A stretch of 45,322 bases of DNA, taken from positions 1 to 45,322 of the forward strand of contig JAJZIM010000019.1 of NCBI GenBank assembly GCA_021810565.1, written 5' to 3'. Numbering within the stretch: position 1 is the stretch's first letter; every line of letters begins with the position of its first letter. Source of the DNA: Bacillota bacterium. GTDB taxonomy: Bacteria; Bacillota; Sulfobacillia; JAJZIM01. Below, in pieces: positions 1 to 45,322 of this stretch. Both the position numbers and the translations under genes were made by a program. The notes beneath the pieces are model-generated. The model worked only from the letters and a program-made list of their open reading frames with translations, did not search any database and had not been told where the DNA came from.

Positions 1-1993
1 CGTCCGCCAGCACCATGTCCGCCGCCTCCCGCGCCACGTCGGTCCCGCCCCTTCCCATGGCCACCCCGATGTCCGCCGCCTTCAGCGCGGGGGCGTCGTT
101 CACCCCGTCCCCGGTCATGGCCACCACCCGGCCCTGCCGATGCAGGGCCTCCACCAGCCGCAGCTTCTGGCCGGGGGAAACCCGGGCCCACACCGCGCAC
201 TCCTCCACGGCGCGCCCCAGGGCAGCCGGCTCCAGCTCCTCCAGCTCCCGGCCCTGGCGCACCCGCACCGGCGGGTCGGTCAGGCCCACCTCCTCCGCCA
301 GGGCCGCCGCCGTGCGCGGATGGTCCCCGGTAGCCATCAGCACCCGGATGCCCGCCCGCCGGCACCGGGCCAGCGCCTCGCCCACCTCGGGGCGGGGCGG
401 ATCCGCCAACCCAACCAGGCCCAGGAAGGTGTAGCCGGCCGGGGGCACCTGCCCCCCGCCCCCCGCCGGCAGGGGCTGCCAGGCCAGGGCCAGCACCCGC
501 AAAGCCCCGTCGGCCATGGCCTCGGCCGCCGCCTGGATGCGCCCGACCGCGGCGTCATCCAACCCCTCCCGCTCCCGGTTGCGTTGCCAAAAACTGCATT
601 TGCCCAGAACCACCTCCGGCGCCCCCTTGAGGTACGCCGCCTGCTCCCGGCCCGTGCGGCACCGCACCCGCATGTGCCGCCGCTCCGGCTCGAAGGGCAC
701 CTCCGCCAGACGCTCCCAGCGCCGCAGCTCCGGGATGATCCCCGCCCGGGCCGCCTCCCGCAAAAGGGCCACCTCGGTGGGATCGCCCCACTCCCGGCCC
801 GCCGCAATGGAGGCGTCGTTGCAAAGCGCCCCCGCCAGCAGGGCCAGCTCGAGGGCGCGGTCCTGGGCCGGCCAAACCTGCCCCGACTCCCCCACGAAGC
901 CGCGGCCCTGGGGCCGCAAAAGCCGCTCCCCCACGAAGAGCCGGCGCACCGCCAGCTCGTTGCGGGTGAGGGTGCCGGTCTTGTCCGTCACCACCACCGT
1001 GGCGCAGCCAAGGGTCTCCACCGCCGGCAGCCGGCGGATCACCGCCCGACGGCGGATCATCCGCTGCACCCCCACCGCCAGGGCGATGGTCACCACGGCC
1101 GGCAGCCCCTCGGGAATGGCGGCCACCGCCAGGCTCACGCCCACCAGGAGCATGCGGTAGGGGGCCTCGCCCCGGGCGATGCCGACGGCCACCACCCCGG
1201 CGCAAAGCGCCAGGCAGGCGGCCACCAGGTATTTCCCCAGCTCCTCCAGCCGGCGCTGCAGCGGGGTCGGCTCCTCCCGCCGGGTGCGGATCAGCTCGGC
1301 GATGCGTCCCAACTGGGTGCGCATCCCCGTGGCCACCACCAAGGCCTTGCCCCGGCCCCGCACCACCGCCGTGCCCAGGTGCACGACATTGCTTCGCTCC
1401 GCGGCCGGGGTGTCCGGCGGGTGCGTCCCCGGGCCCTTGCCCGCAGGGCGGGATTCCCCGGTCAACAGCGACTCGTCGACCGCCAGCCCCGCCGCCTCCA
1501 ACACCCGAGCATCCGCGGGCACCCGCGAGCCGGCCTCCAAAAGGATCACGTCCCCCGGCACCAACTCCGTCGCGGACAACTGCCGCGGCAAGCCGTCCCG
1601 CAAGACCACGCAGGCGGGGGCGTTCAGCCGCTCGAGGGCCCGCAGGGCCTGCTGGGCCCGGCTCTCCTGCACCAAGCCCAGGACGGCGTTCAACAGAACG
1701 ATGGCCAGGATGGTCACCCCGTCTCCCCACTCCCCCAGGAGCAGGGACACGGCGGTGGCCCCCAGCAGCACCAGCACCATGGTGTCGGCCAGTTGGCGCA
1801 GGAAAAGGGTGCACGCCGAGGTCGGCCGCTGGGCCACCACGGTGTTGGGGCCCCAGCGTTCCCACCGCTGGCGCGCCTCCCGCTGGGTGAGCCCGAGTTG
1901 CGGGTCGCAGGCCAACTCGCGCACCAGTTCACCCACTGCCAAGGCGTGCCAAGGCGACCCCGCCGCGGTTTGGGCTATCCGCTGCCTTCCCAT
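1..1993 (-). CDS. Calcium-type P-type ATPase (partial, 3' end outside window)
   Basis: Cation-pumping P-type ATPase of the inner membrane, read right to left from an ATG at 1993; its C-terminal end lies beyond the left edge. Visible in order: an N-terminal cation-ATPase segment, two hydrophobic helices, the actuator motif TGES (about 1455), PEGLP of the fourth helix (about 1101-1114), the phosphorylation motif DKTGTLT (967-985), a nucleotide-binding domain, and the hinge TGDGVNDAP (about 95-119). PEGLP is typical of P2 (Ca2+ or Mn2+ type) pumps rather than the CPx heavy-metal pumps. An earlier in-frame ATG at 2026 meets a stop after seven codons, so 1993 is the first usable ATG; a GTG further in is possible because the GGAG before the ATG is only one base away. 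The gene diverges from the operon that starts at 2155. Family is certain; the ion is inferred. Confidence 0.93.
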   Translation of the reverse strand, partial: MGRQRIAQTAAGSPWHALAVGELVRELACDPQLGLTQREARQRWERWGPNTVVAQRPTSACTLFLRQLADTMVLVLLGATAVSLLLGEWGDGVTILAIVLLNAVLGLVQESRAQQALRALERLNAPACVVLRDGLPRQLSATELVPGDVILLEAGSRVPADARVLEAAGLAVDESLLTGESRPAGKGPGTHPPDTPAAERSNVVHLGTAVVRGRGKALVVATGMRTQLGRIAELIRTRREEPTPLQRRLEELGKYLVAACLALCAGVVAVGIARGEAPYRMLLVGVSLAVAAIPEGLPAVVTIALAVGVQRMIRRRAVIRRLPAVETLGCATVVVTDKTGTLTRNELAVRRLFVGERLLRPQGRGFVGESGQVWPAQDRALELALLAGALCNDASIAAGREWGDPTEVALLREAARAGIIPELRRWERLAEVPFEPERRHMRVRCRTGREQAAYLKGAPEVVLGKCSFWQRNREREGLDDAAVGRIQAAAEAMADGALRVLALAWQPLPAGGGGQVPPAGYTFLGLVGLADPPRPEVGEALARCRRAGIRVLMATGDHPRTAAALAEEVGLTDPPVRVRQGRELEELEPAALGRAVEECAVWARVSPGQKLRLVEALHRQGRVVAMTGDGVNDAPALKAADIGVAMGRGGTDVAREAADMVLAD

Positions 1994-2084
1994 GCTCCAT
2001 GCCTATGCCGCCGGATCCGGGGCCATGCGGCCCCCAAGAGGCGCCTCCCCCTCCGCCCCGCCGCGGCCCAAGCAAGACCGGTTT

Positions 2085-2138
2085 TTCATGAATGCTTCAC
2101 GCGGCTTTCATCACGGATTAAGGATGGTCTGCGAGGCT
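2085..2138 (+). promoter_or_regulatory. Direct-repeat array 1 (OmpR/PhoB-type box) and possible -10
   Basis: Four pentamers, TTCAT (2085), TTCAC (2096), TTCAT (2107) and TTAAG (2118), are spaced exactly 11 bp apart. This is one helical turn, the layout bound by tandem OmpR/PhoB-family regulators. Ten bases after the last pentamer lies GAGGCT (2133-2138), which keeps only the A and T of a -10 box. The array precedes the glycosidase-UbiA-DprE operon. Three similar arrays occur further right with the same distance to a possible -10. The repeats are directly visible; binding by the response regulator at 6870 is inference. Confidence 0.72.
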
Positions 2139-2154
2139 GAAGGCAGCATGGGAG

Positions 2155-3861
2155 GTGAGCCTCACGCCGCATCGTCCTCGCCGGTTCCGCTTGCGCCTTG
2201 GCCGGGTGCTGCTCCTGGCCCTGCTGCCGGTGGGGCTGTGGCTGTGGCTGCGCCCGTCATCCCATGAGCAGGCCGAGCCGGTGCCGTCGACGTCAATTGC
2301 CTCCATCGTTCATGCCCTACCCGCCAACGTGCGCCTTGCGGGTACCCCCGCCGGCCCTGCCGCCGCGGTGGCCCTCGCCGGTCCCGCCGCTCAGCCGCGC
2401 CGGGTGTTGCTGGACGCAGCGGTGGGCGGCGCATCCGCCCGCCTGGAGACCGCCTCGGTGCGCTGGTCCGGGAACCGCCTCACCTCCCTGCGGCTCACCG
2501 GCCCCTTCCTCCGAGCCACCTCGGCCGCGCAAACCGACCTGGGGACCGCCGCCGGCTACATCTTCTACGCCACGCAGGTGGCCGGCCAGTATCAAACCGT
2601 CACCCTCGCCGTCCCGGCCGGACGCACCTGGGTCTTCGCCTTCCGCCGTCCGCAGGCCGCCGTGCGCCTGTCCTGGTCCCCCGGCGCCACCCCGTCCTTG
2701 GCGGTGTATCGCCGCGGGTCCCATGGCCCCTGGCGGCGGGCCACCATCCGGCTGAACCGGGGCACTCCCGGCAGCTCCTCGCCGGCCTTGGCCGAGGTGC
2801 GCGCCCCGGTCAACCACAACTCTCTCTTCATCCGTCTGGTGGAGGGAGTACGCCGGCACCTGGGGTCCCCCCTGGTGGCGGGCATAGAGAACGCCTGGTA
2901 CTCCTTGGCGGACCTGGTCCATCGCAGTCTGTACGCCCTGGGCCATCATCCGGTCCACGTCCACGCCTCCAGTCCCGCCCCGACGGCCACCCGCACCCGC
3001 AACACCGGCCTGCCGGGGAACCTTGCCGTGCCCGCCGCCTGGCCGCAGGCCACCGGGGAAGGGGTGTGGCAGCCGGTCGGCCCGTCGGTGCACGGGGTTC
3101 CGGCCATGGAGCGCACCTTCCTGCATCCGGACCCCGCCCGGCCCTACGCCACCGTGGATCTGGTCTGGATCAACCCGCGCGCCCTGCATCTGCACCTGGT
3201 GGCCGGCACCCGCCAGCCCCGCGCCGCCTCGGGCATCCACGGTCCCGGCGAGATCCCCGTCTCGTCCGCCCTGCGCCGCCGGGTGGTGGCCGCCTTCAAT
3301 GCCGGCTTCAAGACCGCCAGCGGATCCTTCGGGGAGCAGGTGAACGGGGAACTCTACACGCGCCCCGTGCCCGGACTGGCCACCTTGGCCATCTACCGCA
3401 GCGGTCGGGTGGCTCTGGGCACCTGGGGCCGGCAGGTGGGCGCCGCCCCCAGCCTGGTATCTTTCCGCCAAAATCTACCTTTGATCGTGGACCACGGAAA
3501 GCTCAGCCCTCTCCTGGACCAGCCCAGCGCCTGGGGCGCGGTGGTGGGCAACTCGACCTTTGTTTGGCGCTCGGGCATCGGGATCACCCCCCAAGGCGAC
3601 CTCATCTACGCCGCCGGGGTACCCCTGTCCGCCGCCACCCTGGCCCGCTCCCTGCTGCAGGCCGGCTGTGGGCGCGCCATGCAGCTGGACATCAACAGCT
3701 ACTGGGTGACCTTCAACTTCTACCGTTGGACGGGCACCACCCTGCACGGCCACAAGCTGCTGCCCTCCATGGTGCGCTCCTCCGACCGCTACCTGCGGCC
3801 GGACACCCGGGACTTCTTCTATCTCACCCTGCCGTCCGCCGGAGGGAGGTCGGCCGGATGA
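2155..3861 (+). CDS. Membrane-anchored phosphodiester glycosidase (NAGPA)-like protein
   Basis: A 568-residue protein with an arginine-rich N-terminus, one hydrophobic helix (about residues 16-35), a long unassigned region (about 40-320) and a C-terminal phosphodiester glycosidase-type domain (about 335-560). The domain shows NAGFKTASGSFGE and, near the end, AMQLDINSYW, resembling the NAGPA/DUF2233 family that cleaves sugar-1-phosphodiesters. The active part probably faces outward. The start is a GTG whose only Shine-Dalgarno (GGGAGG) abuts it directly, so a later start is possible. It overlaps the next gene by four bases (ATGA), which suggests translational coupling with the UbiA-DprE genes and a role in a cell-surface phosphodiester polymer. 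The substrate is unknown. Confidence 0.78.
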   Translation: MSLTPHRPRRFRLRLGRVLLLALLPVGLWLWLRPSSHEQAEPVPSTSIASIVHALPANVRLAGTPAGPAAAVALAGPAAQPRRVLLDAAVGGASARLETASVRWSGNRLTSLRLTGPFLRATSAAQTDLGTAAGYIFYATQVAGQYQTVTLAVPAGRTWVFAFRRPQAAVRLSWSPGATPSLAVYRRGSHGPWRRATIRLNRGTPGSSSPALAEVRAPVNHNSLFIRLVEGVRRHLGSPLVAGIENAWYSLADLVHRSLYALGHHPVHVHASSPAPTATRTRNTGLPGNLAVPAAWPQATGEGVWQPVGPSVHGVPAMERTFLHPDPARPYATVDLVWINPRALHLHLVAGTRQPRAASGIHGPGEIPVSSALRRRVVAAFNAGFKTASGSFGEQVNGELYTRPVPGLATLAIYRSGRVALGTWGRQVGAAPSLVSFRQNLPLIVDHGKLSPLLDQPSAWGAVVGNSTFVWRSGIGITPQGDLIYAAGVPLSAATLARSLLQAGCGRAMQLDINSYWVTFNFYRWTGTTLHGHKLLPSMVRSSDRYLRPDTRDFFYLTLPSAGGRSAG

Positions 3862-4730
3862 GTACCATCGGTGCCCTGTGGGAGTTGGCCCGGCCCCGGC
3901 AATGGTCCAAGAACGCCTTCGTGCTGGCGGCACCCCTTTTCTCCGCCCGGCTGGCAAGTCCGCCCGTCTTGGAACGTTCTTTGCTGTTGGTCGCGGCCTT
4001 TTGCCTCCTATCCAGTGCCGTCTACGCCGCCAACGACCTGTGGGACCGGCGGTGGGATCGAGGCAATCCTTTGAAGCGCCACCGCCCGCTGTCCTCGGGG
4101 AGGATCACTCCCGGGGCCGCCGTTTCCTTCGCCCTGGCCCTCGGCTTCCTGGGTCTGGGGACAACTTGGTGGTCCGGCCCCTCGGCCCTCCCTCCCGCGG
4201 CGGCCTTCCTGGGTCTGAACCTGCTCTATTCGCTGGTGCTCAAAGGTCTCGTGCTCATCGACGTCTTCGCCATCGCGGCCAGTTTCTTGCTGCGCGCCTT
4301 GGCAGGCGCGGCCCTGGTCGGCGTAGCCGCCTCCCCTTGGCTGTTCATCTGCACCATCTTGCTGGCCCTGTTTCTGGGCTTCGCCAAACGCCGGCACGAA
4401 CTGTCCCTGCTGGGGGAAGCCGCCGCCAGCTGCCGACGCGTCCTGGGGGAGTACTCCCTCGCCTTCCTGGACCATCTCCTGACCGTCCTGGTAGCGTCCC
4501 TGCTCATGGCCTACAGCCTCTGGGCCCTCTCGCGAACCCCCGCCCACTCCCCCTACCTGATCGGTACCGTTCCCCTGGTGGCCTACGGCATCTTCCGCTA
4601 CCTGTACCTGGTGCACCGCCGGCAGGCCGGGGCGGCCCCGGAGGAGGTGCCGCTGCGGGACCGCCCGCTCCTGGCCACCGTGCTCCTGTGGGGTGCCGCC
4701 GTGAGCGTCCTGACCTATCTGCCCCATTAA
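3858..4730 (+). CDS. ubiA: UbiA-family prenyltransferase, decaprenyl-phosphate phosphoribosyltransferase-like
   Basis: A 290-residue polytopic membrane protein of the UbiA superfamily. The first aspartate-rich motif is visible as NDLWDRRWDR (D60, D63, D67). The second conserved loop is represented by LIDVFAIAASFLLR. Because the next two genes encode DprE1- and DprE2-like enzymes, the best functional match is decaprenyl-phosphate 5-phosphoribosyltransferase, which joins PRPP to a polyprenyl phosphate. The start ATG overlaps the preceding stop (3858-3861) and has a strong GGAGGGAGG upstream. No separate phosphatase for the phosphoribosyl product is seen in the cluster. The family is clear; substrate specificity rests on gene context. 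Confidence 0.85.
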   Translation: MSTIGALWELARPRQWSKNAFVLAAPLFSARLASPPVLERSLLLVAAFCLLSSAVYAANDLWDRRWDRGNPLKRHRPLSSGRITPGAAVSFALALGFLGLGTTWWSGPSALPPAAAFLGLNLLYSLVLKGLVLIDVFAIAASFLLRALAGAALVGVAASPWLFICTILLALFLGFAKRRHELSLLGEAAASCRRVLGEYSLAFLDHLLTVLVASLLMAYSLWALSRTPAHSPYLIGTVPLVAYGIFRYLYLVHRRQAGAAPEEVPLRDRPLLATVLLWGAAVSVLTYLPH

Positions 4731-4747
4731 GTCCGGGAGGGATCACC

Positions 4748-6097
4748 ATGATGATTTGGAAGCCCGAGCGCCTGGCCGGCTGGGGCAATCACCCGTCCCA
4801 GCTGTGCCGCGTGGCTCGGCCGGAGCGGCTGCGGGAACTGCGGGAACTCTCCGTCGCCCCCGGGGGCACCCTGGCCTGGCGCGGCCTCGGCCGCAGCTAC
4901 GGGGATGCCAGCCTGAATGCCGGAGATGGCGTGGTGCTGCTGGGCCGCCTCAACCGCTTCCGGGAGTTCGATCCCTCCACCGGCCTCCTGGAGTGCGAGG
5001 CGGGAGCATCGCTGGCCGACATCATCGCCTGTTTCCTGCCTCGCGGCTTCTTCCCGCCGGTGACGCCGGGCACCCGGGCCGTCACCGTGGGCGGGGCGGT
5101 GGCCTGCGACGTCCACGGCAAGAACCACCACCGGGACGGTGCCTTCTCGGCCCACGTGTCGGAGCTGACCCTGCTCACCGTCGGAGGACAGTTGCTGCGC
5201 TGCTCCCGGCGGGAGCACCCCGACGTCTTTTGGGCCACCGTCGGCGGCATGGGCCTGACCGGCTGCATCGTCACGGTGCGCCTCGCCTTGCAGCGGGTAT
5301 CCTCGGCCTTCCTGACGGTGGTCCAACGACGCACCGCCGACTTGCAGCAGACCATGCAGCAGCTCGCCACCCTGGACGCCGAGCACCGGTATACGGTGGC
5401 CTGGGTGGACGGCATGGCCGGCGGCCGCTCCCTGGGCCGCGCCGTGGTGAGTGGCGCCGACCACGCCTCCGGGGCCCCAGCGGGCCGAGGACCGCTCTCG
5501 CCGCCGGCACACCGGAGGGGGACGGTGCCGTTTCCCGCTCCCAACTGGTTCCTGTCGCCGACCATGGTGCGCGGCTTCGGCGCCCTGCGCTACCACCGGT
5601 CAGCGGACGGTGCCCGCTATCTGGCGGACTTCGACGCCTTCTTCTATCCTCTGGACTCCCTCGCCCATTGGAACCGCCTGTACGGTCGCCGCGGTTTCCT
5701 GCAATATCAATTCGTGCTCCCGGAGGCGACGGCGCTCGAGGGGATGACCCGCGTGCTGGAGACCCTGCACCGGGCCGGGCACCCACCCTTCCTGGCCGTC
5801 TTGAAACGCCTGGGGGCGGCCGGGGAAGGCCTGCTCTCCTTTCCCCGCGCCGGCTACACCCTGGCGCTGGATCTGCCGGTGGGTCCGCCGGAGCTGTTCG
5901 CCTTGCTGCGCCGCCTGGACGAGGAGGTGGCCTTCCGCGGCGGTCGGGTCTACCTGGCCAAGGACGCCCGGTTGGCCCCCGACCTCTTCCGGGCCATGTA
6001 TCCGCAGTTGCCGGCCTTCCTGGCCCTGAAAGAGCGTCTGGACCCGGACGGCCGTCTCGCCACCTCCCTCTCCCGTCGGCTGGGGATCACGGCATGA
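4748..6097 (+). CDS. dprE1: FAD-binding oxidoreductase, DprE1-like (polyprenylphosphoryl-ribose 2-oxidase)
   Basis: A 449-residue FAD-linked oxidase. The N-terminal FAD-binding part shows RGLGRSYGDASLN (about 45-57) and CDVHGKNHH (120-128), both close to the mycobacterial DprE1 signature. The C-terminal substrate domain ends with LAKDAR (K405, matching the essential lysine of DprE1) and RLDPDGRLATSLSRRLG. DprE1 oxidises the 2'-hydroxyl of decaprenylphosphoryl-ribose, the first half of its epimerisation to the arabinose lipid donor. The cysteine attacked by benzothiazinones (Cys387 in M. tuberculosis, within NICVDFP) is alanine here (A373, in TLALDLP). The Shine-Dalgarno GGGAGGGAT lies upstream of the ATG at 4748, and the gene overlaps dprE2 by four bases. 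Confidence 0.9.
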   Translation: MMIWKPERLAGWGNHPSQLCRVARPERLRELRELSVAPGGTLAWRGLGRSYGDASLNAGDGVVLLGRLNRFREFDPSTGLLECEAGASLADIIACFLPRGFFPPVTPGTRAVTVGGAVACDVHGKNHHRDGAFSAHVSELTLLTVGGQLLRCSRREHPDVFWATVGGMGLTGCIVTVRLALQRVSSAFLTVVQRRTADLQQTMQQLATLDAEHRYTVAWVDGMAGGRSLGRAVVSGADHASGAPAGRGPLSPPAHRRGTVPFPAPNWFLSPTMVRGFGALRYHRSADGARYLADFDAFFYPLDSLAHWNRLYGRRGFLQYQFVLPEATALEGMTRVLETLHRAGHPPFLAVLKRLGAAGEGLLSFPRAGYTLALDLPVGPPELFALLRRLDEEVAFRGGRVYLAKDARLAPDLFRAMYPQLPAFLALKERLDPDGRLATSLSRRLGITA

Positions 6098-6828
6098 GCC
6101 GCGGTACCTTTCTGGTGGTCGGGGCCACCTCCACCATCGGCCGATGCGTGGCGCGGCGCCTGGCCGCGGAGGGCTGCGGGCTTTGTCTCACCGGCCGCGA
6201 CCCGGAAGAGCTGGCGGCCGTGGCAGCGGATATCGCCGTCCGCTGCGGCCGCCCGCCGCTTGCCGTGCCTTTGGAGGCCCGGGACTTCGGCTCCTACCCC
6301 GCGCTCATGGATGCCTGCGGTGCGATCCCCGGCGGGTTGGCCGGCGCGGTGATCACCTGGGGAATGCCGGAGGATCCCCTGGCCCGCACCGACCCCGCCG
6401 CAACGGCGCAGGTCGTCGAGGTGAACCTGACGGCCCCCGCCCTCTTGCTGGAATGGCTGGCCGACCGGCTGGGGCCGGGATCCTGTCTGGCGGTGCTTTC
6501 CTCGGTGGCGGGCGACCGCGGGCGGGCGGACACCCGCCTTTACGGCGCCGCCAAGGCCGGCCTGAACGTGTTCCTGGCGGGTCTGCGGGCCCATTGCGAC
6601 CGCCGGGGGATCCGGGTGCTGACGGTGAAGCTGGGGCGGGTGGATACCCGGCTGAGTTTCGGCCTGGCCGGAGCCTTCTTGGCCATATCGCCGGAGTCGG
6701 CGGCCAAGGCCGTGGTGCGCTCTTTGCGGCGCGGGCGAGGCACCGTGTACATCCCCGGTTGGTGGCGCTGGATCATGCTGGCCCTGCGGTCCCTGCCGGA
6801 GGGCCTCTTCCGACGCCTCCCCCGATGA
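6094..6828 (+). CDS. dprE2: Short-chain dehydrogenase, DprE2-like
   Basis: A 244-residue short-chain dehydrogenase/reductase. It shows the N-terminal nucleotide-binding motif GATSTIG (about residues 10-16), an SSVAG catalytic serine segment and YGAAK as the Tyr-xxx-Lys catalytic pair. DprE2 reduces the keto intermediate made by DprE1, completing ribose-to-arabinose epimerisation on the lipid carrier. Its place directly after the DprE1-like gene, with a four-base ATGA overlap, supports that assignment over a general SDR. The C-terminus carries a hydrophobic stretch (WWRWIMLALRSL) that could hold it to the membrane. The stop at 6826-6828 overlaps an alternative ATG of the response regulator. 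Confidence 0.85.
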   Translation: MSRGTFLVVGATSTIGRCVARRLAAEGCGLCLTGRDPEELAAVAADIAVRCGRPPLAVPLEARDFGSYPALMDACGAIPGGLAGAVITWGMPEDPLARTDPAATAQVVEVNLTAPALLLEWLADRLGPGSCLAVLSSVAGDRGRADTRLYGAAKAGLNVFLAGLRAHCDRRGIRVLTVKLGRVDTRLSFGLAGAFLAISPESAAKAVVRSLRRGRGTVYIPGWWRWIMLALRSLPEGLFRRLPR

Positions 6829-6844
6829 ACCAGCCGTCTACAAG

Positions 6845-6853
6845 TGATACAAT
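6845..6853 (+). promoter_or_regulatory. Possible extended -10 promoter before the response regulator
   Basis: TGATACAAT fits an extended -10 (TG, one base, TACAAT). No good -35 is seen. Transcription would start near 6860, close to the Shine-Dalgarno of the response-regulator gene, so it would give a very short leader. It could provide expression of the two-component genes independent of the upstream operon. Confidence 0.3.
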
Positions 6854-6869
6854 CCAGGAGAGCGAGGTG

Positions 6870-7562
6870 ATGGACATGCCCACGCCGCAAAACGTGCTGG
6901 TGGTGGAAGATGAGGAGCACCTGGCCCACATGTTGGAGCTGGAGCTCACCCATCAAGGCTATCGGGTAGGCAAGGCGGCCACCGGGCCGGAAGGCCTGAG
7001 CATGGCCCTGGCGGGTCCTTGGGACGCCGTCATCCTGGACCTGATGCTGCCGGAAATGGACGGTCTGTCGGTGTGCCGCCACATCCGGGAGCGCTCCGCG
7101 GTGCCGATCATCATCCTGACGGCCAAGGGCGAGGTGGAGGACCGGGTATCCGGCCTGGATGCCGGCGCCGACGACTACCTGCCCAAGCCGTTCCATCCCG
7201 AAGAGTTGCTGGCCCGCATCCGGGCCGTGCTGCGCCGCCGCGCCCGCGGCGACCGGCCGGAGGAGGAGTTGCAGGTGGACGACCTGGTGCTGAACCTGAA
7301 CACCCGGGAGGTGCGCCGGGCCGGTCAGCTCGTGCACCTCACCCGCAACGAGTTCGAGCTCTTGCGCTTCCTCATGGACAACTCCCCCTGGGTGATGACC
7401 CGGGAAATGATCCTGGAGCGGGTGTGGGGCTACGACTACCTGGGTTCCAGCAACATCATCGACGTGTACATCCGCCGACTGCGCAGCCGGGTGGACGATC
7501 CGTTTCCCGCGAAATTGATCCACAGCGTCCGCGGCGTGGGCTATGTACTCAAGACGCTTTAG
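6870..7562 (+). CDS. OmpR/PhoB-family response regulator
   Basis: A 230-residue transcription regulator. The receiver domain (about 8-120) has the acidic pocket VVEDEE (E13, D14), phospho-acceptor D57 in ILDLMLPEMDG, the conserved threonine in ILTAKG and lysine in YLPKPF. The winged-helix DNA-binding domain (about 135-228) ends with the typical DVYIRRLRSRVDD and IHSVRGVGYVL. The start ATG at 6870 is favoured by AGGAGAG at 6856-6862; an in-frame ATG at 6825 overlapping the dprE2 stop is possible. It overlaps the kinase gene by 20 bases. Regulators of this class bind direct repeats spaced 10-11 bp, and four such arrays surround this gene; I infer they are its targets. The stimulus is unknown. 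Confidence 0.95.
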   Translation: MDMPTPQNVLVVEDEEHLAHMLELELTHQGYRVGKAATGPEGLSMALAGPWDAVILDLMLPEMDGLSVCRHIRERSAVPIIILTAKGEVEDRVSGLDAGADDYLPKPFHPEELLARIRAVLRRRARGDRPEEELQVDDLVLNLNTREVRRAGQLVHLTRNEFELLRFLMDNSPWVMTREMILERVWGYDYLGSSNIIDVYIRRLRSRVDDPFPAKLIHSVRGVGYVLKTL

Positions 7563-8970
7563 CGGTCTTTATAGCATCACCGTCCGGGTCACCCTTTGGT
7601 ACGCCCTGGTACTGTCCCTGGTCCTGGCGGCCACCGGGACAGCCGGCTTCTTGCTGCTGAAGCAGGCGCTGCTGGAGCAGGCTGCGGCCAGGGTCCAGGC
7701 GCGGGCCATGGAGGTCGGCCAACTGGTGGAGGGCGTGCGCAATCCCGGCCGCGAGGACGTGGAGAAGGTGGGCCTGCACAGCCGCACCCTGGTCTTCTCC
7801 CGGGGCCCCGGCGGATTGCTGGTGCAAATCAGCGGTCCAACCGGGCAAAGCGTCAACCGATCCCCCGGGCTGACCCACGCCCTTCCCTTGCCGCCCCACC
7901 CCGACCGGCCGGCCGACAACGTGCTGGCCTACGGCGCCGGCCGCATCGCCTGGGCCAGCCGGCCCCTGTACAACCGCGGTCAGTTGGTGGGATCCGTGCA
8001 GGTGGCCGCCCCCCTTTCCCAGCTTTATGCCCAGTTGCGCCTGATGGAACGCGGCCTCCTGGAGGCATACGGTCTGGGACTACTCCTGGCCCTCTTGGGC
8101 GGCTACCTTATCGCCCGCCGGGCGCTGACGCCCGTGCGCGCCATGACCCGGGCGGTGGAGTCCGTGGCCATCGACCGTCTGGACCGCCGGCTGCCCCTGG
8201 CCGGACCGCCCGACGAGCTGCACCGGCTGGCCGCCGCCTTCAATCACATGCTGGACCGACTGGCTCAGGGGGTGGATGCCCAACGGCAATTCGTAGCCGC
8301 CGCCTCCCACGAGCTGCGCACCCCCCTGTCCGTCATCCAAGGCTACATGGGCATCCTGGCCCGCTGGGGCAAGGAGGACCCCCAGATCCGAGAGGACGCC
8401 GTGGATATCATCCAAAGCGAGCTGGGCCGCACCCGTCGCATGGTCAACAACCTGCTGCTCTTGGCCCGGGAGGACGCCGGGCATGCCCCCGGCGTCACCC
8501 GGCTGGATCTGACCGCCTTGGTCCGGGAGGTCTGCCAGGAGGCCCACGCGCTCCGGGAGGAGGTGGAGCTGACCGCCGAAGGGTTGGTTGCCTTGGAGGT
8601 GTCCGGAGACGCCGAGCGGCTCCGCCAGGCCATCCTGGCCGTCCTGGACAACGCGCTGAAATATACCCCGGCGGGGGGCAAGGTGACCGTGTCGCTGCGC
8701 CGTGAGGGTTCCCTGGCCGCGCTGACCATCGCCGACACCGGCATCGGCATCCCCCCGGAGGCCCTCCCTCATATCTTCGACCGCTTCTATCGGGCGGACC
8801 CGGCCCGCAGTCGGCGCACCGAAGGCTTCGGCCTGGGCCTGTCCATCGCCCGTCTGCAGGTGGAGCGCCACGGCGGCCAAATCGCGGTGCGCAGCGAGCC
8901 CGGGCACGGCAGCACCTTCACCATCCATCTCCCGCTCGCCCCGGACCGCTCCTTCGCTGCCAAGGCTTAA
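7543..8970 (+). CDS. Membrane sensor histidine kinase
   Basis: A 475-residue kinase, partner of the response regulator it overlaps by 20 bases. Order: first membrane helix (about 16-39), an extracytoplasmic sensor region of about 125 residues without recognisable motif, second helix (about 170-188), HAMP linker, and the phospho-acceptor segment ASHELRTPLSV with His256. The catalytic ATPase domain follows: N box around D369 (DNALKYTP), G1 DTGIGIP at D398, then FDRFYRADPAR and GFGLGLSIA. There is no PAS domain, unlike many phosphate-sensing PhoR proteins, so a phosphate signal should not be assumed. The TAA stop codon lies inside the first repeat of direct-repeat array 2. Confidence 0.95.
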   Translation: MYSRRFSGLYSITVRVTLWYALVLSLVLAATGTAGFLLLKQALLEQAAARVQARAMEVGQLVEGVRNPGREDVEKVGLHSRTLVFSRGPGGLLVQISGPTGQSVNRSPGLTHALPLPPHPDRPADNVLAYGAGRIAWASRPLYNRGQLVGSVQVAAPLSQLYAQLRLMERGLLEAYGLGLLLALLGGYLIARRALTPVRAMTRAVESVAIDRLDRRLPLAGPPDELHRLAAAFNHMLDRLAQGVDAQRQFVAAASHELRTPLSVIQGYMGILARWGKEDPQIREDAVDIIQSELGRTRRMVNNLLLLAREDAGHAPGVTRLDLTALVREVCQEAHALREEVELTAEGLVALEVSGDAERLRQAILAVLDNALKYTPAGGKVTVSLRREGSLAALTIADTGIGIPPEALPHIFDRFYRADPARSRRTEGFGLGLSIARLQVERHGGQIAVRSEPGHGSTFTIHLPLAPDRSFAAKA

Positions 8971-9020
8971 CTTTTTGTTCACTCCGCTTTCACGCTCCTT
9001 TAAGGCACAGCCGCTATCCT
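8967..9020 (+). promoter_or_regulatory. Direct-repeat array 2 and -10 before the PepSY gene
   Basis: Pentamers TTAAC (8967), TTCAC (8978), TTCAC (8989) and TTAAG (9000) repeat with an exact 11-bp period. TATCCT (9015-9020), a fair -10 box, begins 10 nt after the last pentamer, the same spacing as in arrays 1, 3 and 4. No sigma-A -35 is present; the repeats occupy that place, as expected for an activator-dependent promoter. The first repeat contains the stop codon of the kinase gene. Confidence 0.8.
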
Positions 9021-9091
9021 GACCATGGCACCGCGGTGAGGAGGTGTCCTGCAGGGTGCCGCATCAGGGAACGTGGAAAGGAGTTGTTGGT

Positions 9092-9772
9092 ATGGTGAAG
9101 CGCAAGATACTGATGCTTACGCTGGCCGGTGCGCTGACTTTGGGGGCGACGGGAGCCGGCCTGGCCCTGGCCTCCGTACCTCCGACCAGTTCCGCCGTCG
9201 CGACGGCGCAGGCCCGAGACGCGGCTTCGCAAGGTGAGTCATCCATCCGGGGCAGCCTGCCGCTGTCCACCCTGACCGCGATCACCCCGTCCCAGGCCGG
9301 TCAGGCGGCGGTGGATGCCGTCCCCGGGAGCACGGTCCGCAAGATCAAGTTGGAGGGCCACCGCGGCTATCTGGTGTATAAGGTGAAGCTCACGACTTCC
9401 CAGGGGCACCGCAAGGCCTTCGTGGACGCCGGTTCCGGTCGGGTGCTGGCCGTGGTCACCCCCACCGGAAAAGACGGCGCGACGCCCTCCTTCACCGGCA
9501 GCCTGTCCCTGTCGGCGCTGGCCAAGATCACGCCCACCCAGGCCGGCCGCGCCGCCCTGGGGGCCTTCCCGGGAGCCACCGTGCTGCAAACCCGCCTGCA
9601 CACCGCCGACGGCGCGCTGGTGTATAAGGTGAAGCTGCGCACCGTGGCCGGTAAGACGGCCCACGCTTGGATCGACGCGGGCAGCGGCCGGGTGTTGCGT
9701 ACCAAGACGGCGCACCCCGAGAGCGTCGAAGCCCCCGAGCAATCCGCCACGCATCCTCATCAAGACCGCTGA
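9092..9772 (+). CDS. Exported double-PepSY domain protein
   Basis: A 226-residue protein with a lysine/arginine N-terminus and a hydrophobic segment (about 5-27) that fits a signal peptide or membrane anchor. It has two PepSY-like repeats of about 65 residues, each running from an SLxLSxLxxITPxQAG motif to VYKVKL and DAGSGRVL. PepSY domains are often found next to two-component systems and are thought to modulate extracytoplasmic proteins or proteases; no catalytic residues are seen. The ATG at 9092 is chosen because GGAAAGGAG lies eight bases upstream; a longer reading from 9044 has no ribosome site. The promoter carries direct-repeat array 2, and a strong terminator follows. Function is unproven. 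Confidence 0.85.
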   Translation: MVKRKILMLTLAGALTLGATGAGLALASVPPTSSAVATAQARDAASQGESSIRGSLPLSTLTAITPSQAGQAAVDAVPGSTVRKIKLEGHRGYLVYKVKLTTSQGHRKAFVDAGSGRVLAVVTPTGKDGATPSFTGSLSLSALAKITPTQAGRAALGAFPGATVLQTRLHTADGALVYKVKLRTVAGKTAHAWIDAGSGRVLRTKTAHPESVEAPEQSATHPHQDR

Positions 9773-9780
9773 AGCCGCCC

Positions 9781-9811
9781 GGGCGGGAGGAAACAGCCTC
9801 CCGCCCTTTTT
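9781..9811 (+). terminator. Intrinsic terminator after the PepSY gene
   Basis: A perfect 10-bp stem (9781-9790 with 9797-9806), a six-base loop and five T residues (9807-9811). The T run also supplies the first bases of direct-repeat array 3. Confidence 0.93.
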
Positions 9812-9874
9812 CACCCTTATTTAAGGGGATTTTAAGCCGCTTTTCACCGGCTATTCATGCCTTCCTGGGACAAT
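9810..9874 (+). promoter_or_regulatory. Direct-repeat array 3 (five repeats) and -10
   Basis: Five pentamers, TTCAC (9810), TTAAG (9821), TTAAG (9832), TTCAC (9843) and TTCAT (9854), keep an exact 11-bp period. GACAAT (9869-9874), matching a -10 box in four of six positions, starts 10 nt after the last one. This is the longest of the four arrays. It lies 31 bp before the ATG of the small exported protein. Confidence 0.82.
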
Positions 9875-9905
9875 GAGCAAGCAGTCGTCCCGAAAGGGGG
9901 GATAA

Positions 9906-10154
9906 ATGATGCGCAAACGTTGGCAGTTGATCCTGGCCGGCAGCGTCCTCCTGGTCTCCCTGGGTGGAGCGGGCTGGGCCTTCGCCGGGTCTCCCGCCAC
10001 GACCCCGGCCACCCAGGTTCAATCGGGAGCGGACCTGCAGCAGGGAGCCAATCTCCAGCAGGGACCCAACCTCCAGCAGGGACCCGACGTGCGGTCGAGC
10101 GCTCCCGACGGCACCGAGGCCGTCGAGTCCCACCCGGCGGAAGCGAACGGTTGA
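9906..10154 (+). CDS. Small exported protein with QQG repeats
   Basis: An 82-residue protein I do not recognise. The first 27 residues form a signal peptide (MMRKRW, a hydrophobic core, then an alanine/glycine-rich end at AFAGSPA). The mature part holds three imperfect copies of an LQQGxN/P hexapeptide (about 44-59) and an acidic tail. A ribosome site (AAAGGGGGG) precedes the ATG; a second ATG follows immediately. It stands alone between the five-repeat regulatory array and a terminator, so it is probably one of the most directly controlled outputs of the two-component system. Function unknown. Confidence 0.72.
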   Translation: MMRKRWQLILAGSVLLVSLGGAGWAFAGSPATTPATQVQSGADLQQGANLQQGPNLQQGPDVRSSAPDGTEAVESHPAEANG

Positions 10155-10165
10155 TCCCATCCCTT

Positions 10166-10196
10166 CGGAGAGGCAACGCTGCCTCTCCGATCTTTT
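10166..10196 (+). terminator. Intrinsic terminator after the small exported protein
   Basis: A perfect 10-bp stem (10166-10175 with 10180-10189), a four-base loop ACGC and a T-rich tail (ATCTTTT). Confidence 0.9.
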
Positions 10197-10326
10197 GCCT
10201 CCTGCGTTACTCAGCCTTGATCTTTTGGAAAAAGCCCCGCCCCACCGCCGGAGCAGACGCCATCCCCCCCGATTTTCCATCTCATCCGCCATAATTTTAG
10301 TGCCAGCCCTGGGATTGGCCCCTTTT

Positions 10327-10358
10327 TTCATAGTACTTTCATCTTCCTAGTGTATCAT
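10327..10358 (+). promoter_or_regulatory. Two-repeat regulatory box and -10 before murE
   Basis: Two TTCAT pentamers (10327 and 10338) are 11 bp apart, and TATCAT (10353-10358) lies 10 nt after the second, exactly as in arrays 1-3. Only half an array is present, so regulation by the same factor is plausible but weaker. The rest of the 10197-10386 spacer shows no gene. Confidence 0.5.
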
Positions 10359-10395
10359 ATGCAATGACTCGGAAAACCTCGGGAAGGTGGTGCCC

Positions 10396-11862
10396 ATGGC
10401 TTCCGTCAGTCCGCCATATGCCGCCGACGAGACAACCTTGCTGCCCCCCGAGTTGGGCCGACTGCTCTCCCACCAGGTGCGGGGCGTCACCTGCGATTCC
10501 CGCGCCGTGCGGCCCGGGTATCTCTTCGTGGCCATCCGCGGTTTCCGGGACGACGGCCATCGCTACCTCGCCGACGCCGTGGCCCGCGGCGCGGCAGGCG
10601 TGGTAGTCGGCGGCCCCTGCGCCGACCCGGGCGTGCCTTGCTGGCAGGTCCCGGACCCCCGGCGGGCCCTGGCGCTGGCCGCCGCCGCCTTCCACGGCCA
10701 TCCCTCCCGCCGCCTCACCCTGATCGGGGTGACCGGCACCAACGGCAAGACCTCCGTCAGCTATCTCCTGGACAGCATCTTCCGACAGGACGGGAGGCGC
10801 ACCGGCCTCTTGGGCTCCGTGGTCTACCGCATGGCCAACGAGGCCGCCGTGGCCCACCTGACCACCCCCCAGGCCACCGACATCCAGGCCTTCTTGGCGC
10901 GCGCCCTGGCCCGGGGCACCGACACGGTCACCATGGAGGTATCCTCCCACGCCCTGGCCCTGGAGCGGGTCACCGGCTGCGCTTTCGATGCCGCCGTGTT
11001 CACCAACCTGAGCCGCGACCATCTAGATTTCCACCCGAGCATGGAGGAATATTTCCGGGCCAAGGCACGCCTTTTCCACCAGCCCGGCGCCCCTCTGGCC
11101 GTGATCAACCAGGACGACCCCTACGGTCGGCGGCTGGCCGCCTTGGCCGCGGGCCGCGTGCTGCCCTACGGCCTTACGAACCCGGGCCCGCTGCGCGTGG
11201 AGCACCCCTCCCCCGGCTGCCGCGGCTGGCGCTTCACCCTGCGCTTCCCCGCGGCCCGCGAGGAGGTATGCCTGCCGCTGCCGGGCAGCTTCAGCCTGTG
11301 CAACGCCCTGGCCGCCGCCACCACCGCCTGGGGTCTGGGCCTTTCCCCCTCCCTCATCGCCCAAGGCCTAACCCGGGTCGGCCCCATCCCCGGCCGGTAC
11401 GGTGAACGGCGCGTGGGCGGCGTGCTGACCGTGGTGGACTACGCCCACAACCCGGACGGGCTCACGCAGGTGCTGCGCTGGTACCGGGAGCGCACCCCGG
11501 GACGGCTGATCGCCGTCTTCGGTGGCCGCGGCGAGCGGGACCGGGGCAAGCGACCACAGATGGGCTCCTTGGCCTCCGAGCTGGCCGATCTGGTAATCAT
11601 AACTTCCGACAGCCCCGGGCGGGAGGATCCGGCCGCCATCTCCGCCGAGGTGGCTCGCGGCATCCGCCGCGGCAATTTCCGGATCATCCTGGATCGACGC
11701 CGCGCCGTCGCCGCCGCCATGCGCCACGCCCGCCGCGCCGACACGGTGGTCATCACCGGCCGCGGCCAGGAGGCCTTCCAGAAGCTGCCCGCAGGGGAAA
11801 CGCCGTTCCCCCGGGACCGGGAATTGGTCGCCCTCCACCGCCCCCCCGGGCGCTCCGGTTAG
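10396..11862 (+). CDS. murE: UDP-N-acetylmuramoyl-tripeptide synthetase-like Mur ligase
   Basis: A 488-residue cytoplasmic Mur ligase that adds the third residue of the peptidoglycan stem peptide. Visible: the UMP-binding N-terminal domain with CDSRAVRPG; the ATP-binding loop GVTGTNGKTS; the HLTTP and MEVSSHAL segments; NLSRDHLDFH; and the C-terminal domain with VDYAHNPDGL. The usual DNPR motif that recognises meso-diaminopimelate is replaced by DSPG (in TSDSPGREDP), so the amino acid added is uncertain. The ATG at 10396 has GGGAAGG eight bases upstream. The gene stands apart from any division/cell-wall cluster, so it may be a second MurE or a specialised paralogue. The promoter has half of the local regulatory array. 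Confidence 0.9.
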   Translation: MASVSPPYAADETTLLPPELGRLLSHQVRGVTCDSRAVRPGYLFVAIRGFRDDGHRYLADAVARGAAGVVVGGPCADPGVPCWQVPDPRRALALAAAAFHGHPSRRLTLIGVTGTNGKTSVSYLLDSIFRQDGRRTGLLGSVVYRMANEAAVAHLTTPQATDIQAFLARALARGTDTVTMEVSSHALALERVTGCAFDAAVFTNLSRDHLDFHPSMEEYFRAKARLFHQPGAPLAVINQDDPYGRRLAALAAGRVLPYGLTNPGPLRVEHPSPGCRGWRFTLRFPAAREEVCLPLPGSFSLCNALAAATTAWGLGLSPSLIAQGLTRVGPIPGRYGERRVGGVLTVVDYAHNPDGLTQVLRWYRERTPGRLIAVFGGRGERDRGKRPQMGSLASELADLVIITSDSPGREDPAAISAEVARGIRRGNFRIILDRRRAVAAAMRHARRADTVVITGRGQEAFQKLPAGETPFPRDRELVALHRPPGRSG

Positions 11863-11919
11863 GGGCAGGAAGTGGTCCGGGCCATGTGGAAGATATCCGC
11901 GAGGTGAGCCCCCCTGGAG

Positions 11920-12987
11920 ATGCCGGATCAACCGCTCCCGCGCCGCCCTTCCCCCTGGGATCCCCTGGGGGCCTTTTGCTGCTCCTTGATCCCCTTCCTG
12001 GGCGTCCCCTTGAGTTCCCTGTTCCTGGTCCTGAACTGGCGCCGCCTGCACCCGGGGGAGCGATCGTGGCCGCTGGCGCTGGCAGTGGGCTTCTTCACCC
12101 TCAGCCTCACCCTGCTGGAGCATCGTATGACCCTGTTCCGCTTCCCACCGGCCTACCTGCTCTTGGGTCTGCCGGTCTCCGCGGGCTACGGCCTGGTGCT
12201 CACCTTGGTGCAGTTGCCCGCCTGGCGCGCCCAGGGGGCGCCCGGACGCCGCCGCCTGCTGGGCGTGTTGCTGCTCTTGGCCGGCGTCATCTACCTGTCC
12301 CTCTCCCTGGCGCCCCTGGCCGGTATAGACGTCGGCGTGCCCCTCTCCCCCGGCGCCGTCAGCCGCAACTGGGCCGGCTACCAGCTTTTCACCCGGGGGA
12401 TCCGCTCGGTGCAGGGCCGCTGGCAGGTTCCCACCGTGTCCCACCAGGGCAAGGCTTCCCAGGAGGAGGTCTCCGTCTGGGTCGGGGTGGGCGGCTACCG
12501 GCCCGGAACCGTGCTGCTCCAAACCGGCACCACGGCCGACGTCCAGGGCGGTCATGCCCGCTACCGGGCCTTCTACGAGGTGTATCCCGGCATGCCGGAG
12601 CGCACCGTCTTCCCGGTGCGTCCTGGAGACCGGATCGAGGCCCAGGTGTCCTCCCTGAGCGACAGCTTCCCGGGGCGCTGGCAGGTAAGCCTGCGCGACC
12701 TCACCTCTGGCCGGCACCTGGTGCGCAGCTTCCGGCTCACCCCCGCCAGACAGAGCGCCGAGTGGATCTTCGAGGCGGTCTATCTCGATGGCAACCACCA
12801 CGTCAGCCCCCTGCCCAGCTTCACCCCGGTGCGCTTCACCCATGCCACGGCCGCCACCCCCCGCCGCTCGGGCAGCGCCGGCAGCCTGGGGGCCCGCGCC
12901 GTCACCCTCCTGCCCCCCGGCGGCAGGCGGCTGTCCCCCTCGTCCCTCTCCGCCGGCGGCAGCGCCTTCAGCGTGAGCCAAGGCTGA
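11920..12987 (+). CDS. Membrane-tethered glutamic peptidase (G1/eqolisin family)
   Basis: A 355-residue protein with three or four N-terminal membrane helices (about 15-130) followed by an outward G1 peptidase domain (about 148-310). Landmarks of scytalidoglutamic peptidase are present in order: NWAGY (150-154), VWVGVGG, LLQTG with the catalytic glutamine Q201, FYEVYP (218-223), and AEWIFE with the catalytic glutamate E285. G1 enzymes are acid-active proteases best known from fungi, with scattered homologues in acid-tolerant prokaryotes. Here the enzyme is held by a multi-helix anchor instead of being freely secreted. The ATG at 11920 has GGAG immediately before it and GAGGTGA 12 bases upstream. 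It may follow murE in one transcript. Confidence 0.82.
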   Translation: MPDQPLPRRPSPWDPLGAFCCSLIPFLGVPLSSLFLVLNWRRLHPGERSWPLALAVGFFTLSLTLLEHRMTLFRFPPAYLLLGLPVSAGYGLVLTLVQLPAWRAQGAPGRRRLLGVLLLLAGVIYLSLSLAPLAGIDVGVPLSPGAVSRNWAGYQLFTRGIRSVQGRWQVPTVSHQGKASQEEVSVWVGVGGYRPGTVLLQTGTTADVQGGHARYRAFYEVYPGMPERTVFPVRPGDRIEAQVSSLSDSFPGRWQVSLRDLTSGRHLVRSFRLTPARQSAEWIFEAVYLDGNHHVSPLPSFTPVRFTHATAATPRRSGSAGSLGARAVTLLPPGGRRLSPSSLSAGGSAFSVSQG

Positions 12988-12990
12988 GGC

Positions 12991-13950
12991 TCACTCCCAG
13001 TAGCGCAGCAGGTTCTCCCCCCCTATGCCGGGGTGCAGGGCGCCGTTGATCCCCCCCGCCACCACCCGGGAAAGGTCGTCCATGAGGACATCGATCTCCT
13101 TGGGGGTGACCATCAGGTCCCCCACGGCGGGCGGCAGCACCTCCCGCAGCAGCCGGCGGCTCTCCCCCTGGTCCAGGCCGGCCAGGGCGGTACGCACCGG
13201 TCCGTCCTCGCCCTCCCGCAGCCGCTCCAAGGCGTCCTCCACGATGGTGGCGGCATGCACCACGGTGGGAACCCCCAGGGCCGTCACCGGCACCCCCAAG
13301 GTCTCCCGGTCGATCTCGGTCCGGTGGTTGCCCACCCCCGATCCCGGTCGCACCCCCGCGTCGGTCAGCTGGATGGTGGTGGTGATGCGCGCCACGGAGC
13401 GGGAGGCCAGGGCGTCCACGGCCACCACCGCGGCGGGCCGGACCCGGTCCACGATGCCGCGGACGATCTCCCCCGTCTCGATGCCGGTCAGCCCCAGCAC
13501 CCCCGGCGCCACGGCACACACCGGCCGCAGCCGGCCCGCCACCTCCCGGGGCGCGAACTCCCCCAGGTGCCTGGTCACCAGGATGGAGCCCACCACCCGC
13601 GGCCCCAGGGCGTCCGGGGTGGCATTCCAGTTGCCCAGCCCCACCACCAGCACCAACGCGTCGGACTCCAGCCGCAGCAGCCCGGCCAGCTCCTCCGCCA
13701 GCAGCCGGGCCACCGCCTCCTGCACCTGCCGGTCCCGACGGCGCAGCTGGGAAGACTCCAAGGTGACGTAGGTGCCCGGGGCTTTGCCCATGGCCGCCTC
13801 CCCCCGCCGGTCCAGGATCTCCACCCGGGTAACGGTCACCGCACCGCGCTGCTCCTCCCGCCACCGCACGCCGGGGATTTCCCCCGCCCCACCCTCCCGC
13901 AGGAAGGCATGCACCTCCGCCGCCAGATCGCTGCGCACGCTGCGTCCCAT
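12991..13950 (-). CDS. gpr: Spore germination protease GPR
   Basis: A 319-residue protease that degrades small acid-soluble proteins during germination. Conserved segments are NWNATPDALGP (D113), VVAVDALASRS (D179), TTIQLTDAGVRPGSGVGN and the C-terminal VTPKEIDVLMDDL and INGALHPG. The two aspartates match those implicated in catalysis in Bacillus GPR. Only four residues precede the VRSDLA segment that begins the mature enzyme in Bacillus (VRTDLA there, after about 15 residues of propeptide), so the propeptide is very short. GAGGAG lies eight bases before the ATG. It converges on the G1 peptidase gene with a three-base gap. Together with the T-box this identifies a spore-forming Firmicute. Confidence 0.95.
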   Translation of the reverse strand: MGRSVRSDLAAEVHAFLREGGAGEIPGVRWREEQRGAVTVTRVEILDRRGEAAMGKAPGTYVTLESSQLRRRDRQVQEAVARLLAEELAGLLRLESDALVLVVGLGNWNATPDALGPRVVGSILVTRHLGEFAPREVAGRLRPVCAVAPGVLGLTGIETGEIVRGIVDRVRPAAVVAVDALASRSVARITTTIQLTDAGVRPGSGVGNHRTEIDRETLGVPVTALGVPTVVHAATIVEDALERLREGEDGPVRTALAGLDQGESRRLLREVLPPAVGDLMVTPKEIDVLMDDLSRVVAGGINGALHPGIGGENLLRYWE

Positions 13951-14133
13951 GCCACCGCTCCTCGTCCGTCTTTTCCGCTCTAGCCTGTTCCCGCCCGCCC
14001 CCGCCTATGCGCCGTGCCCGGGCTTTTGGCATCCGCCGGCGCGGCACCCCTCCCGGGGACGGCGAGGGTGGACTAGCGACTCCGAGGCCGCCTCGTCGGC
14101 GGTTCAGGGGCCGCGAATAGCCGAAAAGCAGCC

Positions 14134-14162
14134 TTGCGGGCGCCCCATGCCCATGCTATAAT
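14134..14162 (+). promoter_or_regulatory. Promoter of the first nucleotidyltransferase-HEPN gene
   Basis: TTGCGG (14134-14139), a 17-bp spacer and a perfect TATAAT (14157-14162). The same layout, with weaker -10 boxes, precedes the other two copies. The spacer 13951-14216 holds no gene. Confidence 0.72.
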
Positions 14163-14216
14163 TGGTAAGGCTAACTTAGTTTGGGGCAAGGCGCAGGCCC
14201 CATGGGAGGAACCTTA

Positions 14217-15053
14217 ATGATGGGCGGTACGGCGGCAATCACCGCAACGAGGACGTTGGACCGGGCGGAGCGGGCGGTGGCCGACGCCCTGGCCCGGCGG
14301 CTGGCCGCGGCCTACCCTCAGGACCTGTTGGAGGTGCGCGTCTTCGGATCCCGGGCCAGGGGCGACCACCGGGAGGACTCCGACCTGGACGTGGCGGTGA
14401 TCGTCGCAAACCCACGCCCGCGGCGAACAGATATCCTGGACCTGGCCCGGGCTGCCGAGGACGAAGGCGGCTATCCCCACCTCGTAGACCCGCACCCGCA
14501 CACCTTGAAGGATTTCCGCTACTTCCAGGCCACCAACAGCCTGTACTACCGCACCATGCGCGACGATGGCGTCACCATATGGCGAAAACCCGGAGTGGAC
14601 CTGTGGGACGAAAAGGAGGTGCAGCCGATGGGGCGGGAGCTTGACGTCGAGCAGGAACTCAGGAAGGCACATCAGGACCTCCAGATGGCCGGGATAGCTC
14701 TGGATGCACAGATGCTGGACGGGGCTGGCCCCTCGGCATATTACGCGGCCTTCCACGCGGTTAAAGCCGCCCTTTTGACCCGGGGCCTGGAGGCAAAGAC
14801 CCACCGGGGTGTGCAAACCTTGTTCTCGCAACATCTCGTCAAGTCCGGCGCGGTGCCGCCCCACTGCAGCACCTGGCTATCCAACCTGGAGGCGGTTCGC
14901 AACCATGCGGATTATCCCGATGCATGGGAATACGAACCTCTCGAGCGCGACGAGGTGGAAAAGGCCCTGGAACACTCCCGATCCATGGTCGCCGACCTGG
15001 AACGGCTCTGCCGGGACTGGCTGGAGCGGCAACGCCCCGAACCCGGCAGTTGA
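14217..15053 (+). CDS. Fused nucleotidyltransferase-HEPN protein, copy 1
   Basis: A 278-residue two-domain protein. The N-terminal half (about 15-120) is a minimal nucleotidyltransferase of the DNA polymerase beta fold, with GSRARGDHREDSDLD (G44, S45, D56, D58), the metal-binding core of MNT antitoxins. The C-terminal half (about 140-265) is a HEPN/UPF0332-like helical domain with SAYYAAFHAVKAALL and VRNHADY. The canonical HEPN RNase motif (Arg, four to six residues, His) is not present. In MntA-HepT systems these two domains are separate antitoxin and toxin; here they are joined. ATG 14217 is chosen because GGGAGGA lies six bases upstream. It is the first of three tandem paralogues and has the strongest promoter. 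Confidence 0.85.
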   Translation: MMGGTAAITATRTLDRAERAVADALARRLAAAYPQDLLEVRVFGSRARGDHREDSDLDVAVIVANPRPRRTDILDLARAAEDEGGYPHLVDPHPHTLKDFRYFQATNSLYYRTMRDDGVTIWRKPGVDLWDEKEVQPMGRELDVEQELRKAHQDLQMAGIALDAQMLDGAGPSAYYAAFHAVKAALLTRGLEAKTHRGVQTLFSQHLVKSGAVPPHCSTWLSNLEAVRNHADYPDAWEYEPLERDEVEKALEHSRSMVADLERLCRDWLERQRPEPGS

Positions 15054-15498
15054 TCTCGCACCAGGTTTCCGTCTCCGAGGGGAGACCCCCCGCTAGACGG
15101 CTCCGCCGGCCCTTCCGGCCTTGGCCCGGAAACTGTGCTTGGAAGCGATCCTGTCGCATCGCTCCGTGATCATGGCGGCGCCACTGGCCGGCGGTGGTCG
15201 CGCCCAAGCCGCGGTGGCCGAAAAACAACTTTGCGCAACGCGCAGGCCCGTGCCATAACCGGTAGCCTTGAGGGAACCTGGGGCCAGGCGCGAGCGTCAC
15301 GGGAGGGAGGAACAAATGATGGGCGATGCGGCAGCCACCGCAACGAGGAGCTTGGGCCGGGCGGAGCGGGCGGTGGCCGACGCCCTGGTCCGGCGGCTGG
15401 CCGCGGCCTACCCTCAGGACCTGTTGGAGGTGCGCGTCTTCGGCTCCCGGGCCAGGGGCGACCACCGGGAGGACTCCGACCTGGACGTGGCGGTGATC
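14988..15498 (+). repeat. Tandem duplication segment, copy A
   Basis: About 510 bp running from the last codons of nucleotidyltransferase-HEPN copy 1 through the spacer into the nucleotidyltransferase motif of copy 2. It is nearly identical to 16087-16599, apart from scattered substitutions and small length changes. It includes a hairpin (GTCTCC, GAGG, GGAGAC), the promoter and the ribosome site. Confidence 0.85.
15231..15259 (+). promoter_or_regulatory. Possible promoter of nucleotidyltransferase-HEPN copy 2
   Basis: TTGCGC (15231-15236), 17-bp spacer, CATAAC (15254-15259). It is homologous to the stronger promoter of copy 1. Confidence 0.45.
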
Positions 15499-16152
15499 CT
15501 GGCCGAATGCGACCCCCAACGCGAGGACCAGGTTAGGGAATTCGCCGCAACGGCGTCGGAAGCGATGGGCTACCGGCACTTTGTGAACACGCATCCGCAT
15601 TCCCTGGCGGAAATCCGCTACTTCCATGCCACCAACAGCCTCTACTATCGCGGCCTGCGCGACGACGGTATTGCGGTATGGCGAAAACCCGGGGTGGACC
15701 TGTGGGACGAAACGGGGGTGCAGCCGATGGGGAGGGAACTTGATGTCGAACAGGAACTTGGCAAGGCACATCAGGACCTCCAGATGGCCAGGATAGCTCT
15801 GGATGCACAGATGCTGGACGGGGTCGGCCATTCGGCCTACTACGCCGCCTTCCATGCGATCACGGCGGCTTTGCTGACCCGGGGACGGGAGTCGAAGTCG
15901 CACGAGGGGACCTTGGACCTGTTCAGCGCCCAGTTCGCCAACCAGGGGCTGGTGCCCAAGGAATACGCCCAGCGGGCGGCAAGGCTGTATGACCTGCGCC
16001 TTAAGGCGGATTATCCTAGACAGTTCCAGTATGTACGGATCACGAAGCAGCAAGCGCAAACGGCCATCCACCACGCGGAGGAGCTGGTGGCCGACCTGGA
16101 ACGGCTCTGTCGGGACTGGCTGGAGCGGCAACGCTCCGAACCCGGCAGTTGA
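15316..16152 (+). CDS. Fused nucleotidyltransferase-HEPN protein, copy 2
   Basis: A 278-residue paralogue with the same GSRARGDHREDSDLD core (G43, S44, D55, D57). The middle (WRKPGVDLWDE through QMLDG) is almost identical to copy 1, but the HEPN part from about residue 190 diverges strongly (RGRESKSHEGTLDLF, YDLRLKADYP). A conserved HLVD in copies 1 and 3 reads HFVN here, so a possible third acidic residue of the nucleotidyltransferase site is asparagine; that role is my guess. The start ATG 15316 follows GGGAGGGAGGA; a second ATG follows at once. The variable HEPN half beside a constant N-terminus suggests diversification of the partner-binding part. Confidence 0.85.
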   Translation: MMGDAAATATRSLGRAERAVADALVRRLAAAYPQDLLEVRVFGSRARGDHREDSDLDVAVILAECDPQREDQVREFAATASEAMGYRHFVNTHPHSLAEIRYFHATNSLYYRGLRDDGIAVWRKPGVDLWDETGVQPMGRELDVEQELGKAHQDLQMARIALDAQMLDGVGHSAYYAAFHAITAALLTRGRESKSHEGTLDLFSAQFANQGLVPKEYAQRAARLYDLRLKADYPRQFQYVRITKQQAQTAIHHAEELVADLERLCRDWLERQRSEPGS

Positions 16153-16599
16153 TCTCGCACCAGGTTTCCGTCTCCGAGGGGAGACCCCCGCTAGACGGCT
16201 CCGCCGATCCTTCCGGCCTTGGTCCGGAAACTGTGCCTGGAGCCGATCCCGTCGCATCGCTTCGTGATCATGGCGGCGCCACTGGCCGACGGCGGTCACC
16301 CCCAAGCCACGGTGGCCGAAGAACAACTTTGCGCAACGCGCAGGCCCGTGCCATAACCGGTAGCCTTGAGTGAACCTGGGGCCAGGCGCGAGCGTCACGG
16401 GAGGGAGGAACAAATGATGGGCGATGCGGCGGCAGCCACCGCAACGAGGAGCTTGGACCGGGCGGAGCGGGCGGTGGCCGACGCCTTGGCCCGGCGGCTG
16501 GCTGCAGCCTACCCTGAGGACCTGTTGGAGGTGCGCGTCTTCGGCTCCCGGGCCAGGGGCGACCACCGGGAGGACTCCGACCTGGACGTGGCGGTGATC
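16087..16599 (+). repeat. Tandem duplication segment, copy B
   Basis: Second copy of the segment at 14988-15498. It spans the end of nucleotidyltransferase-HEPN copy 2, the spacer and the first third of copy 3. The offset between the two is about 1,100 bp, the length of one gene-plus-spacer unit. Confidence 0.85.
16329..16357 (+). promoter_or_regulatory. Possible promoter of nucleotidyltransferase-HEPN copy 3
   Basis: TTGCGC (16329-16334), 17-bp spacer, CATAAC (16352-16357), the same as before copy 2. Confidence 0.45.
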
Positions 16600-17250
16600 G
16601 TCGAAAAACTGCGGCCAGCCCGAACGGAGGTCATGGATCTGGCTTGGGCTGCCGGGGAGGAGACGGACTACCCGCACCTGGTGGATACCCACCTGCTGTC
16701 CCTGTCCGGCTTCCGCCACTTCCAGGCCACCAACAGCCTTTATTACCGAAGCATGCGCGACGACGGCATCACGATATGGCGAAGGGCCGGCCCATACCTG
16801 TGGGACGAGGCGGAGGTGGAGCCGATGGGCAGGGAATCCGATGTGGAGGAGGAGCTGCGGAAGGCCAAGCTGGATCTGGCTCGAGCCCAAAGGGACCTGA
16901 GGGAGAACGATCCGGACGGTGTCGGCCATTCGGCCTACTACGCCGTCTTCCATGCCGTGAAGGCCGCCCTTTTGACCCGGAACCTGGAAGCGAAGACCCA
17001 CCGCGGCGTCCAGGCCCTGTTCTCGCAACACTTCGTCAAACCTGCCGTGGTGCCGTCCGATTACGGCGCCTGGCTCTCCCGCCTGGAAACGCTGCGCTAT
17101 CATGCGGACTACCCCGACCAGTGGGGATATGAACCCCTGGATCGTAAACAGGTGGCGGCAGCCCTGACCCGCGCGGAGGAGATGGTCGCTCAGATGGAAC
17201 GGCTCTGCAGGGACTGGCTGGCGCGGGAACCCTCCGGACCCGCCCGGTGA
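16414..17250 (+). CDS. Fused nucleotidyltransferase-HEPN protein, copy 3
   Basis: A 278-residue paralogue with the same nucleotidyltransferase core (G44, S45, D56, D58). Its middle segment differs from copies 1 and 2 (WRRAGPYLWDEAEVEPMGRE, DLARAQRDLREND), while its HEPN segment (NLEAKTHRGVQALFSQHFVK, LRYHADYPDQW) matches copy 1 rather than copy 2. This exchange of blocks points to gene conversion among the three. ATG 16414 has GGGAGGGAGGA upstream. As in the other copies, the catalytic Arg-x4-6-His of HEPN RNases is absent. A related hairpin (CGGTTTCCC, GA, GGGAACCG) follows the stop. Confidence 0.85.
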   Translation: MMGDAAAATATRSLDRAERAVADALARRLAAAYPEDLLEVRVFGSRARGDHREDSDLDVAVIVEKLRPARTEVMDLAWAAGEETDYPHLVDTHLLSLSGFRHFQATNSLYYRSMRDDGITIWRRAGPYLWDEAEVEPMGRESDVEEELRKAKLDLARAQRDLRENDPDGVGHSAYYAVFHAVKAALLTRNLEAKTHRGVQALFSQHFVKPAVVPSDYGAWLSRLETLRYHADYPDQWGYEPLDRKQVAAALTRAEEMVAQMERLCRDWLAREPSGPAR

Positions 17251-17305
17251 TCCCGCGCCAAGCCGCCGGGAACCATCCGGTTTCCCGAGGGAACCGCTCC
17301 ATGCC

Positions 17306-17321
17306 TCTCGGACGTCCGAGA
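17306..17321. promoter_or_regulatory. 16-bp perfect palindrome, possible operator
   Basis: TCTCGGACGTCCGAGA is a perfect inverted repeat 36 bp upstream of the cytochrome gene start. It could be an operator for a dimeric regulator; no regulator gene lies beside it. Confidence 0.4.
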
Positions 17322-17357
17322 TCCCGCCCGAAAACCGTAGACAAAGGAGTGGTCTTG

Positions 17358-17831
17358 TTGCGTCTTACCGTGATGATGGTGGCAGCCCTGGGATGCGCGG
17401 CGGTGCTTACCGGCTGCGGCAGCCCCCAGGCCGCCCCCGCCCCTGTCGCCCACCCCTCCGTCTTAGCGGCCCCCACCCGGATCCCCGGCGGCAAGGTGGG
17501 CGCGGCCATCCGGGCAGGCAAACGGCTCTTCGCCGACACCGCCCTGGGCAACGGCACCCTCTCGTGCAACTCCTGCCACGCCGACTACGGCACCAAGGCC
17601 AAGAAGCTGTCCACCGGGGCCACCGCGCCCAGCCTGATCGGGGCCGCCGCCACCTTCCCCAAGGTCAGCGTCCGCAGCGGCCAGGTGGTCACCCTGGAGG
17701 AGCACATCCAAAGCTGCATCCAAAATCCCCTCGGCGGGCGGCACCTGGCGGCCAACGACCCGAAGCTGGTGGACCTGACCGCCTACGTCACCTGGCTCAG
17801 CAGCGGTAAACCGGTTTCCCCCGGTAAATAG
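17358..17831 (+). CDS. c-type cytochrome lipoprotein (TsdA/SoxA-like fold)
   Basis: An approximately 157-residue single-haem cytochrome attached outside the membrane. The signal peptide ends in a lipobox (LTGC), and the haem site is CNSCH. The downstream pattern (APSLIGAAATFPKVSVRSG, TLEEHIQSC, LTAYVTWLS) resembles the cytochrome domains of thiosulfate dehydrogenase TsdA or SoxA/SoxX-type proteins, but it is much shorter than TsdA and has one haem. The start is a TTG (17358, or 17355) after AAAGGAG; no ATG fits better. It is not followed by sulfur-oxidation genes, so its donor and acceptor are unknown. It converges on the phosphoketolase gene across a hairpin. Confidence 0.82.
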   Translation: MRLTVMMVAALGCAAVLTGCGSPQAAPAPVAHPSVLAAPTRIPGGKVGAAIRAGKRLFADTALGNGTLSCNSCHADYGTKAKKLSTGATAPSLIGAAATFPKVSVRSGQVVTLEEHIQSCIQNPLGGRHLAANDPKLVDLTAYVTWLSSGKPVSPGK

Positions 17832-17839
17832 CGGCAGGA

Positions 17840-17862
17840 GGCCCGCCCCTCTCGGGCGGGCC
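17840..17862. terminator. Hairpin between convergent cytochrome and phosphoketolase genes
   Basis: A nine-bp GC stem (17840-17848 with 17854-17862) with loop CTCTC. The trailing T content is poor in either direction (TTGCTC on the + side), so it is a probable but not classical terminator, perhaps serving both genes. Confidence 0.6.
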
Positions 17863-17866
17863 TTGC

Positions 17867-20272
17867 TCATCGCGGCAGCTGCGGCCAGGTCCAATCCCCA
17901 ATCTCGGGGGGATCCTCCCCGTGCTCCCGGGCGTACTCCAGATGCTGGGTGATCAGGTCTTGGAGCTCGCCCTTGCAGTGGTCCCCGGCGGAGCCAAGCT
18001 TGGGCAGGCGGTCGATGGCGTCGATGGCCAGGGTGAAGCGGTCCACCTGGTTCATGATGGCCAGCTGGAGGTGGGTGTTGATCCCCCCGGCCTCCTTGTA
18101 GCCGCGCACGTGGATGTCGTGCTGGTGGCGCCGCCGGTAGGTGAGCTTGTGGATCAGCATGGGGTAGCCGTGGAAGTCGCACACCACCGGCGTGCCGGGG
18201 GGGAACAGCGTCTCAAAGTCCCGGTCGGACAGCCCGTGGGGATGCTCGCTTTGCGGCTGCAGCCGAAACAGGTCCACCACGTTGACGAAGCGGATGGCAA
18301 GTTCGGGAAAGCGCTGGCGCAAAAGGGCGGTGGCCGCCAGGGCCTCCACCGTCACCGTGTCGCCTATTCCCACCATCACCAGGTCCGGCGAGCGGTCCTG
18401 GTCGTTGGAGGCCCAGTCCCAGATGCCGATGCCCTTGGTGCAATGGCGCACCGCGGCGTCGGCGTCCAGGAACTGCAGCTGGGGCTGCTTGTCCGCCACG
18501 ATCACGTTCACGTAGTCGGTGCTGGCCAGGCAGTGGTCCGCCACGCTCAACAGGCAGTTGGCGTCGGGGGGCAGGTAGATCCGCACCACCCCGGCCTGCT
18601 TGTTGGTCACCAGGTCCAGGAAGCCCGGATCCTGATGGGTGAAGCCGTTGTGGTCCTGGCGCCACACCGTGGAGCTGATCAGCAGGTTCAGGGAGGAGAT
18701 GGGGGCGCGCCAGGGCACCTCCGTCTTGGCCTTCTCGATCCACTTGGCGTGCTGGTTGACCATGGAGTCGATGACGTGGGCGAAGGCCTCGTAGGAGTTG
18801 AGCAGGCCGTGCCGGCCGGTCAAGAGATAGCCCTCCAGCCAGCCCTCCAGGGTGTGCTCGCTCAGCATCTCCATCACCCGCCCGTCGAGAGCCAGGTGGC
18901 CGCCGTCGTCGTCCTGCGGCAGGCGCTCCGCCAGCCAGGTCTTTCCGGTGACCTCGTAGACGGCCTGCAGGCGGTTGGAGGCGGTCTCGTCGGGCCCGAA
19001 CACCCGGAAGTTGTCGGGATTGTCCCGCAGGATGTCCCGCAGGAAGCGCCCCAGCACCGCGGTGTCCTCCTCCCGGGTGGTGCCGGGCCGCTCCACCGGC
19101 ACGGCATACTCCTTGAAGGGCGGCAGCCGCAGCGGTTTGCGCAGAAGCCCCCCGTTGGCATGAGGATTGGCGCTGATGCGCCGGGACCCGGCATTGGCCA
19201 AGGCCGCCAGGCGAGGAATAAGCCGACCGTCCGCGTCGAACAGCTCCCCCGGCCGATAGCTTTGCAGCCAGCGCTCCACCAGGGCCAGGTGGGCCGGGTT
19301 CTCCCGGGCGTCCAGGATGGGGATCTGGTGGGCACGCCAGGAGCCCTCGATGCGATGGCCGTCCACCTCCCGGGGGGCGGTCCATCCCTTGGGGCTGATC
19401 AGGATGATCATGGGCCAGCGGTGGCGAGCCGCCTCCCCGCCGTGGCGCGAGTGCCGCTGGATCTCGCGGATGTCGCGCAGGCACTCCTCCGCCACCGCCG
19501 CCATCCGCCGGTGCATGGCCTCGGGCTCCTCCCCCTCCACCACGTGGGGAGTGTAGCCGTAGCCCTGCATCAGGTGCAACAGCTCCTCGCGGCTGATGCG
19601 CGCCAGCACGGTGGGGTTGGCGATCTTGTAGCCGTTCAGGTGGAGGATGGGCAGCACCGCGCCGTCCCGCGCCGGGTTGAGGAACTTGTTGGAGTGCCAG
19701 GCGGTGGCCGCCGGTCCGGTCTCGGCCTCCCCGTCGCCCACCACCGCTGCCACCAGCAGCTCCGGGTTGTCGAAGGCGGCCCCGAAGGCGTGGGACAGGC
19801 TGTAGCCGAGCTCTCCCCCCTCGTGGATCGAGCCGGGGGTCTCCGGGGTGCAGTGGCTGCCCACCCCCCCGGGGAAGGAGAACAGCTTGCAAAAGCGGCG
19901 CAGCCCCTCCTCGTCCCGGCTGCGGTCCGGGTAGACCTCGGAGTAGGTGCCCTCCAGGTAGGCGTTGGCCAGCACGGCCGGGGCGCCGTGGCCAGGCCCG
20001 GCCACGTACAAAAGGTTCAGGTCGTGGCGAGCGATCAGCCGGTTGAGGTGGGTCAGGATGAAGGTCTGCCCCGGGTCCGAGCCCCAGTGGCCCAAGAGCC
20101 GCGGCTTGATGTCCTCGGGGCGCAGGGGCCGGCGCAACAGGGGATTGTCCTGGAGGTAGAGCATGGCCAGGCACAGGTAGTTGGCGGCGCTCCACCAGTC
20201 GTTCAGGTCCTCGAGCTCGCGGGCCGACAGGACCTCCGCGGGAGCCGGGGCGGTGCCGGAAACCGCAGGCAT
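17867..20272 (-). CDS. xfp: Phosphoketolase (xylulose-5-P/fructose-6-P)
   Basis: An 801-residue thiamine-diphosphate enzyme that splits xylulose 5-phosphate or fructose 6-phosphate with inorganic phosphate into acetyl phosphate plus glyceraldehyde 3-phosphate or erythrose 4-phosphate. Landmarks: [36 protein letters not shown], the TPP loop [19 protein letters not shown], and in the second half [35 protein letters not shown] and the C-terminal domain [16 protein letters not shown]. Length matches the family. The start ATG at 20272 is chosen because GAGAGGAG lies eight bases upstream. It diverges from ackA, whose product turns acetyl phosphate into acetate and ATP; the two form a short energy pathway. 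Confidence 0.97.
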
Positions 20273-20320
20273 GCCGTCCACTCCTCTCATGGTTTTCCTG
20301 GGCCGGTTGCTGCCTCCTCC

Positions 20321-20361
20321 ATTGTAGCACGCCACTACAACCTGCCCACCGGTGATATAAT
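20321..20361. promoter_or_regulatory. Divergent xfp/ackA promoters with inverted repeat
   Basis: Rightward: extended -10 TGATATAAT (20353-20361). Leftward: extended -10 TGCTACAAT on the minus strand (20329-20321). Between and overlapping them lies an inverted repeat TTGTAG-N7-CTACAA (20322-20340). It covers the leftward -10 and the -35 zone of the rightward promoter, a natural place for one regulator to control both genes. Confidence 0.62.
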
Positions 20362-20406
20362 CGGAGGCGAGTGGGGTCCAAGCCCCGCCCGAGGGGAGGG
20401 AACCCG

Positions 20407-21612
20407 ATGCCGAAGGGCGCCGTCGTCTTGGCGGTGAACAGCGGCTCGTCCTCTTTGAAGTGCTCCCTGTACGACGCCCCGGGCCGCCCCCTGCGGCTCT
20501 TGGCCCGCGGTGCCGTGGAGAGGGTGGGGCTGCCCCGTGCCCGCATGTGGCTGGAGGTCCGGGACGAGCCCCGGTGGAGCCGCCCGGGGGAGTTTTCCGA
20601 TGCCTCCGCCGCCGTGGGCGCCCTGTTGGCGGCGCTGCAGGAACAGCGGTTGCCCGCGCCGACCGCGGTGGGGCACCGCTTCGTTTCCGGCGGCCCCCTG
20701 TTCCGCAGCCACCGGCTGATCGACGCCGCCTTCCGGGCCGCCCTGCCGCGCCTCGTGCCCTTCGCGCCCCTACACCTGCCGGCTCAAATCCGGGTCCTGG
20801 AGGCCATGACGGAGCACTTCCCCCGCCTGCCCCAGGCGGCCTGTTTCGACACCGCCTTCCACCGAGGCCTACCTGAGGAAGCCGCCCGCCTACCCCTGCC
20901 CGGTGCCTTGGCGCGGCAGGGCATACGCCGCTACGGCTTCCACGGCCTATCTTTCGAGTACCTGACGGGGCGGCTGGGGTCGGACCGGCGCGAGCGGGTG
21001 GTGCTGGCCCACCTGGGCAGCGGCGCCAGCCTGGCGGCCCTGCGGGACGGGAAGCCCCGGGACACCACCATGGGCCTCACCCCCCTGGGAGGCCTGGTCA
21101 TGGGCACCCGCCCCGGCGACCTGGACCCCGGGGTACTCTTGTACCTCCTGAACACGGCGGGCTACGACGCCGCCCACCTGGAGCGCACGTTGGATCGCGA
21201 GTCCGGCCTGCTGGGCATCTCCGGGCGCACCTCGGACATGCGGACCCTGCTGGAGCGGCAGGGCACGGACCCGGCGGCGGCCCTGGCGGTGGAGCTCTTC
21301 TGCCGCAGCGTGGCCAAGGGCGTGGCCGCCATGGCGGTCAGTCTAGCCGGTCTGGACGTCTTGGCCTTCGCCGGCGGTATCGGGGAGAACGCCCCCGCAG
21401 TCCGGGCGCGGGTGGGCGAGCTGCTCTCCTTTCTCGGCCTGGCGCTCGACCCCCAGGCCAACGCCCGCCACGCCCCCCTCATCTCCTCCCCCGCCAGCCG
21501 GGTGCGGGTCCGGGTGATCCCCACCGACGAGGATTTGATCATCGCCCGGCACACCCGGCGTCTGGCCCTCCTCACAGCGAGCGGCGAAAGAGCAGCGTGG
21601 CCAGGGCGGTGA
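20407..21612 (+). CDS. ackA: Acetate kinase
   Basis: A 401-residue kinase of the ASKHA fold converting acetyl phosphate and ADP to acetate and ATP. Motifs: VNSGSSSLK at the N-terminus, [56 protein letters not shown] and a C-terminal [11 protein letters not shown]. The usual GHRxVHGG reads GHRFVSGG, a Ser for His change. The ATG at 20407 follows GAGGGGAGGGA. The 3' end overlaps the convergent ABC permease gene by 41 bases. The divergent phosphoketolase supplies its substrate. Confidence 0.95.
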
Positions 21613-22318
21613 GCCCCGCCGTCAGCAGGAACACCACCCCCAAGTCCACCGAGAGGGGGAACTCGTGCTGGTGCAGCAGCACCCCCTTCATGGCGTCCAC
21701 CCCGTAGGTCAGGGGATCCACGTCGGACAGCACCCGCAGGGGCAGGGGCAGGCCGCGCACCGGGAAGATGGCGCCGCTCAGAAAGAACAGGGGCATCACG
21801 ATCAGGTTCATCAGCACCTGAAAGGTCTGGAACGAGGTGATGCGCACCGCCACCGCGATGCCGGCCGCCGCCACCGCCAGGGAGAGGAGCAGCATCAGGC
21901 CCAGGGCCGCCAAGAGCGCCTCCCAGCGGTAGGGCATCCCCACCGTGGGCCCCAGGGCCAGGATCAGGGTGCCCTGGATGGCCCCCAGGGTGGCTCCGCT
22001 GGCCGCCTTGCCCAGGACGATCCCGGTGGAGGGCACCGGCGCCACCAGCACCCCCTTTAAAAAGCCGAACTCCCGGTCCCATAGGATCGACACGGAGGAG
22101 AACAGGGCGGTGAACAGGATGGTCATCCCCACCACCCCCGGAAACATGAACTGCACGTAGGTCAGGTGGGCGAAGGGGCTGGGGAACACCGAGCCGAAGC
22201 CCTTCCCCACCACGAACAGCCAGATCAGGGGCTGGATCAGGGAGGTGGCCATGCGCGCCGGCTCCCGTCGGAACTTGATCATCTCCCTCAGCCAGATCAC
22301 ATAGATCGTGCGTGCCAC
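21572..22318 (-). CDS. ABC-2 type exporter permease (DrrB-like)
   Basis: A 248-residue membrane protein with six predicted helices and the ABC-2 signature region (MNLIVMPLFFLSGAIFPV, then DPLTYGVDAMKG). Such permeases pair with one ATPase to export drugs, lipids or polysaccharides. The start is a GTG at 22318 with GGGGGAGGT upstream, four bases after the ATPase stop, so the two genes form one operon. The substrate cannot be told from the sequence. The 3' end overlaps ackA on the other strand. Confidence 0.9.
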   Translation of the reverse strand: MARTIYVIWLREMIKFRREPARMATSLIQPLIWLFVVGKGFGSVFPSPFAHLTYVQFMFPGVVGMTILFTALFSSVSILWDREFGFLKGVLVAPVPSTGIVLGKAASGATLGAIQGTLILALGPTVGMPYRWEALLAALGLMLLLSLAVAAAGIAVAVRITSFQTFQVLMNLIVMPLFFLSGAIFPVRGLPLPLRVLSDVDPLTYGVDAMKGVLLHQHEFPLSVDLGVVFLLTAGLTALATLLFRRSL

Positions 22319-22322
22319 GGCG

Positions 22323-23291
22323 CTACCTCCCCCGATGTACCCGCATGCGCTCCCGGAAGATGTCCCGGCCCTCCAGTTCCTCCTCCCGGATGGCGTGCCC
22401 GGTGAGCTTCAGGAATACGTCCTCCAGGGTGGGCCGTCGGATGCCCACGGCCTGGATGGGGAAGCCCTGCCGGAAGAGCAGCGGGATGAAGGCCTCGCCG
22501 TCGGGCACCTCGCAATAAAGCTGACCGGCCTCCACCCGCGCCGCGATGCCCTGCTCGGCCAGGAAGTTCCGCGCCGCCGCGGGCTCGGCGGTGTGCACCA
22601 CCACCACGTCGCCGCCCATGGTGCGCTTGAGCCGCTCCGGGGTGTCCAAAGCCACGATCCGACCGTGGTCGATGATGGCCACCCGGTCGCAGGCCTCGGC
22701 CTCCTCCATGTAGTGGGTGGTCATCAGCACGGTGATCCCCTCCTTGCGGCGCACCTTCTCCAAGTAGCTCCAGATGAGGGCCCGGGTCTGGGGATCCAAG
22801 CCCAGGGTGGGCTCGTCCAGAAAGAGCACCTGCGGCCGGTGCAAGAGCCCGCGGGCGATCTCCAACCGCCGCTTCATGCCGCCGGAGAAGGTGCGCACCA
22901 GCCGGTGCCGGTGTTCCCACAGCTCCAAGAGCTGCAGCAGCTCGGCGCTGCGCCGGGACAGCTCCCGACTGCCCACCCCGTAGAGCATCCCGGAGAAACG
23001 CAGGTTCTCCTCCGCCGTCAGGTAGTCGTCCAGGCTGCGGTCCTGGAACACCATGCCCAGGCTGCGGCGCACCGCCGCCTGCTCGCGCACCACGTCGTGC
23101 CCCGCCAGGAAGGCCCGCCCCGCCGTGGGCGGCAAGAGGGTGGCCAGGATGGACAGGGTGGTGGTCTTGCCCGCCCCGTTGGGACCCAAAAGCCCGAAGA
23201 ACTCCCCCTCGGCCACCTCCAAGGAGACGTCCCGCACCGCCTCCACGCCGCCGTAGCGCTTGGTCAGTCCCACCAGGGATATCGCCGCCAT
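22323..23291 (-). CDS. ABC exporter ATP-binding protein (DrrA-like)
   Basis: A 322-residue ATPase. Walker [12 protein letters not shown]-loop [11 protein letters not shown], signature [15 protein letters not shown], Walker [14 protein letters not shown] and the switch histidine in [11 protein letters not shown] are all intact. The C-terminal extension (about 225-322) with [14 protein letters not shown] is typical of DrrA/daunorubicin-resistance type ATPases. The ATG at 23291 has AAGGAG upstream. It diverges from the APC transporter gene. Energises the permease encoded next to it. Confidence 0.93.
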
Positions 23292-23376
23292 GTGTGTTCT
23301 CCTTCCCTTTGCCGCCAGGATTCCGCCCCCGCGATGCCGAAAGACCCAGGGAAGCAAAAACAAGAGGGGGGAAACC

Positions 23377-24747
23377 ATGTCGCTGCTGCGTTCCCTGCGC
23401 CTGCGCACCGTGGCCTCCACCAGCGCCGGGCTGGCCTTCGCGGCCATCAATTTCCTGGCCTGTGTTCAGATCGCCGACCAGACCGTGCCGTCCTTGGCCT
23501 GGGTGTCCATCCTCACCGCTGGGATCCTGTGCCTTTTGACGGCGGCCTCCTTCTCGGAGCTGTCCGGGATCTACCCCACGGCGGCGGCCATCCGGGTCTG
23601 GATGAAGCACGCCATCGGCGAGAACTTCGCCCTGACCGTCACCTTCCTGTACATGACCACCGTGCTCTGGGTGATCGCCGCCGACAGCTTCGTGCTGGCC
23701 CATGCCGTCCACGCCGGCATCCCCCAGGTGCCCGCCATCTTCTGGGTCTTCCTCTTCCTCACCGCCGCCACCCTGGCCAACCTGCGGGGAGTGCGCCTGG
23801 CGGGCCTTTTGCAGGACCTCACCACCTTCACCCTGCTGGGGCTGTTGGCCCTGGTGTCCGTGGTGTTCCTGGTCGGTCACGGCATCGCCTGGCCGGCCGC
23901 CGCCGTCTCCGTGGCCCAGGCCGGACCGGGGGGCTTTCTCACCGCCGTGGCCCTGGGGGTGTTCATCTACGTGGGCTTCGAGTGGGTGACCCCCTTGGCG
24001 GAGGAGGTCCTGGACGCCCGGGTCATCCCCGGCGGCCTGTTCCTGGGCCTGGGGATGGTGGGCGTGGCCTTCGCCCTGTTCACCCTGGTGCTGACCGAGG
24101 CCGTCCCCGCCGCCAAGCTCGGACACACCCTGATCCCGCAGTTGTTGGTCGGCCGCGCCGCCCTGGGACCCGTGGGCTTTTGGATCATGCTCTTCATCAC
24201 CGCCGTGACGGCCCTGACCACCTTCAACGGCGGGTTCGTCACCGCCTCCCGCTTCATCTACGCCTCGGGACGGGAGCGCACCCTGCCCGGGGCCTTCGGG
24301 CGCCTCAACCACCGCTTCGCGCCCCATGTGGCCCTCCTGGCCATGTACGGCGTGACCCTGGTGCTGGCCGTGGTGGTTTTCGCCACCGGCAAGTTCCAGA
24401 TCCTCATCGGCGCCGGTGCCGCCCTGGAGGCCTTCATCTACGCCGTGGCCGCCTGGTGCGTCATCTCCTTGCGCCGACGCCAGCCCCAGCGACCACGACC
24501 CTTCCGCTTTCCCGGCAGCCCCTACCTGCCCGGTCTGGCCATGGTCGTGTTCACCGTCTTGGCCGTGGCCTCGGCCACCAACCCGGTGCCTGACCTGCCC
24601 GACCGCCAGGTGCCCTGGACCCTGCTGCTGCTCTTGTTCCTGGCGGCGGCGTCCTTCAGCTACGTGCGCTGGGTGGTGCCGCGGCTGCGGGCCACCCGTC
24701 CCCGGACCCGCCGGCCGGGAGAGGTCCCGGACCAGCCCGGCGACTAG
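23377..24747 (+). CDS. APC-superfamily amino acid/polyamine permease
   Basis: A 456-residue secondary transporter with about 12 membrane helices. The N-terminal helices (STSAGLAFAAINFLAC), FIYVGFEWVTPLAEEV in the middle and FVTASRFIYASGRERTLPGAFGRLN are characteristic of APC permeases that move amino acids or amines. AGAGGGGGGAA precedes the ATG at 23377. The C-terminus is basic and proline-rich. No enzyme gene beside it indicates the substrate. Confidence 0.87.
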   Translation: MSLLRSLRLRTVASTSAGLAFAAINFLACVQIADQTVPSLAWVSILTAGILCLLTAASFSELSGIYPTAAAIRVWMKHAIGENFALTVTFLYMTTVLWVIAADSFVLAHAVHAGIPQVPAIFWVFLFLTAATLANLRGVRLAGLLQDLTTFTLLGLLALVSVVFLVGHGIAWPAAAVSVAQAGPGGFLTAVALGVFIYVGFEWVTPLAEEVLDARVIPGGLFLGLGMVGVAFALFTLVLTEAVPAAKLGHTLIPQLLVGRAALGPVGFWIMLFITAVTALTTFNGGFVTASRFIYASGRERTLPGAFGRLNHRFAPHVALLAMYGVTLVLAVVVFATGKFQILIGAGAALEAFIYAVAAWCVISLRRRQPQRPRPFRFPGSPYLPGLAMVVFTVLAVASATNPVPDLPDRQVPWTLLLLLFLAAASFSYVRWVVPRLRATRPRTRRPGEVPDQPGD

Positions 24748-24748
24748 C

Positions 24749-25480
24749 TCAAAAGCCCGGCTGCAGCGGACCCAGCGGCAAGAGCCGCCAAAGCCTAGGC
24801 AGCGGCAGGTGCCAGGCGGCCAGGTCGATCCCCAGGCCCAGGATCCACAGGGCCAGGGTCCAACCGACGGCCCGCCGCGGCGCAAGGCCCCGCCCGATCA
24901 GGCCGCCGGCCAGGACGTAGCCGTACCAAAGGGTGAAGGGACTGATACCGCTCAGGATCCGGTAGGCCAGGGGACCCACCGCCGCGGCGAAGGTCCACAG
25001 GGCCGGGGTCAGGGGCAGGGGAAAGGAGCGGCCCAAGACCAGGGCCAGGGACATCCCCAAAAGCAGGGCCAAAAGCCGCGGCAGGTTGGCCCACAGGGCC
25101 AGGGTCAGCCAGTCGCCCCACGGGGCGGGCCGCCCCGCCGCGCGGCCCACCGCGCCCAGCGCCGCCGCCAGGATCCCAAAGCCCAGCCACGCCGCCGCCA
25201 CCGTGACCACCACCAGCAGCGCCACCAACAGCCCCGGTGGAAGGCCCGCCACCCCCGTGAGCTCCCCCAGCCGCCCGGGATGGTGGGCCCAGGCGTGCTC
25301 CAAGCGGGGCACCGCCCGACCGAAGGAGACCAGGGCCACCGCGGCGTAGCCTCCGGTGAGCAGCGCCCCCGGGATGAGCACCCGCCGCCCCCGGATGGTC
25401 CAGGGGCTGAGCAGCGCCTCCCCCAGCACGGCAAGGCCCGCCTGGTCGCTCCTTGGGATCTTGTCCACCCCCCGCCTCAT
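24749..25480 (-). CDS. Multi-helix membrane protein (YIP1-like)
   Basis: A 243-residue hydrophobic protein of about six helices, with SPWTIRGRRVLIPGALLTGGYAA near the N-terminus and a proline-containing AYRILSGISPFTLWYGYVLAGGLI segment. The general plan resembles Yip1-domain membrane proteins, but the match is weak and the role is unknown. The start is uncertain: the ATG at 25480 has no ribosome site and lies inside the rightward promoter at 25461-25488, so a downstream GTG is possible. It ends two bases beyond the stop of the convergent permease gene. Confidence 0.6.
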   Translation of the reverse strand: MRRGVDKIPRSDQAGLAVLGEALLSPWTIRGRRVLIPGALLTGGYAAVALVSFGRAVPRLEHAWAHHPGRLGELTGVAGLPPGLLVALLVVVTVAAAWLGFGILAAALGAVGRAAGRPAPWGDWLTLALWANLPRLLALLLGMSLALVLGRSFPLPLTPALWTFAAAVGPLAYRILSGISPFTLWYGYVLAGGLIGRGLAPRRAVGWTLALWILGLGIDLAAWHLPLPRLWRLLPLGPLQPGF

Positions 25481-25488
25481 TTTATACT
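25461..25488 (+). promoter_or_regulatory. Promoter for the HEAT-repeat gene
   Basis: TTGTCC (25461-25466), a 16-bp spacer and TATACT (25483-25488), followed 55 bp later by the start codon of the HEAT-repeat gene. Confidence 0.55.
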
Positions 25489-25543
25489 GTCGGCGGGCGT
25501 TTCCCAACCCCCTGGGTCAAATTTCTGCTCGGGAGGGAGTTCC

Positions 25544-26185
25544 ATGCAAACCGACGAGTTGCGGGCAAGGCTGCGCGACCCCGACTGGACGGTGCGCCAG
25601 GCGGCGGCGGAGGCCCTGGGACGCGCGCGCGACCCGGCCGTCCTGGAGGACCTCCTCGCGGCCGCCGCCGACGAAAACGCCTGGGTGCGCTGCGCCGCCC
25701 TGGAGGCCCTGGCGCTGCTCCCCGACCCGCGCTCCTGGCCGGTGCTGCGCCGCGGCCTCCAAGACGCGGATTGGAACGTCCGGCTGCGGGCGGTGGGGGC
25801 CGTCGCCGCCCTGGCCGATCCCGCGGGAGCCGCCGACCTGGTGCCCCTCCTGGAGGATCCCAGCGAGCTGGTGGCCGCCGCCGCGGCGGACGCCCTGGGC
25901 ACCGTGGGCGGCGCCCCCGCCCTGGCCGCCCTGGAGCGGCTGGCCGACACGCCCCGGTGGCAGTCCCGGGAGTGGGCCGCCTTGGCCCTGGGCCACCTGG
26001 GCGTCCCGGGGGTGGCGCTGTTGGCCCGCCTCCTGCGCGACCCCAAGTTCCATGTGCGCCGGCGCGCCGCCGAGGCCCTGGCCCGCATCGCCAGCCCCGA
26101 GGCCAAGCGCGCCCTGGCCGGCGCCCTGCAGGACCGGGACTGGCGGGTCCGGGAGACCGCCCGGGACGCCCTGCGGGAGCGCTGA
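25544..26185 (+). CDS. HEAT-repeat (PBS lyase-type) scaffold protein
   Basis: A 213-residue protein built almost wholly from about six HEAT-like repeats of about 30 residues, each with a pattern such as LRDPDWTVRQAAAEALG or LLRDPKFHVRRRAAEALARI. Such folds bind other proteins; no enzymatic motif is seen. Some repeats keep the D-x-x-x-V-R-x-x-A-A-x-A-L signature well, suggesting recent internal duplication. ATG 25544 follows GGGAGGGAG. The next gene starts two bases after its stop, so the two proteins may work together. Confidence 0.85.
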   Translation: MQTDELRARLRDPDWTVRQAAAEALGRARDPAVLEDLLAAAADENAWVRCAALEALALLPDPRSWPVLRRGLQDADWNVRLRAVGAVAALADPAGAADLVPLLEDPSELVAAAAADALGTVGGAPALAALERLADTPRWQSREWAALALGHLGVPGVALLARLLRDPKFHVRRRAAEALARIASPEAKRALAGALQDRDWRVRETARDALRER

Positions 26186-26187
26186 CC

Positions 26188-27771
26188 TTGAGCGTGCAGC
26201 TGACCCTCTACGACGGGGCGCGCTCCATCGGCGGCAACAAGTTCCTATTGGAGGCCGAGGACGCGGTGCTGCTGTTGGATTTCGGCCTGAACTTCGGCGC
26301 CCTGGGCGCCTTCTATGACGAGTTTCTGGGCCCGCGCCCCACCACCGGCCTGTTGGATCCCCTGGAGCTGGGGCTCTTGCCGCCCCTGGAGGGCATCTAC
26401 CGGCCGGACTTCCAGCTGTCCGACGGCCGTCCCTGGGAGCGGCTGCGCCGCCGGGCAGGCTATCGGCGGCTGGATCACCTGGACGGCGTGCTCATCACCC
26501 ACGCCCATGTGGATCACACCGGGCAGCTGTCCTATCTGCGCGAAGACGTGCCCGTGTACACCGGCGTGACCACGGCGGTGGTGGCCAAGGTCATGCAGGA
26601 CACCTCCCCCGCCGGGGCCGAGCGGGAGACCTGCTACGTGGTGCCGCGGGAGGAGCGGGAGGGACTGCTGCACACCGGCAACTTCCGTAAGGTGCCCAGC
26701 CGCGGCCGCCCCTTTGTGGCGCTGGACCCGGTGCCCGACGCGGCGGCCGCCTTCTGGCAGGCATCCCCGGCTACGCGCGCCCTGGAGGCGGCCTCCCTGC
26801 GCGCCAGCCCCGACGGCGCCCGCGTGGGCGGCCTCGTCGTCCGCCGCTTTCCCGTGGACCACTCCATACCGGGATCCTGCGCCTTCGCCGTGGGCACCCC
26901 CGCCGGCTGGGTGGTCTACACCGGCGATCTGCGCCTGCACGGCACCCGGGGCGGGCAGACCCGGGCCTTCATGGAGGAGGCGCGCAAGCTCTCCCCCCTG
27001 GCCCTGATCTGCGAGGGCACCCATCCCGACCAGCACTCGCCGGTGACCGAGGCCCAGGTCGCCGAGCGGGCCGGGGCCACCGTCCGCTCCGCCCGGGGGT
27101 TGGTGGTGGCCGACTTCGGCCCCCGCAACGTGGAGCGCCTATTGGCCTTCCGGCAGGCGGCGCGGGAGGCCGACCGGCTGCTGGCCGTGACTACCCGGGA
27201 CGCCTACCTGCTGGAGGCCCTGCACGCCGCGGGGGAGCCGGGGGTGGGCGATCCCTTGGAGGATGCGCATCTCGCCCTCTACGTCAAGACCCGCGCCCAA
27301 CGCCTCGGTTGGGAGCGGGCCCTCTTGGACCGCTATGCCGAGCGCTGCCCCGAGCGGGTGGTGGGGCCGCGGGAGGTGGGCGCCGCTCCTCAGCGCTTCG
27401 TGCTTTGCTTCTCCTACTACGACCTGCCGGAGCTCATCGACGTCGCCCCTCCCGGCGGCACCTACATCTACTCCTCCAGCGAGGCCTTCAACGAGGAGAT
27501 GCACCTGGACCTGGATCGGCTGCGCCACTGGCTGCGGCATTTGGGTCTGGCCTTCGCCGGGGAGCCGCCCCGGCGCGACGGCACCGGCGGCGATCCCGGC
27601 TTCCACGCCAGCGGGCACATCCACGGGCCGGGCCTGGTCGAGTTGGTGGAGACCATCGACCCGCAGTTATTGATCCCCGTGCACACCGAGCGGCCGGAGT
27701 TCTTCCGCCAACATTTCCCGCACCGGCGAGTGCTCTTTCCCCGGATCGGGGAGCCGGTGCGCCTGGCCTGA
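26188..27771 (+). CDS. RNase J-like beta-CASP metallo-hydrolase
   Basis: A 527-residue metallo-beta-lactamase fold protein. It has the metal-binding motif THAHVDHTG (H105, H107, D109, H110), a later metal ligand region FPVDHSIPGS, YTGDLRLHG, and C-terminal SGHIHGPGLVELVETIDPQLLIPVHTE, which matches the beta-CASP/RNase J pattern of SGH followed by IPVHGE. Family members process RNA, but this one is divergent and unusually preceded by a HEAT-repeat gene. The start is a TTG at 26188, nine bases after GGGAG, with only two bases between genes; a GTG at 26194 is the alternative. RNA as substrate is inferred. Confidence 0.82.
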   Translation: MSVQLTLYDGARSIGGNKFLLEAEDAVLLLDFGLNFGALGAFYDEFLGPRPTTGLLDPLELGLLPPLEGIYRPDFQLSDGRPWERLRRRAGYRRLDHLDGVLITHAHVDHTGQLSYLREDVPVYTGVTTAVVAKVMQDTSPAGAERETCYVVPREEREGLLHTGNFRKVPSRGRPFVALDPVPDAAAAFWQASPATRALEAASLRASPDGARVGGLVVRRFPVDHSIPGSCAFAVGTPAGWVVYTGDLRLHGTRGGQTRAFMEEARKLSPLALICEGTHPDQHSPVTEAQVAERAGATVRSARGLVVADFGPRNVERLLAFRQAAREADRLLAVTTRDAYLLEALHAAGEPGVGDPLEDAHLALYVKTRAQRLGWERALLDRYAERCPERVVGPREVGAAPQRFVLCFSYYDLPELIDVAPPGGTYIYSSSEAFNEEMHLDLDRLRHWLRHLGLAFAGEPPRRDGTGGDPGFHASGHIHGPGLVELVETIDPQLLIPVHTERPEFFRQHFPHRRVLFPRIGEPVRLA

Positions 27772-27819
27772 CGCCCCGCCGGCCGCCCCCAAGGAATCCC
27801 CGGGCGCGTGGATCCCCGG

Positions 27820-28653
27820 TCAGGCCCCCAAGGTCGGCACATTGGAGGCCGCCGACCGCTGTTGGCTGCCCTGGTAGGCCACGAAGGCGCCCAAAAGGTA
27901 GAAGGTGTCCAGGAAGACCATCCCCACGATGAGGACCAAGAAGCCGATGAGGATCATGGCGAGGATCGCCCCCACCACCTCGATCACCAGTCCGGCCACG
28001 AAGCACAAAAGCACGAAGCCGATGGCCCGCGTCCAGCCGCCCTGGGCGAAGGTGATGTTGAGCGCGCTGGCCAGGGCCGCCAGCTGTCCCTGCTGGCCCA
28101 GATACACCGCCGGCACCCAGTAGAACATGAGGCAGGACAGGGCCAGTCCCAGGGCCAGCATCCACAAGAAGGGCAGCAGGAAGAAGATGTGCCCCAAAAT
28201 GAGGGTCCCCAGGATAGCCACCAAGAACCAGAGGACACCCACCACCAGCAAGAGCAGGATGAAGCCCCAGGTGCGGCCGTAGTAGCGCGCGCCGTTGGTG
28301 AAGAAGTCCAGGGCCGACACGCTCCGGTTGGGATCCAGCGCCTCCATCACCGTGCCGGCCCAGCCCCCGAAAGCGTACGGCAGCACCAGGAGGTAGATGA
28401 TCAGAGACGATACCAGGGCCACCACCAGGGAACCCGCGGAGACCGCCGGGGCGGCCAGGGGCACGGTCGCGCCCGGCGCCGTGGGCAGGTGGTGGACCAT
28501 GAGGTAGACCATCGCCCCCAGCCCGCCGGTCACCACCAGGACCAGCAACAGCAACACCATCGGAATGACCGTGGCGAAGAAGGTCGCCCAGTTCAAGGCC
28601 AGGCGGCGCAGAAACAGGGACCAGGTCTCGCTCAGGATGTCCCCCAGCGTCAT
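27820..28653 (-). CDS. Polytopic membrane protein, unknown function
   Basis: A 277-residue protein with about six strongly hydrophobic helices and an N-terminal amphipathic segment (GDILSETWSLFLRRLALNW). The layout, with a short loop carrying SALDFFTNGARYYGRTWG, resembles the family of bacterial membrane proteins annotated as DUF975/YciC-like or glycerophosphodiesterase membrane domains; I cannot choose among them. A strong GAGGAGGGGG precedes the ATG at 28653. It is transcribed alone; TATAGT on the minus strand about 28691-28696 could be its -10. Function unknown. Confidence 0.72.
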   Translation of the reverse strand: MTLGDILSETWSLFLRRLALNWATFFATVIPMVLLLLVLVVTGGLGAMVYLMVHHLPTAPGATVPLAAPAVSAGSLVVALVSSLIIYLLVLPYAFGGWAGTVMEALDPNRSVSALDFFTNGARYYGRTWGFILLLLVVGVLWFLVAILGTLILGHIFFLLPFLWMLALGLALSCLMFYWVPAVYLGQQGQLAALASALNITFAQGGWTRAIGFVLLCFVAGLVIEVVGAILAMILIGFLVLIVGMVFLDTFYLLGAFVAYQGSQQRSAASNVPTLGA

Positions 28654-28784
28654 TTTTCCCCCTCCTCGCGCTTACGTTCGAAAGTCTTTACTATATTTCT
28701 AGCTTGGCGCGGGTTTTCCTGCCGTTTCGACCAACTTGTCGAAAAAACTCCCCCCCGCCTTATGCCCTGCGCCCCCCGGAGGTG

Positions 28785-30080
28785 TTAGCGCCGCAACCCG
28801 TCGAGCTGCCGCCAAAAATCCGGGTAGGAGATGTCCACGCATTCCGCGCCCCGGATCCGGGTGTCCCCCGCGGCCAAGAGACCGGCCACCGCCAGGGCCA
28901 TGGCCACCCGATGGTCGCCGTGGGCGTCCACTGTCGCCCCCCGCAGGGCACCCCCTCCCTGCACCACCAGGCCGTCGGGCAGGGCCTCCACCCGGGCGCC
29001 CAGCCGCCCGAGCTCCTCGGCCATGGTCGCGATGCGGTCGCTCTCCTTCACCCGCAACTCCGCCGCGTCCCGGATGCGGGTCTCCCCGGTGGCCACGCAG
29101 GCCAGGACGCACAGCACCGGCAGCTCGTCGATGAGGCGGGGGATCAGCTCACCGCCGAGCTCCACCCCCTCGAGCGCACCGCCCTCCACCGTCACGTCTC
29201 CCCACTCCTCCCCGGCGACGTCCGGGCGACGCTCCACCGCGATGCGGCCTCCCATGCGCGAGAGGGCCTCCAGCACCCCGGTGCGGGTGGGGTTGAGGCC
29301 CACCCGGCGCACCCTCAGGCGCGAGCCGGGCAGGGCCGCCGCCGCCGCCAGAAAGAAGGCGGCCGAGGAGATGTCGCCCGGCACCACCACGCGCCGGCCC
29401 CGCAGGGCCGCCGGCCCCTGCAGCTGCACCCGGTGGCCCTGCGGACCGGACGCCTCCTCCACCTGCGCCCCGAAGGAGCGCAGCATGCGCTCGGTGTGGT
29501 CGCGGGAGGCATGGGGCTCCGCCACCCCGGTGGGGCCCGCCGCGGCCAGACCCGCCAGCAGCAGCGCCGATTTCACCTGGGCGCTGGCCACCGCCAGCCG
29601 ATGCTCCCCCGCCTCCAGTGCGCCGCCCCGCACGGCCAGGGGCAGCGCCCGTCCCTCCTCCCGGCCGTCGATGCGGGCGCCCATCCGCCGCAGCGGCTCC
29701 ACCACCCGCCCCATGGGACGCCGGCAAAGGGAGGCATCCCCGGTGAGCACGGCGTGGAAGGGCTGCGACGCCAGCACCCCCAGGAGCAGCCGGGCGGTGG
29801 TCCCGGAGTTGCCCGCGTCCAGGACCCGCGACGGCTCCACCAGAGTGCCGCACCGACCCTGCACCACGATGCGGCCGGGCTCGGGGCGCCGCCACTCGAC
29901 CCCCAGGGCCGCCAGGCAATCGAGGGTGCTGCGCGGGTCGGCCCCTTCGAGAAAGCCTTCGATCTCGGTGGTGCCTTCCGCCAGGGCGCCCAGGATGGCC
30001 GCCCGGTGGGAGACGGACTTGTCCCCCGGCACTGTCAACTCCCCCAGCAGGGCCCGCGCCGGCTCGATGCGCTGCTCCAA
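28785..30080 (-). CDS. aroA: 3-phosphoshikimate 1-carboxyvinyltransferase (EPSP synthase)
   Basis: A 431-residue enzyme that joins shikimate 3-phosphate and phosphoenolpyruvate in the shikimate pathway. Motifs: PGDKSVSHRAAILGALA, LDAGNSGTTARLLLG, RPMGRVVEPLRRMGA, SAQVKSALLLAGL, ESDRI and HGDHRVAMALAVAG. The RPMGRV and GNSGTT segments place it with the Gram-positive type. The start is TTG at 30080 with GGGAGGGA five bases upstream. It is the last gene of the aroF-tyrA-aroA operon, 13 bases after tyrA, and so under the T-box leader. Confidence 0.96.
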   Translation of the reverse strand: MEQRIEPARALLGELTVPGDKSVSHRAAILGALAEGTTEIEGFLEGADPRSTLDCLAALGVEWRRPEPGRIVVQGRCGTLVEPSRVLDAGNSGTTARLLLGVLASQPFHAVLTGDASLCRRPMGRVVEPLRRMGARIDGREEGRALPLAVRGGALEAGEHRLAVASAQVKSALLLAGLAAAGPTGVAEPHASRDHTERMLRSFGAQVEEASGPQGHRVQLQGPAALRGRRVVVPGDISSAAFFLAAAAALPGSRLRVRRVGLNPTRTGVLEALSRMGGRIAVERRPDVAGEEWGDVTVEGGALEGVELGGELIPRLIDELPVLCVLACVATGETRIRDAAELRVKESDRIATMAEELGRLGARVEALPDGLVVQGGGALRGATVDAHGDHRVAMALAVAGLLAAGDTRIRGAECVDISYPDFWRQLDGLRR

Positions 30081-30093
30081 AACAATCCCTCCC

Positions 30094-31182
30094 CTAGCGG
30101 CGCAGGGTGCGGTAGCCGTGGGCGGCCAACAGCCGCGCGGCCTCCGCCGCCTCCGCCTCGGCGGCGAAGCCCAGGCGCAGGGTGCCCCCCTCGCCCTCCT
30201 CCACCCGCAAGAGCTCCGCGTCGGCGATGTTGATGCCGGCCTCCCCCAGACGGCTGCAGACCTGGCCGATGGCGCCGGGACGATCCGGCAACACCACCAC
30301 CAGCTCCGCCAACTCCGGCCGGATGCCCCGTCCCCGGGGAATCCGCCGGCGCATCTCCTGCGCCCGGCGCAGCCGCTCCTCCAGCTCGTCCCAGCGGGCC
30401 TGGGCCAGGGCCCGGCGAAAAGCCCGCAGCTCCCGCAACATGCGATCCAGGGCCTCCCCCGCCGCCGCGGCGTTGGTGGCGAGGATCTCCCGCCAAAGGG
30501 CCGGATCGCCCCCGGCCACCCGGGTGGTGTCGCGGAGTCCCCCCCCCGCCAGCTCCAACACGTCCTCCTCCCCCGCGGCCACGGCGTTCACCAGGGCCGC
30601 GGCCGTAAGGTGGGGCAGGTGGCTGACCGCCGCCACCGCCCGGTCGTGCTGCGCCGCCTCCAGCACCCGCGGGCGGGCTCCCACCCCCTCGGCCATGGAG
30701 CGCACCTTGGCCACCCCGGCGGGGGAGCACCCCGGCGCGGGCACCAGGAGGTACGGGGCGTCCTGGAACAGGAAGGGGTCCGCCCCGGCGAGGCCGCTCT
30801 TCTCCGAGCCGCTCATGGGGTGGCCGCCCACGAAGTCCTGGCCCGGGCGCAAGACCGCCGCGGCGCGCTCCAGGATCGCCCCCTTGGTGCTGGCCACGTC
30901 GGTCAGCACCGCCCCCGGCGCCAGCAGGGGCGCCACCTGCGGCAACAGCTCCAGGCAGGCCGCCACGGGAGCCGCCAGAACCACCAGTTCGGCCCCGGCC
31001 AGCTCCCGGGCCAGATCGGTGCCTCCCGCGTCGATGGCCCCGGCTGCCCTGGCCTGCTCCAGCACCGCCTGGGAGGTGTCCACCCCCACCACCTGACGGC
31101 ACAGCCCCTTGCGGCGCAGGGCCATCCCCAACGAGCCGCCCACCAGGCCCACCCCCACGATGGCGACCCGCTCGGCCAGCAC
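30094..31182 (-). CDS. tyrA: Prephenate dehydrogenase with C-terminal ACT domain
   Basis: A 362-residue NAD(P)-dependent dehydrogenase converting prephenate to 4-hydroxyphenylpyruvate for tyrosine. The Rossmann motif VGVGLVGGSLGMAL is at the N-terminus, followed by HPMSGSEKSG, SHLPHL and GGGLRDTTRVAGGDPALW. From about residue 285, LVVVLPDRPGAIGQVCSRLGEAG forms an ACT regulatory domain, probably for feedback inhibition. The start is GTG 31182, one base after the aroF stop. A tyrosine enzyme in the operon agrees with the tyrosine codon read in the T-box leader. Confidence 0.95.
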   Translation of the reverse strand: MLAERVAIVGVGLVGGSLGMALRRKGLCRQVVGVDTSQAVLEQARAAGAIDAGGTDLARELAGAELVVLAAPVAACLELLPQVAPLLAPGAVLTDVASTKGAILERAAAVLRPGQDFVGGHPMSGSEKSGLAGADPFLFQDAPYLLVPAPGCSPAGVAKVRSMAEGVGARPRVLEAAQHDRAVAAVSHLPHLTAAALVNAVAAGEEDVLELAGGGLRDTTRVAGGDPALWREILATNAAAAGEALDRMLRELRAFRRALAQARWDELEERLRRAQEMRRRIPRGRGIRPELAELVVVLPDRPGAIGQVCSRLGEAGINIADAELLRVEEGEGGTLRLGFAAEAEAAEAARLLAAHGYRTLRR

Positions 31183-31183
31183 G

Positions 31184-32209
31184 CTAGATGCCCCGTCCCA
31201 CCGCCGACGCCACCGCGGTCAGCTCCCGCATCAGCCCGGCGAACCGCTCCGGCGTCAGCGACTGGGGTCCGTCGGACACGGCCTGCTCCGGGTGCGGATG
31301 CACCTCGATGAGCAGGCCGTCGGCCCCCGCGGCCACCGCGGCCCGGGACATGGGCCCCACCAGCTTCCACTTCCCGGTGCCGTGGCTGGGGTCCACCACC
31401 ACCGGCAAATGGGTCAGCTGCTTCAGGCTGGGCACCGCCGTCAGGTCCAGGGTGTTGCGGGTGTAGGTGTCGAAGGTGCGGATGCCCCGCTCGCACAGGA
31501 TCACCTGCTGGTTGCCGCCGGACATGATGTATTCCGCCGCCATCAGCCACTCCTCCAGGGTGGCGCACATCCCCCGCTTGAGCAGCACCGGCTTCTTGAT
31601 CCTGCCCACCTCCCGCAGGAGGTGGAAATTCTGCATGTTGCGGGTGCCGATCTGCACCACGTCGGCGTACTCGGCCACCATTTCCAGGTTGTATGGATCC
31701 ATGACCTCCGTGGTGATCAGAAGGCCCGTCTCCCGGCGCACCTGGGCCAGGATCTCCAGCCCCTCCCGCTCCATGCCCTGGAAGCTGTAGGGGGAGGTGC
31801 GCGGCTTGAAGGCGCCACCCCGCAGCAGCCGCGCCCCGGCCGCCTTCACTGCCCGGGCCGTCTGCTGCATCTGCTCCAGGCTCTCCACGGCGCAGGGGCC
31901 GGCGATCACCAACACCTTCTCGCCGCCGATCTCCACCCCGCCGCCCAGGTCGAAGCGGCTGCCCCCCTCCTTGTAGCGGCGGCTGGCCAGCTTGTACGGC
32001 TCGAGAATGGGCACCACCCGCTCCACCTCTTCCAGGGCCTCGATGGCCGCCGCCGTGGCCTCCTCCACCCGGCCGCCGATGACCCCGATGACGGTGCGCT
32101 CCACGCCCTGGGAAATGTGCAGGCGCAGGCCCATCCCCTCCAGCTGGTCCGCCACCTTGCGCACCTCCTCCGGAGCCGCCCCCGCGCGCATCACCACTAT
32201 CAACCCCAT
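31184..32209 (-). CDS. aroF: 3-deoxy-7-phosphoheptulonate synthase (DAHP synthase)
   Basis: A 341-residue enzyme catalysing the first step of aromatic amino acid synthesis (phosphoenolpyruvate plus erythrose 4-phosphate). An N-terminal ferredoxin-like regulatory domain (about 1-70) precedes the barrel, as in the tyrosine-inhibited Thermotoga enzyme. Active-site segments: [52 protein letters not shown] and [17 protein letters not shown] lies very close to the ATG at 32209. It is the first gene of the operon and directly follows the T-box terminator/antiterminator. Confidence 0.97.
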
Positions 32210-32213
32210 CGCC

Positions 32214-32459
32214 TCCTCAAAAAGAAAAAAACGCCCCGTCCAAGGGACGAAACTTGCGGTTCCGCGGTACCACCCTGTTTGACCCGAAGGTCCTCTCGCT
32301 CCCCCGCTAACGGTGGGGAACCGTCCCGCCTACTCACCGTGGCTTTCAGCCGGGCGCTCCCGGGCGTATTCGACGGGCGGCCGACGCCGGGATCCCAGCC
32401 TCCCCGGCTCTCTGGAGCCACCTCTCCCGCCTACTTCCCCCGCTCATCGCTTTTCCTTT
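32214..32459 (-). promoter_or_regulatory. T-box riboswitch leader, tyrosine-type
   Basis: About 245 nt of leader, read right to left. It has the Stem I landmarks GATGA, GGGGGAAGTAG and CCAGAGAGCC (32456 to about 32405), and a specifier region GAATACGCCC in which TAC (32368-32366) is the likely tyrosine codon. It also has a small hairpin ACGGT-TCCCC-ACCGT and the hallmark T-box AGGGTGGTACCGCGG (32276-32262). A terminator stem CGTCCC/GGGGCG follows, with seven T residues (about 32245-32225). TGGT in the T-box fits a tRNA with discriminator A, as in tRNA-Tyr. Uncharged tRNA-Tyr would favour read-through into aroF-tyrA-aroA. Confidence 0.9.
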
Positions 32460-32465
32460 GGCTGC

Positions 32466-32494
32466 AATGTATCATGGGGGACAGGCGCTGTCAA
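32466..32494 (-). promoter_or_regulatory. Sigma-A promoter of the T-box/aroF operon
   Basis: On the minus strand, a perfect -35 TTGACA (32494-32489), a 17-bp spacer and TACATT (32471-32466). Transcription would start near 32459 at the foot of the T-box Stem I. Confidence 0.82.
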
Positions 32495-32623
32495 TACCGG
32501 CGCGGGCCCGGAGGCGACCCGCCCGCTCTCCTATGCGGGCGTGATGCTTGGCGTCCTGACCGGCAGACCAAAATCCCAAGCCTTGCCTTGGTCATCCCCA
32601 GCAAGCCGCAAGCGCCAAGCAGC

Positions 32624-32929
32624 TTACCAGCGCAACTCCGACATCAGCCGATCCACCTCCGCTTGGACGCCGTCCTGCAAAGTGGCTAACTCCTCAAGCC
32701 TGACCGCCCCCAACTGGACCTTTTTTTCAAGATACTGAAGGGCCCTGGTAACGGCCAACTTCCGAAAACGGACCAATTCATCCTCGTTCAAGCGAATTTT
32801 GCGGTTACGATCCAGAAGACGCCGCTCATATCCAAAAGCTTCGCGATTCTTTGGACCCCATGCCGCATAATGTCCTGCGGAAAGCCCGACCAATGTCGCC
32901 AATACGTCGATTTCTGCTCGCCGACTCAA
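32624..32929 (-). CDS. Small helical partner of the adjacent nucleotidyltransferase
   Basis: A 101-residue, charged, probably all-helical protein that I cannot assign to a family. It begins with TTG at 32929, overlapping the upstream TGA as TTGA, so it is translationally coupled to the nucleotidyltransferase gene. Such pairs are usually toxin-antitoxin or guest-regulator modules, with the small helical protein as HEPN-like or four-helix partner. No RxxxxH motif is present. GC content is visibly lower than in the aro operon next to it, suggesting transfer of the pair. Confidence 0.6.
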   Translation of the reverse strand: MSRRAEIDVLATLVGLSAGHYAAWGPKNREAFGYERRLLDRNRKIRLNEDELVRFRKLAVTRALQYLEKKVQLGAVRLEELATLQDGVQAEVDRLMSELRW

Positions 32930-33528
32930 GTTAGGCCACCATCTCCCGCTTCTTGATCCACCGAAGCGGCCAGAATTTTCAATAATGTCTTAGCCTCTCT
33001 TCTTAATTCCCCTGGACTACGAGGAACTCGCACATGATCATAGAATTCCTGCCAATCCGGTGTACTTTCCAACAACAACCGTGTCAGCAGCAACTCTTTT
33101 CGCACGTGATCGAGGTAGGCTGTCGATCTGCTTCCCTGCAACAGGATGTCCGTCGTGATACAGATATCCGATACACCAATAGCTGACAGCCGCGGCGGCG
33201 GCATCCACCTTGACGCGTCGCCATAGATAACGGTGCCGGTGCGCATGGCGGCGTTCAACTGCGGATCGATGGAGAGGTAGCTTTCAGCATAATCCGGTGA
33301 GCAGCCATGGAGATCCAGATGAGCCCGGCACCGTTCCCATGCGGCCTGCTCCATGGCCGTACGAGTGAGGCGTTCAGCACCGTAATCCCGCCCCACAATA
33401 TAAACATCGTAGTCGCTGTCAGGCAAGGCACGGCCCAAAACGCGGGACCCGTATGCCAACAAAGCCACCGGTCCAGTCCCCAAGTGTTCCAGTACTACAT
33501 CCCTGAGGCAATCCCATACCGCATCCAT
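32926..33528 (-). CDS. MNT-type nucleotidyltransferase
   Basis: A 200-residue protein with the polymerase-beta-fold core YGSRVLGRALPDSDYDVYIV: Gly-Ser, then Asp-x-Asp as metal ligands. The rest is helical and may be a built-in substrate or partner domain. The ATG at 33528 is chosen because GGAGGCGGG lies 10 bases upstream. A longer frame from ATG 33582 would begin directly at the -10 box TGATATAAT and could not be fully transcribed. Overlaps the small helical gene by four bases. Likely an antitoxin-like or modifying enzyme of a two-gene module; unrelated in detail to the three fused copies at 14-17 kb. Confidence 0.72.
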   Translation of the reverse strand: MDAVWDCLRDVVLEHLGTGPVALLAYGSRVLGRALPDSDYDVYIVGRDYGAERLTRTAMEQAAWERCRAHLDLHGCSPDYAESYLSIDPQLNAAMRTGTVIYGDASRWMPPPRLSAIGVSDICITTDILLQGSRSTAYLDHVRKELLLTRLLLESTPDWQEFYDHVRVPRSPGELRREAKTLLKILAASVDQEAGDGGLT

Positions 33529-33580
33529 CGCCCACCCGCCTCCAACCAGCCGCAAGATCTTTTGCCCCCACCTTTTGGTC

Positions 33581-33589
33581 ATTATATCA
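33581..33589 (-). promoter_or_regulatory. Extended -10 promoter of the nucleotidyltransferase pair
   Basis: Minus-strand TGATATAAT, a perfect extended -10. No strong -35 is needed for this class. It decides the downstream start codon at 33528. Confidence 0.62.
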
Positions 33590-33641
33590 CAATCCGCCCC
33601 TGCCTCGAAGGGCCCCCCAGACCTCGGACCCAGCCCTAACC

Positions 33642-33670
33642 TTGACGTGTCGCCAGGGAAGCGGCATAAT
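33642..33670 (+). promoter_or_regulatory. Promoter of the Uma2-type gene
   Basis: TTGACG (33642-33647), exactly 17 bp, then CATAAT (33665-33670), 39 bp before the ATG. Confidence 0.72.
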
Positions 33671-33709
33671 GAATTAGCATTTTATGCATCAATTGTGAGG
33701 TGCAAAGGC

Positions 33710-34258
33710 ATGGCCAAGGCGGTACCTTCCTGGACTGCGGAAGAACTGGCCCGATTGCCGGAAGGCTACCGGTATGAGATCGAACGGGGCGAATTAATCG
33801 TCCGAGAGCCGACGGGCATCCGGCACGGCGGGACGGCCGGCAGGATCTGCATCCTCCTGGGCGGGTTTGTAGCCGAGCACGGACTCGGTTTGGTCCTTGC
33901 CGCGGAGACCGGGTTCTTCCTGCAGCGCGATCCCGACACCGTGCGGGCCCCGGATGTCGCGTTCATCTCCCGGGAGCGGCTTGACCAGATCCGCGACCCG
34001 GACACCTTCGGCACCGCGCCACCCGACTTGGCGGTGGAGGTGCTCTCGCCCCGCCAGTACTTGTCCGATCTGCGGAGCAAGGTCGACGAGTACCTGCGTT
34101 GCGGGGTGCGGTCGGTGTGGGTAGCGGATCCGCGGCGGCGCACCTTGCACCAGTATCGCCGCGGAGAGGAGCGCCAATACACCGAGGCTGCGGAACTGGT
34201 GGAGGATGCGGTGTTACCCGGTTTCGCCTGCCGTTTGGCTGATCTTTTCGTGATTTGA
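33710..34258 (+). CDS. Uma2-family (DUF820) putative restriction endonuclease-fold protein
   Basis: A 182-residue protein of the Uma2 family, a PD-(D/E)xK nuclease fold common in cyanobacteria and some Bacillota. The N-terminal TAEELARLPEGYRYEIERGELI is typical. The putative active site consists of D82 (RAPDVAFIS), E110 (PDLAVEVLSP) and K124 (SKVDEYL). GAGGTG lies eight bases before the ATG at 33710. It is a single-gene unit with its own promoter, and the biological role of the family is unsettled. Sits in a patch of accessory genes. Confidence 0.87.
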   Translation: MAKAVPSWTAEELARLPEGYRYEIERGELIVREPTGIRHGGTAGRICILLGGFVAEHGLGLVLAAETGFFLQRDPDTVRAPDVAFISRERLDQIRDPDTFGTAPPDLAVEVLSPRQYLSDLRSKVDEYLRCGVRSVWVADPRRRTLHQYRRGEERQYTEAAELVEDAVLPGFACRLADLFVI

Positions 34259-34432
34259 GATGGGCCGAGGAGACAAACGCCAACCCAGCCACCGCGCGGC
34301 CGCTGCCCCCCGCTGGCATTCAAGGATCCCCTCCGAGCAGCCCTTTCTCGGCAAGGAACCACCGATCCCTTCAGGCGCGTCTTCGCAGCGATGGGCATGG
34401 CGGTCGAGCGCAAGGACGGAAGGGGGGAGGTC

Positions 34433-35386
34433 ATGAGCAACCGCTTCCTGGCCGCCATCACCGCCGGCCTCGTCGTCTTCCTGGCGGCCATCGTGCTGAG
34501 CGCCCACCCGCGAGGGGCTTCGCTGTTGATCTCCAGCATCACCAACCAGGATGGCTTGGCGCACATCCTGCTGTGCGCATGGGCCACCGCGGAGGGATGG
34601 GCCCTGTACCGCCGACGCCCCTTTCGGCCCTTTATGCTGCTGACCATGGGACTCGCCATGCTGACGTTGCTGTCCCTGCTGCCGTACCTCCTGAATCGCC
34701 TCACGGCGCCGAGCCAGCTCTGGGAAGGCCCCTCCGCACCAAACCCCATTGCGTCCTGGCTGCTGCCGGAAGGCATGTTCCTGGCCTCGCTGGTTGCGCT
34801 CTTGGTACCCGCCTTGTGGCTGGGGGCCTTCCTGCGGTGGCGGCAAAGCCCCCCCACCGCCGTCGGGAGCGTTGCCGGACCGCTCGCCGCCCTGATCCCG
34901 CCGTTTCTGAATCAGCCGCCGGGGAGGGCCTTCCCGGCCGGAGCGGCCAAGCCGATCCCCGAAACCTTACAGCACCTGCACTCCAACGCTATTCCGGGGA
35001 CCGTCCAGGTTTTCCCGCCGCCCGCCATCCTGGTGGTCCTCTCCGGCGTTGCCGTCCTGAACGGGTTCCTGTATCTGGCCGTGTCTTGGATCGGCTGGCA
35101 GGGATGGCGACAAAGTCGCGACCCGCTTTTGGGACGGCTCACCTTGGTGGCCCTCCTGCCTACCGTGCAGGCCCTTTTGGGCCTGGCTATATCCGGGTTG
35201 CTCCTTTTCCCTCTGGGCTTCGGTGCCCGCCTGGGCCATCCCGCCTCCGTCCCGCTGGCGATGCCTCCGGCGATCGAGCTCTCCTTTCCCTACGTTCAAT
35301 CAGCCTTGGGGACGCTCTTCCCCGTGGCCGCAGCCTTGATCCTGCGCGGCGCCAGGCGCCGAACCGGAACTGCCGCATCGGTTTAG
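34433..35386 (+). CDS. Membrane protein, unknown function (paralogue 1)
   Basis: A 317-residue protein with six to seven hydrophobic helices separated by proline-rich loops. I do not recognise the family. It shares a pattern with the next, broken gene: an N-terminal AxATAEGWxLxxRRxxRPxxLL segment, WxGWxxWRxSRDPLLGRLxLV in the middle (SKDTLLGRLALV in the neighbour) and a C-terminal FPVAAALxLRGARR. The two are therefore tandem paralogues. ATG 34433 follows AAGGGGGGAGG. Another 174 nt precede it without a clear gene. Confidence 0.62.
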   Translation: MSNRFLAAITAGLVVFLAAIVLSAHPRGASLLISSITNQDGLAHILLCAWATAEGWALYRRRPFRPFMLLTMGLAMLTLLSLLPYLLNRLTAPSQLWEGPSAPNPIASWLLPEGMFLASLVALLVPALWLGAFLRWRQSPPTAVGSVAGPLAALIPPFLNQPPGRAFPAGAAKPIPETLQHLHSNAIPGTVQVFPPPAILVVLSGVAVLNGFLYLAVSWIGWQGWRQSRDPLLGRLTLVALLPTVQALLGLAISGLLLFPLGFGARLGHPASVPLAMPPAIELSFPYVQSALGTLFPVAAALILRGARRRTGTAASV

Positions 35387-35420
35387 GGTCGCATCGTTAA
35401 TGAAGTGAGGTGGATGCGCG

Positions 35421-36130
35421 GTGTACATACTTGTCGGCCCTTCCAACGTAGGGCTGGCAGCCTTGCTGGCTTGGGCCGCCGCCGAAGGTTGGCGGCTGTT
35501 CCTGCGCCGTTCCCGTCGTCCCCTGCTCCTCATCGTCCTGGGCTTGGCGGTACCCGTCGCCGTCACTGTGCTGCAGTTGCCGATGTTCACCCTCCCAAGG
35601 ATGGCGGGACTGACCACCCCGCCCTCGGCGCCTTGCTCTTGGCGTCAGGTTTGGCCCTCGGATGGAGCGAACAGGTGGTCCCGCCCCTGCTGTGGCTGGT
35701 GGCACTTCTTTGGAATGCAGAGCCTTCTCCCCAAACTCCCGGCGCACCCTTGCCGGCCGTGGCCACCGTCGGCATGGCTTCCCTGACCACCGCCGCGGGG
35801 TATGCCGCCTTCCTCTTGGGCGGCCTGCTCACCTTGGCCACCCCCGTGGCAGGCTGGCGGTCGTGGCTTCGCAGCAAAGACACCCTGCTCGGCAGACTGG
35901 CCCTCGTGTCGGTGTTGCAGGTGCCCGTGAGCCTTCTCATCCTCCTGTTCACCGCCGGTTCGGTGGTGGATTTCGGTTTAGGGGTACTGACCGGGTACAC
36001 GATCCCCACGTCCCAGGGGAGTTACGGCCTCGTGCAAGTCCTGCTCGCGGCCGCCTTCCTGATCCAGGCTTTGGGATTCCCGGTGGCGGCGGCCCTCGTG
36101 TTGCGGGGGGCGCGGCAGCAGACTGACTGA
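35421..36130 (+). pseudogene. Membrane protein paralogue 2, frameshifted
   Basis: The N-terminal half (from GTG 35421, about 65 codons: VGLAALLAWAAAEGWRLFLRR and following) is in one frame. The rest (from about 35621: ALGALLLASGLALGW through FPVAAALVLRGARQQ, ending at 36130) is in another. Together they match the preceding membrane protein along its length. The shift is near 35610-35620, in a C-rich tract, and corresponds to one missing base or two extra bases. Either the gene is inactive or the assembly has a base error; programmed frameshifting is less likely because no slippery heptamer is evident. Confidence 0.68.
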
Positions 36131-36707
36131 GATGACGGTAGGGATAGGCGTCCAGGGCCGGCCCGGAGGCGCCCTTCCCCCGGCCGGGCGGTTTCCCCCC
36201 GGGGTGCGTCGCATCCCGGTGCGCCACCGCAGCTTTGCCGGCTGCCTCCGGAACACTGCCGACCGGTCCATGGACCTTCGACGATCCGTCGGCTCCCCGA
36301 CAAATGAGTCGGCACACCCCTTTGTTTTGCGCTAAATATGGCATCGGCTGGCCCGTCCCGGAGCCGGCCGGCGCAGGTGCTCCCGGTAGGCGGCGCGAGA
36401 TCCGCCGAGGCCCTGGCCCAAAGATCCCTGCCGGCGGAACAAAGAGTCACGTCGCAGCCTGGGGTCACGCACCCGCAGGGCAATGTCCTGGTCCGCGACG
36501 GCCGCCGGCGGGTGGGCCGGGCAGGAGCCTGATCCGCCAGGGCATCGTAGCCCACCGCCTCACGCCAGGGGCCGCAGCCGATCGCCCGCACCTCCAGCAA
36601 GACGAAGTTGGCGCATAACCGGGTCACCCTGACCTGGCGGGTACCCCGCCGGCGCTCCCCGGCCGGCAGGCCGCGGCGGAAGCACTCGCCCACGTGGGCG
36701 GCCGCCC
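36131..36707. other. Stretch without a recognisable gene
   Basis: About 580 bp of GC-rich sequence between the frameshifted membrane gene and hicA. An open minus-strand frame (36022-36693) has a skewed, Arg/Cys-rich composition and no motif I recognise, and no good ribosome site. It may be debris of an inserted element. Confidence 0.4.
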
Positions 36708-36995
36708 CTATCGGTCGTCTGCCGGATCCGGCTCCTCTTTAGGCCTAAAATACTCCGGCTTCGGGTCTTCTCTCCGAGACCTGATAAGTCGGTCGTCAAT
36801 CTGAAGGTCACTGAGGATCTTTTTCAGAGTGCCCGGGTCAATGATCCCGCGATGCTTCGGAATGGTAGTATACAATTGTTTCGCCGGGTGCCACCAGATC
36901 TCATGTGATCCTTTGGCTTCCCGGCGAAACTCGCATCCCAGTTCAGTTAGAAAAGTGGATAGATCCCGGCAGGTTAATCTCGGTAGGCGATTCAG
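36708..36995 (-). CDS. hicA: HicA-type toxin, start codon missing or frameshifted
   Basis: HicA-like mRNA interferase of the double-stranded RNA-binding fold: LPRLTCRDLSTFLTELG, then the catalytic histidine in GSHEIWWHP (H31), IPKHRGIIDPGTLKKIL, followed by a charged tail. In this frame there is no ATG, GTG or TTG upstream of the domain. The first usable codon is a CTG at 36995, giving 95 residues. An ATG with a fine ribosome site (37024, after GGAAGGAG) is in another frame and would join by a one-base shift, suggesting a frameshift that inactivated the toxin. It lies downstream of hicB, the reverse of the common order. Confidence 0.72.
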   Translation of the reverse strand: MNRLPRLTCRDLSTFLTELGCEFRREAKGSHEIWWHPAKQLYTTIPKHRGIIDPGTLKKILSDLQIDDRLIRSRREDPKPEYFRPKEEPDPADDR

Positions 36996-37039
36996 GAAAC
37001 ATTCACCGCCAACCTGCCATCCATGGCTCCTTCCGGCCC

Positions 37040-37252
37040 TTATCCTGATACAATGTCTTCAGGTATAGGCAGGCCATCTTCTTTCCGCAGTTCTAGCAAG
37101 GTCCTTGCCACATCCTGAAGGTTGTCTAAAGCAGCTCCCACTGTACTCCCCTCTGCGTGGCAGCCTTGCAAGGATGGGCATACCGCCAAATAGCCTTGTC
37201 CATCAACCTGGGGGGAAATAGACACCTGCAGCACAAAACGCATCCTTGCCAC
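37040..37252 (-). CDS. hicB: HicB-type antitoxin
   Basis: A 70-residue HicB-fold protein (partial RNase H-like): QVDGQGYLAVCPSLQGCHAEGSTVGAALDNLQDVA is typical, written here in parts: the GYLAVCPSLQGC strand and the TVGAALDNL helix. It lacks a C-terminal DNA-binding domain, as do many short HicB proteins. GGAGGAGG precedes the ATG at 37252. It lies immediately upstream of the damaged hicA, and lower GC suggests transfer. Confidence 0.87.
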   Translation of the reverse strand: MARMRFVLQVSISPQVDGQGYLAVCPSLQGCHAEGSTVGAALDNLQDVARTLLELRKEDGLPIPEDIVSG

Positions 37253-37264
37253 CTCCTCCGCGCC

Positions 37265-37273
37265 ATTATATCA
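37265..37273 (-). promoter_or_regulatory. Extended -10 promoter of hicB-hicA
   Basis: Minus-strand TGATATAAT, identical to the boxes at 20353 and 33589, followed after a short gap by the ribosome site of hicB. Confidence 0.58.
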
Positions 37274-37328
37274 CGGCGGCAGGCCGCTCCGCCACGTCAG
37301 GAAGGCGGCGCGGCGGGGACCAGGGCCA

Positions 37329-37781
37329 TCAACCCAGGTGTAACTCCTGATGTCTTAACTGGCCGTCCTCGGCCACAGCCTCCTGCCTTCCTGCTTCCTC
37401 CAGCCAGCGCGTGAAGCATTTGCGCTCCGTGGAGGCCGCCTGTCCGCACTCGTCACTTCCCGTGGAACCCACGGTAGTCTTGGCTATTCGCAGATCTTCC
37501 CTCGTAACGTTCCGGGCATCCTGAAGCTCCCGGCCCTCCGCATGGCTGCAGCCCGGGCAGACGAACACCCGGTCGGCCAGGGTGAACGTCTCGTGCCGGG
37601 CGCCGCATTTGCGCCACTCCTTGGAGGAGGGGAAGAGGCGGTCCACGACGACCACCTGGCCGCCTGGTACTCCAGTTGGCGGCGCTGCTCCCCCCGCCCA
37701 CGTCCGCTTTTGGTCCGGGCCGGCTGGTGGCTCCAGTCCCGCCGGATGCTCGCTACCGTTCCTGAAACCATGGCCAATCAT
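37329..37781 (-). pseudogene. tnpB: 3' fragment of an IS605-type tnpB, decayed
   Basis: The frame holds the C-terminal part of an OrfB/TnpB of the IS605 group: VVVVDRLFPSSKEWRKCG, then RVFVCPGC, which form the zinc-finger cysteines. RRQLEYQAARW, normally just before VVVVDRLF, sits in another frame, so a small deletion has occurred. The usual DRDxNAARN that supplies the last RuvC acid reads GRELQDARN, so the final Asp is Glu. No intact reading frame joins it to an N-terminus. The matching 5' fragment lies at 39350-39743, on the far side of the IS607 element. Confidence 0.72.
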
Positions 37782-38734
37782 ACCACACAGGCCGGGCGAA
37801 CAGTTTTCCCGACCGTTATCCGGGCGTAGCGGGGCGACCTCTCCCGCAGGGCGGCCTTCTTCTTCCGAAAGTCCAGCTCCTCCACCACCAGGGGCTTGCC
37901 GGTAAGCCGGGCCCAGTCCACGATGTCCGCCGCAGCTTCCGCGAGGATGGCCGTGGCCTTAACTTCGGTCTTCTTGGCCAGGCCCAGGGGAAAAGACCGG
38001 ACACCCACGGGATTCCCGAAGCGGTCGAGCTCGCCCACGTCCACGTGGGCCGGGTGGCAGTCCACCCTCAGGGCTCCCAGGCGCCGATCCGTGGTTAGCT
38101 TCGCGGCCGGACGCTCCACCGAGGCGTGCACGTACCAGCCCTCCTGGTCGTCGCGCCGCACGAAACGGTAGGTCACCGCCTCCCCGCGGCGCAGGGCGGC
38201 GTCGATCTCCGCTTGGCCGTAGGCGAACTTGACGTCCTTGACCAGGATGTGCTTCCCGAAGGCCGCCTCCAACCCGGGCGGCACCCGCAGACGCAAGGAA
38301 CCCTCCGGCAGGCGGGTGCAGGTCTGGTTGCCCGCCGACTCGTCCTTGGATCCCAGGCACAAAAACTGGGAGGAGCGCCGCCGGCGCCATGCCGCCTGCC
38401 AGGCGGCCAAGTCCGCGAAGCCGTTGGCCTCCCGGTGGAATTGGGCATGGAAAAGCTTCTTCCCTCCGAAGCACAGGCGCACCCGCCCCGCCTCGTGATC
38501 CGCCCGGGCGACGGCAAGGCGTCGTTCCGATGCGTGCAGGCGCCGCCGCTTCTGATGCAGGGTGAAGCGCAGCCGGTGCCACATGGACGCCGCCTGCGCG
38601 CCGCGGGCCTTCTGCTTCCGGAGCTTCGCCAGGTCCCGCTCGGCCTTCCTCACCGCTTTTTTCGCGGCGGCGATGGCGTCCAAGAGCGGGTAGCTGCCCT
38701 TGTCGGGAATTTTCGCCTGATACGTCGCCTGCAT
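37778..38734 (-). pseudogene. tnpB: IS607-type tnpB, 3' truncated
   Basis: About 318 codons of the larger IS607-associated TnpB (RNA-guided nuclease ancestor). Coiled basic region with FTLHQKRRRLHASERRL, GRVRLCFGGKKLFHAQF, SSQFLCLGSKDESAG, VTYRFVRR, the first RuvC acid in LRVDCHPAHVDVGELDRFG and the second in LVVEELDFRKKK. It breaks off after ERSPRYAR, before the third RuvC acid and the zinc finger, and runs into unrelated sequence, so it cannot be a working nuclease. The ATG at 38734 (or TTG 38764) is the likely start. Confidence 0.72.
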
Positions 38735-39305
38735 TACCTTCGGTCCCCTCTCCCGCGGCGGCAATCGTCCGTTTGGCTCGGTTCCTGGCCGACCCGCGGC
38801 CGTAAAGCCTGGCGCAGAAGCTGGTCAGCACGTCGATCATGTCCCGCACCAGGTCGTCCTTCATCTCCTCGGGATCCACCACCAGGAGCTTTCTTCCTTG
38901 CGCGGCCAGCGCCGCCTCCACGTATTCCGCGCCCGGGCGCAGGCGGCGGTCCCGGTGCTCCACGGCTACCACGGATACCTTGGGATCGGCCAGAAGGCGC
39001 AGCAGCTTCGGCCGGTGTCCGTTCAGACCGGACCCCACTTCCCGCACCGTCCGGATCACGGCAATCCCCTGCGTGTTGAGGTGCTCCACCACCCGCACGA
39101 CCTGCCGGTCCAGATCCCCCGCCTGATCGGTCGAAGACACCCGGGCGTATATGGCGGCGGTGTTCGCCGCGGGCTTGACCTCCTTCACTAATATGGTCCC
39201 GGTGGGAAACTGCTCGGCGGCCACCGGCAGCTTGCCGTCCCGGAACCACCGCCAGGCCGTGCGGTAACTCACTCCCTGCTCCTTGGCCCACTGACTCAGT
39301 TTCAT
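37959..39305 (-). CDS. tnpA: IS607-family serine recombinase TnpA
   Basis: The N-terminus is a MerR-like helix-turn-helix (MKLSQWAKEQGVSYRTAWRW), followed by the catalytic domain with AIYARVSSTDQ (nucleophile S57), VREVGSGLNGHRPKLLRLL, VVAVEHRDR and DDLVRDMIDVLTSFCARLYGRGSARNRAKR. Recognisable homology ends about residue 190 (near 38735). The frame then stays open for about 250 more codons across tnpB in a different frame, which looks like an artefact of high GC and a lost stop; family members are about 200 residues. The ATG at 39305 has no ribosome site. Promotes transposition of the element. Confidence 0.75.
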   Translation of the reverse strand: MKLSQWAKEQGVSYRTAWRWFRDGKLPVAAEQFPTGTILVKEVKPAANTAAIYARVSSTDQAGDLDRQVVRVVEHLNTQGIAVIRTVREVGSGLNGHRPKLLRLLADPKVSVVAVEHRDRRLRPGAEYVEAALAAQGRKLLVVDPEEMKDDLVRDMIDVLTSFCARLYGRGSARNRAKRTIAAAGEGTEGNAGDVSGENSRQGQLPALGRHRRREKSGEEGRAGPGEAPEAEGPRRAGGVHVAPAALHPASEAAAPARIGTTPCRRPGGSRGGAGAPVLRREEAFPCPIPPGGQRLRGLGRLAGGMAPAALLPVFVPGIQGRVGGQPDLHPPAGGFLASAGAARVGGGLREAHPGQGRQVRLRPSGDRRRPAPRGGGDLPFRAARRPGGLVRARLGGASGREANHGSAPGSPEGGLPPGPRGRGRARPLRESRGCPVFSPGPGQEDRS

Positions 39306-39340
39306 GGTATTATTTTAATATACCATATACAGTTTGTCAA
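39304..39340 (-). promoter_or_regulatory. AT-rich tnpA promoter with inverted repeat
   Basis: Minus-strand TTGACA (39340-39335), 17 bp, TAAAAT (39317-39312). An inverted repeat ATGGTAT-N9-ATACCAT (39304-39326) covers the -10 and the start codon, and may be an operator or a site bound by the recombinase. The low GC here contrasts sharply with the surroundings. Confidence 0.68.
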
Positions 39341-39349
39341 TAAAGTCGT

Positions 39350-39743
39350 GAGCAGTTCCCAACCCTCCGGTGCAGCCGGGCGAGGCGCAACCTCGCCTTC
39401 ACCCGGTTGCGGCCGCCCCTCTTTTTTTGCGGGATAACTCCCGGGACAATCGGCGCCGCCGCTTGAGGTTCCGCGCCAAGGCCCGGGGCGGGGCATAGCT
39501 TTTCCGCATGGACAGGACGGACGCGGCCTTCAGCCCGAAGTCGCTCCCGACCGGCGCTTGCCCCTCGCGTCAGACGGCGCCTTCGGAACCCTCGGCCAGC
39601 ACCGCGACGAGCCACCTGTCCGCCTCCCGGGAAACGGTGGCTCCGATAATTCTGCCCTGGGAGCGAAGCCGCTCCCTGAGATCCACCCAGCCGACCTGCG
39701 GCAGCCCGGGCTCGGGCCTTCTTGCAGCGGTCATTCGCCTCAT
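39350..39743 (-). pseudogene. tnpB: 5' fragment of an IS605-type tnpB
   Basis: Begins MRRMTAARRPEPGLPQVGWV and continues RIIGATVSREADRWLVAVL, the standard OrfB segment, until a stop at 39570. Further along, in shifted frames, FGLKAASVLS (first RuvC motif region, Asp retained), RALARNLKRRRRLSREL and RNRVKARLRLARLHRRVGN are readable. The matching C-terminal piece is at 37329-37781. The IS607 element interrupts between them. Confidence 0.68.
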
Positions 39744-40552
39744 CCGGTAGGCGGCGGTCCCGGGCGCCTTAGCACCATCCGCACCACTCCCAGGATGCGG
39801 TCCCCCGGGTCCAAGGGGATGTCGGGATAGGCTCCGGTGAGGCTGTTGGCCCGCAAAAGGTGGCGGCCACCCTCCCACATCAGGTGCTTGACCGTCACCT
39901 CCTCGCCCCCCAAGAGGGCTACCACCGTCTCCCCCGGCGCGACGGCGTCCGTGGCCTTCACCCAAACGGTGTCCCCCGCCCCGATCCCGGCGCCGGTCAT
40001 GCTGTCCCCCTCCACCCGCAGGGCGTAGTCCACGTCCAGGTCCCGGGGCGCCCAGGTCTCCTCCCCGGCCTCCTCCAGCACCAGCCGCGGCCGGCCGGCC
40101 ACCACGGCTCCCAAGACCCCCACCCGCTTCAGGGGCGGCAGGGGAGTCAAGAAGGTCTCCTCCGGAACGCCGCGGGCCAGGTGCCGCAGGAACACCCGCT
40201 CCCGCTCCAGCTCCCCGGCGCGCCGCGCCGACTGCCCGGATCCGGGAGGGGCGGCCGCCTTTCGGCGCACCTGCCCCAATTCCCGCTCCACGGCGGCCAG
40301 GCGTCTTGCCACCGCCCGGGGATGCGGGGCCGCCAGACGGGCAAGCTCCCCCGGGTCCAGGGCGAAGACCTTGGCCAGCACCAGCAGGTCTTCCAAGGCC
40401 GGCATCCGCTGGCCCTGCTCCCAGGACTGGATGGTGGATGCCGCCCGCCCCACCCGCGCGGCCAGGCCCCGCAGGGACAGGCCCCGCGCCAGGCGCTGGG
40501 ACAGCAGGTAGCGTCCCAGCGCCGCACTCCCCGTCGCCGGTCTGCCGGCCAT
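39740..40552 (-). CDS. LexA/CI-like self-cleaving repressor (HTH-S24)
   Basis: A 270-residue repressor. The N-terminal XRE helix-turn-helix (about 12-70) includes LAARVGRAASTIQSWEQGQRMP. A charged linker (about 75-125) follows. The C-terminal S24 peptidase domain has cleavage site VVAG (A152-G153), nucleophile S184 in VEGDSMTGAGI and lysine K222 in EEVTVKHL. Like LexA or phage CI it should cut itself when RecA is activated. The ATG at 40552 is preferred because AAGGAGGTG is four bases upstream; a longer start at 40579 lies within the operator. It is divergent from the polymerase operon and probably represses both promoters through two 17-bp operators. Confidence 0.9.
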   Translation of the reverse strand: MAGRPATGSAALGRYLLSQRLARGLSLRGLAARVGRAASTIQSWEQGQRMPALEDLLVLAKVFALDPGELARLAAPHPRAVARRLAAVERELGQVRRKAAAPPGSGQSARRAGELERERVFLRHLARGVPEETFLTPLPPLKRVGVLGAVVAGRPRLVLEEAGEETWAPRDLDVDYALRVEGDSMTGAGIGAGDTVWVKATDAVAPGETVVALLGGEEVTVKHLMWEGGRHLLRANSLTGAYPDIPLDPGDRILGVVRMVLRRPGPPPTG

Positions 40553-40563
40553 GCGCCACCTCC

Positions 40564-40658
40564 TTGATTTTTTGTTCACCCAGGGTGTACAATATCGTCA
40601 CCGCGCCGATCCCCATCATTATATCCCGTTCCGGAATTCATGTACACCCTGGGTGTGA
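40564..40658. promoter_or_regulatory. Divergent promoters with two operators of the LexA/CI-like repressor
   Basis: Operator 1 GTTCACCCAGGGTGTAC (40574-40590) and operator 2 GTACACCCTGGGTGTGA (40642-40658) share the 14-bp core GTACACCCTGGGTG when one is inverted; each is nearly palindromic. Rightward promoter: TTGATT (40564-40569), 18 bp, TACAAT (40588-40593), with operator 1 in its spacer. Leftward promoter: TGTACA (40647-40642), 17 bp, TATAAT (40623-40618), with operator 2 over its -35. This is a typical two-way repressor switch. Confidence 0.82.
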
Positions 40659-40694
40659 AAGAGGTGGCCTGCCCTGCTGCCCATATCCCGAACC

Positions 40695-41135
40695 GTGCCG
40701 GCGGAGGACCTTCGGGGCCGCGACCTTTCCGAAATATGCCGGGAACTGTCCGCCGCCTTGGCCGAGTCCCTGCGCCCCGGAGGCCTGGGCTGGCGGGAGC
40801 TTGCCGTGTCCTTGCGCACCCCCGAGGGTGAGCTTCGCCGCACCTGGCGCTCGGGACGCCTGCTGGACGCGGCGGACCTCCCACCGCACCTGCGCCGGTT
40901 GCTGGGCGCCCTGCTCCCGGCGCCGGCCCGGGAGCTGGCGGCTACTTTAAGCGGTCTGGAGCCGCTTCCCCTGCACCAGCACACCCTCTGCGAGACGGCG
41001 GATCCGGCCCGTCGGATGCGCTGGGAGCGCGCCCGAGCGGTCATCGGCGAGCGGCACCCGCAGGCGCTGCACCGTCCGGTCGTCTCCCGCCGCGAGCAGG
41101 TGCTGGCCTTCTTCGATCCCTGGAGGAGCCGATGA
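40695..41135 (+). CDS. Stand-alone Y-family polymerase little-finger-like protein
   Basis: A 146-residue protein resembling only the C-terminal little-finger region of DinB/ImuB polymerases: EICRELSAALAESLRPGG, WRELAVSLRTPEGELRRTW, LSGLEPLPLHQHTL and DPARRMRWERARAVIGERH, ending RREQVLAFFDPW. There is no room for the palm/fingers catalytic part upstream. Its place before a DUF6504-like gene and dnaE2 fits the ImuB position, so it may be a reduced ImuB that recruits the polymerase. The usual clamp-binding QLxLF is replaced by QHTLC. GTG 40695 lacks a ribosome site; AAGAGGTGG at 40658-40666 would rather serve a CTG at 40674, giving a slightly longer protein. Overlaps the next gene by four bases. 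Confidence 0.65.
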   Translation: MPAEDLRGRDLSEICRELSAALAESLRPGGLGWRELAVSLRTPEGELRRTWRSGRLLDAADLPPHLRRLLGALLPAPARELAATLSGLEPLPLHQHTLCETADPARRMRWERARAVIGERHPQALHRPVVSRREQVLAFFDPWRSR

Positions 41136-41347
41136 GGGACCACCTGACCGCCCCGAGATCCTTCTCCTGGTGCGGCCGCCGCCGGCTCGTGGCCGAGGTC
41201 CTGGAGTGCTGGAGGGACAACGGCGCCTGGTGGCAGGGGGAACCGCCCCAGCTCTTCCTGCGGGTGTTGACCACCGACGGCGGGATCTGGGAACTGTGCC
41301 GGAAGGCCGCCGGGGGAGACTGGGAGGTGTACAAGCGCTATGACTGA
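41132..41347 (+). CDS. DUF6504-like small protein of the mutagenesis operon
   Basis: A 71-residue protein with FSWCGRRRLVAEVLECWRDNGAWW and YKRYD, matching the small proteins that accompany Y-family/DnaE2 polymerase genes in actinobacteria (DUF6504). Only the first segment's core FSWCGRRR and the WWQGEP pair are needed for recognition. It starts at an ATGA overlap with the preceding gene and overlaps dnaE2 by eight bases, so the three proteins are translated together. Function unknown, but the context is translesion synthesis. Confidence 0.75.
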   Translation: MRDHLTAPRSFSWCGRRRLVAEVLECWRDNGAWWQGEPPQLFLRVLTTDGGIWELCRKAAGGDWEVYKRYD

Positions 41348-44300
41348 CCGTGGCCCCGGGGCCTCCTTCGTCCACCTCCACGTCCACTCCCACTTCTCCT
41401 TCCTGGACGGGGTGAGCTCCCCGGAGGAGTTGGTGCGGGCCGCGGCCGCCGCCGGCATGGGTGCCCTGGCCCTCACCGACCACGCCAACGTCAGCGGCGC
41501 CGTCCGCTTCGCCCGGGCGGCCCGCGCCGCCGGCATCAAGCCCATCCAGGGAGCCGAGGTGACCACCCGGGACGGCCACCACCTGGTGCTCCTGGCGGCG
41601 GACGAGGAGGGCTACGCCCACCTGTGCGCCCTGCTCACCGCCGCCCACCTGGCCAACCCCCGCGGCGCTCCCCGCAGCGCTTGGTCAGACCTGGAGCGGC
41701 ACCGGGAGGGGCTCTTCGTCCTGTCCGGTTGCCGGCAGGGGCAGATCCCCTCCCTGATCCTGCGCCGGGAATACGAGAAGGCCCGCGCCGCCGCCCGGCG
41801 TTGCCGCGACCTGTGGGGCCGGCGCTTCTTCCTGGAGCTTGAAAGCACCCTCCTGCCGGGAGACCGCTTCCTGCACCGGCGACTGCAAGAGCTGGGCCGC
41901 ACCCTGGACATCCCCCTGGTGGCCGCCCACAACGTCCACTACGCCCGGCGCCGGGACTTTCCCACCCACGACCTGGCCTGCTGCCTGCGCCTGAACCTGA
42001 CCCTGGAGGAGGTCCACCCGGGGCGGCCCCTGAACGACGAGAACCACCTGGCGGACCCACGGACGATGGCGCGGCGCTTCGCCGACTGTCCCGCGGCCCT
42101 GGAGAACGCCGCCGCCATCGCGGCGGCCTGCCGGCCGGCGCTGCCGGAAAAGGTCCCGCCGCCCTCCTTCCCGGTCCCGGACGGTGAAAGCCCCGACGCC
42201 TTCCTGCGGGAGCTGGTCCAACAGGGAGCCCTCCGGCGCTACGGACGGCTCACCGTCCCGATCCGGGAGCGGCTGGAGCGGGAGCTGGCGGTCATCGCCC
42301 AGCTTGGCTTCGCCAGCTATTTTCTCATCGCCTGGGACGTGGTCTGCCATGCCCGCGCCCAGGGGATCCGCTGCTCGGGGCGCGGCTCCGCCGGTGCCAG
42401 CGCCGTGGCCTACTGCCTGCAGCTCACCGAGGTGGATCCCATCCGCCGCCAGCTGATCTTCGAGCGCTTCCTGAGTCCGGAGCGGGCGGAGCGGCCGGAC
42501 ATCGACCTGGACTTCGACGCCCGCCGCCGCGACGAGGTGTCCGCCTACGTCTACCGCCGCTACGGCGAGGACCGGGTGGCCGGCGTGGCGGTGTACTCCA
42601 CCTTCCAGGCCCGCTCGGCGGTGCGCGCGGTGGGCCAGGTGCTGGGCTACGCGCCGGAGGAGCTGGACGATTTGGCCAAGACGCTGCCGCCCATGCCTGC
42701 CGACGGCATCCTCCCGGCCCTGGCGCGCCTGCCGGAGCTGCGCCGCGGTCCCTGGCGCCAGGAGCGCTACCGCCGCCTGTTTGCCGCCTGCGCCCGCGTG
42801 GCGGGACTGCCCCGCTTCCTGGGCACCCACCTGGGCGGGCTGATCGTGAGTCCCGCGCCGGTGCGCCGCTTCACTCCCCTGCAGCTGGCCGCCAAGGGCA
42901 CCCGCATCGGCCAGTTCGACCGGGACGACGCGGAGGGGCTGGGGCTCATGAAGCTGGATCTCCTCTGCCTGCGCACCCTGGGCGTCCTGGAGGACGCGGC
43001 GCGGGAGATCACCCGGCAGGATCCGGACTTCGCCTACGACCGGCTGCCCCCGGACGACCCGGACAGCTACCGCCTGCTGCACCGGGGCCGCACGGTGGGG
43101 ATCTTCCAGCTGGAGAGCCCGGCCCAGCGCACCCTGCAGGGCAGGCTCAAGGCCCAAAACCCCGAGGACCTGGTGGCCAGCGTGGCCCTCATCCGCCCCG
43201 GCCCCATCAAGGGGAACATGGTGGATCCCTTCGTGGCCCGCCGCCGGGGGGAGGAGCCGGTTTCCTACCCCCATCCCGCCCTGGCCCCCATCCTGGAGAA
43301 GACCTACGGCGTGGTCCTGTTCCAAGAGCAGGTGATCGCCATCGCCACCGAGCTGGCCGGCTTCTCCCCGGGGGAGGCGGATCAATTGCGCCGTCTCATG
43401 ACCCACGCCCGCTCCCACCGGGAGATGCAGGAGCTGGGACGCACCTTCCTGCGCCGCTGCGCCCAACGGGGGGTGGCCGAGGCCAAGGCCCGGGAGGTCT
43501 TCGCCTGCATGGAGGGCTACGCCGGCTACGGCTTCTGCGAGGCCCACGCCGCCGCCTTCGCCGCCCTGTCCTACCAAAGCGCCTACTTAAGCGCCCACCA
43601 CCCGGCCCACTTCTTCGCCGCCCTTTTGAACAACCAGCCCATGGGCTACTACTCCCCCGCCACCCTGGTCAACGAGGCGCGCCTTAGGGGAATAGAGTTC
43701 CTGCCGGTGGACATAAACGAAAGCGGGGAGACCTTCGCCGTGGAGGGAAACGCCATCCGCATCCCCCTCTCCCGGGTGCGCGATCTTGGCCCCTCCCAAT
43801 TGACCGCCCTCCTGGAGGCGCGCCGCGCCGGCCCCTTCGCCTCCCTGGCCGACTTCGTTCGGCGGGTGCGCCTGGAGCGGGACCCTCTGGAAAACCTGGT
43901 CCTGGTAGGCGCCTTCGACTCCCTCCAACCCCACCGGCTGGCCCTGCTGCACCGGCTGCCGTTCCTGCTGGCCGACCCGGACCAGCGGACCCTGCCGCTG
44001 GTGCCGGCGGAGCTTGCCGACCTGTCGCCGGAAGAGAAGCTGCTGCAGGAGTACCGGGTGCTGGGCTTCGGCTGCCAGGCCCACTACATGACACTGTACC
44101 GCAAGGCCCTGGCCGCCGCCGGCTACATCACCAGCCGGCAGCTGTGCGACCTGCCGGAGGGTCATCCGGTGAAGCTGGCTGGCCTGCCGATCCGGCCCCA
44201 CCGTCCCCCTACCCGCAGCGGGCGCACGGTGGTCTTCCTCTCCCTGGAGGACGAGACCGGCCTGGCCGACGTCACGATCTTCGAGGGGGTGTACCAGCGT

Positions 44301-44459
44301 TTTGGCCACCTGCTCTTCGGCCCCCAGGCCGGCCCCCTGCTGGTGGCGGGCCAGGTGCATCGCCGGGGCGGCCTGGCTAGCGTGGTGGCCGAGCGTCTTG
44401 AGGCATGGCCTCCTCCCAAGGAAGCGCGCACTCCGGCCCCTCCGCCCGGGCGGAGTTGA
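41340..44459 (+). CDS. dnaE2: Error-prone DNA polymerase DnaE2 (ImuC)
   Basis: A 1,039-residue C-family polymerase alpha subunit. The N-terminal PHP domain has HLHVHSHFSFLDG and LTDHANVSG. The palm carries the catalytic PDIDLDF (D387, D389), preceded by CSGRGSAGASAV. The finger region has IRPGPIKGNM and YGVVLFQEQVIAIA. Late features ATLVNEARLRGIEFLPVDINES and RIPLSRVRDLG, a helix-hairpin-helix and an OB fold at about 950-1000, with a short C-terminus, are the DnaE2 pattern rather than the replicative DnaE. The mutagenic polymerase acts at damaged template. It is the last gene of the operon under the LexA/CI-like switch, and its 3' end overlaps the SRAP gene. Confidence 0.93.
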   Translation: MTDRGPGASFVHLHVHSHFSFLDGVSSPEELVRAAAAAGMGALALTDHANVSGAVRFARAARAAGIKPIQGAEVTTRDGHHLVLLAADEEGYAHLCALLTAAHLANPRGAPRSAWSDLERHREGLFVLSGCRQGQIPSLILRREYEKARAAARRCRDLWGRRFFLELESTLLPGDRFLHRRLQELGRTLDIPLVAAHNVHYARRRDFPTHDLACCLRLNLTLEEVHPGRPLNDENHLADPRTMARRFADCPAALENAAAIAAACRPALPEKVPPPSFPVPDGESPDAFLRELVQQGALRRYGRLTVPIRERLERELAVIAQLGFASYFLIAWDVVCHARAQGIRCSGRGSAGASAVAYCLQLTEVDPIRRQLIFERFLSPERAERPDIDLDFDARRRDEVSAYVYRRYGEDRVAGVAVYSTFQARSAVRAVGQVLGYAPEELDDLAKTLPPMPADGILPALARLPELRRGPWRQERYRRLFAACARVAGLPRFLGTHLGGLIVSPAPVRRFTPLQLAAKGTRIGQFDRDDAEGLGLMKLDLLCLRTLGVLEDAAREITRQDPDFAYDRLPPDDPDSYRLLHRGRTVGIFQLESPAQRTLQGRLKAQNPEDLVASVALIRPGPIKGNMVDPFVARRRGEEPVSYPHPALAPILEKTYGVVLFQEQVIAIATELAGFSPGEADQLRRLMTHARSHREMQELGRTFLRRCAQRGVAEAKAREVFACMEGYAGYGFCEAHAAAFAALSYQSAYLSAHHPAHFFAALLNNQPMGYYSPATLVNEARLRGIEFLPVDINESGETFAVEGNAIRIPLSRVRDLGPSQLTALLEARRAGPFASLADFVRRVRLERDPLENLVLVGAFDSLQPHRLALLHRLPFLLADPDQRTLPLVPAELADLSPEEKLLQEYRVLGFGCQAHYMTLYRKALAAAGYITSRQLCDLPEGHPVKLAGLPIRPHRPPTRSGRTVVFLSLEDETGLADVTIFEGVYQRFGHLLFGPQAGPLLVAGQVHRRGGLASVVAERLEAWPPPKEARTPAPPPGRS

Positions 44460-45039
44460 TCCGCCGGGAGACGCGCCGGCGCTCAAGAACCGGGACCCAC
44501 GCCGGCCCCCGCAGGATATCCAGCAACTGCTCCACCTCGGTTCCCGCCAGCCACTCCTCTTCCACCTGCTGCGGCACGATCAGCGGCATGCGCTCGTGCA
44601 CCGCCGCCACGGCGCCCACCGACGGCCGGGTCAGCACCGCGCAGCTGTACCGCCCCTCGCGCTGGGTCCACACCCCGGCCAGCCCGAAGAGCTCCCCGTC
44701 GGGCAGGGTGAAGCGCCACGGCTGCTTATCCGTGTCCCACTCGTAGAAGCCGTCGGCGGGCAGCAGGCACCGCCGGTTGAAGCCAAGTTCCCGGAAGGCC
44801 GGCTTGGCCAGCAGCGTCTCGCTGCGCAGGTTGATGGGGTGGAAGCCGGGCTTGGCCCAAGGCAGGGTGAGCCCCCACCCCATGGCGACCAGCACCCGCC
44901 TGTCCGCCGCCTTGACCACCGGCACCTCCTGGCCGGGGGCGATGTTCCAGCGCGGCTGCCAGGGAAAGGCGGGAGGCTCCACCCCGAAGCGGGCCAGCAC
45001 GGGGTCAAGCTCCGTGCCGAGACTGTACCGGCCGCACAA
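44377..45039 (-). CDS. SOS response-associated peptidase-family protein (SRAP/YedK/HMCES)
   Basis: A 220-residue SRAP protein, which forms a covalent link with abasic sites in single-stranded DNA. The start is TTG at 45039, eight bases after GGGAGGTG, so that cysteine follows the initiator Met (MCGRYSLG), as the family needs a free N-terminal Cys. Other active-site parts are present: NIAPGQEVPVV, the NLRSET segment, PADGFYEW (Glu) and HERMPLIV (His). It converges with dnaE2 and overlaps its last 83 bases. The damage-response neighbourhood suits its role. Confidence 0.92.
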   Translation of the reverse strand: MCGRYSLGTELDPVLARFGVEPPAFPWQPRWNIAPGQEVPVVKAADRRVLVAMGWGLTLPWAKPGFHPINLRSETLLAKPAFRELGFNRRCLLPADGFYEWDTDKQPWRFTLPDGELFGLAGVWTQREGRYSCAVLTRPSVGAVAAVHERMPLIVPQQVEEEWLAGTEVEQLLDILRGPAWVPVLERRRVSRRINSARAEGPECALPWEEAMPQDARPPR

Positions 45040-45322
45040 GAAGCCTTCACCTCCCGGACGCCCCAGGCGCACCTAGCGCGGGGGTACTGCCCCAGCCCGG
45101 ATCTTCGAAACTCCCGCGATGTCCCCGCCGGGCATCCCCCTACCGAGAGCCATTGTGCCCTCGGGCCGGGAAGACCATGCCCCCCAAGAAAAGAGAAGGG
45201 TGCGGCTCTTCTGGAGTGACGTCCGTCAGGATATGGTGGGTCTTAAGGATGAGCATTGCTAAGCTTGGCGGGCATAGTTGTTGATAATCCCGTCAGGAGT
45301 AAGCTGAAGGCGTCTTACGGTC
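45040..45322. other. Right edge without a recognisable gene
   Basis: Upstream region of the SRAP gene, then, from about 45200, sequence of clearly lower GC. No open frame with a motif is seen; the fall in GC suggests the edge of another inserted element that continues past the window. Confidence 0.4.

Follow-up and report, generated by a model that had tools for sequence, protein, structure and literature searches.

Tandem direct-repeat arrays with an 11-bp period as putative operators of an OmpR/PhoB-type two-component system in a Bacillota bacterium

Results

Genes and repeat arrays of the locus

The window (the whole stretch of 45,322 nucleotides analyzed here) contains a block of envelope-related genes interspersed with four arrays of TTMAN pentamers (termed here boxes), each array being followed by a -10-like hexamer. 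The features of this block are as follows.

2085-2122, + strand: array 1, four boxes at period 11 (TTCAT, TTCAC, TTCAT, TTAAG; starts at 2085, 2096, 2107 and 2118); pattern counts and shuffles
2133-2138, + strand: weak -10-like hexamer GAGGCT, 10 nt past array 1; of TATAAT only A2 and T6 match
2155-3861, + strand: exported or membrane protein with a phosphodiester glycosidase (NAGPA) domain, first gene of the array 1 operon; PF09992, E = 3.7e-4, under the gathering score
3858-4730, + strand: UbiA-family protein, decaprenyl-phosphate phosphoribosyltransferase-like; PF01040; NF008977, 229.8 bits (cut-off 234)
4748-6097, + strand: DprE1-like FAD oxidase; PF01565; NF053785, 421 bits (cut-off 500)
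6094-6828, + strand: DprE2-like short-chain dehydrogenase; PF00106; NF053786, 140.7 bits (cut-off 250)
6870-7562, + strand: OmpR/PhoB-type response regulator, candidate array binder, recognition helix SNIIDVYIRRLRSRVD; PF00072 and PF00486, tree, recognition-helix alignment
7543-8970, + strand: sensor histidine kinase, overlapping the regulator gene; domain matches (HAMP, HisKA, HATPase)
8967-9004, + strand: array 2, four boxes (TTAAC, TTCAC, TTCAC, TTAAG; starts at 8967, 8978, 8989 and 9000); pattern counts and shuffles
9015-9020, + strand: -10 hexamer TATCCT, 10 nt past array 2
9092-9772, + strand: exported protein with two PepSY domains; PF03413 in two stretches; start codon context (ATG at 9092 after AAAGGAG)
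9781-9810, + strand: intrinsic terminator of the PepSY gene
9810-9858, + strand: array 3, five boxes (TTCAC, TTAAG, TTAAG, TTCAC, TTCAT; starts at 9810, 9821, 9832, 9843 and 9854); pattern counts and shuffles
9869-9874, + strand: -10 hexamer GACAAT, 10 nt past array 3
9906-10154, + strand: small exported protein with GxNLQQ hexapeptide repeats; translation; orthologue in genome L074
10327-10342, + strand: array 4, two boxes (TTCAT, TTCAT; starts at 10327 and 10338); pattern counts and shuffle test with the -10
10353-10358, + strand: -10 hexamer TATCAT, 10 nt past array 4
10387-11862, + strand: murE, UDP-MurNAc-tripeptide synthetase; TIGR01085, 435 bits (cut-off 257)

An earlier note on this DNA had described the four arrays, and their positions and repeat numbers prove correct to the base, all on the + strand. 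Its placement of an OmpR/PhoB-type regulator at 6870, inside the block, is likewise borne out: the product has both a receiver domain (PF00072, 1.2e-30) and a winged-helix Trans_reg_C domain (PF00486, 2.1e-25). The exported PepSY protein is encoded within four genes of the kinase and regulator, as in a DbfQRS-like module, and the small exported protein has no match in Pfam or NCBIfam. Because the glycosidase operon continues into the regulator and kinase genes, array 1 probably controls the regulator itself; that is, it likely drives the whole operon and thus mediates autoregulation, a point that the earlier note missed.

By direct reading, the last pentamer and the -10-like hexamer are separated by exactly 10 nt at all four arrays. 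The earlier claim of a -10 at precisely this distance thus stands in full as regards spacing, whereas as regards the quality of the -10 it stands at three of the four sites (TATCCT, GACAAT and TATCAT), the hexamer at array 1 being weak. TTAAG accounts for only four of the 15 boxes, most of which are TTCAC or TTCAT, so that they depart from a CiaR box with its conserved final G. An Rfam scan of the arrays found no RNA element. As to their surroundings, array 1 separates the glycosidase gene from a divergent gene for a P-type ATPase, the kinase stop codon falls inside the first box of array 2, and array 3 has a first box that overlaps the T-run of the PepSY-gene terminator.

Statistical evaluation within the window

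TTMA pairs at a period of 11 occur 13 times in the window, as compared with zero to two times at almost every other period between 5 and 33; only periods 22 and 33 (i.e., multiples of 11) depart from this. The triple-box pattern has seven overlapping matches in the window and none in 100 dinucleotide shuffles. A search for two boxes followed by N12 and A-NNN-T (where A and T correspond to positions 2 and 6 of the -10) returns exactly the four sites, with a shuffle mean of 0.03 and a maximum of 1. This enrichment specific to period 11, together with shuffle counts near zero and reversed controls of zero, upholds the argument of the earlier note that the geometry speaks against chance.

Distribution over the whole genome

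Whole-genome tests consisted of pattern searches over the 3.18-Mb genome (G+C content 70%), for which the reversed pattern served as the control. At least three boxes in a row occur at 11 places in the whole genome, within the window and on contigs C14 and C57, and nowhere in the reversed control; three of these places are in the window and the remainder are mainly in the phosphate (Pho) regulon, where the boxes are all TTAA. An equal frequency of the pattern in coding sequence and in promoters, which the earlier note had named as grounds for refutation, is not seen genome-wide: no triple-box place lies within a coding sequence, all being intergenic or nearly so, with at most an array end reaching over a stop codon or the final few bases of a gene. 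A box pair followed by N11 and TANNNT occurs at seven places genome-wide and nowhere in the reversed control, and among the loci read outside the window no TTCA-N7-TTCA pair has a correctly placed TANNNT.

Two further claims of the earlier note are affected by this distribution. First, the idea that a fixed 11-bp period and 10-nt spacing mark a single regulon has to be given up, because the same genome's Pho arrays on C14 and C57 have an identical period and spacing, as do published CiaR promoters (TTTAAG-N5-TTTAAG-N10-TATAAT, with the -10 at distance ten; PMC3091779). The fixed geometry is therefore a property of the whole OmpR/PhoB family and not of the window regulon. Second, the description of a self-contained envelope regulon is largely supported as regards the regulon, whereas 'self-contained' is slightly too strong and is not proved, because an array of this geometry in which TTAA and TTCA boxes are mixed (C14:100968-101021) lies before a distant uppP-like gene on another contig.

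Conservation at related loci

In relatives of the regulator/kinase pair, this layout (an 11-bp period, then 10 nt and a -10) precedes the gene for the regulator, a PepSY protein, an HtrA protein or an orthologue of the small protein. The gene behind the layout encodes a PepSY protein in G035, G026, G024, G004, Sinanaerobacter and Brevibacillus, an HtrA-type protease in G022, G010 and Paenibacillus, and the regulator itself in G024, G004, G014 and G034; in G001 the small NLQQG protein gene lies behind the array. The comparison of spacing with related genomes that the earlier note had proposed gave, for a period of 11 with a spacing of 10, a perfect box pair plus -10 in eight of 25 promoter regions of related regulator/kinase loci, as against zero or one region for each of the other 62 period/spacing combinations and 0 of 100 shuffle sets--a test that is not fully blind, because its YTMA pattern was picked after viewing the kinase-downstream regions and a PWM scan of the loci, and for which the period/spacing grid and the shuffles serve as the control.

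In the closest relative, G001, whose regulator is the sister of the window regulator in the tree (96/91), the order is array, small protein, regulator, kinase and murE; an array directly before murE is not readable there, and murE seems to be co-transcribed. The small-protein array is kept at the orthologous locus of L074, the only genome compared that belongs to the same taxonomic order. A search of 60 relatives for the small protein gave one convincing hit, the positional orthologue in G001; the four best other hits, when read, have neither the NLQQG repeat nor an array. A DprE1 homologue, sought in order to follow array 1, was found in none of 40 relatives at E <= 1e-20. Counted across the class, the strict TTCA pattern is only mildly commoner than its reversed control, and this is not used as proof.

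Discussion

Proposed mechanism

The arrays and their statistics, their intergenic placement and the geometry kept at related loci are matters of direct observation. Together they support the view that the arrays are operators of an OmpR/PhoB-type regulator, for which the product of the gene at 6870 is the best candidate as the putative binder. In its full form, to which we assign a probability of about 0.8, the arrays would be tandem operators of this regulator and the kinase would drive the activation (which we infer in preference to repression) of four promoters through the 10-nt spacing. The kinase would detect an envelope disturbance, the presumed signal, and phosphorylate the regulator, which may then bind in head-to-tail order, each 11-bp helical turn taking up one monomer. 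The boxes nearest the promoter would substitute for a -35 element, so that the bound regulator would recruit RNA polymerase to the -10 that follows after 10 nt. Array 1 would control a six-gene operon (glycosidase, UbiA, DprE1-like, DprE2-like, regulator and kinase), thereby constituting positive autoregulation; array 2 would control the PepSY protein, which probably serves the kinase as a feedback or sensing partner; array 3 the small exported repeat protein; and array 4 would add control of murE.

Alternatively, the arrays could be Pho boxes of the genome's PhoP-like regulator (C57:107-766), in which case the block would belong to a phosphate-starvation regulon that remodels the wall under phosphate limitation. 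Wall genes are frequent members of Pho regulons, the window arrays have the same period and spacing as those of the Pho regulon on C14 and C57, and five of the 15 window boxes are TTAA. We nevertheless regard this as unlikely: the third box letter is C or A in a ratio of 10:5 in the window versus 0:29 at the host's Pho sites (Fisher p = 1.2e-6); the aligned recognition helices differ (SNIIDVYIRRLR in the window regulator versus IRTVDVHIRHLR in the genome's Pho regulator); and the genes behind the window arrays are envelope genes, unlike the phosphate-gene targets of the host Pho regulon. At related loci, moreover, the geometry accompanies regulator, kinase and PepSY genes rather than phosphate genes.

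The genome encodes six further full-length OmpR-type regulators, and therefore the binder could be another of these (e.g., on C81, at C14:3393 or on C91), with the local two-component system being merely a neighbor. This seems quite improbable, given that the arrays are found together in an 8-kb stretch around the regulator at 6870 and its kinase, that the orthologous regulator in G001 adjoins an array, and that the window regulator groups in the tree with other PepSY-linked systems (though the deeper fork is weakly supported). Finally, a chance effect of promoter composition, devoid of operator function, might be suspected insofar as both TTMA and TANNNT are rich in A and T, as are the promoters of so G+C-rich a genome, but it is refuted by enrichment confined to period 11 and its multiples, by shuffles and reversed controls at or nearly at zero, and by conservation of the geometry in relatives.

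Relation to known systems

The operator layout is thus real and conserved. Since layouts of its type are already known from CiaR and PhoB, it adds a good example to them and is not new in kind. A broader reading, put forward only tentatively, is that the window pair represents an undescribed envelope-stress two-component family occurring in several Bacillota lineages, in which a single layout controls the system itself, a PepSY feedback protein and lineage-specific envelope genes, and which coexists in the same cell with a Pho regulon of the same geometry, from which a single base of the box (C versus A) chiefly distinguishes it. Under that reading the lineage-specific targets in the window would be the decaprenyl-phosphoryl-arabinose-like precursor operon, murE and the GxNLQQ repeat protein. 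No literature on the window two-component system was found. The locus offers a sequence-defined, directly testable regulon in a little-studied bacterial lineage, and it connects DprE-type precursor synthesis and peptidoglycan (murE) with a PepSY two-component system. Likewise, two regulons of the same geometry and different box letters form a natural pair that could serve as a model for the insulation of OmpR/PhoB paralogues, and the layout could aid annotation of uncharacterized two-component regulons across Bacillota.

The CiaRH regulon of Streptococcus, whose box reads NTTAAG-N5-TTTAAG, resembles the window arrays in its 11-bp period, its TTAAG/TTMAN-type box and its distance of exactly 10 nt to the -10 (PMC3091779). 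The window regulator is also, like CiaR, of the OmpR type with a VYV/VYI-type recognition helix (a comparison made with CiaR's published helix only), and HtrA genes lie behind an array in systems related to the window pair, as in the CiaR regulon. In contrast, CiaR promoters have two boxes whereas window arrays have up to five, the third base of the box is A in CiaR and mostly C in the window, and the window targets (the PepSY protein, the wall-precursor operon, the small repeat protein and murE) differ from those of CiaR, which has csRNAs. CutR of Streptomyces, considered as a secretion-stress analogue, was rejected, as its motif TAWATAAA is unlike the window boxes.

ArcA sites likewise are arrays of the OmpR/PhoB family, in which two to five direct repeats follow one another at 11 bp, among them arrays of three to five (PMC3798270), but they are not fixed in position with respect to the promoter, unlike the window arrays with their strict 10-nt spacing. 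PepSY proteins adjoin two-component systems, and one has been shown to act on its kinase (PMC12714742); in one such module, DbfQRS, as in the window, a small exported PepSY protein is encoded beside an OmpR-type regulator and a kinase. However, the gene for DbfQ is located upstream within the dbfQRS operon and its product has a single PepSY domain, whereas the window protein is encoded downstream, has its own array and has two such domains. The Pho boxes of PhoB/PhoP consist of two 11-nt direct repeat units (PMC4415409) and, as in the window, these units are arranged head-to-tail before the -10; the Streptomyces coelicolor PhoP core, GTTCACC, has TTCAC in common with the window boxes.

Putative operator arrays in the envelope gene block

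The window contains four rows of TTMAN boxes, fifteen boxes in all, each row repeating at exactly 11 bp. Re-reading of the sequence returned exactly the positions that the earlier note had claimed; the observation of these four arrays is thus confirmed. Each row is followed, after a gap of exactly 10 nt, by a -10-like hexamer; the hexamers of arrays 2-4 are acceptable -10 boxes, and that of array 1 retains only A2 and T6.

Arrays, terminators and leader in the window
2085, + strand: array 1, four boxes, GAGGCT; precedes the glycosidase gene
8967, + strand: array 2, four boxes, TATCCT; starts in the kinase stop codon, upstream of a two-domain PepSY protein gene
9781-9810: intrinsic terminator of the PepSY gene, whose T-run enters the first box of array 3
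9810, + strand: array 3, five boxes, GACAAT; starts in that T-run, upstream of the gene for an 82-aa exported GxNLQQ-repeat protein
10165-10190: intrinsic terminator of the small-protein gene
10327, + strand: array 4, two boxes, TATCAT; upstream of murE
32240-32456, - strand: T-box leader, scoring 95.8 bits against Rfam RF00230; outside the array block

TTMA pairs are enriched at 11 bp and its multiples only; triple boxes number seven in the window versus none in dinucleotide shuffles, and box pairs with a -10-like hexamer at the 10-nt spacing number four versus a shuffle mean of 0.03. A search across the block for ordinary sigma-70 promoters that include a -35 element found none, which is consistent with activator-dependent promoters.

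Array 1 is followed, all in one direction, by genes for the glycosidase, UbiA, DprE1-like and DprE2-like proteins, the OmpR/PhoB-type regulator (at 6870) and the kinase; these overlap or lie at most 41 nt apart, and no intergenic terminator occurs from glycosidase to kinase. The most economical reading is a single operon that includes regulator and kinase, and that would therefore be autoregulated through array 1--a point the earlier note overlooked. The UbiA, DprE1 and DprE2 proteins (3858-6828) resemble decaprenyl-phosphoryl-arabinose enzymes, with scores below the NCBIfam cut-offs; a DprE1 homologue is absent from 40 class relatives at E<=1e-20, and the set is perhaps a lineage acquisition. 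The small exported protein (9906-10154), with its hexapeptide repeats, matches no family.

The same geometry elsewhere in the genome

Across the assembly (3.18 Mb in 115 contigs, with the window making up the whole of contig C5), triple boxes lie at 11 sites: three within the window, seven on C14 and a single one on C57. The reversed control pattern has no match. All 11 sites are intergenic, except that some ends reach into a stop codon or the final few bases of a coding region. Similarly, a box pair followed by N11 and TANNNT occurs seven times (two in the window, five on C14; control, 0). TTAA-box arrays with the 11-bp period and 10-nt spacing lie at:

C14:44189-56460
C14:99440-99476
C57:875-911

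The genes behind them encode PBP-type phosphate-binding proteins, a permease, an MFS transporter, a phosphoesterase and a PhoB/PhoP-like regulator, and thus constitute a Pho regulon. Its boxes read TTAA in 29 of 29 cases, whereas 10 of the 15 window boxes read TTCA (Fisher p=1.2e-6). A mixed array (C14:100968-101021; locus L021 5969-6022, - strand) combines TTAAC, TTCAC, TTAAT and TTCAT with TAGGGT at the correct distance, about 330 nt upstream of the genome's second uppP/BacA-like gene; it may be either a distant member of the window regulon or a Pho site. Other TTCA-N7-TTCA pairs had no TANNNT at the correct distance in any locus read. A C6 array (GTAAC-GTAAC-TTAAC, 10 nt, TACGCT; L084 6484-6526, + strand), located between the gene of a third OmpR-type regulator and a divergent gene for a secreted protein, apparently represents a further regulon of identical geometry.

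Conservation of the layout in relatives

Kinase relatives were taken from the same class and from named species. Most class loci have the same layout in slightly altered letters, directly behind the kinase gene or upstream of the gene for either the regulator or the PepSY protein.

Arrays in class relatives, by genome
G022: TTCAG-N6-TTCAG-N10-TATGCT
G034: CTCAG..TTCAC..TTCAT-N10-TACGCT
G004: CTAAC..ATAAC..TTAAT-N10-TACAAA
G014: TTAAC..TTAAT-N10-TATACT
G024, first array: CTAAT..TTAAT-N10-TAGAAT
G024, second array: CTAAT..TTAAG..CTCAT-N10-TATATT
G026: CTAAA..TTAAG..TTAAG-N10-TATATT

In a grid of 7 periods × 9 spacings over 25 regions, period 11 with spacing 10 was matched perfectly in 8 regions, every other combination in 0-1 and none of 100 shuffle sets at all; this test was not blind, in that the degenerate box YTMA and 3 of the 25 regions (before PepSY or small-protein genes) were fixed after some sites had been seen, its controls being the grid itself and the shuffles. 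The genes behind the relatives' arrays encode PepSY proteins, PDZ-containing HtrA-type proteases or the regulator itself. In several Paenibacillus species (L126, L149, L150, L152 and others; ~5400-5600), TTTAAG-N5-TTTAAG, with CATGAT or CAAGAT at spacing 10, stands upstream of an htrA-like gene, which is itself followed by the regulator/kinase pair; in Sinanaerobacter and Brevibacillus an array precedes a PepSY gene (TATGAT and TATCAT, respectively).

The sole same-order genome compared (G001) has the order array, small protein, regulator, kinase, murE, with murE directly after the kinase gene; hence the main elements of the block stay together. Its regulator is sister to that of the window (support 96/91), and its GANLQQGANLQ protein, the only orthologue found for the small protein, aligns with the latter (pair E=3e-9).

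The earlier note had proposed a self-contained envelope regulon marked by constant geometry. The kind of site, OmpR/PhoB-type operator arrays, holds, but the geometry belongs to a family-wide grammar that the same genome's Pho regulon shares, and self-containment is not certain: with the mixed C14 array, one or more members may lie outside the window. No literature was found on a PepSY two-component system with a DprE-like operon, murE and a GxNLQQ protein under its control, so this gene content appears to be new.

Candidate binder and proposed mechanism

Regulators of the OmpR/PhoB type occupy DNA head-to-tail, each 11-bp repeat taking one monomer, and are able to recruit sigma, as is established for PhoB (reviewed in PMC4415409); for ArcA, arrays with three to five repeats are known (PMC3798270). 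The search rule for CiaR, TTTAAG-N5-TTTAAG with TATAAT at distance ten (PMC3091779), has arithmetic identical to that of the window arrays, and the Paenibacillus element before htrA-like genes is the CiaR box itself. By analogy, the window arrays would be bound head-to-tail, one monomer per repeat, with recruitment of sigma. The best candidate for the binder, judging from sequence, is the regulator at 6870, because it is central in the block, its orthologue travels with an array, and the VYI/VYV type of its recognition helix (SNIIDVYIRRLR) recurs in most array-bearing relatives. The published CiaR helix (VVEVYVSKVRKKL) shares this feature; that of the Pho-linked regulator (IRTVDVHIRHLR) is unlike it. 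Inasmuch as PepSY proteins widely adjoin two-component systems, and one of them, DbfQ, acts on the kinase sensor (PMC12714742), a feedback role for the window PepSY protein is plausible.

Follow-up and report, generated by a model that had tools for sequence, protein, structure and literature searches.

The gene array

The window, i.e. the whole stretch of 45,322 nucleotides that was analysed from a Bacillota bacterium of the class Sulfobacillia, contains three genes arranged head to tail, each of which encodes a minimal nucleotidyltransferase (NT, MNT) domain followed by a HEPN domain in one polypeptide. The features discussed below are:

14157-14162, + strand: TATAAT, possible but weak -10 element 5' of copy 1, read by eye only
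14217-15053, + strand: copy 1, fused MNT-HEPN gene, 278 aa; NT at approximately 14313-14462, HEPN at approximately 14649-15005
14397-14516, + strand: variable segment I of copy 1, codons 61-100, second half of NT; counterparts in copies 2 and 3
14778-14996, + strand: variable segment II of copy 1, codons 188-260, later HEPN helices; counterparts in copies 2 and 3
15054-15315, no strand: spacer 1-2, 262 bp, within the tandem repeat unit
15316-16152, + strand: copy 2, fused MNT-HEPN gene, 278 aa; NT at approximately 15412-15522, HEPN at approximately 15757-16104
16153-16413, no strand: spacer 2-3, 261 bp, within the tandem repeat unit
16414-17250, + strand: copy 3, fused MNT-HEPN gene, 278 aa; NT at approximately 16510-16692, HEPN at approximately 16846-17199

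The tandem repeat unit comprises 1,098-1,099 bp including the spacer of approximately 262 bp, and all three open reading frames start with ATG-ATG downstream of a GGGAGG-type ribosome site. Compared to copy 1, copies 2 and 3 show 67% and 69% amino acid identity, respectively. A preliminary description of this DNA had reported three tandem NT-HEPN fusions of 278 residues, which is correct: the three frames exist, both Pfam domains are found above their cut-offs in each, and fusion as well as triplication are real features. The separate promoters that it assumed for the three copies could not be recovered, because a sigma-70 consensus scan reported none, the TATAAT of copy 1 included, and this element, situated 55 bp upstream of the gene, is replaced by CATAAC at the homologous site before copies 2 and 3 (read by eye). 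Rfam gave no match over positions 13000-18500, and no tRNA was found across the window.

Domains, motifs and predicted structure

PF01909 (NTP_transf_2) was detected in all three proteins from residue 33 onwards (E 4e-8 to 9e-10), accompanied in each copy by a match to the nucleotidyltransferase model PF18765, and PF05168 (HEPN) covers residues ~145-263 in all three (E 2e-18 to 5e-18), all above the Pfam cut-offs. The GSx10DxD motif (GSRARGDHREDSDLD) is intact and the same in copies 1-3. It had been proposed before that an inactive NT site would speak against the system; judged from the sequences, the core motif is intact and the third acidic residue uncertain. Position 91 is D, N and D in copies 1, 2 and 3, A in the single-copy relative L014, and an acidic residue at this position is not conserved among the fused relatives, while in the MNTs of two-gene systems a D aligns two residues before position 91 in part of them and is absent in others.

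In the HEPN half of all three copies, R228-x3-D232-Y233 is present and Rx4-6H is absent, hence motif check and alignments both bear out the earlier statement that the RNase motif is missing. The 40 fused and unfused proteins compared show no variation at Y175, Y176, H196, R228, D232 and Y233 (numbered as in copy 1), and all six of these class II HEPN residues are kept in copies 1, 2 and 3. A loss of the RNase site through the fusion was considered and rejected, since unfused relatives are without Rx4-6H as well; because R-x3-D-Y takes its place in the two-gene pairs too, its absence is a trait of the family and not a result of the fusion. Our alignments thus agree with published work. Pairs of PF05168 HEPN and MNT proteins have been assigned to class II, with GSX10DXD in the MNT and with a HEPN protein that lacks RX4HXY and has a conserved Tyr (PMC7641770). 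In Table 1 of PMC3710099, the same PF05168 family appears under 'standalone versions and fusions to MNT'; several cases have D where H would be expected, and elsewhere an H is conserved.

Measured against this class II definition, all three proteins combine PF05168 with PF01909, and they have GSx10DxD in the MNT part and a HEPN part without RX4HXY but with the conserved Tyr. With class II pairs (PF05168 + PF01909; COG2250/COG1708) they share the domain order, GSx10DxD, R-x3-D-Y and the other invariant HEPN residues. The difference is that the pairs consist of two separate, overlapping genes with the MNT upstream, whereas MNT and HEPN are joined here in a single open reading frame that exists in three tandem mosaic copies, for which reason we file the array as a fused variant and not as a standard pair. 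It is very probable that each gene represents a complete fused class II (PF05168-type) HEPN/MNT module in one polypeptide. The HEPN-MNT fusions in PMC3710099 belong to the same architecture class and are also without Rx4-6H in HEPN, a likeness at the level of architecture.

An AlphaFold2 model of copy 1 was calculated from an alignment of 40 rows (A6) and reached a mean pLDDT of 92.0 and a pTM of 0.84; a mixed alignment of 83 rows (A3) was set aside, since its MNT-only rows were misaligned in the second half. The best PDB match of the HEPN half is 2hsb, a PF05168 HEPN protein (target-normalised TM 0.91), and by sequence both 2hsb and entry 9xbd, the latter with its HEPN chain and its NT chain, are among the PDB relatives. 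With the whole chain, AAD(9), AadA, ANT and KNTase (E ~1e-4, TM ~0.45) and the HalB structures 9dbj and 9dbh (E ~1e-4, TM 0.4-0.5, rmsd 9-11 A) were matched. These whole-chain matches share the layout of NT plus helical domain, not family membership.

Named families were rejected by their own models. AadA, AAD(9), ANT(4') and KNTase likewise carry NT and then an all-helical domain in one chain, but the identity is only ~10%, and with 12-16 bits the scores from the ANT models are far below the cut-offs of 340-500. Hailong HalB, which also combines NT with a helical domain, is a weak structural match, its NCBIfam model is matched partially over ~28 residues with 21-30 bits against a cut-off of 190, and no effector partner was recognised among the flanking frames tested. 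The class I type VII HepT/MntA system also pairs a GSx10DxD nucleotidyltransferase with a HEPN domain; however, it uses two genes and a PF01934/PF08780 HEPN with RX4HXY, whereas the HEPN here is PF05168 with R-x3-D-Y and without Rx4-6H, and the MntA NCBIfam model gives 33-34 bits against a cut-off of 60.

Mosaic structure of the three copies

The similarity between the copies is distributed very unevenly. In windows of 20 codons, the nucleotide identity between copies 1 and 2 is 89-98% over codons 1-60, 47-60% over codons 61-100, 82-90% over codons 101-180, 43-63% over codons 181-260 and again 96% over codons 261-279, and the pattern along the gene is a different one between copies 1 and 3. 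Segment I shows 47-72% nucleotide identity between the copies compared to 92-100% at codons 21-60, and at the protein level copies 1 and 2 share 34% over codons 188-260 compared to 87% over codons 141-187. The two spacers are 89-100% identical, depending on the window. In a permutation test for shared tracts (310 polymorphic sites, 5,000 permutations), the best tracts were nt 374-510 for copies 1/2 (p <0.0002), nt 555-734 for copies 1/3 (p 0.0006) and nt 763-771 for copies 2/3 (p 0.0018). The three copies are thus mosaics, and this alternation of near-identical tracts with segments of ~45-60% nucleotide identity indicates recombination or gene conversion between tandem paralogues.

The variability of segment I may have other causes, since L014 and L153, two relatives with a single copy, have likewise diverged fastest from each other at codons 61-100 (35% amino acid identity compared to 67% at codons 1-60). 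The same two proteins share 53% over codons 141-187 and 55% over codons 188-260, i.e. they offer no counterpart to the strong contrast between copies 1 and 2 in segment II. No donor sequence was found elsewhere in the own genome. With a GC3 of 0.79-0.82, the three genes lie at the low end of the window genes that were tested (0.74-0.93), a value that does not clearly point to recent import.

Neighbourhood and distribution

In the window, the array is flanked by the gene of an A4-type peptidase, the germination protease (12991-13950, - strand), and then by genes for a SoxA/TsdA-type cytochrome c, phosphoketolase and acetate kinase. Those of the flanking frames tested that matched Pfam belong to metabolism or sporulation, and no toxin-antitoxin (TA), defence or mobile gene was recognised adjoining the array. 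The absence of an obvious partner gene was described correctly. The defence-system reading found no support in the adjacent genes, and PADLOC returned partial NT-domain matches to candidate models and nothing more; a role in defence is possible, and nothing found supports it specifically. A resolvase-type (serine) recombinase is encoded ~20 kb off the array (37962-39305, - strand), with several frames without Pfam match nearby. No empty site could be demonstrated by synteny, for which the neighbouring germination protease was searched in eight genomes of other families (two of them without a hit).

No further copies of the fusion were found in the own genome (assembly 99.4% complete, 115 contigs). 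Within the class, 3 of 154 genomes contain it, namely the window genome with three copies and G035 and G472 with one each, and 398 genomes sampled from the phylum gave no other uninterrupted full-length match. Elsewhere, a Chloroflexi MAG (L048) was found to contain one fusion, and G1636 a divergent one (L197). Samples of 301, 349, 292 and 198 genomes from four further phyla contained no fused array, at thresholds of 1e-18 to 1e-20 that more distant fusions could escape. By contrast, MNT->HEPN gene pairs make up 66 of the best 80 relative loci in the scan of named genomes, next to 12 HEPN-only and 2 fused loci, and all 29 loci in the phylum scan are two-gene pairs. Haloarchaeal relatives on plasmids are annotated as two-gene pairs too; phage records gave no match, and viral contigs no full-length match but three weak partial ones. 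A tree of the HEPN parts places the window copies in one group with full support, and L014 and L153 in a second; the deeper branching is not resolved, so that one and several fusion events look alike.

Some arrangements among the relatives deserve mention on their own. A candidate division WOR-3 locus (L047, 5950-9292) carries two class II MNT-HEPN gene pairs ~2 kb apart as an unfused mini-cluster. At L122 (1468-2220) and L193 (1498-2262), MNT and HEPN frames form one long profile match interrupted by two and one stop codons, respectively, possibly decayed fusions or closely spaced pairs, and at L173 (1483-2279) a HEPN frame is followed by an NT frame on the same strand, so that the usual gene order is inverted.

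In G035 the fused gene is adjoined by a MazE-like/PIN pair and UvrD-like helicase genes, and in G472 (L162, 3702-6662) by a HepT-like (PF01934) gene and a further NT frame on the other strand. Two kinds of HEPN/MNT module are thus found side by side in G472. These TA-type neighbours make a TA-like module the better fit than a housekeeping enzyme. The preliminary description would have given up its proposal if homologues were always single and housekeeping-like: in the genomes surveyed the fused homologues are indeed single-copy, but their occurrence is sporadic and two of them lie beside TA-type genes. The triplicated mosaic array occurs in no other surveyed genome and was not found in the literature consulted. 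The fusion itself is not new, since PF05168-MNT fusions were tabulated already in 2013 (PMC3710099). Hence, the fused form is rare but already described, and the unusual part is the mosaic make-up of shared and divergent tracts in the three copies.

Possible function of the fused modules

By analogy with the MntA-HepT system, in which HepT receives AMP from MntA on a Tyr (PMC7641770), and in view of the conserved Tyr in class II HEPN proteins, we tentatively favour the reading that the array encodes single-chain class II HEPN/MNT modules, triplicated and mosaic, in which the NT half may modify and control the HEPN half. The N-terminal minimal nucleotidyltransferase would bind NTP-Mg via GSx10DxD and transfer NMP onto the HEPN half, in cis or between subunits, most probably onto Y233, the invariant tyrosine of R-x3-D-Y. 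Nucleotidylation would restrain the HEPN half, whose set of Y175, Y176, H196, R228, D232 and Y233 may serve to bind RNA or to cleave it although the canonical Rx4-6H is missing. The outcome would be a stress-response or TA-like switch with an effector and its restraint in one chain. What the analysis shows is the domain content, the intact motifs, the predicted fold, the prevalence of unfused pairs among the relatives, how rare the fusion is, and the mosaicism; catalysis, the modified residue, any RNA target and any toxicity are inferred. The proposal is consistent with the Pfam domains, GSx10DxD and invariant HEPN residues intact in all three copies, with nearest relatives that are overwhelmingly MNT->HEPN pairs, with the confident model and its 2hsb-like HEPN half, and with the TA-type neighbours in G035 and G472. 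Against it count the varying residue at position 91, the lack of an adjoining TA or mobile gene in the window, and the single chain, in which toxin and restraint are inseparable by differential degradation, unlike in ordinary TA pairs. Moreover, MNT-fused HEPN domains have been argued to be usually inactive and substrate-binding (PMC3710099), and the literature found holds neither a published study nor an assay of this fused family.

The main rival is an ANT-like modifying enzyme. Here, a domesticated nucleotidyltransferase would transfer NMP onto a small molecule or protein, comparable to aminoglycoside adenylyltransferases, with HEPN as substrate-binding domain only and the variable segments setting the substrate choice of each of the three paralogues. 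Such a fate has been proposed for MNT-fused HEPN domains in general (PMC3710099), the whole-chain structural matches to AAD(9), AadA, ANT and KNTase fit it, and the later HEPN helices are among the variable segments. Nevertheless, we regard it as rather unlikely, given how far the ANT scores fall below their cut-offs, that sequence and best domain fold match are those of a paired-type PF05168 HEPN with all invariant residues kept, and that TA genes adjoin fused relatives. For a phage-defence signal synthase akin to HalB, which would make an effector-gating oligonucleotide, one could cite the HalB structures among the whole-chain matches and the weak partial NCBIfam match; the low score over a short stretch, the high rmsd and the lack of a recognised effector-like gene among the flanking frames tested make this reading very improbable.

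The triplication itself could also be without a present role, if the copies were tandem duplicates that are neutral or losing their function and that gene conversion keeps similar. The good -10-like element before copy 1 only (by eye), the D/N/D at position 91 and the restriction of the array to one surveyed genome would fit such a scenario. But all three frames are open over their full length, and every copy has retained GSx10DxD and the six HEPN residues although other parts have diverged strongly, which argues for constraint, and we consider neutral duplicates improbable. A touch more doubtful still is the idea of a small recombining family of specificity-diversifying, self-restrained HEPN effectors, in which the conserved catalytic tracts would be homogenised and the two segments swapped or diversified, so that each module might have a different target or trigger.

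Class II HEPN/MNT pairs are widespread, and no mechanism is established for them in the literature found, since the HEPN half is without known RNase motif. The array is a rare fused variant of this known module, triplicated and mosaic; it is useful as a model, yet not a new kind of system. As a natural single-chain version with a fixed 1:1 stoichiometry in three variants, it would be handy for asking whether the MNT modifies class II HEPN proteins and at which residue.
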